From: Rhodothermales bacterium
GTDB lineage: Bacteria; Bacteroidota; Rhodothermia; Rhodothermales; JANQRZ01
Direction of reading: 5' to 3'
Assembly: GCA_028284265.1 (NCBI GenBank)
Contig: JANQRZ010000019.1
Span: 124,001 to 188,000 of the forward strand
DNA: 64,000 nt
Shown here: one piece after another, positions 1 to 64,000 of the stretch
Numbering within the stretch: the first letter of the stretch is position 1
How the letters are laid out: each line of letters starts with the position of its first letter
Made by a program: the position numbers and the translations under genes
Notes under the pieces: generated by a model
Seen by the model: the letters and a program-made list of their open reading frames with translations, nothing else
The model's database searches: none
What the model was told of the DNA's origin: nothing

Positions 1-2
1 CC

Positions 3-542
3 GAAGCAGCGGTCACCGATCCGCTGCCTGCGTGCCAGTGGTGCGGTGCGGACGAGGCTCCCGACAACCTGCGCTGGGACATGACAATTGCTGGTCCCGA
101 CGAGCCGGGGGAGCGCCTCGCGATCACAGGTACGGTCTACGAAAGTGGCGGGACACGCCCGGCATCGGGCGTTCTGCTCTACGCCTACCATACCAACGCC
201 GAAGGCATCTACCCGAAGCGTGGCGACGAAACCGGCAACGGGCGCCGCCACGGCTACCTCCGCTCATGGCTCCGCACCAACGCGCAGGGGCAGTACCGCA
301 TCCGAACGATCCGCCCTGCCGCCTACCCAAGCGGCACCGAACCGGCCCATATTCACGTCACGGTACAGGAGCCAGACGGGCAGGAAGACTGGATCGACAG
401 CATCGTCTTCGACGGCGATTCGCTGCTCACCCCGGCGGTACGCGCCGGGTTCGACAACCGGGGAGGTCCCGGTATCGTCACGCTGCGCCGCAACGCGCAG
501 GGCGTGTGGCAGGGGCGGCGAGACATTCTGCTGGAGCGCTAG
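3..542 (+). CDS. Intradiol ring-cleavage dioxygenase-like protein (5' end outside window)
   Basis: The frame is open from the first bases of the window, so the N-terminus is missing; about 179 residues are visible. The fold resembles the catalytic beta-sandwich of protocatechuate 3,4-dioxygenase and related Fe(III) intradiol enzymes. A tyrosine in EGIYPK, a second tyrosine in QGQYRIRTIRPAAYP and the paired histidines of PAHIHV match the usual Tyr-Tyr-His-His iron ligands. Bacteroidota carry many short exported versions of this family whose substrates are unknown, so catechol cleavage is not certain. An upstream CxxC (CQWCG) lies in the visible N-terminal part. An internal ATG at 81 is not taken as the start because homology-like sequence begins earlier. 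Confidence 0.8.
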   Translation, partial: EAAVTDPLPACQWCGADEAPDNLRWDMTIAGPDEPGERLAITGTVYESGGTRPASGVLLYAYHTNAEGIYPKRGDETGNGRRHGYLRSWLRTNAQGQYRIRTIRPAAYPSGTEPAHIHVTVQEPDGQEDWIDSIVFDGDSLLTPAVRAGFDNRGGPGIVTLRRNAQGVWQGRRDILLER

Positions 543-692
543 AGCACGGCACCCCAGCAGCTGGAAGCGACACGTGGAAGCGCTTCTATGTTAAGATTAT
601 GTACAGGAAGCGCTTCGCCTGCCGCATCGCGGCAACTCACGTCGATACGCTTCGTTGAGGCGCCTTCCCGACCACGAAACCTGTTTCTGGTT
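543..692. other. Intergenic sequence with nothing recognised
   Basis: Short non-coding stretch after the dioxygenase. GGAAGCG-type repeats occur around 563-615 (GGAAGCGACACGTGGAAGCG, then CAGGAAGCG). No convincing promoter or RNA was identified. Confidence 0.4.
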
Positions 693-905
693 ATGAAAAT
701 CAACACCGAGAAGATCATCGACGTCATCGACCGCATCCTCTGGAACAGTCGCATGGCATCCCTTACCTCCCCCACTTTCTGGGGCCGTTGCACGACGTGC
801 GACGAGACCTCGCCTTGGATCACGAGCGTCCGCAACGCTGAAGCTAGCTGCACGCGTTGTGATCAAGAAAACCAACATCGCCACAACGAACTTGTAGGGG
901 CCTGA
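693..905 (+). CDS. Possible small zinc-ribbon protein (70 aa)
   Basis: A 70-codon frame begins with ATG at 693. It has an amphipathic N-terminal stretch (NTEKIIDVIDRIL) followed by two CxxC knuckles, CTTC and CTRC, about 20 residues apart. That spacing suits a small zinc ribbon. I do not recognise the family. There is no clear ribosome-binding site, which is normal in this group. It sits between the dioxygenase and an oxidoreductase gene. The case rests on the paired CxxC motifs and the absence of any other good gene here; it may also be a chance frame. Confidence 0.4.
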   Translation: MKINTEKIIDVIDRILWNSRMASLTSPTFWGRCTTCDETSPWITSVRNAEASCTRCDQENQHRHNELVGA

Positions 906-1038
906 CAGCCTCTCTGTGCCATGAAGCAATTGCCCAACGTCCTCTTGAGCCACCAACGCGTGGACCTGTGAGTGCCGCTGCGATCGCTGCAACATGGACC
1001 AGATAGCGGTATGAGCCATGACCTCATCCGTTCAATCC

Positions 1039-1081
1039 GAGACGCCCGGACCTCTCCCACGGTTCGGGCGTCTCTGCTTTA
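1039..1081 (+). terminator. Intrinsic-terminator-like hairpin
   Basis: A perfect 10-bp inverted repeat, GAGACGCCCG (1039-1048) and CGGGCGTCTC (1065-1074), is separated by 16 nt and followed by TGCTTTAG. The stem is strong and the T-run weak. It probably ends transcripts from upstream before the oxidoreductase gene at 1115. Confidence 0.65.
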
Positions 1082-1114
1082 GCTCACACCGCTCCTCCTC
1101 CTCCTCTCTGTGTC

Positions 1115-1777
1115 ATGGCCTCTCGAACAGCCGTCATCGCCGGAGCCAGCGGCCTCATCGGTAGCCACCTCCTGCGCCGTCTGCTCGATGCCGAGGCGTG
1201 GGACCACATCGTCACCGTCGGTCGCCGACCGCTCGGTCTGGATTATCCGAAGCTGGAGCAGCGCACGCTCGACTTCGACCGCCTCTCTGAAACACCTGAC
1301 TTCCCCGAAGCTGACGACGCCTTCTGCTGCCTCGGTACGACAATCAAGAAGGCAGGCCCTGAGGAGGCCTTCCGGCGCGTCGATGTCGACTACGTGCTCG
1401 CTTTCGCCCGTGCGGCTGCCGCGCAGGGGGCGAGTCAGTTTCTGGTGGTCAGCGCGCTCGGAGCGAACGCCGGGTCGCGGATATTCTACAACCGCACCAA
1501 GGGCGAGATGGAGGACGCGGTCGCTTTGATGCCGTTCGAGGCTGTGCAGATCGTCCGCCCTGCTCTCCTCCTCGGCGAGCGTGATGAGGACCGACCGGGC
1601 GAGCGTGCCTCGCAGCGACTCCTCAGACCGCTCGCCCCGCTCATGCTCGGCCCGCTGAAGAAGTATCGCCCAATCGAAGGCGACACCGTCGCAGCGGCGC
1701 TCGTCGCAGTGGCTCAGGTTCGGCAGCCCGGCGTTCACGCCTACGAGTCCGACGAACTCCAGCGGCTGGCGACCTAG
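1115..1777 (+). CDS. Atypical SDR-family NAD(P)-binding oxidoreductase (HTATIP2/YbjT-like)
   Basis: A 220-aa cytosolic protein beginning with a Rossmann motif, GASGLIGSHLL (Gly10, Gly13, Gly16). A later segment reading VSALGANAGSRIFYNRTKGEME has the Ser and Tyr-x3-Lys layout of the short-chain dehydrogenase family. The length and the motif order match the CC3/TIP30-like atypical SDRs that bind NAD(P)H, often without a defined substrate. The ATG at 1115 follows a CT-rich leader. The gene converges with the isoaspartyl peptidase gene, with only 2 bp between the two stop codons. Substrate unknown. Confidence 0.85.
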   Translation: MASRTAVIAGASGLIGSHLLRRLLDAEAWDHIVTVGRRPLGLDYPKLEQRTLDFDRLSETPDFPEADDAFCCLGTTIKKAGPEEAFRRVDVDYVLAFARAAAAQGASQFLVVSALGANAGSRIFYNRTKGEMEDAVALMPFEAVQIVRPALLLGERDEDRPGERASQRLLRPLAPLMLGPLKKYRPIEGDTVAAALVAVAQVRQPGVHAYESDELQRLAT

Positions 1778-1779
1778 CC

Positions 1780-2748
1780 TTACAGCAGCGTCCACGGCTC
1801 GCCGCCGGAGTACCAGCCGCCGCGCGCCATCCGGGGTGTCGTGAACGCCCAGCCGCCGCGCCCGTGGCGATCGAGGACAATCAACCCACCGGTCGCAGCA
1901 CCAGCCACGCCACGCTCGCCGGACCCCTGCACGACCTGTCTCATCCGGTCCAATCCGGCAGCGGAGGCTCCTTCGGGTGTTGAACCGGCGGTGACGGCGT
2001 CGACCGCACGACCGCACAGCAGCACAGCGGCGATGGCCTCGCCCCACCCCGTCGCACTCGCCGCGGCTTCCGTGTCCGCGTAGTACCCCGACCCGACGAG
2101 CGGCGAATCGCCGACACGACCGGGCCGCACGAAGGGGGCGCCCCCGGTCGAGGTGGCCGCAGCGAGGCGACCCTGCTCGTCGAGCGCGATGCAGCCAACG
2201 GTGCCACGCGGGTGGGACTCACCTGAGAAAGCCTGGCTCGTGTGGAAACCATCAGCACCTTGCAAGGCCGCGAACCGTTCCCGCTCCCGCTCGACGATCA
2301 GGGCCTCGTTCTCGATGAGGTCGAATCCAACCTCTTCGGCAAAGGCTTCGGCCCCGGCCCCAACGAGGAGCCGCGCCTGCCCGTCGTCTTCGAGCAACCG
2401 GCGAGCGACATGGATGGGATGAGCGAGCCGCCGGACGTGCGCTACCGCGCCCCACCGATGCGTTGCGCCGCACATCAGCCCCGCGTCGAGTTGCGCCTGA
2501 CCGGATCGGTCGAGAACGGCTCCGCGTCCGGCATCGAAGGCCGGATGGCTCTCCAGTACGGCGACGGTCTCCGCGACGGTATCGAGCGCCGAGGCTCCGG
2601 CTTCGAGCAACGTGCGACCGCGTGCCAGCGCCTCGATCATGCCTTCGAGGTGCGCGTCCGTTTCGGCGAGCGGGATATCCCACGCACCGCCGTGGACAAG
2701 GAGCGCCGGTCGACCGGGCGGCGGTGCTTCGACGGAGGCCGAGGTCAT
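1780..2748 (-). CDS. Isoaspartyl peptidase/L-asparaginase (plant-type, N-terminal nucleophile hydrolase)
   Basis: This 322-aa protein begins with the family signature LLVHGGAWDIP and carries the autocleavage site HPRGTVGCIALD. Thr183 would become the N-terminal nucleophile of the beta chain after self-cleavage. Further family features are HPAFDAGRGAVLD and, near the end, AATGGLIVLDRHG. Family members hydrolyse isoaspartyl dipeptides and L-asparagine. The start codon overlaps the yraN stop in an ATGA arrangement, so it is probably translationally coupled as the last gene of a three-gene operon. Substrate preference (isoAsp versus Asn) cannot be read from the sequence. Confidence 0.92.
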   Translation of the reverse strand: MTSASVEAPPPGRPALLVHGGAWDIPLAETDAHLEGMIEALARGRTLLEAGASALDTVAETVAVLESHPAFDAGRGAVLDRSGQAQLDAGLMCGATHRWGAVAHVRRLAHPIHVARRLLEDDGQARLLVGAGAEAFAEEVGFDLIENEALIVERERERFAALQGADGFHTSQAFSGESHPRGTVGCIALDEQGRLAAATSTGGAPFVRPGRVGDSPLVGSGYYADTEAAASATGWGEAIAAVLLCGRAVDAVTAGSTPEGASAAGLDRMRQVVQGSGERGVAGAATGGLIVLDRHGRGGWAFTTPRMARGGWYSGGEPWTLL

Positions 2749-3137
2749 CCGAACATCCCGAAGGCGTTCTCGAAGTGCTCGATCTCCGGCTCGCCATCGC
2801 TGAGCAGCACGGCGATCACGTCGAACCGGACGAGCGCGCCTTCGAGCTTCGTCTCGTGGAGGTAGGCCTCGGCGACGCGCATGATGGCCTCCTGCTTGTC
2901 CCGCGTCACCGCCTCTTCGGGCCGCCCGTAGCCCAGCCCGCGTCGCGCCTTGACCTCGACGAACACGAGTTCGCCACCCTGCGTGTAGTCTTCGTAGGGC
3001 TGGAAGCAGACGAGGTCCACCTCCTCCCGGTTGAAGCGGTAGTTGCGCTCGATCACGCGATACCCCTTCGCCTTCAGAAAGTCCGCCGCGACGGCTTCGC
3101 CGAGGTCGCCGGTGGTTTTGGTCGAGCGATCAGCCAT
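2745..3137 (-). CDS. yraN: YraN/UPF0102 family nuclease-fold protein
   Basis: 130 aa from ATG at 3137; the longer in-frame extension upstream was rejected because it overlaps the preceding gene and does not look like family sequence. It begins GDLGEAVAADFLKAKGYRVIERN and contains EVDLVCF ... LVFVEVKARRG. This is the E-V-D ... E-V-K arrangement of PD-(D/E)xK nuclease folds, to which UPF0102 belongs; its biological role is poorly defined, with Holliday-junction-related activity suggested for some relatives. It overlaps both neighbours, the regulator by 8 nt and the peptidase by 4 nt. Confidence 0.9.
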   Translation of the reverse strand: MADRSTKTTGDLGEAVAADFLKAKGYRVIERNYRFNREEVDLVCFQPYEDYTQGGELVFVEVKARRGLGYGRPEEAVTRDKQEAIMRVAEAYLHETKLEGALVRFDVIAVLLSDGEPEIEHFENAFGMFG

Positions 3138-3738
3138 CGCCCCCGGCCTTCTTGCCTCCGAGGCGGGCCGCGAAGCCCGTGAGCTTCTGCACCTTCCGGG
3201 CATTGCGCTCGTGCAGGAACGGCAGCAGCGCTTCGGTGAACTCATCAAAGACCTGCATGAACTCCTGCATGTCCTCCATCCGCTTGAGGAACAGCGCCTC
3301 GGCGGGCGAGAGTGCTCCGCCCTCCTCCATCTCCGAGATGCAATCGGTCAGCGCCTCCTCAACCGGCTTGATCTCACGGCGCTGACGCTCCTGAATGATG
3401 GTGGTTGTGATCTTCCAGATGTCCTTCTCGGCGACGTAGAAATCTTTCCGGCTGCCAAGCTGGTGGATCTTGCGGACGAGGTTCCAGTCGACGAGCGACC
3501 GGAGGTTCATGTTGGCGTTGCCCCGGCTGATCTGGAGGCGCTCCATGATCTCGTCGGTGTCGAGCGGGCGCTCGACGGCGTAGAGAAGCGCGTGGATCTG
3601 CGCCATCGTCCTATTGATGCCCCAGTAGGTCGCCATTTCGCCCCAGAGCAGGATGAACTGCTGAAGCGCCTGCTGATGGCGGTCGCTGAGGGCCTCATCG
3701 GCGTCAGGCGTGGGCAGTTCGGAGCGCTCGGCGGACAT
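3130..3738 (-). CDS. GbsR/MarR-family transcriptional regulator
   Basis: About 202 aa from the ATG at 3738; an in-frame start at 3765 would add nine residues. The N-terminal half holds a winged helix: WGEMATYWGINRTMAQIHALLYAVERPLDTDEIMERLQISRGNANMNLRSLVDWNLV, a MarR-type reader with a recognition helix around ISRGNANMNLRSL. The wing region is followed by a long helical dimerisation part (EKDIWKITTTIIQERQRREI). This layout is typical of the GbsR group, which in some bacteria controls osmolyte uptake. It heads an operon with yraN and the isoaspartyl peptidase; its own targets are unknown. Confidence 0.85.
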   Translation of the reverse strand: MSAERSELPTPDADEALSDRHQQALQQFILLWGEMATYWGINRTMAQIHALLYAVERPLDTDEIMERLQISRGNANMNLRSLVDWNLVRKIHQLGSRKDFYVAEKDIWKITTTIIQERQRREIKPVEEALTDCISEMEEGGALSPAEALFLKRMEDMQEFMQVFDEFTEALLPFLHERNARKVQKLTGFAARLGGKKAGGDG

Positions 3739-3829
3739 GAAGGTGTGGGCGTGGGAAGGAAACACCGATGGGAAGATAGGGTGATTCGATGCAGCGTGTC
3801 ATTCTGTTTCGGGGCGGCGCGAGGACGCC

Positions 3830-3837
3830 TATATTTG
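3830..3837 (+). promoter_or_regulatory. Bacteroidota-type -7 promoter box
   Basis: TATATTTG matches the Bacteroidota -7 consensus TAnnTTTG exactly. A T-rich element (CTGTTTC at 3804-3810) lies about 20 nt upstream, where the -33 element is expected. The GTG start of the DUF62 gene lies 23 nt downstream, implying a leader of only about 16 nt. Confidence 0.6.
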
Positions 3838-3859
3838 CCCCTCACCCGCCGCGCTCCCC

Positions 3860-4657
3860 GTGCCCCTCATCACCCTCACCACCGACTTCGGCCTCGACGA
3901 CGCCTACGTGGCGGCGATGAAGGGTGTCATCTTCTCGATTGCGCCCGACCTCCGCACGGTCGATGTATCGCATGGCGTGACGCCGCAGGACGTGATGGGA
4001 GCGGCGTTCGTGCTCCGCGATGCGGCTCCGTATTTCCCGGAAGGCACGGTCCACCTCGCCGTCGTCGATCCGGGTGTGGGCACGGCGCGCCGCCCGATTG
4101 CCGCTCGCATCGGCGGGCAACTGTTCGTCGGGCCGGACAATGGGCTGTTCTCGCTGCTGCTCGATGGCGGCGAGCCGGAAGCGGTGGTGGTGCTGGACCG
4201 CCCGGCGTTCTGGCGGACGCCGGAGCCGAGCCGGACCTTCCACGGGCGCGACATTTTCGCCCCCGTCGCTGCCCACCTCGCCTCGGGGCGCTCGCTCGAC
4301 GACCTCGGCTCGCGGACGGACACGCTGCAACGGCTCCACTGGGTCCGCGCCCGCGCCGACGCCGAAGGGCTTCAGGGCTGGGTCGCACACATCGACCGAT
4401 TTGGAAACGCGATTACGAACATCCCAGCGGCGCTCTTGCTGGCCCACCGCGCTGGGCGTCCGCTCAAGTGCTACGTCGGCTCGACGATTTTGACAGGGCT
4501 GGAGGAGACATATGCCGACGTAGAAGAAGGCGAGCCGGTCGCACTTATCGGCTCATCGGGGTGGCTGGAAGTCGGGGTGCGTGATGGCGACGCGGCGGAG
4601 CTACTGAGTATCCACAAGGGCAGCGCCGTCAACGTCGTATTCGGAGACCGCGACTGA
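3860..4657 (+). CDS. S-adenosyl-L-methionine hydrolase (adenosine-forming), DUF62 family
   Basis: A 265-aa protein starting with GTG at 3860. It opens with ITLTTDFGLDDAYVAAMKGV and contains DVSHGVTPQD, VVDPGVGT, FVGPDNGLF and HGRDIFAPVAAHLA, the hallmark blocks of the SAM hydroxide adenosyltransferase/fluorinase fold. Most bacterial members use water to split SAM into adenosine and methionine; only rare ones halogenate. The C-terminal SAM-domain block (HIDRFGNAITNI) is complete. It has its own TAnnTTTG promoter and stands alone between operons. Confidence 0.9.
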   Translation: MPLITLTTDFGLDDAYVAAMKGVIFSIAPDLRTVDVSHGVTPQDVMGAAFVLRDAAPYFPEGTVHLAVVDPGVGTARRPIAARIGGQLFVGPDNGLFSLLLDGGEPEAVVVLDRPAFWRTPEPSRTFHGRDIFAPVAAHLASGRSLDDLGSRTDTLQRLHWVRARADAEGLQGWVAHIDRFGNAITNIPAALLLAHRAGRPLKCYVGSTILTGLEETYADVEEGEPVALIGSSGWLEVGVRDGDAAELLSIHKGSAVNVVFGDRD

Positions 4658-4672
4658 CAGGCGATCCGGTGC

Positions 4673-4680
4673 TATTTTTC
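4673..4680 (+). promoter_or_regulatory. Probable -7 promoter box of the membrane-protein/lipoprotein pair
   Basis: TATTTTTC differs at one position from TAnnTTTG. It sits 23 nt upstream of the ATG at 4703, the same spacing seen for the upstream DUF62 gene. Confidence 0.45.
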
Positions 4681-4702
4681 GCTCTTCCAAGCTTCTCCCC
4701 CT

Positions 4703-5512
4703 ATGCTCCCGTTCGCACTTACATCAACAGATAGCCCCGGTCCTCCCGACGACGAGGACCTCAGTACCGAGCGCCCGCCGGAGTCACCGTTAGAATCGCC
4801 ACCGCTGCCTCCTGATCTATCTGACGCAACACCATTTCGGGACCCGTCCCCCGAATCAAGCGAGTCGCCCGAACCCGAGGAGCCGTCTGCGCCCGCGATT
4901 CCTCCGCCGGAACCTGCCGACTTGCGTCCCTCCGCCCCGCCGGAACCACCGCCTGCCCCGGCACCACCGAAGCGCTCGCGTGTGCAGCGCCTCATCATCG
5001 CGCTGCTCCTGATCGGGGCTGCTGGACTGATCGGCTACATGCTCTCGCGCCCGAGCGAGACGCCCGAGGCCCCGAGCGTGCTGTCGCGCTCCATCGAAGC
5101 CGCCGGGACGCTCCGCCTCGTGAGGAGCACCGATCAGCCTGCCGAGGCGCAGCAGTTCGTGCGCGACGAGTTCGGCTGGCGCGTCGGCGTGCCCACGTTC
5201 ACGACGGCGACGCTGCGGGGCGTCGCGCTGGCACGGGCGGCTCCGGCTGTTGAGGTGCCGGTGTTTCTCTACACCGATGCCGAGGGACGCGATGTAGCCG
5301 TCTTCGCCTACAGCTATGCCCTGCTCGACCAAGTCCCCGACCGCCTTACCCTCGCCCGCTCCGACTACGACGACCTCGACCTCGGCACGCCCATCATCCG
5401 GCAGAGCGACAACACGGAGGTGCTCCTCTGGCGCGACCGCGACGACATCTACGTTGCCGTCACCGACCTGCCGCCGCACGCTTTGCAAGATGGCCTCTCT
5501 ATGGAACGCTAA
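4703..5512 (+). CDS. Single-pass membrane protein with proline-rich cytoplasmic tail
   Basis: 269 aa. Residues 1-90 are dominated by Pro, Glu and Ser and look disordered. RSRVQRL precedes one membrane helix at about 96-114. The remaining ~150 residues form an extracytoplasmic domain (VPTFTTATLRGVALARA, VPVFLYTDAEGRDVAVFAYSY, LLWRDRDDIYVAVTDL). The topology and the FLYTDAEGR...VFAY strand pattern recall the periplasmic half of membrane anti-sigma factors, but no zinc-finger or sigma-binding domain is visible and no sigma factor lies next to it. It is followed after 4 nt by a lipoprotein gene and is probably cotranscribed with it. Function unknown. Confidence 0.75.
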   Translation: MLPFALTSTDSPGPPDDEDLSTERPPESPLESPPLPPDLSDATPFRDPSPESSESPEPEEPSAPAIPPPEPADLRPSAPPEPPPAPAPPKRSRVQRLIIALLLIGAAGLIGYMLSRPSETPEAPSVLSRSIEAAGTLRLVRSTDQPAEAQQFVRDEFGWRVGVPTFTTATLRGVALARAAPAVEVPVFLYTDAEGRDVAVFAYSYALLDQVPDRLTLARSDYDDLDLGTPIIRQSDNTEVLLWRDRDDIYVAVTDLPPHALQDGLSMER

Positions 5513-5516
5513 CCCC

Positions 5517-6317
5517 ATGCCCTACCGCCTCCTCGCTCTCGCCTTCGTCCTTCTACTCGCAGGTTGCACCGAGCGACCTACTCCCGAGCCTGCACCCGTC
5601 GAGCCATCGCCTATCGCCCTCGACACCAAAGCCGACTCCGTGGCGATGCGGGTCGTGGCGGCGTCCGGCGGGTTCGAGGCGTGGCACGCGCTCCCGGCGC
5701 TGCGCTTCTCGTTCGGAGTGGAGCGCGACGGCGTGGACCGGATTGCGGCGCGACACCTGTGGGACAAGCAGGGCAACCGCTACCGCGTCGAGTGGCCCGG
5801 CGGCGAGGACTCGACCTACACGGCGCTCTTTACGGCGTGGCCGGACAGCGGGCGGGCCTACCTGAACGGCACCTCCCTCGAAGGCAGCGCGGGTGAGGTG
5901 GCGATGGCGAGCGCCCGCAGCCGCACCATCAACGACACCTACTGGCTCCTCGCCCCCTTCAAGCTCTTCGACGACGGCGTCACCCGCACCTACGTCCCCG
6001 ACTCCTCCGACGCCACGACCGACGCGATCCAGCTTTCGTTCGACAGCGTCGGCCTCACGCCGGGCGACCGCTACTGGCTGTTCGTGGATAAGGAGACCGG
6101 GCGACTCGTGCGGTGGACTTTCATTCTCGAAGGCGACACCACGCCGCGCTCCTCGACGTGGACCGGCTACCGCCCCCTCGACAGCCCGCAGGGCCAAGTG
6201 ATGCTCTCGGCACGCAAAGAAGTCGTCGGTGCCCCCGTCGCCGTCCTCACCGACGAATTGCAAGCCCCGGCCTCGCTCGACTCAACGTGGTTCACCGATC
6301 CGACGCCACGCCTGTGA
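5517..6317 (+). CDS. Outer-membrane or periplasmic lipoprotein of unknown function
   Basis: 266 aa from ATG at 5517, just after the preceding stop codon. A short lipoprotein signal (YRLLALAFVLLLAGC, lipobox LAGC) is followed by a Pro/Glu-rich linker. The mature part begins around ADSVAMRVVAASGGFEAWHALPALRFSF. It continues with YRVEWPGGEDSTYTALF and WLFVDKETGRLVRWTFILEGD, a beta-rich pattern reminiscent of LolA/outer-membrane-lipoprotein-sorting-like folds. That resemblance is weak. Longer upstream in-frame starts lie inside the previous gene and lack a signal peptide. Confidence 0.82.
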   Translation: MPYRLLALAFVLLLAGCTERPTPEPAPVEPSPIALDTKADSVAMRVVAASGGFEAWHALPALRFSFGVERDGVDRIAARHLWDKQGNRYRVEWPGGEDSTYTALFTAWPDSGRAYLNGTSLEGSAGEVAMASARSRTINDTYWLLAPFKLFDDGVTRTYVPDSSDATTDAIQLSFDSVGLTPGDRYWLFVDKETGRLVRWTFILEGDTTPRSSTWTGYRPLDSPQGQVMLSARKEVVGAPVAVLTDELQAPASLDSTWFTDPTPRL

Positions 6318-6344
6318 GGCTGGATTAATTACACCGCTCAAGCT

Positions 6345-6632
6345 TTGACTCATCACAGCAAATACTTGCCACCTCATTGGCAAGAGTGGTTGAGGCAATA
6401 TCGGCCTCAAACTGAAGGTAGTCTCTCGGCTCGCGACTTTCAGCCGGATGAGAAGATCACTCTTCATTTTGAAGACGATTCCAGCGCAGAGTTCAAGTAT
6501 GCTTTCTGTGCGCATGACAACGAGCGGCACGAGTTAGTCGTATTTACTGAACACTGCGGCTATCATGTCTTTCGGAGTATGGGCCTTGACTGGGAAGGTC
6601 GTCAAGAGTCAATCGGAGAGAATGCAGAATAA
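6345..6632 (+). CDS. Hypothetical 95-aa protein in a low-GC patch
   Basis: The frame opens with TTG at 6345; no in-frame ATG lies near the N-terminus. The protein contains HWQEWLRQYRPQTEGSL, FHFEDDSSAEFKYAF-like beta strands (ITLHFEDDSSAEFKYAFCA) and ends with HVFRSMGLDWEGRQES. I do not recognise it. The base composition is clearly more AT-rich than the flanking genes, as it is for the following two genes, suggesting acquired DNA. Confidence 0.55.
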   Translation: MTHHSKYLPPHWQEWLRQYRPQTEGSLSARDFQPDEKITLHFEDDSSAEFKYAFCAHDNERHELVVFTEHCGYHVFRSMGLDWEGRQESIGENAE

Positions 6633-6716
6633 CCTATTATACCTTCCAAGGAGCGTAAGCTGAGTTGGTTGGTATAAAGCCACCTAGGCTTTCATTATCA
6701 CAGATCCCTTCGCGCA

Positions 6717-6923
6717 ATGGCTGATACACGTTCCAAGCTGGATAAGTCGGCCTTTTCAGTAACATCGTTTGCTGAGGCTGAGGAAGAAGACCGGGCCTAC
6801 TGGTTCTCCTTAGCGCCGCAGGAGCGCTTGGCCGCGCTCGAACAGATGCGCCAGATTAACTATGGCTACGATCCAGCTTCCGACCGAATTCAGCGAACTG
6901 TTGAAGTTGCTCAGCGCACATGA
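6717..6923 (+). CDS. 68-aa partner protein of the downstream nucleotidyltransferase
   Basis: A short acidic helical protein with the segment SFAEAEEEDRAYWFSLAPQERLAALEQMRQINYGYDPA. The last 62 nt overlap the start of the nucleotidyltransferase gene in a different frame, a strong sign of a coupled pair. From memory, similar small proteins with a YW...RLxALExMRxxNYG pattern often precede stand-alone nucleotidyltransferase genes, but a defined function is not known to me. It may be an antitoxin or regulatory subunit; that is inference only. Confidence 0.75.
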   Translation: MADTRSKLDKSAFSVTSFAEAEEEDRAYWFSLAPQERLAALEQMRQINYGYDPASDRIQRTVEVAQRT

Positions 6924-7311
6924 GGTGAAGTATCTCATCGTCGGCGGCTATGCGGTTGCCTATCACGGCTACCCTCGAACCACGGGGGACATCGACATCT
7001 GGATCGAGCGGTCTAAAGAAAACGCGCAGCGCACCTATCGTACGCTGAGGGCGTTTGGCTTTGATGTGCCCACGTTGCAGCCGGAGCTGTTCGAGAAAAA
7101 GGACCAGATCGTACGAATGGGTTATCCGCCGCTCCGCGTGGAGATTCTAACGAGCGCGAGCGGGGTCGAGTTTGCGGCGTGTTATGGGAGCCGCGTAGAG
7201 GATGAGTTGGGTGGGGTGGTCGCTTCGATTATCGGGCTAGAGTGCTTGAAGACGAACAAGCGAGCCAGTGGTCGGCACAAGGACTTGAGCGACCTGGAGC
7301 ATCTTCCGTAG
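6862..7311 (+). CDS. Minimal nucleotidyltransferase (DUF6036/AbiEii-like)
   Basis: 149 aa. The segment YLIVGGYAVAYHGYPRTTGDIDIWI is the nucleotidyltransferase core: a GG turn followed by the metal-binding DxD (D-I-D). A third acidic residue may lie in RVEILT. The remainder is compact, without a kinase, HEPN or substrate-binding domain. Members of this superfamily act as antitoxins (MNT), toxins (AbiEii, MenA-like) or tRNA/drug modifiers; the sequence alone does not decide which. It overlaps the 68-aa gene by 62 nt. GC is lower than in the flanking genes. The ATG at 6862 gives a natural N-terminus. Confidence 0.85.
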   Translation: MATIQLPTEFSELLKLLSAHEVKYLIVGGYAVAYHGYPRTTGDIDIWIERSKENAQRTYRTLRAFGFDVPTLQPELFEKKDQIVRMGYPPLRVEILTSASGVEFAACYGSRVEDELGGVVASIIGLECLKTNKRASGRHKDLSDLEHLP

Positions 7312-7338
7312 CGTCAAGAGACGGTAGAGCCTTTCCTC

Positions 7339-8109
7339 TTACGCTATCAGGGCCTTCTCAAGCACGGACTCAGCGTGAGCGACGAGCGCGGCGACATCCT
7401 CTGGCGGGTTCGGATGAACGGTCTCTAGAATTACCACGTCGGCGGTGAGGGTGCCCCGGTGCTGGGCCAGTCGCCAGACGGCGCGGAGGATCGGCTCGCC
7501 CTCGTACCAGCGGACGGCGGCCTCGTCGCTGTAGCGGATCGCGCAGAGAAGGTAGGGGATCCGGTTCGCGGCGGCCACCTCGAACGCGCCGCGCCGGAGC
7601 GGCGCAAGCCCTGGCTCGCGGTTGATCCCGCCCTCGGGAAAGAGCACGAGCGGCGGGTGGCTCCGGGCGGCCAGCGCCTCGGCCATTTCGCGCCGCGCCT
7701 CGGCCCGTGACGCCTTGCTCTCACGGTCGACGAACACCGTCCCCATCGCTTTCGCCAACCACCCGATGAATGGCATCTGCTCGACCTTGTGCTGGCTCAG
7801 GAATCGCACCGGGAAGAGGTACAACAGCACCGCGATGTCGGCGTAGGACCGGTGGTTCGGAAAGAGAAACCCGTGGTGTGACCGCAGCCGCTCGACCTCG
7901 TCGCACCGGACCCGGACGCCGAAGATCGCCCAGGTGATGTGGGCCATGCCCATCACGATCCACCCGCCGAGCCGCACCCCGCGCACCCGCCCCGGCACCC
8001 ACCCGACGAGGAACACGACGACCGTCCCGACCACGACCATGAGTAACACCGACGTAAGCCGGGTGCTGCCGAGGAGCACGCCAGCGAAGCCCGAAGACCT
8101 ACGCGCCAT
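7339..8109 (-). CDS. plsC: 1-acyl-sn-glycerol-3-phosphate acyltransferase (PlsC family)
   Basis: About 256 aa from ATG at 8109; a TTG at 8133 would overlap the upstream gene and is less likely. One or two hydrophobic segments near the N-terminus (LTSVLLMVVVGTVVVFLVGWV) anchor it in the inner membrane. The catalytic block NHRSYAD has the H-x4-D pair, and FPEGGINREPGLAPLRRGAFEVA carries the glycerophosphate-binding P-E-G. FVDRE is a further family block. It would acylate lysophosphatidate in phospholipid synthesis. It lies 13 nt after the YbjQ gene and is probably cotranscribed with it. Confidence 0.9.
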   Translation of the reverse strand: MARRSSGFAGVLLGSTRLTSVLLMVVVGTVVVFLVGWVPGRVRGVRLGGWIVMGMAHITWAIFGVRVRCDEVERLRSHHGFLFPNHRSYADIAVLLYLFPVRFLSQHKVEQMPFIGWLAKAMGTVFVDRESKASRAEARREMAEALAARSHPPLVLFPEGGINREPGLAPLRRGAFEVAAANRIPYLLCAIRYSDEAAVRWYEGEPILRAVWRLAQHRGTLTADVVILETVHPNPPEDVAALVAHAESVLEKALIA

Positions 8110-8122
8110 CGTGGAATCGGCG

Positions 8123-8455
8123 TCAGTCTTCAAGCCGCACCGCCGTGCCGTAGGCCAGCATCTCGGCCATGCCCTGCATCACCATGCTCGTCGTGAAGCG
8201 AACGTTGATCACCGCGTCAGCCCCAAGTTCAATAGCGTCTTCCTTCATCCGGTCCAGCGCTTCGTCGCGAGCCTCGCGGAGCATCTCGGTATAGCCTCGA
8301 ATCTCGCCCCCGACGACCGTTTTCAACCCCGCCATGATGTCGCGCCCGAGGTGCTTGGCCCGGACCGTGTTGCCATAGACCACGTCGAGATGGTCGATAA
8401 TGGTCTCGCCGGGGATGTGGTCGGCGGAGGTGATAAGGATGAGGTTGCTGGGCAT
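8123..8455 (-). CDS. YbjQ/UPF0145 family protein
   Basis: 110 aa with the family pattern: ITSADHIPGETIIDHLDVVYGNTVRAKHLGRDI, then REARDEALDRMKEDAIELGADAVINVRF near the C-terminus. The fold is a small oligomeric alpha/beta 'heavy-metal-binding-like' domain of unknown role. It is followed after 13 nt by plsC. The ATG at 8455 lies 32 nt downstream of the sensor-kinase stop, so the three may share a transcript. Confidence 0.9.
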   Translation of the reverse strand: MPSNLILITSADHIPGETIIDHLDVVYGNTVRAKHLGRDIMAGLKTVVGGEIRGYTEMLREARDEALDRMKEDAIELGADAVINVRFTTSMVMQGMAEMLAYGTAVRLED

Positions 8456-8487
8456 GGGGGCAAGGTGCTAGTGATACGACAGAACAG

Positions 8488-9876
8488 TCACGAAACCGGG
8501 CGAGGTTGGAATGTTTCCTCGCTCGGTGTGGCAGGAGCCTCCGCGACCGGCTCGGCCTCGTCCAGCACGATGCGGAACGTGGTGCCCTGACCGGGGCGCG
8601 TCTCGGCGAGTGTGAGCGTACCGCCGTGGTAGTCCTCGACGATGCGCTTGGCAAGGCTGAGGCCGAGACCCCACCCGCGCTGCTTGGTCGAAAAGCCGGG
8701 GCGGAAGACGTGACGGGCCGCGCTCCGCTCGATGCCCTTGCCGGTATCGCTCACGTCGAGCGTGACCGTGCCCGACCGCCCCGGCGTTCGGTAGCCGTTG
8801 ACGGTGATCGCCCCCGCCTCGCCCTCCATCGCGTCGAGGGCATTCTTGAGCAGGTTCTCTACGACCCACTCGAACAGCTCGCGGTTGGCGCTCACCCAGA
8901 GGTCGGGCGCTACGTCGATGTCGAGCCGGACTTGACGCCCGGCGGAGGGCAGGCGGCGGCGGATGTAGTCGGCGATGGCTTCGGTGATGGGCGCGAGCGG
9001 CTGTGCCTCCAGCGCTGGGACCGAACCAATTTTCTGGAACCGATCCGCCACGCGGTGCAGTCGCCCGACGTCCTTTTCCAGTTCGTCGGCGACCTGCTCG
9101 TTCTCGACCCCATCGCCGATGCGGAGGAGTTCGATCCAGCCGAGGATGCTGGAGATCGGCGTACCGAGTTGGTGCGCGGCCTCCTTCGCCATGCCGACCC
9201 ACAGGCTCGACTGCTCGCTGCGCCGGACGTAGCTGAACCCGAGGTATCCGACGAGGATGAACAGGCCGACGAAGAGGAACTGCACGAACGGAAACCACCG
9301 AAGCGTGCGGACGGTGTCGCTCTCGCCGTAGTGGATGAGTTGCACGTCGAGGCCGTCGCCGAGGTCGAGCCGGATCGGCGGGTGGATGGCGTCGAAGGCC
9401 GCGGCCTCGCGCAGCAGTTCGGCGTCGATCTGGGTCTGCGTGAGCGACGAGTCCACGTCCACGTTGCGCGAAGTCACAACGTAGCTCAGGGTCGTGTCGG
9501 TGATGATGGCCGGGACGTAGAAGCGCTCGGGCTGGACGATCTCGTTGAAGACGAAGTTGATCTCGTCGGACGCAGGCATCGAGCGCGCCCACTGGAGGGC
9601 CTGCCGGAGCGAGTCGAGCGAGCGGCGCGGCAGCGGCTCCGCGGTCGGGCCGCGCAGGATGCCTTCGATCCGAGCGAACGCTTCTTGGTACGGGTTCTCT
9701 GAGTCCACTTGGGTCTGGTACTCGATGGCCCGCGCCCAGAGTTGGATCGCCTCCTGCTCCTGCCGCATCAGCCGGTTCGCCAGCGCGTTCGTGTACCACA
9801 GCGACGAGACCGCGATGAGCACGGCGGCCACGATGAGGCCGAGCTTGATCTTGACCGAGGTGCGGTACGCCTTCAT
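8488..9876 (-). CDS. Membrane sensor histidine kinase
   Basis: 462 aa. A membrane helix at about 10-28, a ~165-residue periplasmic sensor region and a second helix at about 197-217 flank the input domain. The kinase core follows: H box AKEAAHQLGTPISSILGWIELL with phospho-acceptor His235, N box VVENLLKNALDAM, G1 box DTGKGI and G2-type GWGLGLSLAKRIVEDYHGG. HQLGTP in place of the commoner HELRTP is typical of a Bacteroidota kinase subgroup. No HAMP domain is obvious and no response-regulator gene lies next to it, so it is an orphan with unknown partner and stimulus. Confidence 0.9.
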   Translation of the reverse strand: MKAYRTSVKIKLGLIVAAVLIAVSSLWYTNALANRLMRQEQEAIQLWARAIEYQTQVDSENPYQEAFARIEGILRGPTAEPLPRRSLDSLRQALQWARSMPASDEINFVFNEIVQPERFYVPAIITDTTLSYVVTSRNVDVDSSLTQTQIDAELLREAAAFDAIHPPIRLDLGDGLDVQLIHYGESDTVRTLRWFPFVQFLFVGLFILVGYLGFSYVRRSEQSSLWVGMAKEAAHQLGTPISSILGWIELLRIGDGVENEQVADELEKDVGRLHRVADRFQKIGSVPALEAQPLAPITEAIADYIRRRLPSAGRQVRLDIDVAPDLWVSANRELFEWVVENLLKNALDAMEGEAGAITVNGYRTPGRSGTVTLDVSDTGKGIERSAARHVFRPGFSTKQRGWGLGLSLAKRIVEDYHGGTLTLAETRPGQGTTFRIVLDEAEPVAEAPATPSEETFQPRPVS

Positions 9877-9984
9877 GAGCGGAAGAGCGGAGGAACGAAA
9901 GAGCGGAAGATACTGGCGTAGCGCCTCGCCTCAAGACGAACGCCCATCTCTATACCTTCAGGTTTCATCGCGTTCCTCTCCGCA

Positions 9985-10054
9985 GTCATCCCCACGAACG
10001 CGGGAACCCACCGGTCTTGCTAATGCTCTGGATCCCCGCCTGCGCGGGGATGAC
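9985..10054. repeat. REP-like inverted pair, GTCATCCCC...GGGGATGAC
   Basis: The left copy (9985-10010) begins GTCATCCCCACGAACGCGGG. The right copy (10028-10054) is its inverted relative, ending CGCGGGGATGAC. 21 of 26 positions agree, and each copy is itself an imperfect palindrome. The right copy supplies the last codons and stop of the adjacent minus-strand gene. Confidence 0.75.
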
Positions 10055-10646
10055 TTGCATGGTAGTTGGGGGCAAACTCATCAATTCTCGTTCGCTTGAA
10101 ATCAGATTTTAGGATATGCATCTCGAAACTGGGATGCGTAGCGACCCGAAGTGTTATGTACTCGCTGCTAAACAGGCGTGATAAGAAGCCAGTTGGTTCA
10201 GGCTTTTCCTCTTCTGTTATGCTCACGACTGACCACGGTAGCGACATCGTGGGGTGGCCTGGCCTGAACGGTAAAACTGATGCAAGCACTATTCTCTCCT
10301 CATCCGCCCCTACACGGTAAGAACGAGAAAATGAAACGTCGTTGGCGTACCCGCTAATCGACTTCGTCTTTATGCTGCCAACATCTTCCCCTGTTTCCTT
10401 TACCGCGTACTCAGCGGCCAAGTCCGTCCATCCTGACTCTTTTGCAAGCGTCGTGCATATATACAGCCACATTCCGATGAACAGTGGAACGAAGACAACA
10501 GGAGTGAGGAGAATCTCAAACAGAGCAGATGCCAACTTCGACAGGGTATCCAGAGGCGGTGGCAGTGCGGCGTTTGCAGAACCTGCTATTGCCAGAAATA
10601 CAGTTGCAAACCAAGTGTATTTCCAGATACGCTTAACCAGTTTCAA
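10020..10646 (-). CDS. Exported/membrane protein of unknown function, low GC
   Basis: 208 aa, apparently starting with TTG at 10646, because MKLVKRIWKYTWFATVFLAIAG followed by SANA is a convincing signal peptide. A membrane helix follows at about 43-65 (FEILLTPVVFVPLFIGMWLYI). The rest is soluble and unfamiliar (SGYANDVSFSRSYRVGADEERIVLASV). The final residues ASHPRAGGDPEH are encoded by the REP-like repeat, so the natural C-terminus has probably been replaced or extended. Base composition is visibly lower in GC than in its neighbours. It lies 38 nt downstream of purA. Confidence 0.65.
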   Translation of the reverse strand: MKLVKRIWKYTWFATVFLAIAGSANAALPPPLDTLSKLASALFEILLTPVVFVPLFIGMWLYICTTLAKESGWTDLAAEYAVKETGEDVGSIKTKSISGYANDVSFSRSYRVGADEERIVLASVLPFRPGHPTMSLPWSVVSITEEEKPEPTGFLSRLFSSEYITLRVATHPSFEMHILKSDFKRTRIDEFAPNYHASHPRAGGDPEH

Positions 10647-10684
10647 GAAGCCACTCCGTCTCTAGTCTTGCACACGCATATCGC

Positions 10685-12000
<1,316 letters not shown>

Positions 12001-12005
12001 AAAAA

Positions 12006-12392
12006 TCAGCTTGCAGGTCGCAACCACGGTTGAGGATTTCGCATCATGGCTCCGAGCATGCGACCAACGTGGTCACTAAGTTCGCGGAGTTGATCATGCG
12101 TGGTGTCCGTGCAGTAGCCGCACGTCTGGGCAGTTCGGAGCCAGTGCTGAGTCTCAGCGAGTTCGGCGTCGGCGTCAGAGAGCTTGCTGACGAAGTGCGC
12201 TTCGTAACGCCGCTTTCGCCACGCCTCGGCGATGTTCGCACCTACCGACCGGGATGAGCGTCGGGCCTGATCGGTCAGCGCGTATTTCTCCTCTTTAGGC
12301 CACGCCTTCGAAAGCTCGAACACTTCCTGCTGCAGAGCGAATGCTTTCCGGTACACTTTCAGTTGCTCGAAGTGCCCGATCTGCTCGCCCAT
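12006..12392 (-). CDS. Four-helix bundle protein (S23/IVS family)
   Basis: 128 aa. It begins with the family signature FEQLKVYRKAFALQQEVFELSKAWPKEEKYALTDQARRSSRSVGANIAEAW and continues with AHFVSKLSDADAELAETQHWL. This is the four-helix bundle named after the protein found in intervening sequences of some bacterial 23S rRNA genes. Here it stands between purA and a STAS gene, far from any rRNA. Proteins of this type are common in Bacteroidota as mobile-looking single genes; the crystal folds suggest RNA binding, but the function is not settled. GCAG-rich repeats flank it on both sides. Confidence 0.9.
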   Translation of the reverse strand: MGEQIGHFEQLKVYRKAFALQQEVFELSKAWPKEEKYALTDQARRSSRSVGANIAEAWRKRRYEAHFVSKLSDADAELAETQHWLRTAQTCGYCTDTTHDQLRELSDHVGRMLGAMMRNPQPWLRPAS

Positions 12393-12398
12393 GTCATG

Positions 12399-12440
12399 CT
12401 GCCATCTGCGCCCTGCTCTCTGCCCGCTGGAAATCAGCCT
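12399..12440. repeat. GCAG-rich dispersed repeat, inverted copy 2
   Basis: On the minus strand it reads GGCTGATTTCCAGCGGGCAG then AGAGCAGGGCGCAG. Both flanks also share an AATCAGC word (12004-12010 and 12432-12438). The two copies bracket the four-helix-bundle gene. Confidence 0.55.
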
Positions 12441-12793
12441 TCAGCGGCCGTTTCGTCGTTGTAGCTCTCGACGGCCTCGTCAACCGACTCGTAGTGCTTG
12501 AAGACGGTCAGCAACTTGGCGATCATCAACAGCGACTGGATACGGTCGGTGGCGTTGGCAAGGCGGAGGTCACCGCCCGCGTTCCGCATCGTGGCGAGGC
12601 CACCGATGAGCATGCCGAGGCCGCTGGAGTTCATGAAGCGGACCTTCGAGAGGTCGATGACGAGGTTCTGCTGGCCGGACTCCTTCAGCTCGCGGAGTTG
12701 GTCGTGCAGCTTCGCGCCATCCGGGCCGCCCATCACGTCACCTTTGAGTTGGAGGACGACAGCGTTGTAGCGCTCTTCGGTTTTGAATCGCAT
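12434..12793 (-). CDS. STAS-domain anti-sigma factor antagonist
   Basis: 119 aa, a single STAS domain. VIDLSKVRFMNSSGLGMLIG carries the conserved serine (second Ser of MNSSGLG) that partner kinases phosphorylate in SpoIIAA/RsbV proteins. YNAVVLQLKGDVMGGPDGAKL is the first strand pair. Such proteins release a sigma factor by binding its anti-sigma kinase. No serine kinase gene lies nearby. The ATG is at 12793. Confidence 0.9.
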   Translation of the reverse strand: MRFKTEERYNAVVLQLKGDVMGGPDGAKLHDQLRELKESGQQNLVIDLSKVRFMNSSGLGMLIGGLATMRNAGGDLRLANATDRIQSLLMIAKLLTVFKHYESVDEAVESYNDETAAEG

Positions 12794-12889
12794 GGGCTTG
12801 ATAAGATGGTGGAGCGGAGCAGACGGAAGGAAGGTACGGCACGCGGCGAATAAAGTTATCCGCCGCGCACCGAGAGGGTGGCTCTGAGG

Positions 12890-13813
12890 CTAGTTCCCTT
12901 TCGCAGCGAGGGCACGCTGCTTCAGTTCGACCAGCACGGGCGACGCGACGAAGATCGAGGAATAGGTCCCGATGATCACCCCGACGATGAGTGCGAACGC
13001 GAACCCGCGCAGCACCTCGCCCCCGAAAATAAACAGCGTCAGCACCACGATCAACGTCGTTCCCGAGGTCACCATCGTGCGCGAGAGCGTCGAGTTGATG
13101 GAGCGGTCCACGACCTTCGCGTAGTCCTCCGTCTTGAACAGGTTCGTGTACTCACGGATGCGGTCGAACACGACCACCGTATCGTTGAGCGAGTACCCCA
13201 CAATCGTCAGCAGTGCCGCGATGATGGCCTGGTCGATCTGGAGTGAGAACGGCAACAGGTGGTGAAACATCGCAAAGATGCCCAGCGTGATCGTCACGTC
13301 GTGCGCGAGCGCCGCGACAGCCCCCGCCGAGAACCGCCACTCGAAGCGGAGCATGATGTAGAGAAAGATCACCCCGAGCGAGGCGAGAACGGCCCAGATG
13401 GCTCCACGCTTGAGATCATCGGCGAAGCGCGGCCCCACGGTGTCGATCTTCACGACCTGCGTGGTCGCCTGAGGAAAGGCGGCCTCAATGGCGTTGATGG
13501 CGTTGCTCTGAATCGCGTCGATGTCATCGCCGCCTGCGGTCGTGCGGATGAGCAGGGTCTCGTCGTTGTCGTAGGTCTTGACCTCGGGCTGGATGCCGCC
13601 GAAGGCACCGGCGATGGCGTCGCGGACACCGGGAATCGGCAGCGCCTCGCCTGTCTCGATGACGAACTCGGTGCCGCCTTGGAAGTCGATGCCCGTCTCC
13701 AGTCCGCGCGTGATGAGCGCGAACAGGCTAAGGACGATCAGAGTGCCGGAGATGATGTAGGCCGTCCGGCGCTTCGGGATAAACTCGAAGCTGGTGTTTT
13801 CAAAAATGCGCAT
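12890..13813 (-). CDS. secF: Protein translocase subunit SecF
   Basis: 307 aa with six expected membrane helices. The N-terminal helix precedes GIDFQGGTEFVIETGE, the periplasmic loop follows, and the C-terminal bundle includes VGYSLNDTVVVFDRIRE, the most conserved SecF motif. With SecD it uses the proton gradient to pull secreted proteins through SecYEG. It lies 33 nt downstream of secD on the same strand. Many Bacteroidota carry a fused SecDF; here the two are separate genes. Confidence 0.96.
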   Translation of the reverse strand: MRIFENTSFEFIPKRRTAYIISGTLIVLSLFALITRGLETGIDFQGGTEFVIETGEALPIPGVRDAIAGAFGGIQPEVKTYDNDETLLIRTTAGGDDIDAIQSNAINAIEAAFPQATTQVVKIDTVGPRFADDLKRGAIWAVLASLGVIFLYIMLRFEWRFSAGAVAALAHDVTITLGIFAMFHHLLPFSLQIDQAIIAALLTIVGYSLNDTVVVFDRIREYTNLFKTEDYAKVVDRSINSTLSRTMVTSGTTLIVVLTLFIFGGEVLRGFAFALIVGVIIGTYSSIFVASPVLVELKQRALAAKGN

Positions 13814-13846
13814 GGGGATTACCAGTCAAAAAGTGTAGAGGGCGGA

Positions 13847-15802
13847 TCAGCCAAAAGCAACGCTGCTGCGACGCTCGGCGACGAAGTAGTCGAAGACGAT
13901 CCGCGTGACGACGATGGCGGTGAAGAGCGACGACAGGATGCCCGCCATGAGCGTCACGGCAAAGCCCTGAATCGGCCCGACGCCGAACGAGTAGAGAATC
14001 ACGCCGACGAAGAACGTCGTGATGTTGGCGTCAGCAATGGCCGAGAGCGCCTTCGCGTAGCCGCCGTCGATAGCAGCCTTGAGCGTCTTGCCGCTCGCCA
14101 TCTCCTCCCGGATGCGCTCGAAGATGAGCACGTTGGCATCGACCGCCATACCGATGGTCAGCACGATACCGGCGATGCCGGGGAGTGTGAGCGTCGCCCG
14201 GAACGCCGCCAGAATCCCGAAGATGAACAGGATGTTCAGCAGCAGCGCGAGGTTCGCCACCATGCCCGCGGTGCGGTAGTAGAAGATCATGAACACGGCC
14301 ACCATGAAGAGGCCGACCAAGATCGAGATCGTCCCCGCCCGGATCGAGGCCGCGCCGAGGCTCGGGCCGACGGTCCGCTCTTCGACGATGTCCACCGGAG
14401 CCGGGAGCGAGCCGGACTTGAGGACGGTGATGACATCCTCCTGCTCCAGCCGCGAGACGCCTGTGATCGAGGTGCGCCCGCCGGGGATTTTGTCGATGAT
14501 CGTCGGATACGAGTAGACCACGTTGTCGAGCACGATGGCGACCGGCTTGCCGACGTTCGCGCCGGTGAGGCGGCTCCACGTCTGCGCGCCTTCGCTGTTC
14601 ATCGTGAGGGAGATCTCCGGCTCGTTGGTGTAGGGGTCGAAGCTCGGTCCGGCCTCGGTGATGACCTCACCGGTGAGTTCGGGATCGCCGCCGCGGACGC
14701 CGAGGAGGTAGAAGATTTCCTCGCCCTCTTCGGTCTGCGCCTCGCCCTTGGCCGTGTAGCGGAGGTCGATGCCCGGCGGAAGCAGCTCGCGGACTTCATC
14801 GCTTCGAAGCAACGCCCCCGCTTCGGCGGTATCACGCTCAGCGACGGCTCCGAAGATGACGCTTTCGCCCGCCAGCGGGGTAAGCACCCGCAGCAGCGCG
14901 TTGTCAAGCTCCATCGCTTCGTCGTCCAGCCCGAGGAGATCGTCCACCTCGGACGCCCCGGTATCAGCTTCGGCGATCTCGCCGAGGTCATCCGCCTCGG
15001 ACGTCTCAACCTCCGCATCGACTTCGGCGAGGTCTTCGGCTTCGAGCACGGTCGTGTCGAGCGCGGAGGTTTCGTCCTCGGCTCCGAGGGCGTCGAAGTA
15101 GCCGATGATGCGGTTGCGCGAAGCCATCAGTTCGGTCGGGTCCGCCATCATGCGGAACTCCAGCCGAGCCGTACCGCGAAGCAGGTCGCGGACACGCTGC
15201 GGGTCGTCCACGCCGGGCAATTCTACGTTGATGCGGCTCGCGCCCTTGCGCTGGATCGATGGCTCACTGACGCCGTAGCGGTCGACGCGCTCACGGACGA
15301 TGGAGACGGCGCGCTGCACGGCCTCGTCGGCTTCACTGCGAAGGAAAGCAGCCACATCCGGGTTCTCGGAGCGGCGCGTGATGTCTCCCCCGGTCGAGCG
15401 GAAGTAGCGCGAGAGCCGGACGTTGGGGTCCTGCTCCTCGAAGACCTCTACAAACGTGTTGACGAAGTCATCGTCGCCCGCATCGACCCGCTCGCGGGCC
15501 GCGGCAATGGCCTGGTCGAAGGCCGCGTCGGTGTCGGTGGCGAGGGCGCGGACCAGCGCGTCCATCCGCACCTCCAGCGTGACGTGCATCCCCCCTTGGA
15601 GGTCGAGGCCGAGCTTGAGCGCCCGCTCGCGCAGGTCGCGTATCTCGGTATAGTTCGCGTTGAGGTAGTCCGTGCGCTCGGCTTCCTCCATGGCCTCGAT
15701 TCGGTTCTCCGTGAAGTAGTTCTGGAGGGTCGGAAAGAGGTACCAGAGTGAAAGCAGCAGAAAGCCGAGGGTGACGAGGATTTTAAATCCGTTTTCTTGC
15801 AT
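13847..15802 (-). CDS. secD: Protein translocase subunit SecD
   Basis: 651 aa from ATG at 15802. The N-terminal helix is followed by LGLDLQGGMHVTLEV, the P1 domain, and the membrane block containing GMAVDANVLIFERIREE and MAGILSSLFTAIVVTR. Between about residues 240 and 310 lies an unusual run of Asp and Glu (AEDLAEVDAEVETSEADDLG and beyond) with low complexity, inserted in the periplasmic region. It forms an operon with secF. The annotation is secure; only the acidic insert is odd. Confidence 0.96.
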   Translation of the reverse strand: MQENGFKILVTLGFLLLSLWYLFPTLQNYFTENRIEAMEEAERTDYLNANYTEIRDLRERALKLGLDLQGGMHVTLEVRMDALVRALATDTDAAFDQAIAAARERVDAGDDDFVNTFVEVFEEQDPNVRLSRYFRSTGGDITRRSENPDVAAFLRSEADEAVQRAVSIVRERVDRYGVSEPSIQRKGASRINVELPGVDDPQRVRDLLRGTARLEFRMMADPTELMASRNRIIGYFDALGAEDETSALDTTVLEAEDLAEVDAEVETSEADDLGEIAEADTGASEVDDLLGLDDEAMELDNALLRVLTPLAGESVIFGAVAERDTAEAGALLRSDEVRELLPPGIDLRYTAKGEAQTEEGEEIFYLLGVRGGDPELTGEVITEAGPSFDPYTNEPEISLTMNSEGAQTWSRLTGANVGKPVAIVLDNVVYSYPTIIDKIPGGRTSITGVSRLEQEDVITVLKSGSLPAPVDIVEERTVGPSLGAASIRAGTISILVGLFMVAVFMIFYYRTAGMVANLALLLNILFIFGILAAFRATLTLPGIAGIVLTIGMAVDANVLIFERIREEMASGKTLKAAIDGGYAKALSAIADANITTFFVGVILYSFGVGPIQGFAVTLMAGILSSLFTAIVVTRIVFDYFVAERRSSVAFG

Positions 15803-15945
15803 GGGAATCAAGGTCTGGGGTCGAGGGTCGGGGGTCCATCATGGAGTCCCCGCGGAAGCACACGGCTTCCAGACAGAGGAGGCCTGCACCCACGGTACAG
15901 GCGAAGGTCACTGGCAGACAGCCAGCGAAAAGATGACGGCAGCAG

Positions 15946-16464
15946 CTAGGGGCCGAGTGGCTGCGCTGCCGAGAGGACCGCGAGCGGCACGATGACTTCG
16001 TGCCGGGCCGAGGCCTGAATCAGCGAAGCTTGAACCGACGCATCAGCATCGGTGCGAAGCAACTGGGCCGCAGGGCCGGGGGCGGCTCCGATGGGGGCGG
16101 CAACGGGGGGTGCGGGGGCCGCTTCCACGCCGCGCTCGTGCCCGAATGCACGGAGCAGATGTCCATAGAGAATCGGCAGCAGCGCATCCGCCCCCCCCTG
16201 CTCCTCAAGGAAGCGAGCGAGGTCGGGGTCGGCATCGAGTGCCTCAGTAAAGGCCGCGATGAAGGCTTCCGGGGTACGTGCTCCGTCCGCCGCTGCAAGG
16301 GCCTGCTCGAAGGCGGCTTCCACCGTCGGCGGCGCGCCGAGCGACGCGGGTATAGCCGTAGGCTGTGCCGCACCGGTAGCGGGTGCGACCAGCCACAGCC
16401 CAAGCCCCACAAGGAGGCCCACGCTGAAGACGCGCTGCACGATAGAATGCCGCAGGAGACGCAT
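15946..16464 (-). CDS. Small exported protein of unknown function
   Basis: 172 aa from ATG at 16464, chosen because RLLRHSIVQRVFSVGLLVGLG begins a clear signal peptide ending near ATGAAQ. The mature part is helical and Ala/Pro-rich: PTVEAAFEQALAAADGARTPEAFIAAFTEAL, ARFLEEQGGADALLPILYGHLL, a proline linker and a final helical stretch (SVQASLIQASARHEVIVPLAVL). No family recognised. A longer upstream frame lacks a sensible N-terminus. It lies upstream of secD on the same strand, 143 nt away. Confidence 0.65.
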   Translation of the reverse strand: MRLLRHSIVQRVFSVGLLVGLGLWLVAPATGAAQPTAIPASLGAPPTVEAAFEQALAAADGARTPEAFIAAFTEALDADPDLARFLEEQGGADALLPILYGHLLRAFGHERGVEAAPAPPVAAPIGAAPGPAAQLLRTDADASVQASLIQASARHEVIVPLAVLSAAQPLGP

Positions 16465-16634
16465 GGAATGAGGCAATGAGAGCGCCGCAACATACCGCCT
16501 CCGCCGAGCCGGTGTCAACGCGCACATCCGGAGTTCACCGGAGTTTGCACAACCGAGGGAACGACTATATGGAAGAAAAACGTGCGCCGTAGCTTGTCCT
16601 ATATCCTCCTCTGCCGCCTGTCGCCGCCCCCATC

Positions 16635-18110
16635 GTGTCCTACATTCTCGCTCTCGATCAAGGCACTACCAGTTCTCGCACGCTCCTCTTCGATGCGGCA
16701 GGGACCGTCGTCGCCCGCGCCCAACAGGAGTTCACCCAGCACTTCCCCCGACCGGGCTGGGTCGAACACGATGCCAGCGAGATATGGCAGAGCCAGCTCA
16801 CCACAGCACAGCAAGCACTCCGCGAGTCGGGTATCGACGCCGGTGACGTTGCCGCCATCGGCATCACGAACCAGCGCGAGACGGTCGTGCTGTGGGACCG
16901 GGCAACGGGCGAGCCGGTACACCGCGCCATCGTCTGGCAGGACCGCCGGACCGTCGACTACTGCCAGCGCCTCGACGCTGAGCACGGCGAGCACCTCCGC
17001 CACACGACCGGCCTCCGGGCTGACCCCTACTTCTCCGGTACCAAGCTGGCGTGGCTCCTCGACCACGTAGAGGATACCCGCACACGCGCCGAGCGCGGCG
17101 ACCTCGCCTTCGGAACCATTGATGCGTGGCTTATCTGGAACCTGACCGGTGGGCACGTCCATGCCACCGACATCACCAACGCCTCGCGCACGCTCCTCTT
17201 CGACATCCACCGGCTCGACTGGGATGACCGGCTCCTTGATGCCCTCAACATCCCCCGGTCTGTTCTGCCAAAGATCGTCCCAAGCAGCGGGTTCATCGGC
17301 GAGACTGAGAAGAATCTCTTCGGTGCACCGATTCGGATCGGCGGGATCGCGGGCGACCAGCATGCGGCGCTCTTCGGTCAGGCCTGCCTAGAGCCAGGGA
17401 TGGCGAAGAACACCTACGGCACGGGCTGCTTCATGCTGATGAACACGGGCGCGAAGCCAGTCCTCTCCGAGCACGGCCTACTGACGACTGTGGCGTGGGA
17501 CCTCGGGGATGGGCCGGTGTACGCGCTCGAAGGGTCGGTTTTCGTTGCCGGGGCTGCCGTGCAGTGGCTCCGCGACGAACTGGACCTGATCGAATCGGCG
17601 GAAGCCTCAGAAGCGCTCGCGGCGAGTGTGCCCGATGCCGACGGGGTGGTGGTTGTCCCGGCGTTCACCGGGCTGGGCGCGCCCCACTGGGACCCGCACG
17701 CACGGGGGGCCATCTTCGGCCTCACGCGGGGCACGACGAAAGCCCACCTCACACGGGCTACGCTCGAAAGCCTCGCCTTTCAGGTCCGCGATGTGCTCGC
17801 GGCGATGGAGGCCGACGCCGGGCAAGCGCTCGCCGCGCTCCGCGTCGATGGCGGAGCCGCAGCCAACGGCTTCCTCATGCAGTTCCAAGCCGACGTGCTC
17901 GATGTCCCTGTTGAGCGCCCAGCGAACGTCGAGACGACGGTGTGGGGCGCGGCCCTCCTCGCCGGTCTCGCCACCGGGGTCTATCCCCTCGATGCCTCGT
18001 GGGGCGCCGAGGCCCGCTTTGAGCCACAGATGTCCGCCGAGAAGCGCGCGCACCTCCTCCACGACTGGCACCGCGCCGTCGAACGAGCGAAAGGATGGTC
18101 CGAGAGCTAA
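16635..18110 (+). CDS. glpK: Glycerol kinase
   Basis: 491 aa beginning GTG at 16635. [18 protein letters not shown] is the phosphate-1 motif of the FGGY kinases. The segment around [11 protein letters not shown], the substrate segment [13 protein letters not shown] and [19 protein letters not shown] further identify glycerol kinase. It converts glycerol to sn-glycerol-3-phosphate with ATP in the cytosol. No glpF or glpD is adjacent. The GTG start lies directly after a pyrimidine-rich leader. The stop is 1 nt from that of the converging DUF427 gene. Confidence 0.96.
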
Positions 18111-18111
18111 C

Positions 18112-18393
18112 CTACTCCGTCACCTCGACGCCGCGCCAGAAAGCGACGTGGTCTTTGATCTCGGAGGCGGCATCTTTCGGTGCAGGATAGAACCATGCGG
18201 CGTTCGCGTTCGTCGCGCCGTCCGCCTGAATCGTGTAGTAGCTCGCTTCGCCTTTCCACGGACAGGTCGTTTGGTGGTCACTCGGCTGGAAGTGTTCGCG
18301 GTTCAGCGAGTCGGGCGGGAAGTAGTGGTTGCCTTCGATGATGATGGTGGCGTCGCTCTCGGCGAGGACGGTGCCGTTCCAGGTAGCTTTCAT
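18112..18393 (-). CDS. DUF427-domain protein
   Basis: 93 aa from ATG at 18393. It starts KATWNGTVLAESDATIIIEGNHYFP and contains TTCPWKGEASYYTI, the typical DUF427 block, then AAWFYPAP and a C-terminal HVAFWRGVEV. Family members are small cytosolic proteins of unknown function that form a mushroom-like beta fold. The gene converges with glpK. Confidence 0.9.
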   Translation of the reverse strand: MKATWNGTVLAESDATIIIEGNHYFPPDSLNREHFQPSDHQTTCPWKGEASYYTIQADGATNANAAWFYPAPKDAASEIKDHVAFWRGVEVTE

Positions 18394-18479
18394 GGGTGTG
18401 TGTTTGGGAGGGTGAGGGTGTGAGCGTAGGGGGCGCGGCAGGGTTTGTACCCTCATACACTCATCCCCTCAAACTTTCA

Positions 18480-18767
18480 TCAAACCCGCACGCCGCGCAC
18501 CCCATCGGCGAGGTCGCCGGGGGCGGGTAGTACGCAGACGGTGTCCGTGCGAAACGGGTCGAGGACGATGGTGAGGTACTGGTACGTCTCGAAGCGCCCC
18601 GGCGTTCGGTTGAACCGGCGGGCGATAGCCTCGCAGAGCATGGCGTAGGATGCTGGCCCGACGAGGACCGTGCGCGGCTCGACTCCCTCGTGCTGGAAGG
18701 CGCGGATGCTCTCGTCGATGAAGGCGAGCACGCCGTCCGGCGTGGCGATGGTTTCGGTGACCGTCAT
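18480..18767 (-). CDS. Hypothetical 95-aa protein
   Basis: Begins ATG at 18767: TETIATPDGVLAFIDESIRAFQ, then EPRTVLVGPASYAMLCEAIARRF and YLTIVLDPFRTDTVCVLP, ending near DGVRGVRV. It looks like one compact alpha/beta domain. I do not recognise the family. It is divergent from the alpha/beta hydrolase gene, with about 90 nt between the two start codons. Longer upstream frames overlap that gene. Confidence 0.65.
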   Translation of the reverse strand: MTVTETIATPDGVLAFIDESIRAFQHEGVEPRTVLVGPASYAMLCEAIARRFNRTPGRFETYQYLTIVLDPFRTDTVCVLPAPGDLADGVRGVRV

Positions 18768-18856
18768 GAGAATGTCCGGTGATGGGTGGCGACTGACGAG
18801 CAGATAGTGGATATTAACCACTCGTCCCTCGTCATCCGAAACTTGTCCTTCTCCCG

Positions 18857-19693
18857 ATGCAGCACGATGCCGGTACGTTCCGCACCGACGACGGCCTGAC
18901 CCTTGCCACGCGCCGCTGGCTGCCCCACGACCACCCCGAGGCTGCTGTCGTGATCGTTCACGGCATCGGCGACCACAGCGGGCGGTTCGCCCACGTCGCC
19001 GCCCACCTGATGCTGCACGACTACGAGGTCTATGCCTTCGACCTGCGCGGGCACGGGCGCTCCGAGGGCGAGCCGCGCGCCTACGTCGAGTCATTCGACG
19101 AATACACTGAAGACCTTGCCCACTTCCTCCGGCACGTCCATGAGGCTACATCGGGGCCGGTCTTTCTGCTGGGCCACTCGCTCGGCGGGCTGATTGCGGC
19201 GAGCTACGTGGTGCAACACGGCACCAACGACCTCGCTGGGCTAATCCTGTCCTCGGCAGCGCTCCAGATTCCGGCTGACCTCTCGCCGGTACTGCAGAAA
19301 GCCGCCGGCGTCCTCAGCCGCTTTGCCCCGAAGGTCGCACTCAAAAAGCTCGACCCGTCGCACCTCTCGAAGGACCCCGGCGTAGCGCGGGGCTATGAGC
19401 TAGACCCGCTGACCTATACCGGTGGGATCCGCCCGCGCGTGGGGCATGAGATTCTGCGCGTGACCGAGGTGGTCCGGCAGCACGCCAGCGCCTTCACGCT
19501 CCCGCTCTACCTGTTCCACGGCACCGCCGACCGCATCACGGATCCCGCGGGCAGCCAGTGGCTCCACGACCATGCGCCGAGCGAGGACAAGACGCTCCAC
19601 TTCTACGACGGTCTCTATCATGAGACCATGAACGAGCCGGAGCGCCAACAGGTACTTGACGATCTCGCCTCTTGGCTGAACGAGCGCGTTTGA
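18857..19693 (+). CDS. Alpha/beta hydrolase, monoacylglycerol-lipase-like
   Basis: 278 aa. HGIGDHSGRFAHVA is the oxyanion-hole region, FLLGHSLGGLIAA the nucleophile elbow (Ser in GHSLG), LYLFHGTADRIT contains the acidic member and HETMNEPER the catalytic His. These blocks, including FDLRGHGRSEGEPRAYVESFDEY, are characteristic of the monoacylglycerol lipase/lysophospholipase (YtpA/PldB) group. Likely acts on monoacylglycerols or lysolipids. No signal peptide is seen, so it should be cytosolic. Confidence 0.9.
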   Translation: MQHDAGTFRTDDGLTLATRRWLPHDHPEAAVVIVHGIGDHSGRFAHVAAHLMLHDYEVYAFDLRGHGRSEGEPRAYVESFDEYTEDLAHFLRHVHEATSGPVFLLGHSLGGLIAASYVVQHGTNDLAGLILSSAALQIPADLSPVLQKAAGVLSRFAPKVALKKLDPSHLSKDPGVARGYELDPLTYTGGIRPRVGHEILRVTEVVRQHASAFTLPLYLFHGTADRITDPAGSQWLHDHAPSEDKTLHFYDGLYHETMNEPERQQVLDDLASWLNERV

Positions 19694-19849
19694 CAGGCAG
19701 TGGTGGAACACGAGGGTTCCGGTGGCAGCGTGCATCAAACCTCTGCATGCTCTTTGCCCAAGTTACACGCACAGGCCGGTTACGCCGTCTGAAAGAGGTG
19801 GTAGGTTCCCGGCATCACAACGTGCATCCACCATTCAACCTTCTATCCT

Positions 19850-20050
19850 GTGACCCGAGGCATTGTAACTACCTTTGACGCGCAGCGCGGCGTCGGCTAC
19901 GTCCGCCATACGGAAGGCAGCAACCTCGTCCCGTTCTCGGCGCGTGACATCCACGGCGAGGCTCCCGGCCTAGGCGACCCTGTCGAGTACACGGTCGTCG
20001 GTGGCAAGGCCGGTGTAGCGGCGAAGCAGATTCGGCGCATCGACTCCTAG
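19850..20050 (+). CDS. Cold-shock-domain-like small protein
   Basis: 66 aa beginning with GTG at 19850. RGIVTTFDAQRGVGYVRHTEGSNLVPFS parallels the cold-shock domain (GxVKxFN..KGFGFI), and DPVEYTVVGGKAGVAAKQIRRI parallels the C-terminal strands. The usual aromatic RNP1 and RNP2 residues are largely missing (VGYV and LVPFS), so nucleic-acid binding may be altered. A terminator follows directly. It may equally be called a divergent CspA relative. Confidence 0.75.
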   Translation: MTRGIVTTFDAQRGVGYVRHTEGSNLVPFSARDIHGEAPGLGDPVEYTVVGGKAGVAAKQIRRIDS

Positions 20051-20072
20051 CGCGCTGCCCGTAGGAATACCG

Positions 20073-20112
20073 AAGCCCCGGTTGCCATTGCTGCGGCAGC
20101 CGGGGCTTTCGT
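20073..20112. terminator. Intrinsic terminator, usable by both strands
   Basis: AAGCCCCGG (20073-20081) pairs with CCGGGGCTT (20100-20108), with TTGCC/GGCAG extending the stem inside. It is followed by TCGT on the plus strand, with AA-rich flanks limited. It lies between the converging cold-shock-like and protease genes. Confidence 0.7.
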
Positions 20113-20135
20113 ATGTCGAGGACCGAGGCTCGTTC

Positions 20136-22700
20136 TTACTTGAGGACAGTCACCTTCTGACTGGCGGTGAACGTCTCGCCCGTGAACTGGACCACGTAGG
20201 TGCCGCCCGCGAGCGCATCGCCCGTCACGCGAAGTGTCTGCTCCACGTTCGCTGGAATGCGCGCGTCGAGCAGCGTCTGCACACGGCGACCGAGGAGGTC
20301 GTAGACCTCGGCACGAACGGCCTGGGCCTCGCGGACGGTGAAGCGCACCGCTGTCGAGCGGGCAAACGGATTCGGGAACGCTGCGGCGATCCGGTAGGCT
20401 TCGGTCAGCGTAGCCTCATCTTCAACGTCCGTGCTCGGCTCGGTGTAGAAGAACAAGGCCCACTGCGCAAGGCTGCCAGTGTCCTGCCCGGCCCCGTCAC
20501 AGACGCTGAGCGTCCACGTCCCTTGCAGGTTCTCCCCATCAAAGTCTGAGAGCGGATCGACGCCCGTAGTGCCCGGATCGCCCTGTTCGGGCTGGCCTTC
20601 TACGTCATAGAACGGAGCATCCGTGTCGTGGGCATCGCCGCTGCCGAAGACGCCCGCCGTTCCTGTATCGCTGAAGAGCGCATCGAGGTTGGGCGCGCTC
20701 GTGCCGAAGTTGCCCGTGCCGGGCCGGTCGAGCAGGTTGACGACCGTACCTTCGGGACTTTGGAGTTGGATACGGAGGTCGCCCCGGTAGGTGTGGTCAA
20801 TTGTCACGCCAACCTTCATGTCGATCGGATCGAAGTCGTCGGTCACATCGACTGTGCTGCTCTGGAAGGTCGGGCACCCGTTGTCGCTGATGCTAAAGCC
20901 CTCGTCGTTCGAGTAAAAGAAATCCGGCGCGACGAACACGTCAATGAGCGTGCTGGGGCGAAGCGGAAGATTGAGGCTTGGGTGGTTCACAACGCCCTCG
21001 TTCGTGATCGGCTCGCCGGGGGCGTCTTCAGAGACGGTCACGTCGTAGGAGATCGTCTCCGAGCCGCCATCATCCACGTCCAGCGTCCACGAGATCGTCC
21101 CGCCGTCTTCCGAGGCATTGCCACTGGACGCCGTAAGGTTGCCCGCGTAGGAGAGGTTCGCGGGGAGCACGTTCTCGAAGCTCACGGCCTCACCCGTCTC
21201 GGTGCCGCCGTTGAAGACCTCGACGCTGATCGTCGTCGTCTCGCCGGGGGACACCGACACCGGCTGGGCATCCATCACCGCGAGAAGTTGGATCGGGCCG
21301 GGCGGATTGCCCGCCTCCATTCCGTTGATGAACTCCGCACCCGTGTTGCCAGGATCGAGGAAGGCTTCGGCCCCCGTCGTCATGTTGCGCGCCATCCGAC
21401 CGTACCAGTCGGGGGTCTGGCTGCTACACGACGCAAAGCCGCCGGAAAGCTGCCCCACGACGCGCTTCTCGGGGCTATAGAGTGGCGAGCCGGAGGAGCC
21501 ACCTTCGGTCGTGCCGAGATCCCAGTCCTCAACGCGGATGTGGGTGCCGCTCGGATTCGGCGTGTCGCTCAGGTATGAGGTGATGCTGGTTGGATCGTCT
21601 TCAAACGAGATGCGCTTCTCCTCGACCTGCGGGTGGTGAATGGCGATGGCGCTCGCCGTCGCTTGGTCGCGCTTGTCCCAGCCGTTGAGCCAGACGCTGT
21701 ACTCCGGCGGAATCGGGTCGTCGGTTTCGAGGATGGTCCAGTCCGGGCCGCCGGAGGTGCCACCGCCGGAGGTGTCCATGAAAATGGTACCCGAGGAGAA
21801 CTGGTCGCGCGTGCCGTCGCCGGGACCGCCACTCGCAGCGGAGCCGGGCGGGCGGCAGGTTGAGTTCTGGTAGTTCCAGTAAATCACGACACTCGGGGCA
21901 TTGCCCGCGCTGTTGCCGCAGTGGTCGGCGGTGAGGAAGTAGGGCGTCCCGTCCATCGACGTGTTGTTCATCGCCGAGCCGCTGCAAATGTCCGTGCCGC
22001 TGCGCGTGTAGGCCCCGACAGAGCGGATAATGTCGCGGTAGCCGTTGCCTTCGGGACACACCACGTCCACATTGCACGAACCGGAGCGGGCGAGGTCGGT
22101 CTCGTCCCACGTCTCGCGGGCGATCCCGAAGGGCCGGTAGGCGTGGTTGACGCTGCCGATACGCAGTTCGTAATCGTCGGCCTCGGACGGCTTCGCATTA
22201 GGCAGGTTTAGCTCGACCACGATCTCGTCGCCGCGCACGATGGGCGTCCAGAGTTCGCCGTGGACCTCGTTGTCGGCAGCGGTGAAGGCGCGGAAGTGCG
22301 GCTCTTCGCCCGCCGGGTAAATCCAGAGCACCGCACCCTCGGGCAGCCGAAACTGGTCAAAGCCGAGGTTGAGCGAGTACGCACCGGGCGAGGCGATGCG
22401 GAGCCGCCACAGGCGCGACCCGTCGGCGAGGGTCTGCCACGTTCCAGCGTTCCGGGTGGTCGTGGCGACCTCGAACGGCTCGGCGAAGCGCAGTGGGCCG
22501 AGTTTGCCGTCGGACGCAGCCGCATCGCGGGCGATGAGGGCGTCGTTGTCCAACGTCGGCATCGTGACCAGCGCTACGCCGTCAAGGGAAGCGGATTCAA
22601 CAGCGTGGAACGAGGCCGGGAGCGGAGCGGCTTGCTGGGCTTGGGTCGGGAGAGCGAGCAGGAGCACGCACGCCGCGAGGAGCGGGTAGCGGTACGGCAT
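20136..22700 (-). CDS. Secreted lysyl-endopeptidase-like serine protease with P-domain and type IX sorting domain
   Basis: 854 aa. A signal peptide (YRYPLLAACVLLLALPTQAQ) precedes a propeptide. The trypsin-fold core has His260 (LTADHCG), Asp320 (GPDWTILETDD) and Ser405 (GGSSGSPLYS). The stretch SPEKRVVGQLSGG...DWYGRM closely parallels Achromobacter lysyl endopeptidase, including the Asp before YGR that selects lysine at P1. An Ig-like CARDB-type repeat follows (about 470-590), then a proprotein-convertase P-domain (MKVGVTIDHTYRGDLRIQLQSP, GTWTLSVCDGAGQDTG). The last ~85 residues form a type A sorting domain (FPNPFARSTAVRFTV ... VYDLLGRRVQTLLDA ... ASQKVTVLK). Expected to be exported and cell-surface bound or released. 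Confidence 0.92.
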   Translation of the reverse strand: MPYRYPLLAACVLLLALPTQAQQAAPLPASFHAVESASLDGVALVTMPTLDNDALIARDAAASDGKLGPLRFAEPFEVATTTRNAGTWQTLADGSRLWRLRIASPGAYSLNLGFDQFRLPEGAVLWIYPAGEEPHFRAFTAADNEVHGELWTPIVRGDEIVVELNLPNAKPSEADDYELRIGSVNHAYRPFGIARETWDETDLARSGSCNVDVVCPEGNGYRDIIRSVGAYTRSGTDICSGSAMNNTSMDGTPYFLTADHCGNSAGNAPSVVIYWNYQNSTCRPPGSAASGGPGDGTRDQFSSGTIFMDTSGGGTSGGPDWTILETDDPIPPEYSVWLNGWDKRDQATASAIAIHHPQVEEKRISFEDDPTSITSYLSDTPNPSGTHIRVEDWDLGTTEGGSSGSPLYSPEKRVVGQLSGGFASCSSQTPDWYGRMARNMTTGAEAFLDPGNTGAEFINGMEAGNPPGPIQLLAVMDAQPVSVSPGETTTISVEVFNGGTETGEAVSFENVLPANLSYAGNLTASSGNASEDGGTISWTLDVDDGGSETISYDVTVSEDAPGEPITNEGVVNHPSLNLPLRPSTLIDVFVAPDFFYSNDEGFSISDNGCPTFQSSTVDVTDDFDPIDMKVGVTIDHTYRGDLRIQLQSPEGTVVNLLDRPGTGNFGTSAPNLDALFSDTGTAGVFGSGDAHDTDAPFYDVEGQPEQGDPGTTGVDPLSDFDGENLQGTWTLSVCDGAGQDTGSLAQWALFFYTEPSTDVEDEATLTEAYRIAAAFPNPFARSTAVRFTVREAQAVRAEVYDLLGRRVQTLLDARIPANVEQTLRVTGDALAGGTYVVQFTGETFTASQKVTVLK

Positions 22701-22792
22701 GGGAGTGAAGGGATTGGAAGGAACAGGGCAACGGCGGAATATCCCCTATTGTCACCTGATCTCCAAATCCAATCGTTACCGCTCTCGCCCTC

Positions 22793-23461
22793 TCACTCTA
22801 CCCATACCGCGACCTCATCCAGCGGCTTCCGCCCGAAGTCCGGCACCGTCGCGTCGGTGGCGGGATAGCCGATGGGAAAGAGGATGTACGGTCGCTCGTG
22901 CTTGGGGCGGCCAAGAATCTCGTTCAGGAAGCGCATCGGGCTGGGCGTGTGGGTCAGCGTGGCGAGACCCATCTGGTGAAGCGCCGCGATGAAAAAGCCC
23001 GCTGCGATGCCACAGCTTTCCTGCACGTAGTAATGCTTCTCCTTCTCCCCCGCTTCGCCCACGCCCGTGCTCTGCGCGAAGAGGACGACAATCCACGGCA
23101 CCATCTCCAGAAACGGCTTCTCCCAGTCCGTTCCGATAGGTGCCAACGCCTCCAGCCATTCGGGCGTGGCGCGCTCGGCGTAGAACGACCGTTCCTCCTC
23201 CTCGGCGGCCTCGCGGATGCGGCGCTTCACGTCGGGATCGCTAATGGCGACAAAAGTCCACGGCTGCTTGTGTGCCCCGCTCGGAGCCGTGCTCGCGGTC
23301 TGGATGGCTCGTTCGATAAGGCGACGCGGGACTGGCTGATCGGTGAAGTCGCGGACGGAGCGGCGGCGGTCAAGGTCGCGGTAGAACGCCTCGGCGCGGC
23401 TTGCCATCTCGTCCTCGGAGTGGGTCTGAAAGTCGAGAGGGATACGGGGAAACGCAGGCAT
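22793..23461 (-). CDS. Nitroreductase-fold FMN protein of the iodotyrosine deiodinase (IYD) subfamily
   Basis: 222 aa. DRRRSVRDFTDQPVP and TAPSGAHKQPWTFVAI bind FMN phosphate. EEERSFY, DWEKPFL and HYYVQESCGIAAG, followed by LATLTHTP and LGRPKHERPYILFPIGYP, align with mammalian IYD. The substrate-lid residues are all present: Glu90, Tyr94 and Lys115. Their spacing (4 and 21) equals Glu157-Tyr161-Lys182 of human IYD, and the Thr of THTP corresponds to the flavin N5 hydrogen-bond threonine. The family reductively dehalogenates iodo- and bromotyrosine; bacterial members exist. No membrane anchor. Its ATG overlaps the upstream deaminase stop by 1 nt, so the pair is coupled. Confidence 0.88.
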   Translation of the reverse strand: MPAFPRIPLDFQTHSEDEMASRAEAFYRDLDRRRSVRDFTDQPVPRRLIERAIQTASTAPSGAHKQPWTFVAISDPDVKRRIREAAEEEERSFYAERATPEWLEALAPIGTDWEKPFLEMVPWIVVLFAQSTGVGEAGEKEKHYYVQESCGIAAGFFIAALHQMGLATLTHTPSPMRFLNEILGRPKHERPYILFPIGYPATDATVPDFGRKPLDEVAVWVE

Positions 23462-23970
23462 TAATACAGTTTATCGCGACTTACTTGGGCAAAGAGATCG
23501 AATGCTTTCTGTGCTTCATCGCGGAGGATACCCCCTTCGATGGCAACGGTTGCACCGCCGAGCGTTTTCATCTGCTCGTTGGACACGGATAGCTCGCGGA
23601 AGCCCGCCCGGTCGGCATCTTCGATGTAGGTGCCGAAAACGATGCGGTCGCAGTTGGCCCAGTGGATCGCGGAGAAGCACATCGGGCACGGCTCGGTCGA
23701 GGAGTAGATCGTGCAGCCCGCGAGGTCGATGGTTTCCAGCTTTTCGCAGGCGACGCGGAGCGCGTGAACCTCGGCGTGGGCCGTGATGTCGGTCGTCGCC
23801 CAGACGACGTTGTGGACGGCACAGACGACCTCACCATCTTTGACGATGACGGCCCCGAATGGACTCTGCCCGTCGCGGACGCTCTGTTTCGCCTGCTCGA
23901 TGGCGAGGCGCATGAAGTCGAGATCGGCAGTGTCGGGCATGGGTACGTAGGCAGTTTTCTTATCTGTCAT
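23461..23970 (-). CDS. Nucleoside/guanine deaminase-like zinc enzyme
   Basis: 169 aa from ATG 23970, or 159 aa from ATG 23940. The shorter form fits the family length better and keeps the start out of the adjacent repeat. QSPFGAVIVKDGEVV, HAEVHALR and STEPCPMCFSAIHWA give the zinc site (His plus two Cys) and the catalytic Glu of the cytidine-deaminase fold. The layout, with FGTYIEDADRAGFRE and a C-terminal QKAFDLFAQVSRDKLY, is closest to Bacillus-type guanine deaminase, though tRNA-adenosine deaminase relatives share the core. The stop codon overlaps the start of the IYD-like gene. Confidence 0.88.
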   Translation of the reverse strand: MTDKKTAYVPMPDTADLDFMRLAIEQAKQSVRDGQSPFGAVIVKDGEVVCAVHNVVWATTDITAHAEVHALRVACEKLETIDLAGCTIYSSTEPCPMCFSAIHWANCDRIVFGTYIEDADRAGFRELSVSNEQMKTLGGATVAIEGGILRDEAQKAFDLFAQVSRDKLY

Positions 23971-24052
23971 TCCGAGCGCAGCGAGGAATCTCCATCGTTT
24001 AAGCCAACGCTACCGACGGGGATACCTCCTCGCTCTGCTCGTCGATATGACA
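23965..24052. repeat. Inverted repeat element TGTCATTCCGAG...ATATGACA
   Basis: The left arm (23965-23993) reads TGTCATTCCGAGCGCAGCGA then GGAATCTCC. The right arm (24018-24052) on the minus strand reads TGTCATATCGACGAGCAGAG then CGAGGAGGTATCC. The arms share TGTCAT and GAGC-AGCGAGGA words and enclose about 25 nt. It resembles short dispersed GTCATTCCGAG repeats seen in many bacterial genomes. Confidence 0.65.
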
Positions 24053-24079
24053 GAGATGAGACGGTGCTGTTCAGCCTCT

Positions 24080-24805
24080 CTATTCCAACTCAAAGATGAC
24101 GGTGACGGTGGCGCGGACGGTGATCTCGCCTGCGGCATAGGCACCGGGGTTGCTCTCCTCAGCCATGTCCATCGCGGCCATCTCGGCACGGGCGTACATC
24201 ATGGGTGGCGGACGCGGCACGCTCACACCGCTCTCGGCGATCTGGACGACGCGACCGAGCCGGGCGTCGAGCACCTCGGCCATATTTTGTGCCTTCTGAC
24301 GCGCACGGGCGACGGCGTCGCGCAGCGCTTGGTCTTCCACGCTCTCACGGTCCTGCAGGCCGTACTGGATGCCGTTCAACTCATTCGCCCCCTGCTGCAC
24401 GACTTCGGCGACGAGACTCGGCACCAAGTCCAAGTCCTCAATCGTCACCTTCACGTCGCGGCGGGCGATGTAGCCTTTGCGGATGCGCTGGTTGTTGCGG
24501 TACTCCCACTCCTCGTCGAGCCGGAGGGAAAGAAGCTGAATCTTGCGGTCGGCGACGCCGAGGGCGCGGACGGCGTCGATCGCGGCTTCGGCGGCTTCGG
24601 CGTTCTCGCGCCGGGCGTCCTCCGCCGTCTCGGCCCGCGTCACGACGGCGAACTGCACCGTCGCCTCGTCCGGCTCCACGTCGATGGTCCCGACGCCGCT
24701 GACGGTGACGGTGCGCGTGTCAGGCTTGTCGGCGGGCTGGGCGGTCACGGTGGGGATGGCGAGGAGAAGGAGGAGCGAGAAAAGAGCAAGCAGAAAGCGG
24801 TTCAT
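24080..24805 (-). CDS. SIMPL-domain (DUF541) exported protein
   Basis: About 241 aa from the in-frame ATG ending at 24805, selected because NRFLLALFSLLLLLAIPTVTAQ is a signal peptide. TVTVSGVGTIDVEPDEATVQFAVVTRAETAEDARRENA is the opening of the SIMPL/YggE fold. DVKVTIEDLDLVPSLVAEVVQQGANELNGIQYGL and AVARARQKAQNMAEVLDARLGRVVQI are the remaining hallmarks. Family members form large periplasmic rings and have been linked to oxidative-stress tolerance, but the function is not firmly known. It stands alone downstream of an uncharacterised membrane-protein gene. Confidence 0.9.
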   Translation of the reverse strand: MNRFLLALFSLLLLLAIPTVTAQPADKPDTRTVTVSGVGTIDVEPDEATVQFAVVTRAETAEDARRENAEAAEAAIDAVRALGVADRKIQLLSLRLDEEWEYRNNQRIRKGYIARRDVKVTIEDLDLVPSLVAEVVQQGANELNGIQYGLQDRESVEDQALRDAVARARQKAQNMAEVLDARLGRVVQIAESGVSVPRPPPMMYARAEMAAMDMAEESNPGAYAAGEITVRATVTVIFELE

Positions 24806-24874
24806 GGCAGGAGGTGTTGATGAAGAGCGTGACAGGCCCTTCAACGGTTGAGGCTGTCGGAAAGGTACATATCA

Positions 24875-25531
24875 CTACGAGTATCCGAAGAGCCGGGCCA
24901 AGAGAACCATTACCGCGATGGTGCCCAAGCCTATAAGCATAATCCACCCTCTGGTGCGCTCATACTTACTCGACGTGTTATCAGTAGCTCTGAAATAGGA
25001 CCAAGGCAAGAATGAAGCAAGCCCGATAAAGACAGCGATGTCACCGGGGAGTCTGTCAAGTCTGTCTTGCGACGTGAGGAAGAGGACCGCAAAGCCCGCA
25101 GCAGCCGCTAGCCATGCCCACAATGGGATTCCAGCAAAGCCATGTCTTACGCTGCTCTCTGTCTCAGCGAAGGATACCTCCTGCACCACCTCCTCCCCGG
25201 CCAAGGTCATCCCAGCCAAGAATGCCGTCACAGTCCGTTCCCATTCCTTTTCTGGAACCAATGCATGGGTTCCTTCTCCTCCCCCTTCACTGACTACTTC
25301 CGCAACGCCTGTCTCTTCATTCGGAAAATAGAAATGGAGAAGACGGCCCCCGGGAAGCGTGATCCCCAAACCCGGCGGGCAACTGTCTTGACCGTTTGAT
25401 TCAATCTCTCGACAGAATGTAATCTCTTCAGCCCAATCGTGCGTGCGAAGCACTTCGACCAGTTCCTCTGCTGATGAGGCAGTATGGTTGGAAGCAGAGA
25501 AGTCTGCACGCTGAATCCAATAGTCGATCAT
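24875..25531 (-). CDS. Membrane protein with possible Imm1-like N-terminal domain
   Basis: 218 aa. The soluble N-terminal ~120 residues include IDYWIQRADFSASNHTASSAEELVEVL, GLGITLPGGRLLHFYFPNEETG and a C-terminal KEWERTVTAFL. That order recalls the Imm1 immunity family, but the match is by eye and weak. Three membrane helices follow (IPLWAWLAAAAGFAVLFLTS, DIAVFIGLASFLPWSYF and GWIMLIGLGTIAVMVLLARL). The base composition is more AT-rich than asnS or the SIMPL gene. No toxin gene is adjacent, so an immunity role is speculative. Confidence 0.6.
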   Translation of the reverse strand: MIDYWIQRADFSASNHTASSAEELVEVLRTHDWAEEITFCREIESNGQDSCPPGLGITLPGGRLLHFYFPNEETGVAEVVSEGGGEGTHALVPEKEWERTVTAFLAGMTLAGEEVVQEVSFAETESSVRHGFAGIPLWAWLAAAAGFAVLFLTSQDRLDRLPGDIAVFIGLASFLPWSYFRATDNTSSKYERTRGWIMLIGLGTIAVMVLLARLFGYS

Positions 25532-25588
25532 TGCAAATGGACCCTAAGGATTGAGCCGACCGAGGAGGCACGGGAAGGGGGTCGTGGG

Positions 25589-26176
25589 TTAGCTGTGTGA
25601 TGAGCAAGGCTCGAAGCGGACCGTTGCGACCGTTTCCTGATCGACTCGAAACCGGCCTACGCCTTTGCTCCGCATCCGCATCCGGGTCTTGACCGGCAGC
25701 GGCACGCCGTTTATGTAACCAAACAACACCTCTGTCTCGATCACGTCCACAAAGAGCCGGGCAATGCCTGAGAACGCCGGTGGATGCAGCATCGCCTGGA
25801 CGAGTCGGGGCGGCTCTTTCGTGAACATCAGGTCAGCACCCGGCGGTTCATCAGTTTCACTCGACTGGACGCTGCTACGTGTGGCGCGGATGCGCACTTC
25901 GTTGGGATGCGAGGTGGGTAGCTCCTCACGGTCGTAGGCTGGATCGGCGAGGAGTGGCAGAATATCAGGCTGCTCTGCCTCGGGCGTGTCGAGGCGCTCG
26001 TCGATCTGCTCTGGTTGCTCGTCCGGCCCCCATTTGCCGTGCTTCGTATGACGCACTTCGCCTCGAGCACAGAGCCCCTGCACGGCCTCGCCATACCGCT
26101 CTAGCTGCGCAACGACCTCCGCCAAGACACGTTGCGCTGTGCTACCTAGCGGCTGGGTTACCTCTGACTGATTCAT
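25589..26176 (-). CDS. Hypothetical 195-aa protein
   Basis: Starts ATG at 26176. An N-terminal helix (STAQRVLAEVVAQLERYGEAVQGLC) is followed by a charged, probably disordered middle and a beta-rich C-terminal part (RLFVDVIETEVLFGYINGVPLPVKTRMRMRSKGVGRFRVDQETVATVRFEP). No signal peptide or known motif. It begins 13 nt after the asnS stop on the same strand and may be cotranscribed with it. I do not recognise the family. Confidence 0.6.
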   Translation of the reverse strand: MNQSEVTQPLGSTAQRVLAEVVAQLERYGEAVQGLCARGEVRHTKHGKWGPDEQPEQIDERLDTPEAEQPDILPLLADPAYDREELPTSHPNEVRIRATRSSVQSSETDEPPGADLMFTKEPPRLVQAMLHPPAFSGIARLFVDVIETEVLFGYINGVPLPVKTRMRMRSKGVGRFRVDQETVATVRFEPCSSHS

Positions 26177-26188
26177 GCTCAATAAGCC

Positions 26189-27697
26189 TTATGGATTCAG
26201 CCGCCCGAGGAGGCGCGGGAAGGGGATCGTCTCGCGGACGTGCGGGAGGCCGCAGACCCACGCGACGGTCCGCTCCAGCCCCAGCCCGAAGCCCGCGTGC
26301 GGGACCGACCCGTAGCGCCGCAGGTCGAGGTACCACTCGAACACCTCCTGCGGCAGACTGTGCGCGGCGATCTGCTCCTTGAGGAAGTCGAGGTCCGTCG
26401 CCCGCTCGCCGCCGCCGACGATCTCGCCGTAGCCCTCCGGCGCGAGCACGTCCATGCCGAGCGCGAGCAGATCGTCCTCGGGGTCGCGCTTCATGTAGAA
26501 CGCCTTGATCGCCGCCGGGAAGCGGTGGACGATGATAGGCCGGTCGAAGTGCTTGGTGAGCACCGTCTCGTCGGAGCCACCGAAGTCGTTGCCCCACTCG
26601 AAGTTCGCCGCGCTCTCTTTCCACTGCGGCAGGTTGCGGAGCGACTCCTCGATCTCGTCGAGCCGCCCGTTGATGGCGATCTCGCGGGCGTCGATCCGGC
26701 GCTTCTCCCCTTTCTTGGCCTGCCCGTAGCGGGCGCGGTTCTCGTCGCGCTCCGTGGTCAGCGCCGCCTGCTCCGCTTCAAGGTCGGAGATCTCGGCATC
26801 GAGCATCTGCTGCGTCTCGTCGCTCCTCAGAATCTCGACGGCCTCGGAGTAGTGGACGCGGGGGAAGCCACCCTCGGTGGCTTTTTGCAGCGCCGTCGTG
26901 TCGCGCTCCAGGAGGGCGAGCTCGTCAGCGCAGTCGCGCAGCACGTCGGTGGCGACCCGCTGGAGCAGCCCTTCGGCGAGCGTCATATCCATGTCGAGGT
27001 CGTAGAACGCCATCTCGGGTTCGATCATCCAGAACTCGGTCAGGTGCCGCCGGGTCTTCGACTTCTCGGCGCGGAAGGTCGGGCCGAAGGTGTAGATCTT
27101 GCCGTGGGCGAGCGCCATCGCCTCGCCGTAGAGCTGGCCGCTCTGCGTGAGATAGGCAGGCTCGTCGAAGTAGTCTAGCTCGAACAGCGTGCTCGTGCCC
27201 TCGACCGCGTTGCCGGTCAGGATCGGCGGGTCCATCTGGATGAACCCGTCCTCCTGAAAGAAGGCGTGGATCGACTGGATGATGCGGTTGCGAACGCGCA
27301 TGATGGCCCACTGCCGCTGCGAGCGGAGCCACAGGTGTCGGTTGTTCATCAGGAACTCGACCCCGTGCGCCTTCGGGCTGATCGGGTACTCCTCGGCGAG
27401 GCTGAGGAGTTCGACCGCCGTCGCTTGCACCTCGTAGCCGCCCACCTGCCGCTCGTCGGCGACGACCGTGCCAGTGATGCGGAGGGCGCTCTCCTGCGTC
27501 GCCGCGCTCGCCGCCTCGAAGCTGTCGGCATCGACCTGCTCCTCGTTCACGACGCACTGGGCGAGGCCGGTGCCGTCGCGGAGAATGAGGAAGTAGAGGC
27601 TCTTGGAGCCGCGTTTGTTGTAGAGCCAGCCCTGGAGAGTGACAGTCTCGCCCTCGTGCTGGGCGAGGTCGCGGACGGCAGTAACGGAATCGATCAT
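26189..27697 (-). CDS. asnS: Asparaginyl-tRNA synthetase
   Basis: 502 aa from ATG at 27697. The OB-fold anticodon domain (GETVTLQGWLYNKRGSKSLYFLILRDGTG) comes first. Class II motif 2 lies in FGPTFRAEKSKTRRHLTEFWMIEPEMAF and motif 3 in GFGLGLERTVAWVCGLPHVRETIPFPR. Between them is a ~75-residue charged helical insertion (about 270-345, with EAEQAALTTERDENRARYG) that makes it longer than the E. coli enzyme; comparable insertions occur in other Bacteroidota. It charges tRNA-Asn. A longer upstream frame lacks family sequence. Confidence 0.96.
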   Translation of the reverse strand: MIDSVTAVRDLAQHEGETVTLQGWLYNKRGSKSLYFLILRDGTGLAQCVVNEEQVDADSFEAASAATQESALRITGTVVADERQVGGYEVQATAVELLSLAEEYPISPKAHGVEFLMNNRHLWLRSQRQWAIMRVRNRIIQSIHAFFQEDGFIQMDPPILTGNAVEGTSTLFELDYFDEPAYLTQSGQLYGEAMALAHGKIYTFGPTFRAEKSKTRRHLTEFWMIEPEMAFYDLDMDMTLAEGLLQRVATDVLRDCADELALLERDTTALQKATEGGFPRVHYSEAVEILRSDETQQMLDAEISDLEAEQAALTTERDENRARYGQAKKGEKRRIDAREIAINGRLDEIEESLRNLPQWKESAANFEWGNDFGGSDETVLTKHFDRPIIVHRFPAAIKAFYMKRDPEDDLLALGMDVLAPEGYGEIVGGGERATDLDFLKEQIAAHSLPQEVFEWYLDLRRYGSVPHAGFGLGLERTVAWVCGLPHVRETIPFPRLLGRLNP

Positions 27698-27758
27698 GGA
27701 GACGAAGGGCAACAGGAATAGGAGCGCAAAAAATACGGTCGCGCCGGTCGCCCCTGCC

Positions 27759-28355
27759 CTAGCCGCCCGTGACGATCTCCTGAAGCCTCGCGGCCTCGAC
27801 CGCTCCTTCGCGCAGCACGACGAGCCGCCCGTCCTCCACGCGCACCACGGTCGAGGGCGTGCCGCCGAGGCCACGCCCGGCGTCCACGGCGAGGTCAGCG
27901 GCATTGGTCACTGCTGGATCGAGATCGGCGAAGCGGTGCGCGGGCGTTTGGCCCGCTTGATTGGCCGAAGTCGAGAGCACGGGCGTGTCAGCAGCGACGA
28001 TGAGGGCGAGGCAGAATGGGTCGGTCGTCCGCCGGATGCCGATGCCACCTTGCGCGCTGACGAGACCCGGCGGTGCCTCGGGCGAGGCGTCGAACACGAC
28101 CGTCACCGGCAGCGGCTCGTGCTGCATCAGGCGGCGGTGCACCTCGGTCAGCCCATCGAGCCACGCTTCAACCCGATCCCACGTATCGGTCAGCGCGAGC
28201 ATCGGGCGGTCGGCGTCGCGGCCTTTGATGGCGCGGATGCGGGCGACGGCCTCAGCGTCTGCCGGATCGCAGCCCAGCCCATAGACCGTCTCGGTCGGGT
28301 AGACGATCACCCCGCCCGACCGGATCACCTCGGCGGCGCGCTCGACCTCACTCAC
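27759..28355 (-). CDS. tsaC: L-threonylcarbamoyladenylate synthase (TsaC/YrdC/Sua5)
   Basis: 198 aa beginning GTG at 28355. GGVIVYPTETVYGLGCDP is the signature nucleotide- and threonine-binding block, followed by IRAIKGRDADRPML, PVTVVF, GIGIRRT and VLSTSANQAGQ. It makes threonylcarbamoyl-AMP for the universal t6A37 modification of ANN-decoding tRNAs. Lacks the C-terminal Sua5 domain. The GTG overlaps the stop of the GWxTD gene by 4 nt, implying coupling. Some MnmE-independent TsaC proteins are longer, but this length is normal. Confidence 0.93.
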   Translation of the reverse strand: MSEVERAAEVIRSGGVIVYPTETVYGLGCDPADAEAVARIRAIKGRDADRPMLALTDTWDRVEAWLDGLTEVHRRLMQHEPLPVTVVFDASPEAPPGLVSAQGGIGIRRTTDPFCLALIVAADTPVLSTSANQAGQTPAHRFADLDPAVTNAADLAVDAGRGLGGTPSTVVRVEDGRLVVLREGAVEAARLQEIVTGG

Positions 28356-29794
28356 CGCCGAAGCTGTTGTTGCCAGTCCGGCATGCTCACCTCACCGTTG
28401 ACCGTCGAGTGGATCAACTCGAAGTCGCCGAAGCCGAGGCGGTCGACGAAGACGAACATGGAGCGACCCGCACCGGGGATGTTGTCATACTCCCAAATCT
28501 CATGCGGGACCGTGTCGCTATCGTAGAGGTTTGGATCGACCTGCGACGGCTGGCCGTATTTGAGCACGGCGTGCCCCCGATCCGTATTCCAACCCTCGGT
28601 GAACGAGGTCGAGTAGCGACCGTTGGCGTACTGGACGAGTTCATAGAACCGGCGGCGCGTCTCGTTGATGGGCGTGAGCGGGTTCTCATCCTTCTCGCTC
28701 CAGAAGCGGGCAAGGAAGTCGCGCTTGTCGTCAACGGTGGTCAGGCGGCGCATCTGGCCCATCTCGCGGTCGTTCGCCAGCACCTGAGCGTGGGCGAGGT
28801 TCTCCTCGACCTCCTCTTCCGGCATCACCGCGTAGAGGTTGGCTTCGTAGGATGAGCCGTCCGCTTCGGCGACGGGCTGGGCGACGCCGGGACTATAGAC
28901 GAAGAACTTACGCCCCTGCTCAGCGAGGGCCTCGTTGTTCTCGTCGAGGAGTGCGATGCGGAGGTAGTACGACCCACTCGGCACCTCGCGGAGATCAAAC
29001 TGCCCGACGATCACGTCGGTATCACGGGCCTCGCGCTGCGTTCGCTGCTGGTAGCCTTCCATCGGCTGGGCGAGGTCGGAGGAGGCGAGGTAGGTAAAGA
29101 GCGTATACGTCCCGCTTCTCACGATTTCGTCGAGGCCGTAGACCTCGGCGTAGTAGTACAGCGTCGGGAGACCCTGCCCGAAAAGGTTGTTGGGATTCGG
29201 CAGGACGGTGAGGCCATTCTTGTAGAATGCGGCCTCGCGCTCCTCCGAGCGGCGGATGTCCGACGCCAGCGTGATATCTGACACCATCGCCCGGTCGTTC
29301 GTCCCCGCCGCCTCGAAGTCGGGCACCGAGACATCGCTTCGGGCGGCGAAGGCGGCCCGGCCCAATGCTTCGTTTCCGAGCACGTCCACTTCGAGTACGT
29401 ATTCCCCGGACGGCACGGCGGCGCGGACCTGCTGCACGAAGTACTGCCCCTGTACTAACCCCGTCGTGTCGGGCACGGCGAAGCGATAGGCGAGCGTGTC
29501 GGAGAACGCCAGCGCTTCGGATGCCTGCGCCAGTCCGCCGGTGGACGACCGCCGCAGCGCCACAATCACCGGCAGCACCACCTCGAACTGCTCCTCACCT
29601 CGGACATAAGGCAGCGACGACGCTTCAAACGCGAGATAGGCCTCAACGAGCGAGGTCTCGGCGTCGTACTGGAACGCGGCATGGTCCACGTCGAGTTGGA
29701 GCGGGAGGGCGGCGGCAGGCTGTTGGGCCAGCACCGGAGCGGCGGCGCAGAGCGCGATGCAGGCGAACAGGGTGCGTAATCGAAGCGAATGCAT
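28352..29794 (-). CDS. GWxTD-domain exported protein
   Basis: 480 aa from ATG at 29794, preceding the signal peptide HSLRLRTLFACIALCAAAPVLAQ. The C-terminal third contains KRDFLARFWSEKDENPLTPINETRRRFYELV and FTEGWNTDRGHAVLKYGQP, the defining GWxTD region, then PHEIWEYDNIPGAGRSMFVFVDR. The N-terminal part is beta-rich, with LPLQLDVDHAAFQYDAETSLVEAYLAFE. GWxTD proteins are widespread in Bacteroidota and relatives, and their role is unknown. An in-frame upstream extension lacks signal character. Coupled to tsaC by a 4-nt overlap. Confidence 0.9.
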   Translation of the reverse strand: MHSLRLRTLFACIALCAAAPVLAQQPAAALPLQLDVDHAAFQYDAETSLVEAYLAFEASSLPYVRGEEQFEVVLPVIVALRRSSTGGLAQASEALAFSDTLAYRFAVPDTTGLVQGQYFVQQVRAAVPSGEYVLEVDVLGNEALGRAAFAARSDVSVPDFEAAGTNDRAMVSDITLASDIRRSEEREAAFYKNGLTVLPNPNNLFGQGLPTLYYYAEVYGLDEIVRSGTYTLFTYLASSDLAQPMEGYQQRTQREARDTDVIVGQFDLREVPSGSYYLRIALLDENNEALAEQGRKFFVYSPGVAQPVAEADGSSYEANLYAVMPEEEVEENLAHAQVLANDREMGQMRRLTTVDDKRDFLARFWSEKDENPLTPINETRRRFYELVQYANGRYSTSFTEGWNTDRGHAVLKYGQPSQVDPNLYDSDTVPHEIWEYDNIPGAGRSMFVFVDRLGFGDFELIHSTVNGEVSMPDWQQQLRR

Positions 29795-29823
29795 AGAGGG
29801 AGAGCACGATGGAGAGGACACCT

Positions 29824-29831
29824 GCAATATA
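29824..29831 (-). promoter_or_regulatory. Possible -7 promoter box of the GWxTD gene
   Basis: Minus strand reads TATATTGC, 29 nt upstream of the ATG, with TTTCTC farther upstream. It matches six of eight TAnnTTTG positions, so support is modest. Confidence 0.35.
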
Positions 29832-30131
29832 AAGTGAGAAACACGCGGGACCGGGGCACTCGTGCGTCCCCTCTCGCGAAGCGGCAAGCCTCACCCACAG
29901 GAATTAACCGGCTCGGTACCTTAGACGATTCCCTCCCTGTCCGCAACTTTGACGTGTTCTTGGAACCGCTTCCATTGCACCTGTCCCCCGCAATGCGTTT
30001 CTTGTAAGCTTATTCGGCGCTCGTTTTCCTCTACATTCGCAGAAGCGCCATCCGCAGGCGTGCCTGTGATGTACGATGATCGCGCTCATCCCCTCATCTA
30101 ATCAAGGAAGCCACCCATCCTAGAGGAGTCC
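29832..30131. other. Divergent intergenic region upstream of pckA
   Basis: A roughly 340-nt gap between the diverging GWxTD and pckA starts. TACATTCG at 30032-30039 matches seven of eight positions of the Bacteroidota -7 element, with TTA about 19 nt upstream, and is the best pckA promoter candidate. GAGGAG at 30122-30127 could be a ribosome-binding site. No hairpin or RNA was recognised; it is compatible with regulated gluconeogenic expression, but no operator can be named. Confidence 0.5.
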
Positions 30132-31730
<1,599 letters not shown>

Positions 31731-31754
31731 CGAGTCTCGCACCCTGATTGACTT

Positions 31755-31790
31755 CGCCGGGGCGACCAGTAGGCCGCCCCGGCGAGTTTT
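31755..31790. terminator. Intrinsic terminator after pckA
   Basis: CGCCGGGGCG (31755-31764) pairs perfectly with CGCCCCGGCG (31775-31784), followed by AGTTTT. It lies between the converging pckA and DUF3667 genes. Confidence 0.85.
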
Positions 31791-32994
31791 ATACCGACGC
31801 GGCAAGGATGATGGCGAGCACCATCCCTCCGAGAAGTGCCATCCCGTAGAGGCCCGCAAGCATGAGTGCCTTCGTCGCGGTCTTCAGCCAACTCTGCCCA
31901 TAAACTCGTTTCTGCGCCAGGAAGAAATAGATCGGAACGGAAAAAAACAGGAGCCGCACAGTGATGGTTACCCAATCCACATCGCCGCCAAAACCGATCA
32001 GCATGGCGATCAGGGCAAACACCGTGAAGGCGAAGGCGTGGGTATGGAGTGCAAAGACGAGGTGCTCGCTGTAATACCACTCGCGCCGGAAATACACGCC
32101 TTTGAGGACGAGCGCAAAGAAGGGAAGCAGCAAGAACATCACCGTCGGAAGCTGGCCGAGTGCGCTCCGGGCGAAGTCGGCGATGGCCGCACTCTTCTCC
32201 TCGTTCGTGCGAGAGGCGGCGAGCCGCTCGATGGACCGGCTCCGCGGTGCCCATGCAGGCAGGTCAATGTTGATGTTGCTCTCTTCCGCGTACAGCGCAC
32301 GGGCCGCATAGACCCAGGCGTCGGCGTCGATGAGGCTATCCGGCGGGAGTGCTGCGAGCTGGCCGCGCTGCCAGCGGACCCCCTGCCCCCGCCGCTCCGT
32401 CTCGGCGAGGTCGCCCACCGCAGCAAACGTGTCGCCGAGATCGATGCCCAAGCTGTCCAGTGCCTCGGAGCCTGTGAGGACCTGCTGGAGGCTGTCGGTG
32501 CGAGCGCGTAGCGAGTCGATGAGGGCTTCGCCTTGCGCCCGCTCGACCGCCAGCACGGCGAGCGTCGAGTCCAACATAGCGACCCGGTCGGCGGCACGCA
32601 CCATACCGATCTGTTCGGCCTCGATCTGCTCCGACAGAGACTGCCGCAGTGTCTCCGCCGGGTCAAACACTGAGAGCAGGAAAAAGAACAGCAGTGTCGC
32701 CGAGAGGTAGAGCCGAAGCGGGCGGAGGTAGCGCACGCGGTGGCCTTCGAGGTAAGCCCGCGTGAGCGCGCCAGGGCGGAAGAGCAACAGCTTCAGCGAA
32801 GCCCACAGCCGCCCGTCGAGTCCGAAATACTCTTGAAAGGCGTCGGCGAGGAAATGGCGAACGGGCTGGCGAAGCGGCGTATGCTTCTGCCCGCAGGTGG
32901 AGCAGAAATCGCCTACCGCCTCAAGTCCGCAGTTGGCGCAGGCCGCATCACCGGCAGGCGGGTACGAACGCTGGTCGGGTTCAGGAAGGGGCAC
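31789..32994 (-). CDS. DUF3667 membrane protein with N-terminal zinc ribbon
   Basis: 401 aa starting GTG at 32994. CANCGLEAVGDFCSTCGQ is a four-Cys zinc ribbon, followed by HFLADAFQEYFGLDGRLWASLKLLLFRPGALTRAYLEGHRVRYLRPLRLYL, the DUF3667 signature, and a first membrane helix. A long helical, partly coiled-coil loop (about 110-270) separates it from three or four C-terminal helices (LPTVMFLLLPFFALVLKGV, HAFAFTVFALIAMLIGF and others). The family is common in Bacteroidota and has no assigned function. It lies 26 nt downstream of the metallophosphoesterase. Confidence 0.9.
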   Translation of the reverse strand: MPLPEPDQRSYPPAGDAACANCGLEAVGDFCSTCGQKHTPLRQPVRHFLADAFQEYFGLDGRLWASLKLLLFRPGALTRAYLEGHRVRYLRPLRLYLSATLLFFFLLSVFDPAETLRQSLSEQIEAEQIGMVRAADRVAMLDSTLAVLAVERAQGEALIDSLRARTDSLQQVLTGSEALDSLGIDLGDTFAAVGDLAETERRGQGVRWQRGQLAALPPDSLIDADAWVYAARALYAEESNINIDLPAWAPRSRSIERLAASRTNEEKSAAIADFARSALGQLPTVMFLLLPFFALVLKGVYFRREWYYSEHLVFALHTHAFAFTVFALIAMLIGFGGDVDWVTITVRLLFFSVPIYFFLAQKRVYGQSWLKTATKALMLAGLYGMALLGGMVLAIILAASV

Positions 32995-33020
32995 GAGAGC
33001 AGGAGCAGGTGGCCCACAAC

Positions 33021-33878
33021 CTACGGATGCGCCACCCCTTCAGGTTGCGGTATCCGGTCGAAGCTCGTCGTCCGATCGGGACGGAACGTGCCCGCCGCCG
33101 GATCGAAGCGCCTCTCCTCGACAGCGAAACGGTCCGGCCACACATCGATGTGGTTGTAGAAGTTGACGTTTTTGTTCGTGCCCCGCCCCCGGCTGCTGGT
33201 CGCCGTCCCCGCGCTGGCGATCACGAGTCGCCGCTCGCGCTCCACGTCGATCTCGATGTGCTCGACGTGGCTGACGTGGAGGTGCCCGCAGAGGATCAGG
33301 TCCACCTTCGCCTCGCCTGCCATCTGCAAGGCGGCTTTCGCACCCCGCGCCACATCGTGCGAGCCGAGGGCACGGAGCCGGATCAGGTGATGATGGAGGA
33401 CGAGCACACGGAATACATCGGTAGGCTGCGCAGCGAAGAAGCGCTGCATCTCGTCGAGATGGCGAGGCCGAATCTTGCCACCCTTGATAGTCAGCCCGTG
33501 CGCCGAGTTCAACCCGAAGGCGGCGAAGCCGGGCACCTGAAACGACGGTGTCGTGTCGTCGCCGATGAACCGGCGGAACCGGGAGGCCGAGTTGAAGACG
33601 CGCCCAATCGGGTTGTGCCACCACGCCCGTACGTCATGGTTACCGGGCACGACGAGCGTCGGAGCCTCGAAAGCATCGATCATCTGCTTCGCGGCCTCGT
33701 ACTCCCGCGTCCGCGCCCGCTGCGTCAGGTCGCCCGAGAGCACGATGAGGTCGAACTGGTCGGCGTTGACCTCATCGACCAGGGCAGGCACGACGCGCGC
33801 GTCGGCGATCTTGCCGAAGTGGATATCCGAGAGGTGTGCGAGCCGGAAAGCGGGAGCAGACACGAGCAGAGTCGTCAA
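33021..33878 (-). CDS. Metallophosphoesterase (calcineurin-like)
   Basis: About 285 aa if TTG at 33878 is used; a GTG at 33863 would give a protein five residues shorter. The dinuclear metal-site motifs are in order: HLSDIHFG, LSGDLTQRA, VVPGNHDV, LVLHHHLI and LCGHLHV. The overall pattern fits class III phosphodiesterases acting on nucleotides or cyclic nucleotides, but substrate cannot be read. It is followed after 26 nt by the DUF3667 gene and could be coexpressed with it. Confidence 0.88.
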   Translation of the reverse strand: MTTLLVSAPAFRLAHLSDIHFGKIADARVVPALVDEVNADQFDLIVLSGDLTQRARTREYEAAKQMIDAFEAPTLVVPGNHDVRAWWHNPIGRVFNSASRFRRFIGDDTTPSFQVPGFAAFGLNSAHGLTIKGGKIRPRHLDEMQRFFAAQPTDVFRVLVLHHHLIRLRALGSHDVARGAKAALQMAGEAKVDLILCGHLHVSHVEHIEIDVERERRLVIASAGTATSSRGRGTNKNVNFYNHIDVWPDRFAVEERRFDPAAGTFRPDRTTSFDRIPQPEGVAHP

Positions 33879-33994
33879 GCGAAGGAGGCGGTCTCTAACC
33901 TACGAAGTCCACTGCCACTTGGGTTTGGGGGTGCGAGAGGAGTTCTGCCCTTGACCGCCCCCCTACCCTCATCCTCCCACACACCCATACACAC

Positions 33995-34480
33995 TTAAAC
34001 CTCGCGGCTGGCGTAGGCTTCGTAGTCCGGGAGGCGGCGTTCGTAGGGCGTCGCAAGCAGCGGCGAGGCCACGATAAAATCCGCCGAGGCGCGGTTGCAA
34101 GCAATCGGGATGTTCCACACGACAGCGATGCGGAGGAGCGCCTTCACGTCAGGGTCGTGCGGCTGCGGCTCCAGCGGGTCCCAGAAGAAGATGAGCATAT
34201 CGACAGCCCCTTCGGCGATCCGTGCGCCGAGCTGCTGATCGCCACCGAGCGGCCCACTCTGAAGCCGCGTCACCTCGATCCCGAGCACACCTTCGACGAG
34301 TTTGCCAGTCGTGCCCGTCGCAATCAACTCATGCTGGACTAGGGTCTCGCGGTGGTACCCGGCCCAGTCGAGCAGGTCGTCTTTCTTGTGGTCGTGCGCG
34401 ACGATGGCGATGCACTTGCGGACGCCCATCGGCGGCCCCATGCGGTGCGCCTCGGCCGACCGGGCACTGGGTGTAGCCAT
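33995..34480 (-). CDS. mgsA: Methylglyoxal synthase
   Basis: 161 aa. [57 protein letters not shown]-like ([17 protein letters not shown]), [23 protein letters not shown] and [17 protein letters not shown] are the complete family signature, including the catalytic Asp of GGDQQ. It dephosphorylates dihydroxyacetone phosphate to methylglyoxal, a bypass of lower glycolysis when phosphate is short. It begins 4 nt after the pdhC stop, so it is the last gene of the pyruvate dehydrogenase operon. Confidence 0.95.
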   Translation of the reverse strand: [161 protein letters not shown]

Positions 34481-34484
34481 CGGT

Positions 34485-35819
34485 CTAGAGCAGGAGGTTC
34501 ATCGGCTCCTCAAGGTAGCGCACCACGTCCTGCAAGAACTGCGCACCCGTCGCCCCGTCCACAACCCGGTGGTCGCACGAAAGGGTCACCTTCATCCGCT
34601 TGCCCGCGACCACCTCACCGTCCTGCACGACCGGCACATCGCGGATCGCGCCGATGGCGAGGATGCAGGCGTTGGGCGGGTTGATGATGGCAGTGAACTC
34701 CTCGATCCCGAACATCCCGAGGTTCGAGGTGGTGAAAGTCGAGCCTTCCCAATCGGCGGGCTGGATCGTCTTGTCGCGCGCCTTCCCGGCGAGTGCCTTC
34801 GTCTCCTCAGCGATCTGCGCGAGACCCTTCCGGTCGGCGTCGCGGATGACCGGCGTGAGCAAGCCCTCATCGACCGCCACAGCCACGGCGACGTTGACGA
34901 CGTGGTGCCGACGGATTTCGCCTTCGGCTTCGAGGTAGGAGGCGTTGACATTCGGGTGCTGCCGCAGCGCGACCGCGCACGCCTTCGTGACAAGGTCGTT
35001 GAACGAGACCTTGCCCAGCCCCTGCGCCTCAGCGGTAGCGTTGAGTTGCTTGCGCACCTCGACGGCGCGGGCCATGTCGATCTCGCGCGTGAGGTAGAAG
35101 TGCGGCGCGGTGAACTTGCTCTCGGCGAGGCGGCGCGCAATCGTCTTGCGCATCTGTGTAATCGGGATGGCCTCGTAGGTCTCGCCCTCGACGGCCGGAC
35201 GCGGCGCAACAGGAGTTGGGGTCGGGCGCGGTGCCCGGTCGGGCGCACGCTCTGCCGGAGCCTGAGCAGGCGCTGGGGCAGCGGGCGCTGTGCCCTGAAG
35301 CGCTGCCTCCACATCGCGCTTGACGACTCGGCCATCGGGGCCGCTGCCGCGCAGCGCGGCAATGTCGAGGCCGCCTTCCTGCGCCATGCGGCGGGCGAGA
35401 GGAGAGGCCTTGATCCGCCCCCCGTCGTCAGCGGGCGTCGGGACCGGCTGCGGCGCATCGGCCCCATCGCCAGAGGGTGCGGCTGGTTCAGCAGATGCAG
35501 CCTCGGCACTCGGCGCTTCGGCGGCAGCCCCGTCGCCCCCGGCTCCGTCATACTTCGCCAGAATGTCGGACACGTCCTCGCCCTCTTTCCCGAGGACCGC
35601 GATCAGCCCGCCAATCGGCACGCTCGCACCGTCGGCGACGACCTTCTTCAGCAGCACACCGTCGTCGTAGACCTCGAGGTCCATCGTGGCCTTGTCGGTC
35701 TCGACCTGGGCCACCACGTCGCCAGCGGAAACAGCGTCTCCTTCTTCAGCGAGCCACGCGACGAGGACGCCTTCCTCCATCGTGTCGCTCATTTTGGGCA
35801 TTTCTACAGCAATAGCCAT
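34485..35819 (-). CDS. pdhC: Pyruvate dehydrogenase E2, dihydrolipoamide acetyltransferase
   Basis: 444 aa. One lipoyl domain with the modified lysine at 43 (ETDKATM) is followed by an Ala/Pro-rich linker and a peripheral-subunit-binding domain (KASPLARRMAQEGGLDIAALRGSGPDGRVVKRDV). After a second Pro-rich linker comes the catalytic domain, ending with SCDHRVVDGATGAQFL, whose HxxxDG is the active site. It moves acetyl groups from E1 to CoA. It sits between pdhB and mgsA. No E3 (dihydrolipoamide dehydrogenase) gene is in the window. Confidence 0.96.
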   Translation of the reverse strand: MAIAVEMPKMSDTMEEGVLVAWLAEEGDAVSAGDVVAQVETDKATMDLEVYDDGVLLKKVVADGASVPIGGLIAVLGKEGEDVSDILAKYDGAGGDGAAAEAPSAEAASAEPAAPSGDGADAPQPVPTPADDGGRIKASPLARRMAQEGGLDIAALRGSGPDGRVVKRDVEAALQGTAPAAPAPAQAPAERAPDRAPRPTPTPVAPRPAVEGETYEAIPITQMRKTIARRLAESKFTAPHFYLTREIDMARAVEVRKQLNATAEAQGLGKVSFNDLVTKACAVALRQHPNVNASYLEAEGEIRRHHVVNVAVAVAVDEGLLTPVIRDADRKGLAQIAEETKALAGKARDKTIQPADWEGSTFTTSNLGMFGIEEFTAIINPPNACILAIGAIRDVPVVQDGEVVAGKRMKVTLSCDHRVVDGATGAQFLQDVVRYLEEPMNLLL

Positions 35820-35858
35820 CGTCGGAATCGGTTGGCGGTGAGAGGAGAGCAGGACCTG

Positions 35859-36842
35859 CTAGTTGACGTAGAGCGCTTTCTTCGAGGCATCGATTACCTC
35901 GTCGACGGTCGGCATCCAGGCTTCGATGAGATTCTTGGCGTAGGGGGCCGGGGTGTCTTTCGCCGTCACGCGGGCGATGGGCGCATCGAGATGGTCGAAG
36001 CACTGGCTCTGGATGCGGAAGGCGACCTCGCTGGCGATCCCGCCATACGGGCTGCACTCGTCCACGATCACGAGCCGGTTCGTCTGCTTGACCGAATCGA
36101 TGACGGCCTCGGTGTCGAACGGGCGGAGCGTGCGCGGATCGATGACGGTCGCCTCGTAGCCCTGCTTGGCGAGTTCCTCGGCGGCTTCCATCGCGAGCCA
36201 GTAACTCTTGGAGTGGGCGACGAGCGTGATGTCGTCGCCTTCGCGCGCGATGCGGGCCTTTCCGATGGGCAACAGGTAGTCTTCCTCATCCGACACCTCG
36301 CCCTTCATTCCGAACATCACCTCCGACTCCATGAAGAGGACGGGGTCGTCGTCGCGGATGGCGGACTTGAGGAGGCCCTTTGCGTCGTCGGGGTTGGACG
36401 GTGCGATGACCTTGAGGCCGGGGACATTCGTGTAGAATGCCTCGGTCGAGTTGTTGTGCGTGGCGGCGAGTTGACCCGCCGCGCCGTTGCCGCCACGGAA
36501 GACGATGGGCACTTTGAGTTGGCCGCCGCTCATGTAGCGCATCTTGGCCGCGTTCGAGATGATCTGGTCGAAGGCGACGAAGGTGAAGTTCCACGTCATG
36601 AACTCGACGATGGGCCGCAGCCCCATCATCGCCGCGCCGATGCCCATGCCGGAGAAGCCGTTCTCCGAAATCGGCGTGTCGATCACGCGCTTCGGCCCGA
36701 ACTGGTCGAGCATGCCTTGGGACACCTTGTAGGCCCCGTCGTACTCGGCGACTTCCTCACCCATGAGGAAGACGTTTTCGTCGCGGACCATCTCCTCCGT
36801 CATCGCATCGCGGAGGGCTTCTCGGAATTGGAGTTCTGCCAT
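35859..36842 (-). CDS. pdhB: Pyruvate dehydrogenase E1 component, beta subunit
   Basis: 327 aa. Begins with FREALRDAMTEEMVRDENVFLMGEEVAEYDGAYKVSQG and contains DTPISENGFSGMGIGAAMMGLRPIVEFM, the TPP-binding region with the catalytic Glu. The C-terminal transketolase-like domain has VIDPRTLRPFDTEAVIDSVKQTNRLVIVDE. With PdhA it forms the heterotetramer that decarboxylates pyruvate. An 86-nt gap with GATTG-type repeats separates it from pdhA, in contrast to the tight packing of the downstream genes. Confidence 0.96.
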   Translation of the reverse strand: MAELQFREALRDAMTEEMVRDENVFLMGEEVAEYDGAYKVSQGMLDQFGPKRVIDTPISENGFSGMGIGAAMMGLRPIVEFMTWNFTFVAFDQIISNAAKMRYMSGGQLKVPIVFRGGNGAAGQLAATHNNSTEAFYTNVPGLKVIAPSNPDDAKGLLKSAIRDDDPVLFMESEVMFGMKGEVSDEEDYLLPIGKARIAREGDDITLVAHSKSYWLAMEAAEELAKQGYEATVIDPRTLRPFDTEAVIDSVKQTNRLVIVDECSPYGGIASEVAFRIQSQCFDHLDAPIARVTAKDTPAPYAKNLIEAWMPTVDEVIDASKKALYVN

Positions 36843-36860
36843 TGGGTGATGATGCTATGG

Positions 36861-36932
36861 GCTGATTGAGTGATTCGCTGATTGACTGATTTATGTCTCC
36901 ACAATCACCCAATCCGTCAATCGCCCAATCAC
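36861..36932. repeat. GATTG-type repeats forming an inverted pair between pdhA and pdhB
   Basis: Left half: GCTGATTGAGTGATTCGCTG then ATTGACTGATT. Right half, on the minus strand: GTGATTGGGCGATTGACGGA then TTGGGTGATT. The halves can fold on each other and each contains GATTG(A/G)(C/G)TGATT-like units. Related words occur at 56212-56250. Confidence 0.6.
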
Positions 36933-38071
36933 ACAATGAATGGATAGTCTTCCTGCACGTACACGTCCTCGTACATCGTCTCGAGGGGCGGGTACGGGCT
37001 GTTCTCGGCGAACTCGACGGAGGCGTTGACCTCGGCCTTCACCTCGTCGTCAATGGCGTCGAGTTGCGCGTTGTCGGCGAGCTTGTGGTCGATGAGGTAG
37101 GCCTTGAGCTTGATGATGGGGTCCTCGTTCTTCTTGGCCTCCATCTCCTCCTTCGTGCGGTACTTCTGCGGGTCCGACATCGAGTGGCCCCGGTAGCGGT
37201 ACGTGCGGATCTCGACGAGCGCGGGCTTGTTCTCCTCGCGGGCCTGCTTGGCCAGTTCGCGCATTGCGTGGTAGACCGTGAACACGTCCATCCCATCGAC
37301 GAGCGCACCCGTCATGTTGTAGCCGTAGGCCTGCTTGTAGAGGTCGGGCTGGGAGACGGAGCGGTCCACGGAGGTGCCCATCGCGTAGCCGTTGTTCTCG
37401 CAGACGAGGAGCACCGGAATCTCGTAGAGCGCGGCGAGGTTGGCGGCCTCGTGGAACGCACCCTGGTTGATGGCCCCATCGCCGAAGAACCCGACCGCGA
37501 CGGCCCCGGTGCCTTTGTACTTCCCGGCGAAGCCCAGCCCGACCGCCAGCGGAATCTGCCCACCGACGATCCCGTGTCCGCCGTAGAAATGGTGCTCCAC
37601 ATCGAAGAAATGCATCGAGCCGCCCTTGCCGCGCGAGGAGCCGTCGATCTTGCCGAAGAGTTCTGCCATCGACTCGTTGGCGGTCATGCCACGAGCGAGA
37701 CCGAGGCCGTGATCGCGGTAGGCCGTGATGATCGGGTCGGTGGGTTCGAGCGCGTGGATCGTGCCGGTGGAGACGGCCTCCTGCCCGATGTAGAGGTGCA
37801 GGAAGCCGGAGATCTTCTGGCGGCCGTACATCTGCGCGGCGCGCTCCTCGAACCGCCGCTGGAGCATCATGCTCCGGTACATCTCCAGCAATTCGTCTTT
37901 CTCCAGCCCGAGCGACTCGTGCGTGTGGCCACCCTCGGTGTACATCCGAAAGTCGGCCGCGTCAGGGACGGTCTGCGGGCTGGCAGCCTTGCCGTTCGAG
38001 GCTGAGGTCTTCTTCGGCGCGGCCTTTTTCGCGGCGCGCTTGCGCGGGGGGTTCTTCGTCTCGTCCGCCAT
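36929..38071 (-). CDS. pdhA: Pyruvate dehydrogenase E1 component, alpha subunit, with basic N-terminal tail
   Basis: 380 aa from ATG at 38071. The core is complete: GFLHLYIGQEAVSTGTIHALEP, DHGLGLARG, GIVGGQIPLAVGLGFAGK and GFFGDGAINQGAFHEAANLAALYEIPVLLVCENNGYAMGTSV, the last being the TPP motif GDG...NN. TYRYRGHSMSDPQKYRTKEE follows. The first ~40 residues are atypical: RKRAAKKAAPKKTSAS, a Lys/Ala-rich segment resembling histone H1 tails. It heads the pdhA-pdhB-pdhC-mgsA operon. Confidence 0.96.
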   Translation of the reverse strand: MADETKNPPRKRAAKKAAPKKTSASNGKAASPQTVPDAADFRMYTEGGHTHESLGLEKDELLEMYRSMMLQRRFEERAAQMYGRQKISGFLHLYIGQEAVSTGTIHALEPTDPIITAYRDHGLGLARGMTANESMAELFGKIDGSSRGKGGSMHFFDVEHHFYGGHGIVGGQIPLAVGLGFAGKYKGTGAVAVGFFGDGAINQGAFHEAANLAALYEIPVLLVCENNGYAMGTSVDRSVSQPDLYKQAYGYNMTGALVDGMDVFTVYHAMRELAKQAREENKPALVEIRTYRYRGHSMSDPQKYRTKEEMEAKKNEDPIIKLKAYLIDHKLADNAQLDAIDDEVKAEVNASVEFAENSPYPPLETMYEDVYVQEDYPFIV

Positions 38072-38131
38072 CGGAGCGTGCGTGTTGGGTGAGGGGAGGC
38101 AGCCCGGAGAGCAACGGACCGCACAGAACAT

Positions 38132-38139
38132 CGAATATA
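38132..38139 (-). promoter_or_regulatory. Probable -7 promoter box of the pdhA operon
   Basis: Minus strand TATATTCG differs from TAnnTTTG at one position. It lies about 60 nt upstream of the pdhA ATG. No clear -33 TTG is seen. Confidence 0.45.
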
Positions 38140-38261
38140 ACTACGAGCCATACGCTCGACGGCTCCCCGTGTTCGGTATGGGATGCAGCAACCCGTACAC
38201 CCCTCTGTCTTCTCTCGCCTGCTCCCCGTAGATTCTGAAGTCTACCCCCAGCCCCACCCTC

Positions 38262-39017
38262 GTGCCCGAACCCTCCGTACCGCCCACTCCTGATGCGCCC
38301 CGCGTGCTCGTCGTCGTGCCGACGTATGAGGAGGCCGCCAACATCCGACCGATGCTGAAAGAGATCATCGGCCTGACGGGATGCTACGACGCGCTCGTCG
38401 TGGACGACGGCTCGCCGGACGGCACCGCCGATGTGGTTCGTGAGGTGCAAGCCGAGCATCCGGGCCGCGTCCACCTCATCGAGCGCGCAGGCAAGCAGGG
38501 TCTCGGGACGGCCTACCTCACTGGCTTCCGCTTCGCCCGCAACGAAGGCTACACCTACGTCTGCGAGATGGACGCCGACTTCTCGCACAACCCGCAGGAC
38601 CTGCCGCTCCTCGTCGAGGCTGTCCGCGCCGGGGCGGACATTGCGATGGGCAGCCGCTACATCAACGGTATCCGCGTGCTCAACTGGCCGCTCCGGCGGC
38701 TCGTACTCTCCTACGGCGCAGGCGTCTACACCCGTGCCATCACCGGGATGCCGGTCCAGGATGTCACCGCCGGGTTCAAGTGCTTCAACCCCCGCGTCTT
38801 CGAGGCCATCGACTTCAGCCGCGTCAAGTCGAACGGCTATATGTTCCAGATCGAAATGACATACCGGGCGTGGCGCAAGGGCTTCAAGATCGTCGAGGTC
38901 CCGATCACGTTCACCGAGCGGACCGAAGGCCAGAGCAAGATGAGCAAGGCTATCGTCCGCGAAGCCGCGCTCAAAGTCTGGGAGCTTCGCTTTCGCGACC
39001 TGTTCGGTCGTCTCTAA
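38262..39017 (+). CDS. Polyprenol-phosphate sugar transferase (dolichol-phosphate mannosyltransferase-like GT2)
   Basis: 251 aa starting GTG at 38262. VLVVVPTYEEAANIRPML, DALVVDDGSPDGTADVV, GKQGLGTAYLTGFRFA and CEMDADFSHNPQDLPLLVEA (metal-binding DAD) are the GT-A core of DPM1-like enzymes. GSRYINGIRVLNWPLRRLVLSYGA and QDVTAGFKCFNP complete it. No C-terminal membrane helices, as in the soluble short class. It should transfer mannose (or another hexose) from GDP/UDP-sugar to polyprenyl phosphate for envelope glycans. Divergent from pdhA. Confidence 0.92.
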   Translation: MPEPSVPPTPDAPRVLVVVPTYEEAANIRPMLKEIIGLTGCYDALVVDDGSPDGTADVVREVQAEHPGRVHLIERAGKQGLGTAYLTGFRFARNEGYTYVCEMDADFSHNPQDLPLLVEAVRAGADIAMGSRYINGIRVLNWPLRRLVLSYGAGVYTRAITGMPVQDVTAGFKCFNPRVFEAIDFSRVKSNGYMFQIEMTYRAWRKGFKIVEVPITFTERTEGQSKMSKAIVREAALKVWELRFRDLFGRL

Positions 39018-39050
39018 CTTCACTCCTTCCTTTTTAGCCAATCACTCGCC

Positions 39051-40301
<1,251 letters not shown>

Positions 40302-40319
40302 GCTTGCCGCGCTTCTGTC

Positions 40320-40676
40320 GTGACTCCGTCTAGATATCCGCGTCAAATCATCTCCACCCCTCTGAGTGAAGTGTGGAATGAGCAAAACGAGATTGTAGCA
40401 ACTGAGCGAGAGGCTGACTTAAACGAGCGTGATATCCGTAACCTGCTTCGGCAAAGCGCTCTCCAATTCGTCGTTGCTGATGTAGGCAAGCCTCCGCACT
40501 GGATACCAATAGCGGAAACGTTCGACTTCTGGAAATCGGAAGCACGACCGCATTTGTCCGAACCGAATGGTGGTGCTCTCGATATCTCTGCCTTCCCTGA
40601 TCAGTATTGCTACCTCGCCACTCGCTGGCGTTGGGACGAGAACACACCGCTCGTCGTGCTTCTCAAATTCCACTAG
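40320..40676 (+). CDS. Hypothetical 118-aa protein, low GC
   Basis: Opens with GTG at 40320, 18 nt after icd. Contains PRQIISTPLSEVWNEQNEIVATEREADLNERDIRNLLRQ, QFVVADVGKPPHWIPI and FDFWKSEARPHL, ending YLATRWRWDENTPLVVLLKFH. No motif known to me. GC is clearly lower than in icd and the following genes, and a repeat element follows 16 nt after the stop. It reads like an acquired single gene. Confidence 0.6.
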   Translation: MTPSRYPRQIISTPLSEVWNEQNEIVATEREADLNERDIRNLLRQSALQFVVADVGKPPHWIPIAETFDFWKSEARPHLSEPNGGALDISAFPDQYCYLATRWRWDENTPLVVLLKFH

Positions 40677-40692
40677 CCTCCAAAGCCTGACT

Positions 40693-40786
40693 TGTCATTG
40701 CGAGGAGCAAAGCGACGAAGCAATCTCCTGAAGAATGAGACTGACTCGGGAGATTGCCGCGCTCCCTGCGGTCGCTCGCAATGACA
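40693..40786. repeat. Inverted repeat element TGTCATTGCGAGG...CGCAATGACA
   Basis: Left arm (40693-40728): TGTCATTGCGAGGAGCAAAG then CGACGAAGCAATCTCC. Right arm (40748-40786) read on the minus strand: TGTCATTGCGAGCGACCGCA then GGGAGCGCGGCAATCTCC. This GTCATTGCGAGG..GCAATCTC pattern is a dispersed repeat familiar from many bacterial genomes. It could form a long hairpin. Confidence 0.8.
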
Positions 40787-40805
40787 GCTTTGGGTTCTTT
40801 AGTCT

Positions 40806-41546
40806 CTACTGCCGCGTCTTCTGAAAGGCTTGAATCTGCTCCACGGCGCGGCGGCCCCACTCGTCGTAGACGCGGGGACCGGGGTGGAAGCCATCGGCTC
40901 CCATCACCTCGGCGACGGTCACTTCGCCTTTGCGGAGTGAGCCGTCGGCGGCGAAGCCGAGGGAGATGTAAGACACATCGGGCGTGCCGTCGGCCCACGC
41001 TTCGAGCGCGGCGTCGTAGCGGCGGGCCTGTCGGCCCAGCACCCAGCGGAGCGGCTGCGGCACCGCCGGAAACTGCCCGATGAGCGGTAGCCCAGAGACG
41101 ACGATGTGCGCCACGCCGAACCGCTCCTGAAGCTCTGCCACAAGATCGCGGTACGACGCCAGCCACGGACCGAGCGCCTGCCCCGCGATCACGTCGTTCA
41201 TCCCGACTGCGAGGAGCGCCACGTCGAAGTCTTCCGGCTCCTGCTTACGAAGAAAGCCTAGCGTTCTCGGCACCGTCGAGCCGAACCGGGCGAAGAGCCT
41301 CCACGTCACCCGGTTCGTCTCCGCGAGGCGGTGCACGACCTGCCCGAGCAGCGCCTCGTCCAGCGTATCGACGCCGTAGCCTTCCGCCGACGAATCGCCC
41401 ACAACCAACAGTCGGAGCGGTTCACCCTCGCCGCGTATGCCTTCTCGTTCGCCTGTCGGCGCACTCAGCTTGGGCATTCTCTCAAACATCCGCTTGCCCT
41501 GCACGAGCAGGATCGGAGCAAGGAGCGTGCGGGCAAGGTCGGGCAT
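40806..41546 (-). CDS. SGNH/GDSL-type hydrolase
   Basis: 246 aa from ATG at 41546. LRLLVVGDSSAEGYGVDTLDEAL is block I with the nucleophilic Ser of GDSSA. FDVALLAVGMNDVIAGQA is block III (GxND) and GADGFHPGPRVYDEWG is block V with the catalytic Asp-x-x-His. A hydrophobic stretch at the very N-terminus (LARTLLAPILLVQG) could be an anchor. Such enzymes are esterases, lipases or deacetylases; substrate unknown. It diverges from the PQQ-type dehydrogenase gene across a palindrome. Confidence 0.88.
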   Translation of the reverse strand: MPDLARTLLAPILLVQGKRMFERMPKLSAPTGEREGIRGEGEPLRLLVVGDSSAEGYGVDTLDEALLGQVVHRLAETNRVTWRLFARFGSTVPRTLGFLRKQEPEDFDVALLAVGMNDVIAGQALGPWLASYRDLVAELQERFGVAHIVVSGLPLIGQFPAVPQPLRWVLGRQARRYDAALEAWADGTPDVSYISLGFAADGSLRKGEVTVAEVMGADGFHPGPRVYDEWGRRAVEQIQAFQKTRQ

Positions 41547-41592
41547 AGCAGCGGCGTGGGTGAGGCCGTGTGTAGGACGCAACCAGCGTCAG

Positions 41593-41612
41593 GTTTCAGC
41601 ACCGGCTGAAAC
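41593..41612. promoter_or_regulatory. Perfect palindrome in a divergent promoter region
   Basis: GTTTCAGC and GCTGAAAC are 8-nt perfect inverted arms with a 4-nt ACCG centre. The site lies between the divergent SGNH hydrolase (41546) and sugar dehydrogenase (41688) starts and is followed by TTTGTGTATGTTAG, which holds a TATGTTAG box similar to TAnnTTTG. It could be an operator or an RNA hairpin. Confidence 0.5.
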
Positions 41613-41687
41613 TTTGTGTATGTTAGCCCTATGCCGCCCGCCACGGTAGGCCCTTTCTTCCACCTCCACCACACATCTTCCCTTCCC

Positions 41688-43511
41688 ATGCGCTACCTCT
41701 TCGCGTTCCTCTGCCTTGCGCTCGTCGGCCCGGTGTCGGCGCAGCCGCTCGTGAATGCCTTCCCGAGCCTCACCTTCGCTGCTCCTGTCGATATTCAGGC
41801 CGCGGACGACGGGTCGAACCGGCTGTTCGTCGTCGAGCAGGACGGCATCATTCGCATCATCGAAAACGACGCCTCGACAACGGAAAAGCCCATCTTCCTG
41901 AATATTGATCCGCGCGTCAACTCCGGCGGCGAGCGTGGCCTCCTCGGCCTCGCCTTCGACCCGAACTACGCGCAAAACGGATACTTCTACGTCAACTATA
42001 CGGCGAGCAGCCCGCTCCGCACGGTCGTCTCGCGCTTCGAGGTGACGGACGATCCGAACGTCGCCGACCCGAACAGTGAGGAGATTCTCTTCACCGTCAA
42101 CCAGCCGTTCAGCAACCACAACGCCGGGCAGCTTCAGTTCGGGCCGGATGGCTATCTCTACGTAGGCATGGGTGACGGCGGATCGAGTGGCGATCCGCAG
42201 AACAACGGGCAGCGTCTCAACACACTCCTCGGCTCCATGCTCCGCCTCGACGTGCGCGGCAACGGCAATCCTCTCGACTGTGCGGCGGGTACAGGATCGG
42301 CTACCATCCCCGCTGACAACCCGTTCATCGACGGGCCGGGGGGCAACTGCGACGAGGCATGGGCCTATGGCCTCCGCAACCCGTGGCGCTACAGCTTCGG
42401 TCCCGATGGTCGCCTGTGGGTCGCCGACGTGGGCCAGAACCGCCGCGAGGAGGTCAACCTGCTTATCGCAGGCGGCAACTACGGCTGGAGGACGTACGAA
42501 GGCACCACGTGCTTCAGTGGTCCCTGTGCACCAGAGGGCTTCGAGTTTCCGATCTATGAGCACGCGCACAACTTCGGTAGCCAAGGGGCCTTCTCGCTCA
42601 TCGGTGGCTACGTCTACACCGGCCCCTCGTGCGCAGCGCTCGCAGGTAAGTACGTCTACGGCGACTTCATCACCAACAACCTATGGACCCTCACCTTCGA
42701 CACAACAGCGGTCAACGAGGAACTTGCCGCGTCCGCCGGTCCGACGACCTTCGGACGAGACGAACAGGGCGACCTTTTCCTCACCGACGGCAGCCGCATC
42801 GAGCGCTTCGATTGTGCCACCGACGTAGCCGTGGCTGCGGAAGTCATCGATGGCCCGGTCACGATCCCGCCCGGCGGCGGACCGTTCTCCTTCGAGGTAC
42901 GACTCACCAACACCACTGCCTCCATCCAGACCGTCGATGTCTGGGTCTCCGCCGACCTCTCGAACGGCCTAGAGCGCGACGTCGTCGCCGGGCCGCGGAC
43001 GATCACGATGCCGCCCGGCTTCGATGGCACTGGCCAAGTGACGCTCACCGTGCCGAGCATCGCTCCGGCAGGCGTCAGCACGGGCGTCGTCAAAGTCGGC
43101 GACTTCCCCGGCGGCCCGACCGATGCGGCGCGGTTCACGATCACCAAGGAGTCGTCGCTGACCGCCGTGGCAACGACCGGCTCAGATGAGTGGCAGGTCG
43201 AAGCGTTTGACTTCGCCGTGGAAGAGGGCGAAGCCGCCGCTCGCACGGACGAGACCGTCTCGCTCGCGGCCTACCCGACGCCGTTTGCCGCCCAGACTAC
43301 CGTGCGCTACGCGCTCGGCGAGACCGGAGCGGTGCGCCTCGCCGTCTACGACGTGCTCGGGCGCGAGGTGGCCGTGCTGACCGACGGGCAGGCAGAGGCA
43401 GGCGCGCACGAGGCGGTGTTCGACGCCTCGGAGCTTCCGAGCGGGGTGTATCTCGTCCGGCTCGAAGCGGCAAGCACCGTGCAGACGACCTCGGTGACGC
43501 TGCTGCGCTAG
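41688..43511 (+). CDS. Secreted PQQ-dependent sugar-dehydrogenase-like beta-propeller with type IX sorting domain
   Basis: 607 aa from ATG at 41688, which precedes the signal peptide RYLFAFLCLALVGPVSAQ; an earlier ATG at 41616 adds a non-signal leader. The propeller part has DGSNRLFVVEQDGIIRII, GERGLLGLAFDPNYAQNGYFYVNY, FSNHNAGQLQFGPDGYLYVGMGDGG and EAWAYGLRNPWRYSFGPDGRLWVADVGQN, matching glucose/sorbosone dehydrogenases that use PQQ. After about residue 385 comes an Ig-like spacer (FSFEVRLTNTTASIQTVDVWV ... RFTITKESS) and a type A sorting domain (YPTPFAAQTTVRYAL ... TSVTLLR). Redox activity is inferred. Confidence 0.9.
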   Translation: MRYLFAFLCLALVGPVSAQPLVNAFPSLTFAAPVDIQAADDGSNRLFVVEQDGIIRIIENDASTTEKPIFLNIDPRVNSGGERGLLGLAFDPNYAQNGYFYVNYTASSPLRTVVSRFEVTDDPNVADPNSEEILFTVNQPFSNHNAGQLQFGPDGYLYVGMGDGGSSGDPQNNGQRLNTLLGSMLRLDVRGNGNPLDCAAGTGSATIPADNPFIDGPGGNCDEAWAYGLRNPWRYSFGPDGRLWVADVGQNRREEVNLLIAGGNYGWRTYEGTTCFSGPCAPEGFEFPIYEHAHNFGSQGAFSLIGGYVYTGPSCAALAGKYVYGDFITNNLWTLTFDTTAVNEELAASAGPTTFGRDEQGDLFLTDGSRIERFDCATDVAVAAEVIDGPVTIPPGGGPFSFEVRLTNTTASIQTVDVWVSADLSNGLERDVVAGPRTITMPPGFDGTGQVTLTVPSIAPAGVSTGVVKVGDFPGGPTDAARFTITKESSLTAVATTGSDEWQVEAFDFAVEEGEAAARTDETVSLAAYPTPFAAQTTVRYALGETGAVRLAVYDVLGREVAVLTDGQAEAGAHEAVFDASELPSGVYLVRLEAASTVQTTSVTLLR

Positions 43512-43533
43512 TCCCATTTCACAATAGTCCCAG

Positions 43534-43566
43534 CGCCCCGACTGCCTCTGTGGTGGTCGGGGCGCC
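43534..43566 (+). terminator. Terminator hairpin after the sugar dehydrogenase gene
   Basis: GCGCCCCGAC (43534-43543) pairs with GTCGGGGCGC (43557-43566); a short CTCTCGTTCG follows. Strong stem, weak T-run. Confidence 0.7.
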
Positions 43567-43652
43567 TCTCGTTCGGGCTGGCGGCTTAAAATGTCGCATC
43601 GTGAGACATCGCAGCCTGACGAGGCGTAGTCGCCGAAGCAAGACGAAGCGGC

Positions 43653-43668
43653 GGAATAGTTCTATTCC
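43653..43668. promoter_or_regulatory. Perfect 16-nt palindrome upstream of the fungalysin gene
   Basis: GGAATAG-TT-CTATTCC, 78 nt upstream of the fungalysin start. The dyad could be an operator for a dimeric regulator. It is AT-richer than its surroundings. Confidence 0.4.
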
Positions 43669-43746
43669 TCCTCATCGGACCATTGCAGGCATGCCGAGGA
43701 GCGCACAGGCGTTGCAATTACCCTCGTACCTCAGAGCATCGCCCCC

Positions 43747-46700
43747 ATGATTCCTATGCGCTTCTTCCTTGCCCTCGCCTCGGTCTTTGTGCTGACCGCC
43801 ACCGTGCACGCCCAATCCGCCCGCACGAGTGCAGCCATCGGCCACCTTCGCCACGAGGCCCCGGCACTCGGGCTGGACGCCGCCGACCTCGCGGACCTCG
43901 CCGTGACGGATGCCTACGTCAGCCGTCGCAGCGGCGTCTCGCATGTCTACCTCCGCCAGCAACTCGACGGCCTCGATGTGATCGGCTCCGAGATCACGAT
44001 GAACGTGGACCGGCAAGGCACCGTGTTCCACCGCGCCGGCACGCCGCTTTCCGGCCTCGCGAAACGGGCCACCTCGCGGCGCGCCAGCCTGACAGCCACC
44101 GCCGCCGTGCAGCGCGCTGCCAACCTCGCTGAGATGACGGCCCCCTCTGGACTCCGCGCAACGCAAGCGAGCGCTGGCCCTGCCCGGAAGACGACCTTCG
44201 CCGCAGCCGGTCTCGCTGCCGAGCCAGTCGAAGCCCGGCTCGTCTACCACCCCGATGCGCGTGGCGATCTCCGGCAAGCATGGGAGGTCGGCCTCTACAC
44301 GCCGGACCGCCAGCACTTCTGGCTCGTCTACGTAGACGCCGCCACCGGAGCCGAACTCGCCCGCCACGACCTCGTGATCCACGACTCCTTCGGGCACAGC
44401 CACGCGCACGAGGCCGAGGCGCATTCGGAGCACACCCCGGTAGCGACGGCAGAGCGCCAGAGTGGCCCTGCTGCCGCGTACCGCGTCTACCCCTTTCCTA
44501 TCGAGTCGCCGAACCACGGGAGCCGCTCGCTGGTCTCGGACCCGTACGACATCTTCGCCTCGCCCGATGGCTGGCATGACGACGGCACCTCAACCTACAC
44601 CATCACGCGCGGCAACAACGTCCACGCCTACCGCGACGACGACGCCGACGGCACCCCCGAACCCGGCGAATCGCCCGATGGGGGAAGCAGTCTCGTATTC
44701 GACTTCCCGGTCAACCTCTCGCAGTCGCCTTCGGCCTATGCAGATGCTGCCGTCACCAACCTGTTCTACTGGAACAACCTCATCCACGACATCCTCTACC
44801 AGTACGGGTTCGACGAGGCCGCAGGCAATTTCCAGCAGAACAACTACGGCAACGGCGGGGTCGGGGGCGACTACGTCCGTGCCGAGGCGCAGGACGGCGG
44901 CGGCTCGAACAACGCCAACTTTTTCACGCCCGCCGATGGCAGCCGTCCTCGGATGCAGATGTACCTCTGGAACTACACGAATCCGGGACGCGACGGTGAT
45001 TTCGACAACGGCATCATCGTCCACGAGTATGTCCACGGCCTCTCCAACCGTTTGACCGGCGGCCCGAGTGCGACCGCCTGCCTCGTCAATCAGGAGCAGA
45101 TGGGCGAGGGCTGGAGCGACTACTACGCCCTGATGCTCACTCTCGAAGCGGGCGACACCGGGACCGACCCACGCGGCATCGGCACCTACGTCCGGGGCGA
45201 ACCGACCGACGGCGTCGGCATCCGTCCGACGCCCTACTCGACCAACTTCGCCATCAACGGTGTGACCTACGGCGACGTCGGTAGCCAAGCGATTCCGCAT
45301 GGCGTGGGCTACGTGTGGGCGACGATGCTCTGGGACGCAACGTGGGAGCTGATCGACCTGTACGGATTCAGCCCCGATATCCACGACGCGACCGGCACGG
45401 CGGGCAACCAGGTCATGTTGAACCTCGTCACCGAGGCGATGAAGCTCCAGCCCTGCACACCCGGCTTCGTCGATGGACGCGACGCCATCCTCGCTGCTGA
45501 CCAAGCCCTCTACGGCGGGGCCTACAGCGCCGACCTCTGGCGTGCGTTCGCCCGCCGCGGCCTCGGCATCGACGCCGATCAGGGGTCGTCCTCGGTGACG
45601 GGTGATGAGACGGAAGACTTCACCGAGCCGGGGCCGCCGCCCGTCGCCGAGGTCAGCCCGGCCTCCGTGTCGGCCTCCGCGCCTTCGGGCGGAAGCACAA
45701 CGTCGACCGTCACCCTCTCGAACGTGGCAGCCGCAGGCTCCCGGTCGCTGAACTTCAGCGCAGCGCTGCTCGCATCCAGCCCCGCTGTCCGCTTCGGCTC
45801 TAATGAAGAGAGCACGACCGATGCCTTCAGCGGATCGGACAGCTTCGGCTACACCTGGACTGAGTCGTCCGAGCCGGGCGGTCCGGCGGTCGATTTCCAA
45901 GACATATCGGGCACCGGCTCCGCGCTCACCTTCACCCCGACCGGCAGCTTCCCCGCCGGGGATGAGGGCTATGCCGACGTGGCGCTCCCCTTCGCCTTTC
46001 CCTTCTACGGGACCAACCGCACGAGCGTCCGCGTCCTCTCGAACGGCCTCCTCACCTTCTCCTCCTTCGCCAGCAACTCGTTCTCGAACGAAGCGCTTCC
46101 CAACAGCGACGCCCCCGACGCCCTCATCGCCCCACTGTGGGACGACCTCAACCAGAGCGACGGCGGCACCGTCTACGCCGGGTCGCTGGCCGACGGGCGC
46201 TTCGTAATCCAGTGGAACGAGGTGCCGCGCTACAACCAGTCCGGTACATCGCTCACGTTCGAGGTCATCCTCTCGCCCGATGGCACGGTGGAGTATCAGT
46301 ACGCCAGCCTCCTCGGCACCCTCAGCGCCGACGCCGGAATCGAGAACGACACCGGAACAGTTGGCCTGAGCACCACCGATGCCATCGCGAGCAACAGCGC
46401 GGTGCGGATCACCCCGCCGCTTCCGTGGGTCTCGGTCTCGCCCGCCTCAGGCAGCGTGCTTGCCGGAGCCTCGACCTCCCTCGACCTCACGCTCGACGGG
46501 GCAGACCTCACAGACGGCACCTACACCGCTGACCTCCGCATCGGGACGAACGACCCGGACAACCCGGTGCTGACCGTGCCGGTCACGTTCACTGTCGGTA
46601 CTGGCGGCGGGACGGTCACGATGACCGCCGTGCGGACAAGTGGCCCGACCGTCTCTTCGACCGGCGGCACCGTGAGCTACGACCTCACCTTCACTAACAC

Positions 46701-47322
46701 CTCGGGAGCCGACTTCACGGGTGAATACTGGGTCTTCGCCACGCTGCCCAATGGCAACCAGTTCGGCCCCGTCTTCGGCCCGGCTCCGCTCTCGCTCGCC
46801 GATGGAGCCACCATCTCCGAATCGCTCACGGGCAACGTCCCCCGCCGCGCACCGGCGGGCGAGTATACGGTGACGGCCTACGTCGGTGCCGCCTTCCCGG
46901 ACGAGGTCGACGACAGCAGCAGCTTCACTTTCTCGAAGTCCAGCAGCCTCGCCTCACAGGAGTTTCGTTCCTCTGACACCGACGCGCTGACGTGGACCAC
47001 CGAGAACCTGACGCGGGGTACGACCGCAGCGGCTACGCTGTCACCGGCTGAGGCCGAGGCGCAGGTCACGCTCGTCGGGGCCTATCCGAGTCCGTTCCGC
47101 GACCGCACCCTCGTGCGCTACACCCTCGCCGAGGATACAGCGGTGCGGGTGGTGGTCTATGACCTATTGGGCCGCCAGGTCGCTGTACTGACCGACGAAG
47201 TGGAGGCTGCTGGCACGCACGAAGTCGTCTTCGACGCCATACATCTTCCAAGTGGTGTCTATGTACTCCGACTGGAAGCAGGTTCTCATGCCCAGACGCA
47301 GCGCGTCACCCTCCTGAAGTAG
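43747..47322 (+). CDS. Secreted M36 fungalysin metalloprotease with accessory domains and type IX sorting domain
   Basis: 1191 aa; ATG 43747, or 43756 at the third-codon Met. A signal peptide ends near VHAQS. The propeptide (about 30-230) is an FTP/PepSY-like inhibitor region with LDGLDVIGSEITMNVDRQG. The catalytic domain has IIVHEYVHGLSNRL (His426, Glu427, His430) and Glu454 of GEGWSDYY. After about residue 620 come an Ig-like strand set, a large beta domain (SFGYTWTESSEPGGPAVDF ... VPRYNQSGTSLTFEVILSPDG) and a further Ig repeat. The common spacer (FTGEYWVFATLPNG) and a sorting domain (YPSPFRDRTLVRYTLAE ... VYDLLGRQVAVLTDE) follow. Predicted extracellular protein degradation. Confidence 0.93.
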   Translation: MIPMRFFLALASVFVLTATVHAQSARTSAAIGHLRHEAPALGLDAADLADLAVTDAYVSRRSGVSHVYLRQQLDGLDVIGSEITMNVDRQGTVFHRAGTPLSGLAKRATSRRASLTATAAVQRAANLAEMTAPSGLRATQASAGPARKTTFAAAGLAAEPVEARLVYHPDARGDLRQAWEVGLYTPDRQHFWLVYVDAATGAELARHDLVIHDSFGHSHAHEAEAHSEHTPVATAERQSGPAAAYRVYPFPIESPNHGSRSLVSDPYDIFASPDGWHDDGTSTYTITRGNNVHAYRDDDADGTPEPGESPDGGSSLVFDFPVNLSQSPSAYADAAVTNLFYWNNLIHDILYQYGFDEAAGNFQQNNYGNGGVGGDYVRAEAQDGGGSNNANFFTPADGSRPRMQMYLWNYTNPGRDGDFDNGIIVHEYVHGLSNRLTGGPSATACLVNQEQMGEGWSDYYALMLTLEAGDTGTDPRGIGTYVRGEPTDGVGIRPTPYSTNFAINGVTYGDVGSQAIPHGVGYVWATMLWDATWELIDLYGFSPDIHDATGTAGNQVMLNLVTEAMKLQPCTPGFVDGRDAILAADQALYGGAYSADLWRAFARRGLGIDADQGSSSVTGDETEDFTEPGPPPVAEVSPASVSASAPSGGSTTSTVTLSNVAAAGSRSLNFSAALLASSPAVRFGSNEESTTDAFSGSDSFGYTWTESSEPGGPAVDFQDISGTGSALTFTPTGSFPAGDEGYADVALPFAFPFYGTNRTSVRVLSNGLLTFSSFASNSFSNEALPNSDAPDALIAPLWDDLNQSDGGTVYAGSLADGRFVIQWNEVPRYNQSGTSLTFEVILSPDGTVEYQYASLLGTLSADAGIENDTGTVGLSTTDAIASNSAVRITPPLPWVSVSPASGSVLAGASTSLDLTLDGADLTDGTYTADLRIGTNDPDNPVLTVPVTFTVGTGGGTVTMTAVRTSGPTVSSTGGTVSYDLTFTNTSGADFTGEYWVFATLPNGNQFGPVFGPAPLSLADGATISESLTGNVPRRAPAGEYTVTAYVGAAFPDEVDDSSSFTFSKSSSLASQEFRSSDTDALTWTTENLTRGTTAAATLSPAEAEAQVTLVGAYPSPFRDRTLVRYTLAEDTAVRVVVYDLLGRQVAVLTDEVEAAGTHEVVFDAIHLPSGVYVLRLEAGSHAQTQRVTLLK

Positions 47323-47342
47323 CGCCACACTGGGCTGATTCT

Positions 47343-47381
47343 GGGGCCGACGTTCGCGTGAGCGTCGGCCCCTTGTCTTTT
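47343..47381 (+). terminator. Intrinsic terminator after the fungalysin gene
   Basis: GGGGCCGACG (47343-47352) and CGTCGGCCCC (47363-47372) form a 10-bp stem with a 10-nt loop, followed by TTGTCTTTT. Confidence 0.85.
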
Positions 47382-47603
47382 GCGACCGAGAGAGGTGCAT
47401 GCGGTGCACATTGGTGTGCAGTCGCTGCACGTAGCGAGGCCGACCTGCGTGCGGGGTAACGTGTGCGAGACACGGTCTCGAATACGCCAAATTTCGATGC
47501 ACAGGGCGTTTTGGGGCTGCGTCCGGCATTCTGGCATCGCGCTTGTCATAGAGGATAGCGGCTAGCCACCACCCGTACTCTCAACCCCAACGAGGACTCT
47601 ACC

Positions 47604-48221
47604 ATGAACCGCCTACTCACCACTGGCCTCTTCGGCTGCCTGCTTCTGCTCGTCGGTTGCGACACCAACCAAGCACCGACTGCCACCCCCGAGGTTTCCT
47701 CGGACCCCTTCGCTGAACTCAACGTAGCACTCGACGACTTCCAACGCGGCTTCGATGCCCTTACGGAAGCGGAGCGCCGCAACCCCGAGACCGTCCGCGC
47801 CCTGCTTGACGAGGCGCTCGTCAGTCACTTCGGAGAGCGTGCGCCCTCCGTCGAGGGGAATGAACTGAACCGCAGCTTCGGCCCGTTCACGATTGCCTTC
47901 GGCGGGCAGCAACGCCGCACCGGCACCCTGAACGCCGCGTATCCCGGCCCTGGCACCTTCGACGTCTACCTCTACGACATCGTCGGCACCACCACCGCGG
48001 AGTTCTCCGCGAAGATGGAAGACGACGACGCCCCCGTCGGTGCCCAGCTTCGCATCAACGGCCAGATCGTCGATCAGGACGTGGACAACGACAAGGCAGG
48101 CGTTGAAGCCATCGTCACAGCACCTGCCTCGGCGCTGGTAGGTGTGGCCTACACCGGCACCCCGCCCGGCGGCTTCCCCTCGACCTACCTGCACCGCGTC
48201 GAGTTTCAGCCCCCGAACTAG
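47604..48221 (+). CDS. Small lipoprotein of unknown function
   Basis: 205 aa. The lipoprotein signal NRLLTTGLFGCLLLLVGC ends in the lipobox LVGC. The mature part has a helical segment with FAELNVALDDFQRGFDALTEAERRNPETVRALLDEALVSHFG, then beta-rich sequence (TFDVYLYDIVGTTTAEFSAKMEDDD, YLHRVEFQPP). No family recognised. It lies between two secreted protease genes with its own spacing and no obvious operon partner. Confidence 0.78.
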   Translation: MNRLLTTGLFGCLLLLVGCDTNQAPTATPEVSSDPFAELNVALDDFQRGFDALTEAERRNPETVRALLDEALVSHFGERAPSVEGNELNRSFGPFTIAFGGQQRRTGTLNAAYPGPGTFDVYLYDIVGTTTAEFSAKMEDDDAPVGAQLRINGQIVDQDVDNDKAGVEAIVTAPASALVGVAYTGTPPGGFPSTYLHRVEFQPPN

Positions 48222-48373
48222 CCCGATTGCCACATCCGGCGAGAGATGTTCTCGCTCATAGACCACCATACGGTCCTCGGAGCTTCCGTGCTCCGGGGAC
48301 CGATATCTTTATACACGAACCCGTTTGAGCCAAAAGCGATAGCAACACAAGCCTCTCTCCCACAGGGTAGGTT

Positions 48374-48401
48374 TTGCCCACGCAGATTTTTTGTTTATAA
48401 T
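48374..48401 (+). promoter_or_regulatory. Sigma-70-like promoter upstream of the M43 protease gene
   Basis: TTGCCC (48374-48379) and TATAAT (48396-48401), 16 nt apart, in a T-rich stretch. It looks like a classical housekeeping promoter rather than the TAnnTTTG form. It is 110 nt upstream of the start codon. Confidence 0.45.
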
Positions 48402-48511
48402 CTCCCCAATCGCTGTGACGATGAGAGAAACCGGACGCTGTATGCCCTGCCTGCGTCGGCCTCCAGCCCTCTCTCCTTCTCTTTCCTACGTCCACCCCCT
48501 CCCTCAATCCC

Positions 48512-50152
48512 ATGCCTACTGCAACGATGCCCGGCCTCCGGTGCCTCCTTCTCCTGTTCCTTCCGGTCCTGTTGGCCGTCAGTGTGCAGGCGCAAAACTC
48601 CCCCTTCGCCTCACCTATCGAGGCGCTCACGGCGGACACACAGCTTCGTGCACCCGATGGCTCAATGCAAGATGCGGTCCGCTGTGGCGTTCCGAACCCG
48701 ACGGATGAGCAGATGCAAGCCATTGAGGCCGAAATCACCCGGATGCGCGCCATCAAAGGCGACGACTTCGGCGTTCGCGGCTCTGTCGTCATCCCTGTTG
48801 CCTTCCACATCGTTCGTAGCGGTACCAGCATTAACCAAGGAAACGTGCCGCAGTCGCGGATCGACGACCAGCTCGATGTGCTCAATGCCGCGTTTGCCAG
48901 CACCAACTTCCAGTTTAGCCTCGACAGAGTGACGAGAACTACGAACAGCACATGGTTCAATGGATGCGCTGGTAGCTCCGAGAACACGATGAAATCGGCG
49001 CTGAACGTGGACCCGGCAACAACGCTCAACTTCTACAGCTGCAACCCCGGCGGCCTCCTCGGCTTCGCCACGTTCCCGAACTTCTACCCTGAGAGCGACT
49101 TCCGCCACGGCGTCGTTGTGCTGCACTCGTCGTTCCCCGGCGGCAGCGCATTCCCCTATGACGAGGGCGACACCGGCACCCACGAGGTCGGCCACTATCT
49201 CGGGCTGTTCCATACCTTCCAAGGCGGATGCTTTGGCAGCGGCGACCAAGTGTCGGACACCGCACCCGAGGCCAGCCCGGCCTTCGGCTGCCCCATCGGA
49301 CGCGACACCTGCTCCGGCGGTGGCCCCGACCCGATTCGCAACTTCATGGACTACGTCGACGACGACTGCATGAACGAGTTCACGCCAGGCCAGTCGGCCC
49401 GCATGGACGCGCAGGTCGCCACCTTCAAGCCGACGCTCTTGCTCGGCAGCAGCGGCAACGGCGAAGCCACGGTCTCCGTCGAGCAAACTGGCGGCTTCTT
49501 CGTCGGTGGGTCGGGCGGCACGGTCAGCGCAGACTTCGAGTTCTCGAACAACTCTGGCAGCACTTTCACGGGTGAGTGGTGGGTGCAGGTCGAGTTCCCC
49601 AACGGGAGCCCCGGTCCGACCCTCGGCCCTTTTGCCCTCACGCTCAACAACGGCCAGACCACGACCCTGTCCCGTTCGCGGGGTGTTCCCGGCAGCGCGC
49701 CCTCCGGCACCTACACCGTGACGGGCTACGTCGGCGAAGCGTTTCCGAACGAGGACGATTCTGACTCCTTCACTTTCCTCAAGGGCTCCAACCTCGTCGG
49801 CGGCGATGAAAGCCTTCCCATGATCGATGGTCCGACGTGGACGGAGGGAGACGGCGTCTCCTCGGATGTCATGAACCCGGCATCGGCGCAAGCTACCGTG
49901 GGGCTCGACGTCTATCCGACACCGTTCTCGGGTCGGACGACGGTCCGCTACACGCTCGACGAAGTCGCTGAGGCACGACTCGCCGTCTACGACGTGCTGG
50001 GACGCCGCGTGGCGCTGCTCGCCCACGGCATCGTCGAAGCCGGTGAACACGAGGCTACATTCGAGGCCACGGACCTGCCTAGCGGTGTCTACCTCGTCCG
50101 CTTCGAGACCGCTGGTCGAGTCGAGACCCAGCAGATCACGCTCATGAAATAG
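48512..50152 (+). CDS. Secreted M43 (cytophagalysin-type) metalloprotease with type IX sorting domain
   Basis: 546 aa; starts ATG 48512 or 48527. The signal peptide GLRCLLLLFLPVLLAVSVQA is clear. The metzincin zinc site is HEVGHYLGLFHTF (His224, Glu225, His228, His234), with the Met-turn in RNFMDYVDDDCMNEFTPGQ. The M43B hallmark IDDQLDVLNAAFASTNFQF lies before it. The Ig-like spacer (FTGEWWVQVEFPNGSPGP ... YTVTGYVGEAFPNEDDSDSFTFLK) and a sorting domain (YPTPFSGRTTVRYTLDE ... QQITLMK) follow. Close to the fungalysin tail in sequence. Acts outside the cell. Confidence 0.92.
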   Translation: MPTATMPGLRCLLLLFLPVLLAVSVQAQNSPFASPIEALTADTQLRAPDGSMQDAVRCGVPNPTDEQMQAIEAEITRMRAIKGDDFGVRGSVVIPVAFHIVRSGTSINQGNVPQSRIDDQLDVLNAAFASTNFQFSLDRVTRTTNSTWFNGCAGSSENTMKSALNVDPATTLNFYSCNPGGLLGFATFPNFYPESDFRHGVVVLHSSFPGGSAFPYDEGDTGTHEVGHYLGLFHTFQGGCFGSGDQVSDTAPEASPAFGCPIGRDTCSGGGPDPIRNFMDYVDDDCMNEFTPGQSARMDAQVATFKPTLLLGSSGNGEATVSVEQTGGFFVGGSGGTVSADFEFSNNSGSTFTGEWWVQVEFPNGSPGPTLGPFALTLNNGQTTTLSRSRGVPGSAPSGTYTVTGYVGEAFPNEDDSDSFTFLKGSNLVGGDESLPMIDGPTWTEGDGVSSDVMNPASAQATVGLDVYPTPFSGRTTVRYTLDEVAEARLAVYDVLGRRVALLAHGIVEAGEHEATFEATDLPSGVYLVRFETAGRVETQQITLMK

Positions 50153-50195
50153 CGGGTGCTTCGGCTCGATGTAGCGAGCCGGTCTGCCTTGTTCC

Positions 50196-50235
50196 GGGCG
50201 GTCTGTTGCGATCTTCGCAGCAGACCGCCCTTTTT
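50196..50235 (+). terminator. Intrinsic terminator after the M43 protease gene
   Basis: GGGCGGTCTG (50196-50205) pairs with CAGACCGCCC (50221-50230), then TTTTT. The classic form is complete. Confidence 0.9.
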
Positions 50236-50283
50236 CGTTTCTTTCGGGGTATCCTCTGCTGACCTCATCCTCACGCTACCGCC

Positions 50284-51981
50284 ATGCCCCGCTACCTCCC
50301 ACTCTTCGCCCTGCTCGTTCTCCTGCCCCTCGCCTCTTGCGACGACACCACCTCGCCACCTGCCGATGCAAGCGTCGAAGCCGGACCAGCCCCGGACCAA
50401 GCCCTTGCCCAAATCGACTCCGTGATGCTGCGCGAGCACATCGCTGTCTTGGCCGCAGATGAGTTCGAGGGACGGGGAACCGGCACGCCGGGTGAGGAAA
50501 AAACCATTGCCTACATCCGCGAGCAGATGGAAGCCGCAGGCCTCGTCGGGGCGATGCCGGACGGCAGCTTCTTTCAGCCCGTCCCACTCCTCGGCTCGAC
50601 ACCGACCGATGTGGGCACCCTGACGTTCACGCCTGCCGACGGCGATCCGGTCGCGCTCGATTTTGTGGACGACTACATCGCCTCCACCGACCTCGATGCC
50701 ACTGAGGCATCGATCAACGGACCGCTCGTCTTCGTCGGCTACGGCATCTCAAACCCCGGCTACGACTGGGACGACTACAAGGACATGGACGTGACGGGCA
50801 AGGTCCTTGTCTCGTTCGTCAACGACCCGCCCGCCACCGAGGACGAGCCGAATCTCTTTCAGGCCGATACGCTGACCTACAACGGGCGCTGGACCTACAA
50901 GTACGAGGAAGCCCGTCGGCGCGGGGCCGCAGGCATGCTCTTGATCCACACCGGGCCGATGGCAGGCTACCCCTTCACTGTTCTCTCCGCTGGTGCGCGC
51001 GGGGAGCAAATCCAGCTCGCCACGCCGCCCGAGAACCCGCTCCAACTCAAAGGCTGGATCCCGCAACCCGTCGCCGAGCAACTCGCTGAGATGAGCGGCA
51101 CCACGCTGGCTGCGTGGATGGCCGAGGCCACCACGCGCGACTTCCAGCCCCGCGAGTTGCCCGTCACCGCCGATCTCACGATGACTTTCGAGACACGCAC
51201 GTTTGAGGGCACCAACGTCCTCGGAAAAATCGAGGGCACCTCGCATCCCGACGAGGTGGTTCTCTACACGGCTCACCATGACCACCTCGGGATCGACCGC
51301 GAGCGAGAGGCCGCAGGCGAGGATGGCATCTACAACGGGGCCGTCGATAACGCCTCCGGCGTAGGGATGATGCTGGAACTCGCCGAGGCGTTTAACGCCA
51401 CCGAATCGCCCGCACGGACGGTGATGTTTGCGACGCTCTCAGCCGAGGAGAGTGGCCTGCTCGGCGCGGGCTACCTCGCCGAAAACTTCCCGGTCTCGCT
51501 GGCCAACGTCATCGCCAACGTCAACGTGGACTCCGGCAACCTCAACGGACCAACCGACGACATCGTCGGCATCGGGGCGGAGCGAAGCGAAATGCTCGGG
51601 CTGCTCCGCACCGCCGCTGCTGGAGAAGGTATGACCGTGACGCCGGACAACCAGCCCAACCAAGGCCTCTTTTTCCGCTCCGATCAACTCGCCTTCGCGC
51701 GTGGTGGTGTCCCGGCTCTCTTCCTCAACACCGGCACCCAGTTCCGAGGCCAGCCCGCCGACTATGCTGCCCAGATCAAGGCCGCCTACCGCGCCACTAG
51801 CTACCACCAGCCGTCGGATGAGCTACGCGACGATATGCTGTTCGGAGGCATCGTCCAGCAAACCCGTGTCGCCTTCCGCCTCGGACATGCGATAGCCAAC
51901 TCGACGGTGCGCCCGGCGTGGAATCCGAGCGAGGCCTTCGCCGAGACGCGCCGCCTGTCGGAGCAGGAAACTGGGATGTAG
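50284..51981 (+). CDS. M28-family lipoprotein aminopeptidase with PA domain
   Basis: 565 aa. PRYLPLFALLVLLPLASC ends in the lipobox LASC. An N-terminal part with LAADEFEGRGTGTPGEEKTIAYI precedes the PA domain (about 150-290, with ARRRGAAGMLLIH). The zinc ligands follow in order: His of TAHHDHLG, Asp of GAVDNASG, the Glu-Glu of SAEESGLLGAGY, Asp of NVNVDSGN, and the late His in SYHQPSDEL. Exopeptidase activity in the periplasm or at the surface is likely. Part of the plus-strand hydrolase cluster; preceded by a strong terminator and therefore separately transcribed. Confidence 0.9.
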   Translation: MPRYLPLFALLVLLPLASCDDTTSPPADASVEAGPAPDQALAQIDSVMLREHIAVLAADEFEGRGTGTPGEEKTIAYIREQMEAAGLVGAMPDGSFFQPVPLLGSTPTDVGTLTFTPADGDPVALDFVDDYIASTDLDATEASINGPLVFVGYGISNPGYDWDDYKDMDVTGKVLVSFVNDPPATEDEPNLFQADTLTYNGRWTYKYEEARRRGAAGMLLIHTGPMAGYPFTVLSAGARGEQIQLATPPENPLQLKGWIPQPVAEQLAEMSGTTLAAWMAEATTRDFQPRELPVTADLTMTFETRTFEGTNVLGKIEGTSHPDEVVLYTAHHDHLGIDREREAAGEDGIYNGAVDNASGVGMMLELAEAFNATESPARTVMFATLSAEESGLLGAGYLAENFPVSLANVIANVNVDSGNLNGPTDDIVGIGAERSEMLGLLRTAAAGEGMTVTPDNQPNQGLFFRSDQLAFARGGVPALFLNTGTQFRGQPADYAAQIKAAYRATSYHQPSDELRDDMLFGGIVQQTRVAFRLGHAIANSTVRPAWNPSEAFAETRRLSEQETGM

Positions 51982-52053
51982 AGAAGAGAAAGAGGGGAGG
52001 GAAAAGATCGAAAAGAGAGACACTCTCTCCTCTTTCTCTTCCCTCTTTTCTCC
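51982..52053 (+). repeat. Purine/pyrimidine hairpin after the M28 gene
   Basis: A purine-rich left half (GAGAAGAGAAAGAGGGGAGG then GAAAAGATCGAAAAGAGAGA) is followed by a pyrimidine-rich right half (CTCTCTCCTCTTTCTCTTCC then CTCTTTTCTCC). The halves pair imperfectly. A relative is at 58352-58401. Position directly after a stop codon suggests transcription termination or mRNA 3' protection. Confidence 0.6.
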
Positions 52054-52140
52054 AAACCGGGTACTTCCAGCGAACCGGCGAGAATCAGACGATTGGTCAT
52101 CGTATACTTCTAGCCCCTTCTTCCCCAACCCCCTCCTCTC

Positions 52141-52980
52141 ATGGTCCAGTGGCGCGGTCGGCGGCAAAGCTCTAATGTTATCGATGTACGCGGCAACAAG
52201 GGCAAAGTCGCCCTCGGATGTGGCCCCATCCTGATCGTGATTCTCGGCCTGCTCTTCGGGGTCGATCTCACGCAGATCGCCGCGCTGCTCGGCGGCGGGC
52301 AAACAGCCCAAGTCGAGCAAGCGCCGGGCAATACCGGGCCACAGGACGAGGCGGGCGAGTTTGTCTCGGTCATCCTCGCGGACATGGAGCAGACGTGGGG
52401 CGCGATTTTTCAGCGTGCCGGGCAACGCTATCAGGAGCCGGAACTCGTGCTGTTCTCCGACCGCGTTCAGTCGGCCTGCGGGATGGCCGGGGCGGCGGTC
52501 GGGCCGTTCTACTGCCCCAACGACCAGCGGGTCTATCTCGACCTGAGCTTCTTCCGCCAGCTTCAGCAACTCGGCGCGTCGGGCGATTTTGCGGTGGCGT
52601 ATGTGGTTGCGCATGAAGTCGGCCACCACGTCCAGAACCTCGAAGGAACCCTCAGCGCCGTCGACCGGCGCAAGCGGCAGGTGAGCCAGGCCGAGGCGAA
52701 CGCGCTCTCCGTCCGCACCGAGTTGCAGGCCGACTGCTACGCGGGCATCTGGGCGCACTACGCTGAGAGCGAGCGCGACCTCCTCGAAACAGGCGATATC
52801 CAAGAAGGCATTGACGCCGCCTCGGCTGTCGGAGACGACTACCTCCAGCAGCGGGCCGGCCAGTCGCCCGTGCAAGAGTCGTTCACGCACGGCACCTCAG
52901 CGCAGCGGGTGCAAGCATTCCAGACCGGCCTGCGGACTGGCGACGTCGGAGCCTGCGACACCTTCGCCGATCTGCGCTGA
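52141..52980 (+). CDS. YpfJ/KPN_02809-type neutral zinc metallopeptidase
   Basis: 279 aa. VQWRGRRQSSNVIDVRGN, typical of the family start, precedes one membrane helix (ALGCGPILIVILGLLFGV). The periplasmic domain has FQRAGQRYQEPELVLFSDRVQSACGMAGAAVGPFYCPNDQRVYLDLSFF, AYVVAHEVGHHVQ (zinc-binding HExxH) and ELQADCYAGIWAHYAE (third ligand region). Members are single-pass membrane proteins of unknown substrate. A TATACTTC sequence at 52102-52109 may be its -7 box. Confidence 0.92.
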   Translation: MVQWRGRRQSSNVIDVRGNKGKVALGCGPILIVILGLLFGVDLTQIAALLGGGQTAQVEQAPGNTGPQDEAGEFVSVILADMEQTWGAIFQRAGQRYQEPELVLFSDRVQSACGMAGAAVGPFYCPNDQRVYLDLSFFRQLQQLGASGDFAVAYVVAHEVGHHVQNLEGTLSAVDRRKRQVSQAEANALSVRTELQADCYAGIWAHYAESERDLLETGDIQEGIDAASAVGDDYLQQRAGQSPVQESFTHGTSAQRVQAFQTGLRTGDVGACDTFADLR

Positions 52981-52998
52981 GGCGAGCAAATCAGGGAG

Positions 52999-53025
52999 CG
53001 TTGCTGCAACTCAGCAACGTTGTTT
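52999..53025 (+). terminator. Short hairpin after the YpfJ-type gene
   Basis: CGTTGCTG (52999-53006) and CAGCAACG (53012-53019) flank a 5-nt loop and are followed by TTGTTT. A weaker terminator candidate. Confidence 0.5.
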
Positions 53026-53102
53026 CCCGAAGACGGTCTCTTGTACGCCGAGGGGATGCTTCCCCCGGTGTCTTCCTACCTCTGCCGTCTATCCCTGCTG
53101 CC

Positions 53103-54818
53103 ATGCCTCGCTTCCTGCCTGCCTTCGCGCTGCTCGTCTTCGTCCTCGCGCCCGCTACCCTCGCCCAACCCGACCTCAACCAACTCGACGAGGTGCTGAT
53201 GCGCTACCACGAGGTCGGCCTCCTCAACGGGACCGTGCTGGCTGCCCGCGGCGACGAGGTACTCTATGAAGCCGCGTTCGGCGAGGCGAACATGGAGTGG
53301 GATATCCCGAACACCCCAGACACCCGCTTCCGCATCGCCTCGATCACGAAGCAGTTCACGGCAGCGCTCATCTTGCAACTCGTCGAGGAAGGCAAACTCG
53401 ACCTGCACGCGCCGATCTCAACCTACCTCCCAGACTACCCCGAAGTCCAAGCGGGCGTGACGGTCCACCAACTGCTGAACCACACGTCGGGCATCCCGAG
53501 CTACACCTCGCTGCCCGGTTTCATGCAGAACGATGTCCGCGACCCCTACACGCCCGAGGAGTTCCTTGCCTTCTTCGCCGACCTCGACTTGGAGTTCGAG
53601 CCGGGGACGCAGTGGAGCTACAACAACTCGGGCTACTTCCTCCTCGGCGTGCTCATCGAGAAAGCGACGGGCTTGCCGTATGACAAAGCGCTCCAGACCT
53701 ACCTCTTCGACCCGCTCGGCCTCGACGACTCCGGCTACGACCATACCCAAGCCATCATCGAGCGGCGGGCGGCGGGATACGAGCGCTCCGGGCGGCGCTA
53801 CCGCAAGGCGACTTATCTCGACGCCTCGATCCCTTATGCAGCCGGGATGATGTACTCGACCGTCGGCGATCTCCATGCATGGACGATGGCGCTCCACGGC
53901 GGTGAGGTCTTCGAGCAGGCCGAGACGCTGACCGCGATGACGACGCCGTGGATGCAGGACTATGGCTACGGCCTCGGCATCGCCGACGTGCCGGTGGGCG
54001 ACGCTGAGGTGCGAATGATCCGCCACAGCGGTGGTATCAACGGCTTCAACACCCAACTCTGGTACCTGCCGAACGAAGACTACACGATTGCCGTGCTTGA
54101 CAATGCTGGTGGTGAAGCCCACACCATCGCCGACGTCATCGCCCACGTGCTCACCGGACAGCCTGCTCCCCCCCCGACGCCCTCGATTGCCGACGCCGTC
54201 GGAGAAGCCATCGACGCTAACGGCATCGACGCAGGCATCGCCCACTACCGCGAACTAAAAGAGACGCAGCCCGACACCTTCGACTTCGGCGAGAACGAAC
54301 TGAACGGGCTGGGCTACTTCTATCTCGGCGAGGGCGACCTCGACACGGCGATCCGCGTCTTCCAACTCAACGTCGAGATGTTTCCCGAGGCGTCGAATCC
54401 CTATGACAGCCTCGGCGAGGCGTACCTCGAAGCGGGCAACCGCGAGCTATCTATCGTCAACTACCAGAAGGCGCTGGAACTCAACCCTGGCACGCAAACC
54501 GCCATCGACGCGCTCCGTTCGATGGGCGTCGAGGTGGAAGAGCAGAGCGTCGCGCTCTCTGCCGACGAACTCGCCGAGTACGTCGGGGAGTATGAGATCC
54601 AGCCAAACTTCATCCTGACGGTGACGACCGAGGATGGCAAGCTCTTCACGCAGGCCACCGGCCAACCACAGGTCGAGATTTTCGCCTCGGAGAAGGACGA
54701 GTTCTACCTCAAAGTCGTCGACGCCCAACTCTCCTTCAACCGCAACGACGCTGGCGTGATCGAGAGCCTGACCCTCCACCAAGGCGGCCAGCACATCCCC
54801 GCACCAAAGGTGAACTAG
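53103..54818 (+). CDS. Exported beta-lactamase-fold serine hydrolase with TPRs
   Basis: 571 aa from ATG at 53103, placed before the signal peptide PRFLPAFALLVFVLAPATLAQ; an earlier upstream frame lacks it. The catalytic motifs of class C beta-lactamase relatives are present: ASITKQF (Ser-x-x-Lys), SYNNSGY (Tyr-x-Asn) and IRHSGGINGF. The C-terminal third holds TPR-like helices (GYFYLGEGDLDTAIRVFQLNVEMFPEASNPYDSLGEAYLEAGNRELSIVNYQKALELNPG) and a small beta domain (about 490-571). Substrate could be a peptide, ester or D-amino-acid compound; it need not be a beta-lactam. Confidence 0.9.
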   Translation: MPRFLPAFALLVFVLAPATLAQPDLNQLDEVLMRYHEVGLLNGTVLAARGDEVLYEAAFGEANMEWDIPNTPDTRFRIASITKQFTAALILQLVEEGKLDLHAPISTYLPDYPEVQAGVTVHQLLNHTSGIPSYTSLPGFMQNDVRDPYTPEEFLAFFADLDLEFEPGTQWSYNNSGYFLLGVLIEKATGLPYDKALQTYLFDPLGLDDSGYDHTQAIIERRAAGYERSGRRYRKATYLDASIPYAAGMMYSTVGDLHAWTMALHGGEVFEQAETLTAMTTPWMQDYGYGLGIADVPVGDAEVRMIRHSGGINGFNTQLWYLPNEDYTIAVLDNAGGEAHTIADVIAHVLTGQPAPPPTPSIADAVGEAIDANGIDAGIAHYRELKETQPDTFDFGENELNGLGYFYLGEGDLDTAIRVFQLNVEMFPEASNPYDSLGEAYLEAGNRELSIVNYQKALELNPGTQTAIDALRSMGVEVEEQSVALSADELAEYVGEYEIQPNFILTVTTEDGKLFTQATGQPQVEIFASEKDEFYLKVVDAQLSFNRNDAGVIESLTLHQGGQHIPAPKVN

Positions 54819-54821
54819 CGT

Positions 54822-56201
54822 TTAGGCTTCAATCTCCAGCAACTCCCGCTTGAACCGCTCGGCGAGGGCCTCGGCCTCGTCGCGTGTGCGGGCCTCGGTG
54901 TAGATGCGGAGGATCGGCTCGGTGTTGGACGTGCGGAGGTGGACCCACCCTTCATCGAGGTCGATCTTGACGCCGTCCACGGTCGAGATGCGCCCGTCGG
55001 CGTAGCGTTCGGCGAGACCGGCGAGGAGCGCCTTCGCGTCGAGGGTGCCGCTCTCCGTTTCGAGGGGGAGCTTGTTCTTGGAGATGTGGTAATCGGGATA
55101 GGTCGCGCCGAGTTCGGAGAGCGACTGGCCGGTTTCGGCGAGGAATTGGAGGACGAGCGCGGCCCCGGCGAGCGCGTCACGCCCGTAGTGGAGCGCGGGC
55201 AGGATCACCCCGCCGTTGCCCTCACCGCCGAGCACCGCACCGTTCGCCTGCATCGCCTCGACCACGTTGATCTCCCCGACCGCCGAGCGATGGACTGGCT
55301 GGTCGTAGCGCGCCATCACGTCCTCGATCAGTCGGCTCGACGAGAGGTTGGTGGCGAACGGCCCCGGCTGTTTCCGCATCAGAAAGTCGGCGGCGACGAC
55401 CTGCGTGCGTTCCTCGCCGAAGAACGTCCCGCCATCGGCGATGAGAGCAAGGCGGTCCGCGTCGGGGTCCACGACGAGGCCGAGGTCGGCCCCAAGGTCG
55501 GCGACGAGTTGCGTGGTCTCGGTGAGGTGTTCCGGGAGCGGCTCAGCCGGGTGCGCGAAGCGGCCCGTCGGCTCGCCGTTGACGACGTGGACGTTCTCCA
55601 CCCCGAGCGCATCGAGCAGCGCCGGAAGCGCCGTCCCCCCGACCGAATTGATCCCGTCCACAACCACGCTGAAGTTGCGTGCCGCAATCGCCGCTGGGTT
55701 GATGTAGGGCAGCGCCAGAATCCGCTCGATGTGGTAGTCCAGAAAGTCGGCGGTGCGGTAGCTGCCGATCTGATCATAGGCGACCGTAAAGTCCTCCCCG
55801 CTCTCGGCCCGGTCGATCACCGCCTGCCCGGCCTCGGCGTTGAGGAACTCACCGCGCTCGTTGAGCAGCTTGAGGGCGTTCCATTCTGCGGGGTTGTGCG
55901 AAGCCGAGAGGATGATCCCACCGTCGGCCTCGGCCTTGAGCACGCCCATCTCGACCGTCGGCGTGGTGGCGAGGCCCGCATCGATGACGTGGCAGCCAAC
56001 GCTCTGGAGCGTGGCCGTCACGAGGCGACTGCACACGTCGCCCGTCACCCGCCCGTCGCGCCCGACGACAACCGTTGGCTGGTGATCCGTTCGGTTGCGC
56101 AGCCACGCGCCGTAGGCCGAGGCGTAGGTGATAAGCGTGTCGGGGCTGAGGCCGTCGCCGAAGACGCCACGGATACCGGAGATGGAGACGATGAGGGGCA
56201 T
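54822..56201 (-). CDS. glmM: Phosphoglucosamine mutase-like phosphohexomutase
   Basis: 459 aa. GIRGVFGDGLSPDT opens the fold. ILSASHNPAEWNALKLL has the phosphoserine Ser101, LGLVVDPDADRLAL the Mg-binding Asp loop, GEGNGGVILP the sugar-binding loop, and RTSNTEPILRIYTEA the phosphate-binding loop. The SASHNPxxWN and GEGNGG versions match GlmM-like archaeal/bacterial enzymes that make glucosamine-1-phosphate for UDP-GlcNAc; glucose or mannose phosphates are alternatives. Converges with the serine-hydrolase gene. Confidence 0.85.
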   Translation of the reverse strand: MPLIVSISGIRGVFGDGLSPDTLITYASAYGAWLRNRTDHQPTVVVGRDGRVTGDVCSRLVTATLQSVGCHVIDAGLATTPTVEMGVLKAEADGGIILSASHNPAEWNALKLLNERGEFLNAEAGQAVIDRAESGEDFTVAYDQIGSYRTADFLDYHIERILALPYINPAAIAARNFSVVVDGINSVGGTALPALLDALGVENVHVVNGEPTGRFAHPAEPLPEHLTETTQLVADLGADLGLVVDPDADRLALIADGGTFFGEERTQVVAADFLMRKQPGPFATNLSSSRLIEDVMARYDQPVHRSAVGEINVVEAMQANGAVLGGEGNGGVILPALHYGRDALAGAALVLQFLAETGQSLSELGATYPDYHISKNKLPLETESGTLDAKALLAGLAERYADGRISTVDGVKIDLDEGWVHLRTSNTEPILRIYTEARTRDEAEALAERFKRELLEIEA

Positions 56202-56211
56202 GGGAGCTATT

Positions 56212-56250
56212 GAGTGATCGGGCGATTTGCTGAGTGGGTGATTTGGAAGC
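56212..56250. repeat. Short GATTG/GAGTG repeat words upstream of glmM
   Basis: Contains ATTGAGTGATCGGGCGATTT then GCTGAGTGGGTGATTTGG. These are the same kind of words as at 36861-36932, between pdhA and pdhB. Confidence 0.45.
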
Positions 56251-56393
56251 TACGGTCTAGCGGGAAGCCGTTCGTCCTTCACCGCCCGTCCCCCCGACAT
56301 CCCCTAACAATTAACGGAACGCACCCGTAGCGTTGATGTTGATTTAGCTGCCGGTCGATTCCACCGTCCACGCTTCCCTTCTTCCCTCAACGG

Positions 56394-57293
56394 ATGCCTC
56401 CTCCTTCCGCCTCCGCTACGCTTGACGCGCCCCCCTCGCGGGCGGCGGACTTGCGGGAGTTGCTCAAGCCGGGCATCAGCCTGTTCGTCACCGTGACGGC
56501 GGCGGCAGGCTATCTGTTTGGTACGGCAGGGCCGATTGATCTGGTGCGACTCGTAGCGCTCCTTGTCGGGACAGCGCTGACGGCAGGTGGCAGCGGGGCG
56601 CTCAACCACTGGATGGAGCGGACCTACGACGCGCAGATGAAACGCACTGAGCGTCGCCCCCTTCCCGGCGGACGGATCAGTCCCGGTGCGGTACTCGCCT
56701 ACGGTCTCGCGGCCCTCGCGCTCGGCTTGGCTGTCCTGATCACGTTCGTCAACCCCCTGACGACCAGCCTCGCTGCACTTACAGCCGCCGCTTATCTGGC
56801 CGTCTACACACCGATGAAGCGGTGGTCGACGCTGAACACGCTCGTCGGCGCGGTACCGGGCGCACTCCCGGCTCTCGGCGGATTCGCCGCCGCAACAGGC
56901 ACCCTCGGCGCGGCGGGGTGGGCGATCTTTACGATTCTATTCCTATGGCAGCTTCCGCACTTTATGGCCCTCGCGTGGATGTACCGTGAGGACTATGCGC
57001 GCGGGGGCTTCGTGATGCTGCCGGTCGTGCAACCGGACGGGCGCTCGACAGCCCTCGTGGCATTGTCGGCAGCCCTGCTGCTCCTCATCGCGGGTGTAGT
57101 CCCGGCGGCGATGGGCGTCACGGGCTGGCTCTACCTCGCAGGCATGGCCGGACTGGGAACGTGGTTTACACTCCCCGCCTTCTCGTTCTACAACGAGCCG
57201 ACCGACGCCCGCGCCCGACGCCTCCTGCTGGCGTCGATCGTCTACGTCCCGGCCTTCTTCGCGCTCGTCGTGCTCGACCACTTCCTGTTGTAG
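56394..57293 (+). CDS. ctaB: Protoheme IX farnesyltransferase (heme O synthase)
   Basis: 299 aa with about nine membrane helices. GGSGALNHWMERTYDAQMKRTERRPLPGG is the prenyl-diphosphate-binding motif (N-x-x-x-D-x-x-x-D type). YTPMKRWSTLNTLVGAVPGALPALGGFAA and FLWQLPHFMALAWMYREDYARGGFVML are family blocks, the second acidic motif being DYARGG. It farnesylates heme B to heme O for cytochrome oxidases. The last stop codon overlaps the rlmN start by 1 nt. No ctaA or cytochrome oxidase gene is nearby. Confidence 0.95.
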   Translation: MPPPSASATLDAPPSRAADLRELLKPGISLFVTVTAAAGYLFGTAGPIDLVRLVALLVGTALTAGGSGALNHWMERTYDAQMKRTERRPLPGGRISPGAVLAYGLAALALGLAVLITFVNPLTTSLAALTAAAYLAVYTPMKRWSTLNTLVGAVPGALPALGGFAAATGTLGAAGWAIFTILFLWQLPHFMALAWMYREDYARGGFVMLPVVQPDGRSTALVALSAALLLLIAGVVPAAMGVTGWLYLAGMAGLGTWFTLPAFSFYNEPTDARARRLLLASIVYVPAFFALVVLDHFLL

Positions 57294-58348
57294 TGCGCAC
57301 TGACCTCAAAGCCCTCGACCGGGCCGGGCTGGAGGCGTTTGCCCAGTCGCTCGGGCAGCCTGCGTTCCGGGGGCGGCAGCTTTTCCAGTGGCTCTACGGC
57401 AAAGGCGCGACCGACTTCGCCGCGATGACGAACCTGCCACAGGCGTTCCGCGAGCAGCTCGCCGAGGTCGCCACCATCCCGACGCTCGACGAGGTGCAGC
57501 GGCAGACGGCAACGGATGAGACCATCAAATCGTTGTTCCGGCTGGCCTCAGGCCGGGAGATAGAGAGCGTGCTGATCCCCGACTTCGACGAGTCAGGGAC
57601 GGCGAAGCGGCTGACGGTGTGCGTGTCAAGCCAGGTCGGCTGTGCGATGGGGTGCCACTTCTGCGCGACGGGCCTGATGGGCTTCCACCAGAACCTGATG
57701 GCGAGCGAGATCTACGAGCAGGTGTGGCGGATGAATGCGCTCGCCGAGGAGCGCTTCGGGCGTGGCATCACGAACGTCGTCTATATGGGCATGGGCGAGC
57801 CGCTCCAGAACTACGCCTCCGTCCTCCAGAGTGCTGCACTTCTCTCCGACTCCGACGCCCTCGGCCTTGCCCCGAAACGGATCACCATCTCCACCGTTGG
57901 CCTCGCCCGCCGCATCCGCCAACTCGCCGACGACAACGCTCCTTTCAACCTCGCTATCTCCCTCCACGCCCCGACGGACCCGCAGCGTAGCGCCATCATG
58001 CCCGTCAACCGCTCGGAGAAGACCGACCTCGGCGCGTTGCAGGACGCTGTGCAGCACTACCACACGCAGACCGGCAAGCGCGTCACCTACGAATACTGCA
58101 TGTTCGCGGGCATCAACGACAGCGAAGCCGACGCCCGCAACCTCGCCACCGTCGCCCGATGGGCACCGAGCAAGGTCAATCTCATCATGTACAACCCGGT
58201 CGAGGGCACCGACTTTACCTCAACGAGCGAGGACCGACTCAACGCCTTCATCCGGGTGCTCGTAGACGAGGGTATCCGCGTCACCGTCCGCCGCAGCCGG
58301 GGGCAAGACATCGACGCCGCCTGCGGACAACTTGCGGGACGGGACTGA
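57293..58348 (+). CDS. rlmN: Dual-specificity 23S rRNA (A2503)/tRNA methyltransferase RlmN
   Basis: 351 aa, starting GTG at 57293, where TAGTG joins it to the ctaB stop. ALDRAGLEAFAQSLGQPAFRGRQLFQWLYG is the N-terminal adaptor. VSSQVGCAMGCHFCATG has the CxxxCxxC radical-SAM cluster ligands. YMGMGEPLQNY, ISTVGL and the LAISLHAPTD substrate loop follow. The catalytic Cys partner is near TVRRSRGQDIDAACGQL. Methylates A2503 of 23S rRNA and A37 of some tRNAs. Coexpressed with ctaB. Confidence 0.96.
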   Translation: MRTDLKALDRAGLEAFAQSLGQPAFRGRQLFQWLYGKGATDFAAMTNLPQAFREQLAEVATIPTLDEVQRQTATDETIKSLFRLASGREIESVLIPDFDESGTAKRLTVCVSSQVGCAMGCHFCATGLMGFHQNLMASEIYEQVWRMNALAEERFGRGITNVVYMGMGEPLQNYASVLQSAALLSDSDALGLAPKRITISTVGLARRIRQLADDNAPFNLAISLHAPTDPQRSAIMPVNRSEKTDLGALQDAVQHYHTQTGKRVTYEYCMFAGINDSEADARNLATVARWAPSKVNLIMYNPVEGTDFTSTSEDRLNAFIRVLVDEGIRVTVRRSRGQDIDAACGQLAGRD

Positions 58349-58351
58349 GAC

Positions 58352-58401
58352 GAGATAGAAAAGAGAGAGGCATTCTCTTCTTTCTTCTCCTCTATCTTTT
58401 C
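58352..58401 (+). repeat. Purine/pyrimidine hairpin after rlmN
   Basis: GAGATAGAAAAGAGAGAGG (58352-58370) followed by a pyrimidine-rich run (CTCTTCTTTCTTCTCCTCTA then TCTTTTC, 58375-58401). It shares GAAAAGAGAGA with the element after the M28 gene and both are followed nearby by CCAAAC(C/T)GG. Confidence 0.6.
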
Positions 58402-58478
58402 GCAGTCGTCCAAACTGGAACCGCCCGACCAGCGTCATCGGTATACGCACCTCCTCTCATCCAACCGCTCCTCTGCTC

Positions 58479-58748
58479 ATGGCCGCTTCCAAGTCCGGCG
58501 TCGGCACGTTCACCGTCGAAACCGTTGTCGCCTTTCTCGGTGCGCTCCTCGTCTTTCCGCTGCTCATCAAGATTCTGATCGGCACGGTCAAGGGCCTCTT
58601 TCGGATCGGCCTCGTCCGTAAGCTCCTGCTCGAAGGCCTCATCGTGGGTGCGACGACCTTCCTGACGAAGCAGGGCGTGCTCGACAAGCTCTTCGGGCAG
58701 CCGGGCCAACGCGGGGACGGGCTGCTGAAGCCGAAGACGAGGCGGTAG
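58479..58748 (+). CDS. Small membrane protein of unknown function
   Basis: 89 aa. SKSGVGTFTVETVVAFLGALLVFPLLIKILIGTVKGLFRIGLVRKLLLEGLIVGATTFLTK contains two likely membrane segments (about 12-34 and 48-64), then a short basic tail (KLFGQPGQRGDGLLKPKTRR). Hydrophobic and basic pattern is unlike a chance frame. No family recognised. Placed between rlmN and the HerA-like ATPase gene with a 50-nt gap. Confidence 0.65.
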   Translation: MAASKSGVGTFTVETVVAFLGALLVFPLLIKILIGTVKGLFRIGLVRKLLLEGLIVGATTFLTKQGVLDKLFGQPGQRGDGLLKPKTRR

Positions 58749-58798
58749 CAACAAGCCGCCCGTCGTAGTTTCGCGGCCAGACTTTTCCTGCGCCGCCT

Positions 58799-60460
58799 GT
58801 GGATACCCTCAACCGCTCTCACGACACCCGACGCCGCCTCGGCGTCCTCACGCACGGCTCGCTCAGCAGCGGCATCGAGATGAAGCACGCGCCCGGCGAG
58901 TCCGTCGAGGCTGTCCGCACCGGACGCTTCTGCGTGGTCGAAGGCGCGCACTACGACTTCTTCGCCCTCGTCACCGACGTGCGGATCGAGGCCGCCAACG
59001 AGGGCATCCTCCTCCACCCGCCCGGCCCCGAGGACGAGTTGCTGCGCGAAGTGATGCAAGGCTCCGGCACCTACGCCACCGTTAGCCTCAAGCCGATGCT
59101 GATGCTGGAGCAAGGCATCTCCGACGCCGATCCGCTGCCGGTCAAGACTGTGCCTGCCCATTTCTCGGTCGTCGGCGAGGCGAATGAAGAGGACGTGGCG
59201 CGCGTCTTCGGACACGAGTCCCGCGATGGCGGCGACCGCTACTTCCACGTAGGGACGCCGCTGGAGATGGACACGCCGGTCTGCCTCGACCTCGCCCGGC
59301 TCGTCGAGCGCTCGAACGCGGTCTTCGGCAAGACCGGCACCGGCAAGAGCTTCCTGACCCGCCTCCTGCTCTGTGGGACGATCAAGACGGGCCGCGCCGT
59401 GAACCTCGTCTTCGACATGCACAACGAGTACGGCTTCCGCGCCCGCAAGGAGACCAGCGATGGCACCGGCACCTACGTCCCCGGCCTGCGCGACCTCTTC
59501 CCGAGCAAGGTCCAAGTCTACTCGCTCGACCCCGCCTCGGCCCGGCGACGCGGCAAAAGCCCCGACGTGGAGGTTCACCTCTGGGCCGATCAGGTCGAGC
59601 CGGAGGACATCCTCCCCCTCCGCGAGACGCTCAACCTCAACCCGACCGCCGCCGAGAGCACCTACGGACTCAAAAAGGTCTACGGCGACAACTGGCTCGC
59701 CCAGCTACTCCGCGCCGACGGCCCCGAGATCGAGGAGATGGCCGAGCGCACCGGCACCCACCCCGGCTCCCTCAGCGCCCTCAAGCGCAAGCTCGACCGG
59801 CTCGACGGCCTCCCGTTCTTCCACCTCGACCGCACGGCGCAGCACCGCGATGTGGTCGAGAGCCTGCTGGAGAGCATCGCGGCGGGCAAGTCGGTGGTGC
59901 TGGAATTCGGGCAGCACAACTCGCTGCTCGTCTACCTCCTGGTCGCCAACGTCATCACGCGGCGGCTCCGGCGGCGCTACGAGAAACTCTACGAGGAGCA
60001 CGAGGCCGACCCCGACCACGTCGCCGCCCCGCGCCAGCTCATGATCACGATTGAGGAGGCGCACAAATTCCTCGGCCCGGCCACGGCGAAAGAGACGCCG
60101 TTCGGCAAGATCGCCCGCGAGATGCGGAAGTTCTCGGTCAGCCTGCTCATCGTGGACCAGCGTCCGAGCGGGATCGACGAGGAGGTGCTAAGCCAGATCG
60201 GAACCAAGATCGTCGCCCAACTCAACGACGAGAAAGACATCGCCGCCGCACTCGTCGGGACCAGCGGCGCGGCGGCGCTGCGGCAGGTGCTCGCCTCGCT
60301 CGACTCGAAGCAGCAGGCGCTCGTCCTCGGCCACGCGGTCCCGATGCCGGTCGTCATCCAGAGCCGCCTTTATGACGAGGTCTTCTTCGCCGATCTTAAA
60401 GGAGATGCCCCTTCCGGCACCGCCGACGAGATGCAAGCGCAGATGAACGACTTGTTCTGA
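58799..60460 (+). CDS. HerA-like FtsK/DUF87-family ATPase
   Basis: 553 aa beginning GTG at 58799. The N-terminal HAS-barrel-like domain (about 1-155) has LGVLTHGSLSSGIEMKHAPGESVEAVRTGRFCVVEG. The ATPase has Walker A GKTGTGKSFLTRLLL (about 176-190) and Walker B RQLMITIEEAHKFLGP. REMRKFSVSLLIVDQRPSGIDEEVLSQIGTKIVAQLND is the sensor and arginine-finger region. HerA proteins form hexameric DNA translocases; a NurA nuclease partner is expected but none is adjacent. Confidence 0.88.
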   Translation: MDTLNRSHDTRRRLGVLTHGSLSSGIEMKHAPGESVEAVRTGRFCVVEGAHYDFFALVTDVRIEAANEGILLHPPGPEDELLREVMQGSGTYATVSLKPMLMLEQGISDADPLPVKTVPAHFSVVGEANEEDVARVFGHESRDGGDRYFHVGTPLEMDTPVCLDLARLVERSNAVFGKTGTGKSFLTRLLLCGTIKTGRAVNLVFDMHNEYGFRARKETSDGTGTYVPGLRDLFPSKVQVYSLDPASARRRGKSPDVEVHLWADQVEPEDILPLRETLNLNPTAAESTYGLKKVYGDNWLAQLLRADGPEIEEMAERTGTHPGSLSALKRKLDRLDGLPFFHLDRTAQHRDVVESLLESIAAGKSVVLEFGQHNSLLVYLLVANVITRRLRRRYEKLYEEHEADPDHVAAPRQLMITIEEAHKFLGPATAKETPFGKIAREMRKFSVSLLIVDQRPSGIDEEVLSQIGTKIVAQLNDEKDIAAALVGTSGAAALRQVLASLDSKQQALVLGHAVPMPVVIQSRLYDEVFFADLKGDAPSGTADEMQAQMNDLF

Positions 60461-60493
60461 GCCGGAAGCACGCTCCAGAACCAGCGAATCCCC

Positions 60494-60523
60494 TTGCTTT
60501 CTTGCACCGATTCCGCTATTCTG
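60494..60523 (+). promoter_or_regulatory. Bacteroidota-type promoter of the lipoprotein gene
   Basis: TTG at 60494-60496 and TATTCTG at 60517-60523 with a 20-nt spacer fit the -33/-7 arrangement (TTG and TAnnTTTG) in all but one or two bases. The start codon is 37 nt downstream. Confidence 0.5.
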
Positions 60524-60559
60524 CCCGCACAGCTTCTTCATTTTCCGAACCATTCTGCC

Positions 60560-60967
60560 ATGACGATGCGCTGCCTCCCCCTGCTGCTCGCCCTCATGCT
60601 TTGCCTCACCGGCTGCCGCGAAAGCCTCGTCGACGAGCCGCCCGGCGGCGTGGACGACCCGCCGCCTACGGAGATTGAGGAGACTGACCCGAACGTACGG
60701 GGCATTTATGTCAAAGGTAACTACGTGCTCGGCGTCGGCGAGACGGCTAACTACCGAGCCGAGGCGATACCGGGTGTCGTGCGCTATGCGTGGACCCTCC
60801 GGCGCGAGAGCACCGGAGCCGTCACCGGCACGCCGACAGACATACTCGAACGGCTCTACGAACTCACTGGCGCGACCCCCGGCACGGCACATCTCCGAGT
60901 CGCCGCGCTCGATGCGCAGAACCGGGAGATTGGCCTCGGTCAGATCGTCATTCAGATCGCGCCCTGA
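60560..60967 (+). CDS. Small lipoprotein with Ig-like (PKD-type) domain
   Basis: 135 aa. The lipoprotein signal TMRCLPLLLALMLCLTGC ends in the lipobox LTGC. A Pro/acidic linker (DEPPGGVDDPPPTEIEETDP) is followed by one beta-sandwich domain: GIYVKGNYVLGVGETANYRAEAIPGVVRYAWTLRRES, where RYAWTL is the conserved tryptophan strand of PKD/Ig-like domains, and TAHLRVAALDAQNREIGLGQIVIQI. Role unknown, possibly adhesion or assembly at the surface. It is followed by a strong terminator. Confidence 0.8.
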   Translation: MTMRCLPLLLALMLCLTGCRESLVDEPPGGVDDPPPTEIEETDPNVRGIYVKGNYVLGVGETANYRAEAIPGVVRYAWTLRRESTGAVTGTPTDILERLYELTGATPGTAHLRVAALDAQNREIGLGQIVIQIAP

Positions 60968-60986
60968 GCGACACACGCTGCTGTAC

Positions 60987-61022
60987 CGGGCCGCTGCCGT
61001 CGAACGGTGGCGGCCCGTTTTT
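60987..61022 (+). terminator. Intrinsic terminator after the lipoprotein gene
   Basis: CGGGCCGC (60987-60994) pairs with GCGGCCCG (61010-61017), extended by TGCCG/CGGTG, then TTTTT. Confidence 0.88.
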
Positions 61023-61060
61023 GTTGGATCCGGCACCTATCGGTGTGGGTAGCTTCCGCC

Positions 61061-63943
61061 ATGCGTCTCGCCCTCCTTCTCCTCGCCCTACTGCTCGCAC
61101 CTCGCTCCGGGAAGGCGCAGGCCGACCTCTGGCCCGGCACCGGCGCGTGGGCACAGGCCGTGCTCGATACGCTCTCGCTCGAAGCCAAGGTCTCGCAGCT
61201 TTTCGTCACCGACGCGCGCGGCACGGAGGACGGCATGGCCCCGGCAGAGATGGAGCGCTTGCTCGACCGGGTCGGGCCTTTCGGCGCGGGCGGCGTGCTG
61301 TTTTTCTCGGGCGATGACGAGCGGCAGGCGGCGCTCACGCAGACGCTTCAAGACGAAGCGACACTGCCGCTCCTCATCGCGCAGGACATGGAGAACGGCG
61401 TCGGGATGCGGGTCGAGGGAACGACGGCGTTTCCGCCGATGATGGCGCTCGGGGCGGCGGGCGACCCGGACCTCGCCTATGCGATGGGCCAGCACCTCGC
61501 TGACGAAGCCCGCGCGCTCGGCGTCCACATCAACTTCGCCCCCGTCGCCGATGTCAACAACAACCCGTTCAACCCGATCATCAACACCCGATCCTTCGGC
61601 GAGGACCCGCAGGCCGTCGCCGAGATGACGGTCGCCGCCTTCCGGGGAATGCAGGACGGCGGGCTTATCGCCACCGCCAAGCACTTCCCCGGACACGGTG
61701 ACACCGACACCGACTCGCACCACGCCCTCCCTCTCCTCGACTTCCCACGCGCCCGACTCGACTCAACCGAACTCGTCCCGTTCCGCGCCGCTATTGACGC
61801 CGGGGTGCGGATGGTGATGACCGCCCACCTCGCCATCCCGACCCTAGAGCCAGATCCGACGCTCCCCGCTACCCTCTCGCCTCACGTCATCACCGACCTG
61901 CTGCGCGGCGAACTCGGCTTCGAGGGCCTCGTCGTCACCGACGGCCTCGACATGGGCGGCATCACCGATGGCTTCGGGATCGGCGAGTCGGCGGTGCGCG
62001 CCATCGAGGCGGGCGTGGACCTCTTAATCCTGACGAGGGACGAGTATGTGGCGCGGGCGGCACTCATGGCGGCACTCCGCGACGGACGCATCACCGAGGA
62101 GCGCATCGACACCTCCGTGCTCCGCGTGCTCCGGGCAAAAGAGGCACTGAACCTCCCCGACGTTTCTCATGCCACATTCGCACCAGATAGTGAACTCCTG
62201 ACGCAAGGAGAGGCGCTTGCCGAGGAAATTGCTCGCCGCTCTATCACCGTGCTCCGCAACGACCGCGCCCTGCTCCCGCTGCGCGACGACCACTGCCTCC
62301 TCGTGATTTCGATGGCAGACCGAGAGCCAGAAGAGGTCCAGCCCTTCGCGGAGTATTTGGAAGACACCGTCGGTCCCGAGTTTGTCACGCACCGCGTGCT
62401 CCGGCGCGACGCGACCCAAGCTGAGGCCGACCGGCTCTTTGCCCTCGCCGAGCAGCACGACGTGATCGTGGTCCCCGTCTACCAGAGCGTCCGGCGCTGG
62501 AGCCGGGATGGGCTGCCCCCGGTGCAGCGCGACCTCGTGGACCGACTCGTCGAATTTGGCAAAGCCGTCGTACTCGTCGCGTTCGGCAATCCGTACCTCC
62601 CGCTCGACCCTGGATCGAGTCCGGGGCAAGCGCTCAGCCGCCCCCAAGCGGAGGTCGTGGCCTATGACGCCCGCGAGCGCACGCAGCGCGCCGTCGCCGA
62701 CGTGCTCATGGGACGGAGTTTGGCGAGCGGTCGCCTCCCCGTCTCGGTCCCCGGCTTCTACCGGCGTGGCGACGGCCTCACGCAGACGCACGCCGCCTCG
62801 CCGCTCGACTCGGTCGCACTCCGGCAGATCGACCTCGTGATCGCCGAAGCCATCGACGAGCGCGTATTCCCCGGCGCGGTCGTCGGGGTCGGCGTAGGCG
62901 ACCACATCGCGAAGATGCAGAGCTACGGGTGGGCGACCTACGACCTCGACGCGCTACCCGTCTCAGTGTCGTCGGTCTTCGACCTCGCCTCGCTTACGAA
63001 GGTGGTCGGGACGACGCTCGCGGCGATGAAGCTCTACGAGGAGGGTCGGCTCGACCTCGACGCGCCGGTCGCCCGCTACGTCCCGGCGTTCGGGCAGAAT
63101 GGCAAGGGAAACGTCACCATCCGGCAACTCCTCTCCCATTCCGCCGGGCAGCGCGTCTTCCACCCATTCCACACCGAGGGTGTCCGCGACCGCGAGGCCG
63201 TGCTCGACTTCATCTATGCCGACACGCTCCGCTACGTGCCCGGCACCGCGACGCGGTACAGCGACTTTGACATGATCGTCCTCGGCGAGGTCATCGAGAC
63301 GATCACCGGGCAGCCGCTCGACCACTACCTGCGCGAGACGTTCTACGAGCCACTCGGCATGACTGACACTGGCTTCCGTGCGGTCGGCACGGTGGACGAG
63401 CGCGCGCTCCCGACGGAGATCGACTGGGCGTTTCGAGGGCGGGCAATTCAGGGTGAGGTCCACGACGAGACGGCCTCGCTCCTCGGCGGCATCGCGGGCC
63501 ACGCCGGGCTGTTCTCGACGGCTGCCGACCTCGCCCGTCTCGCCCACCTTCTCACGAACGGCGGCGAAGCCTATGGCCAGCGCTTTTTCTCGCAAGCCAC
63601 CATCGACACCTTCACCAAGCGTGCTCGACCCGTCGGCGAGTTTCCGGCGGCACTCGGGTGGCTCGCCATGCGGCCTGCGTCGGAGGGCTATTCGTCCGGC
63701 GGGACGCGCCTCGGACCTCGCGCCTTCGGGCACACCGGGTTCACCGGCACCTCGCTGTGGATCGACCCCGACACCGAGCTGTGGGTGATCCTCCTCACCA
63801 ATCGGACCTGGCCCGAGCGCGGCGAGACCGCGATTGGCCGCGTCCGGGCGACCGTCGCTGACCTTGCGGCAGAAGCGTTGATGCAGCAGGCAGAGGGCAG
63901 CGAGCAGAGGGCATACGAGACATGGCCTCGCGGCTCTCAGTAA
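61061..63943 (+). CDS. GH3 beta-N-acetylhexosaminidase fused to beta-lactamase-fold serine hydrolase
   Basis: 960 aa from ATG at 61061, which starts the signal peptide RLALLLLALLLAPRSGKAQ. Residues ~30-375 are the GH3 barrel: LLIAQDMENGVGMR, HINFAPVADVN, and TAKHFPGHGDTDTDSHHALP (acid/base His208 region, the NagZ signature), then VVTDGLDMGGI with the nucleophilic Asp. A GH3 C-terminal domain follows (about 395-570). From about 600 on is a class C-like serine hydrolase: FDLASLTK (Ser644, Lys647), RYSDFD in place of Tyr-x-Asn, and a late HTGFTG. Likely periplasmic peptidoglycan processing. The last residues are encoded by repeat DNA. Confidence 0.9.
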   Translation: MRLALLLLALLLAPRSGKAQADLWPGTGAWAQAVLDTLSLEAKVSQLFVTDARGTEDGMAPAEMERLLDRVGPFGAGGVLFFSGDDERQAALTQTLQDEATLPLLIAQDMENGVGMRVEGTTAFPPMMALGAAGDPDLAYAMGQHLADEARALGVHINFAPVADVNNNPFNPIINTRSFGEDPQAVAEMTVAAFRGMQDGGLIATAKHFPGHGDTDTDSHHALPLLDFPRARLDSTELVPFRAAIDAGVRMVMTAHLAIPTLEPDPTLPATLSPHVITDLLRGELGFEGLVVTDGLDMGGITDGFGIGESAVRAIEAGVDLLILTRDEYVARAALMAALRDGRITEERIDTSVLRVLRAKEALNLPDVSHATFAPDSELLTQGEALAEEIARRSITVLRNDRALLPLRDDHCLLVISMADREPEEVQPFAEYLEDTVGPEFVTHRVLRRDATQAEADRLFALAEQHDVIVVPVYQSVRRWSRDGLPPVQRDLVDRLVEFGKAVVLVAFGNPYLPLDPGSSPGQALSRPQAEVVAYDARERTQRAVADVLMGRSLASGRLPVSVPGFYRRGDGLTQTHAASPLDSVALRQIDLVIAEAIDERVFPGAVVGVGVGDHIAKMQSYGWATYDLDALPVSVSSVFDLASLTKVVGTTLAAMKLYEEGRLDLDAPVARYVPAFGQNGKGNVTIRQLLSHSAGQRVFHPFHTEGVRDREAVLDFIYADTLRYVPGTATRYSDFDMIVLGEVIETITGQPLDHYLRETFYEPLGMTDTGFRAVGTVDERALPTEIDWAFRGRAIQGEVHDETASLLGGIAGHAGLFSTAADLARLAHLLTNGGEAYGQRFFSQATIDTFTKRARPVGEFPAALGWLAMRPASEGYSSGGTRLGPRAFGHTGFTGTSLWIDPDTELWVILLTNRTWPERGETAIGRVRATVADLAAEALMQQAEGSEQRAYETWPRGSQ
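63883..63911. repeat. GCAG-rich dispersed repeat, copy 3, at the end of the GH3-hydrolase gene
   Basis: CAGCAGGCAGAGGGCAGCGA then GCAGAGGGC; close to the copy at 11967-12000 (GCAGAAGGCAGCGAGCAGC). It encodes the terminal MQQAEGSEQRA residues. Confidence 0.55.
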
Positions 63944-63968
63944 CTTGGGCCGCTTCGCCTACCTTCCC

Positions 63969-64000
63969 ACTCGTCATTCGACACTCGTAACTCGTCGCTC
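63969..64000. repeat. Tandem ACTCGT-type repeat at the window edge
   Basis: Repeated ACTCGT words (ACTCGTCATTCGACACTCGT then AACTCGTCGCTC), continuing beyond the window. No gene is seen in 63944-64000. Confidence 0.5.

Follow-up and report, generated by a model that had tools for sequence, protein, structure and literature searches.

The question raised by the gene at positions 22,793 to 23,461 of the window (the whole 64,000-nucleotide stretch of a Rhodothermales contig that we analysed) is whether its product is a bacterial relative of the thyroid enzyme iodotyrosine deiodinase (IYD) or an ordinary nitroreductase, and what it might be used for. The feature in question is as follows:

22793..23461, minus strand: iyd-like gene, 222 aa (identified from the open reading frame and its translation, PDB match, alignment, tree, and model with Foldseek search)

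The open reading frame runs from an ATG at 23461 down to a stop at 22793 and does encode an IYD-like protein, as the preliminary description had it without giving a strand. The plus-strand frame over these positions is likewise open, which is common in GC-rich DNA (the GC content of the window is 0.65). A terminator-like site within the gene is at the chance level.

Family assignment

The protein matches the Pfam family Nitroreductase (PF00881) with an E-value of 3.1e-24, above the cut-off of the model. Only this general family passes its cut-off and NCBIfam gave no match to an IYD-specific model, so the curated libraries leave the name IYD unconfirmed. Comparison with all solved structures (phmmer) is more specific. 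The best match is the IYD of Haliscomenobacter hydrossis (5ko7; E = 3.3e-76, 259 bits, 54% identity), followed by mouse and human IYD (E of about 1e-58, about 45% identity), then the 6pz0 IYD (1e-23), and then other nitroreductases at 1e-15 or worse. Judged from these scores, the likeness to IYD is far beyond chance.

In a 50-row maximum-likelihood tree (the 6pz0 IYD was not among the rows), the protein falls within a 31-row IYD clade with support of 100/99, whose other rows are the IYDs of H. hydrossis, human, and mouse and 27 further bacterial homologues. BluB, NfsA, NfsB, RutE, YdjA, and the other sampled nitroreductases lie outside this clade. The long outgroup branches are placed in an uncertain order; the IYD clade itself is secure. 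The preliminary description had proposed such a superfamily tree as a check, with BluB, NfsB, or FRP as the groups that would tell against it; the protein clusters with the verified IYDs and not with these.

The predicted fold leads to the same family. We modelled the protein with AlphaFold2 from 36 own-locus sequences, as a monomer without cofactor or substrate, and obtained a pLDDT of 92.2 and a pTM of 0.88. The top Foldseek match of this model is 5ko8_B, the H. hydrossis IYD in complex with FMN and monoiodotyrosine (TM 0.95, rmsd 1.2 A, 218 columns, 52% identity), and every one of the best 25 PDB chains is an IYD. By its match to this ligand-bound chain, the model has the expected fold, with the substrate lid as part of it. 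By every test open to sequence, then, the protein is a member of the IYD family.

Its closest relative of solved structure, H. hydrossis IYD (5ko7, 5ko8, 5krd), has the same fold, all of the active-site residues, a similar length, and 52-54% identity; both proteins are bacterial and lack a membrane anchor. The H. hydrossis enzyme differs by ordinary sequence divergence only (for example, it has T where our protein has S35). Human and mouse IYD, or DEHAL1 (4ttb, 4ttc, 3gb5, 3gfd, 3tnz), share the triad with its spacing and the FMN residues (44-46% identity, 1.2 A), but the loop after the THTP/TTTP motif is slightly different and the animal enzymes carry an N-terminal membrane anchor (PMC3930498). 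The IYD of the 6pz0 series (6pz0, 6q1b, 6q1l, 6tyk) shares the enzyme name and the fold at only 28% identity and a TM of 0.72. Finally, BluB, NfsA, NfsB, RutE, and YdjA share the FMN fold and an RRS-type phosphate motif, but they lack the E/Y/K triad and form separate clades; a 2018 paper describes BluB and Iyd as specialised subgroups within the nitroreductase superfamily (PMC6017928).

Active-site residues and the proposed reaction

In human IYD, the zwitterion of the substrate is gripped by Glu, Tyr, and Lys (E157, Y161, and K182), a Thr (T239) is placed at flavin N5, and R100, R101, S102, and R279 form the FMN-phosphate set. We mapped these residues on the 50-row alignment, with the human numbering anchored on E157. 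E90, Y94, and K115 of the protein fall on E157, Y161, and K182, column for column, with spacings of 4 and 21. The preliminary description had pointed to this triad and its human spacings, and the alignment confirms it in detail. It had also named a flavin-phosphate Arg-Ser-Val and the Thr in THTP, and these hold as well: RRSVR at 33-37 aligns with human R100-R104 (R33, R34, S35, and R37 on R100, R101, S102, and R104), and T172, the second Thr of THTP, aligns with T239. R211 falls on R279, which completes the match of R33, R34, S35, and R211 to the FMN-phosphate set. Also, A63 falls on human A130, W102, L106, and T111 on W169, L173, and T178, and Y145 on Y212. All told, 19 of the 19 cofactor and active-site positions that we checked are identical to human IYD.

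The triad is kept in every one of 36 aligned bacterial homologues from many phyla. It is found in 0 of the 19 rows of the alignment that represent the rest of the superfamily (BluB, NfsA, NfsB, RutE, YdjA, 4dn2, 2i7h, and eight nitroreductases from related genomes), and the BluB rows show H/A/L in the triad columns.

We are confident that the product is an FMN enzyme of the IYD family, soluble and cytosolic, very likely a homodimer and most likely acting on free halotyrosine. The dimer, the FMN, the substrate, and the mechanism are carried over from the studied homologues, and on that basis dehalogenation of halotyrosine is well founded as a probable activity. The enzyme would most likely bind free halotyrosine (3-iodo-, 3,5-diiodo-, or bromotyrosine), with E90, Y94, and K115 clamping the amino acid part while the lid shuts over the flavin. 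The phenolate would sit near A63 and FMN, and the reduced FMN, with its N5 hydrogen-bonded by T172, would donate electrons in one-electron steps. Halide and tyrosine would then be released.

Could the protein instead be an enzyme of the BluB, NfsB, or FRP type that resembles IYD by chance? NCBIfam does give weak matches to BluB (58.5 bits, where the cut-off is 150) and to FbiB, both below cut-off, but the E-values for IYD beat those for BluB by 50 orders of magnitude or more, BluB lies elsewhere in the tree, and its triad columns hold other residues. The PDB sequence matches, the tree, the Foldseek search, and the residue map together rule out this identity, and we give it practically no weight. 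The family named in the preliminary description thus holds: the sequence, the active-site residues, the tree, and the predicted fold mark the protein as an IYD and not an ordinary nitroreductase. A subtler alternative accepts the descent and the fold but holds that the main role is the reduction of nitro compounds or quinones, or the clean-up of other halophenols, with deiodination of tyrosine as a side reaction. The protein is the only member of PF00881 that we found in the genome (E ≤ 0.001), so any activity of this type may fall to it, and the gene neighbourhood shows no halogen pathway. However, the residues that grip the zwitterion are unchanged across the 36 homologues, a sign that selection has favoured an amino acid ligand, for instance a halotyrosine. 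We consider this alternative unlikely.

Distribution and biological role

When 60 genomes of the order were sampled (counting the genome studied here), 44 had a strong homologue (E ≤ 1e-68), always as a single gene, although some families of the order have no IYD homologue in this sample. In a sample of the phylum, 32 of 99 genomes contain a homologue (E ≤ 1e-40). A scan of 84,980 species gave at least 583 confirmed stretches; judging by record titles, the 80 loci that we kept include Bacteroidota, Pseudomonadota, Acidobacteria, Actinomycetota, Chloroflexota, Planctomycetota, Gemmatimonadota, and others. The existence of bacterial IYDs has been on record since 2014, and the crystal structures of the H. 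hydrossis enzyme were released in 2017. As bacterial IYDs are both common (hundreds of species in many phyla) and already known, the gene is no surprise, and to call it notable overstates the case. It is one more well-supported case of the thyroid enzyme's many bacterial relatives.

That the gene is widespread in the order as a single copy, and often next to asparaginyl-tRNA synthetase or SIMPL, suggests a constant, general use rather than an uncommon marine specialisation. The results lend no support to a marine source of halotyrosine, as had been suggested: the surrounding genes are of the housekeeping kind, with no halogen pathway close by. Nor do they support the suggested link to secreted proteases, beyond a single gene next door for a secreted-looking protein with a P domain. 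As to tyrosine breakdown, the genome contains a 4-hydroxyphenylpyruvate dioxygenase, and homogentisate dioxygenase (HgmA, PF04209) was not found in it.

Gene neighbourhood

The genes around the iyd-like gene that we could name are:

23461..23970, minus strand: zinc-dependent nucleobase/nucleoside-type deaminase, 169 aa, directly upstream (Pfam PF00383 at 1.7e-25, PDB match, junction sequence)
24080-24844, minus strand: SIMPL (DUF541) protein, upstream
26189-27904, minus strand: class II tRNA synthetase, which in relatives is of the asparaginyl type, upstream
20136-22700, minus strand: 854-aa protein that looks secreted and has a proprotein-convertase P domain, downstream

Two open reading frames without a Pfam family also lie upstream on the same strand. 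The deaminase gene overlaps the iyd-like gene by 1 base (TAATG), with the iyd-like start inside the deaminase stop; the two genes are thus translationally coupled and probably on the same transcript. The best PDB match of the deaminase is a guanosine deaminase (4e-30), and deoxycytidine and guanine deaminases are also among its best solved relatives. Elsewhere in the genome there are three further PF00383 loci. As far as shown, the deaminase stands outside the deiodination mechanism. The pair is not a conserved operon in general: a deaminase lies beside the IYD gene in only 4 of 29 relatives' loci (1.5 kb flanks), two of which belong to the nearest genomes.

Given this coupling and the nearness of SIMPL, one could imagine metabolite repair, in which the enzyme would clear free halotyrosine from own or scavenged proteins hit by hypohalous acid, as part of a joint clean-up of damaged building blocks. 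We regard this as very unlikely.

Among the homologues, the only recurring immediate neighbours on the same strand are asparaginyl-tRNA synthetase and SIMPL, both within this order, and acetyltransferases of various kinds. Many members of the order have asparaginyl-tRNA synthetase or, in several cases, SIMPL directly upstream of the IYD gene. Thus, the place of the gene is partly conserved, but the context speaks of housekeeping. No partner for halogen metabolism, transport, or tyrosine breakdown recurs beside the homologues across species, and beside the distant homologues no neighbour gene recurs in numbers; these neighbours were called by a simple longest-ORF heuristic, so single ones may be missed.

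The reading frame of the tRNA synthetase (26189-27904) has an N-terminal extension, probably from an over-long start. In the downstream protein (20136-22700), an N-terminal part is followed by DUF11 and the P domain, and the C-terminus ends in a sorting-like tail. The N-terminal part has no Pfam match, and with its GTSGGP/GGSSGSP motifs it looks like a trypsin-type protease.
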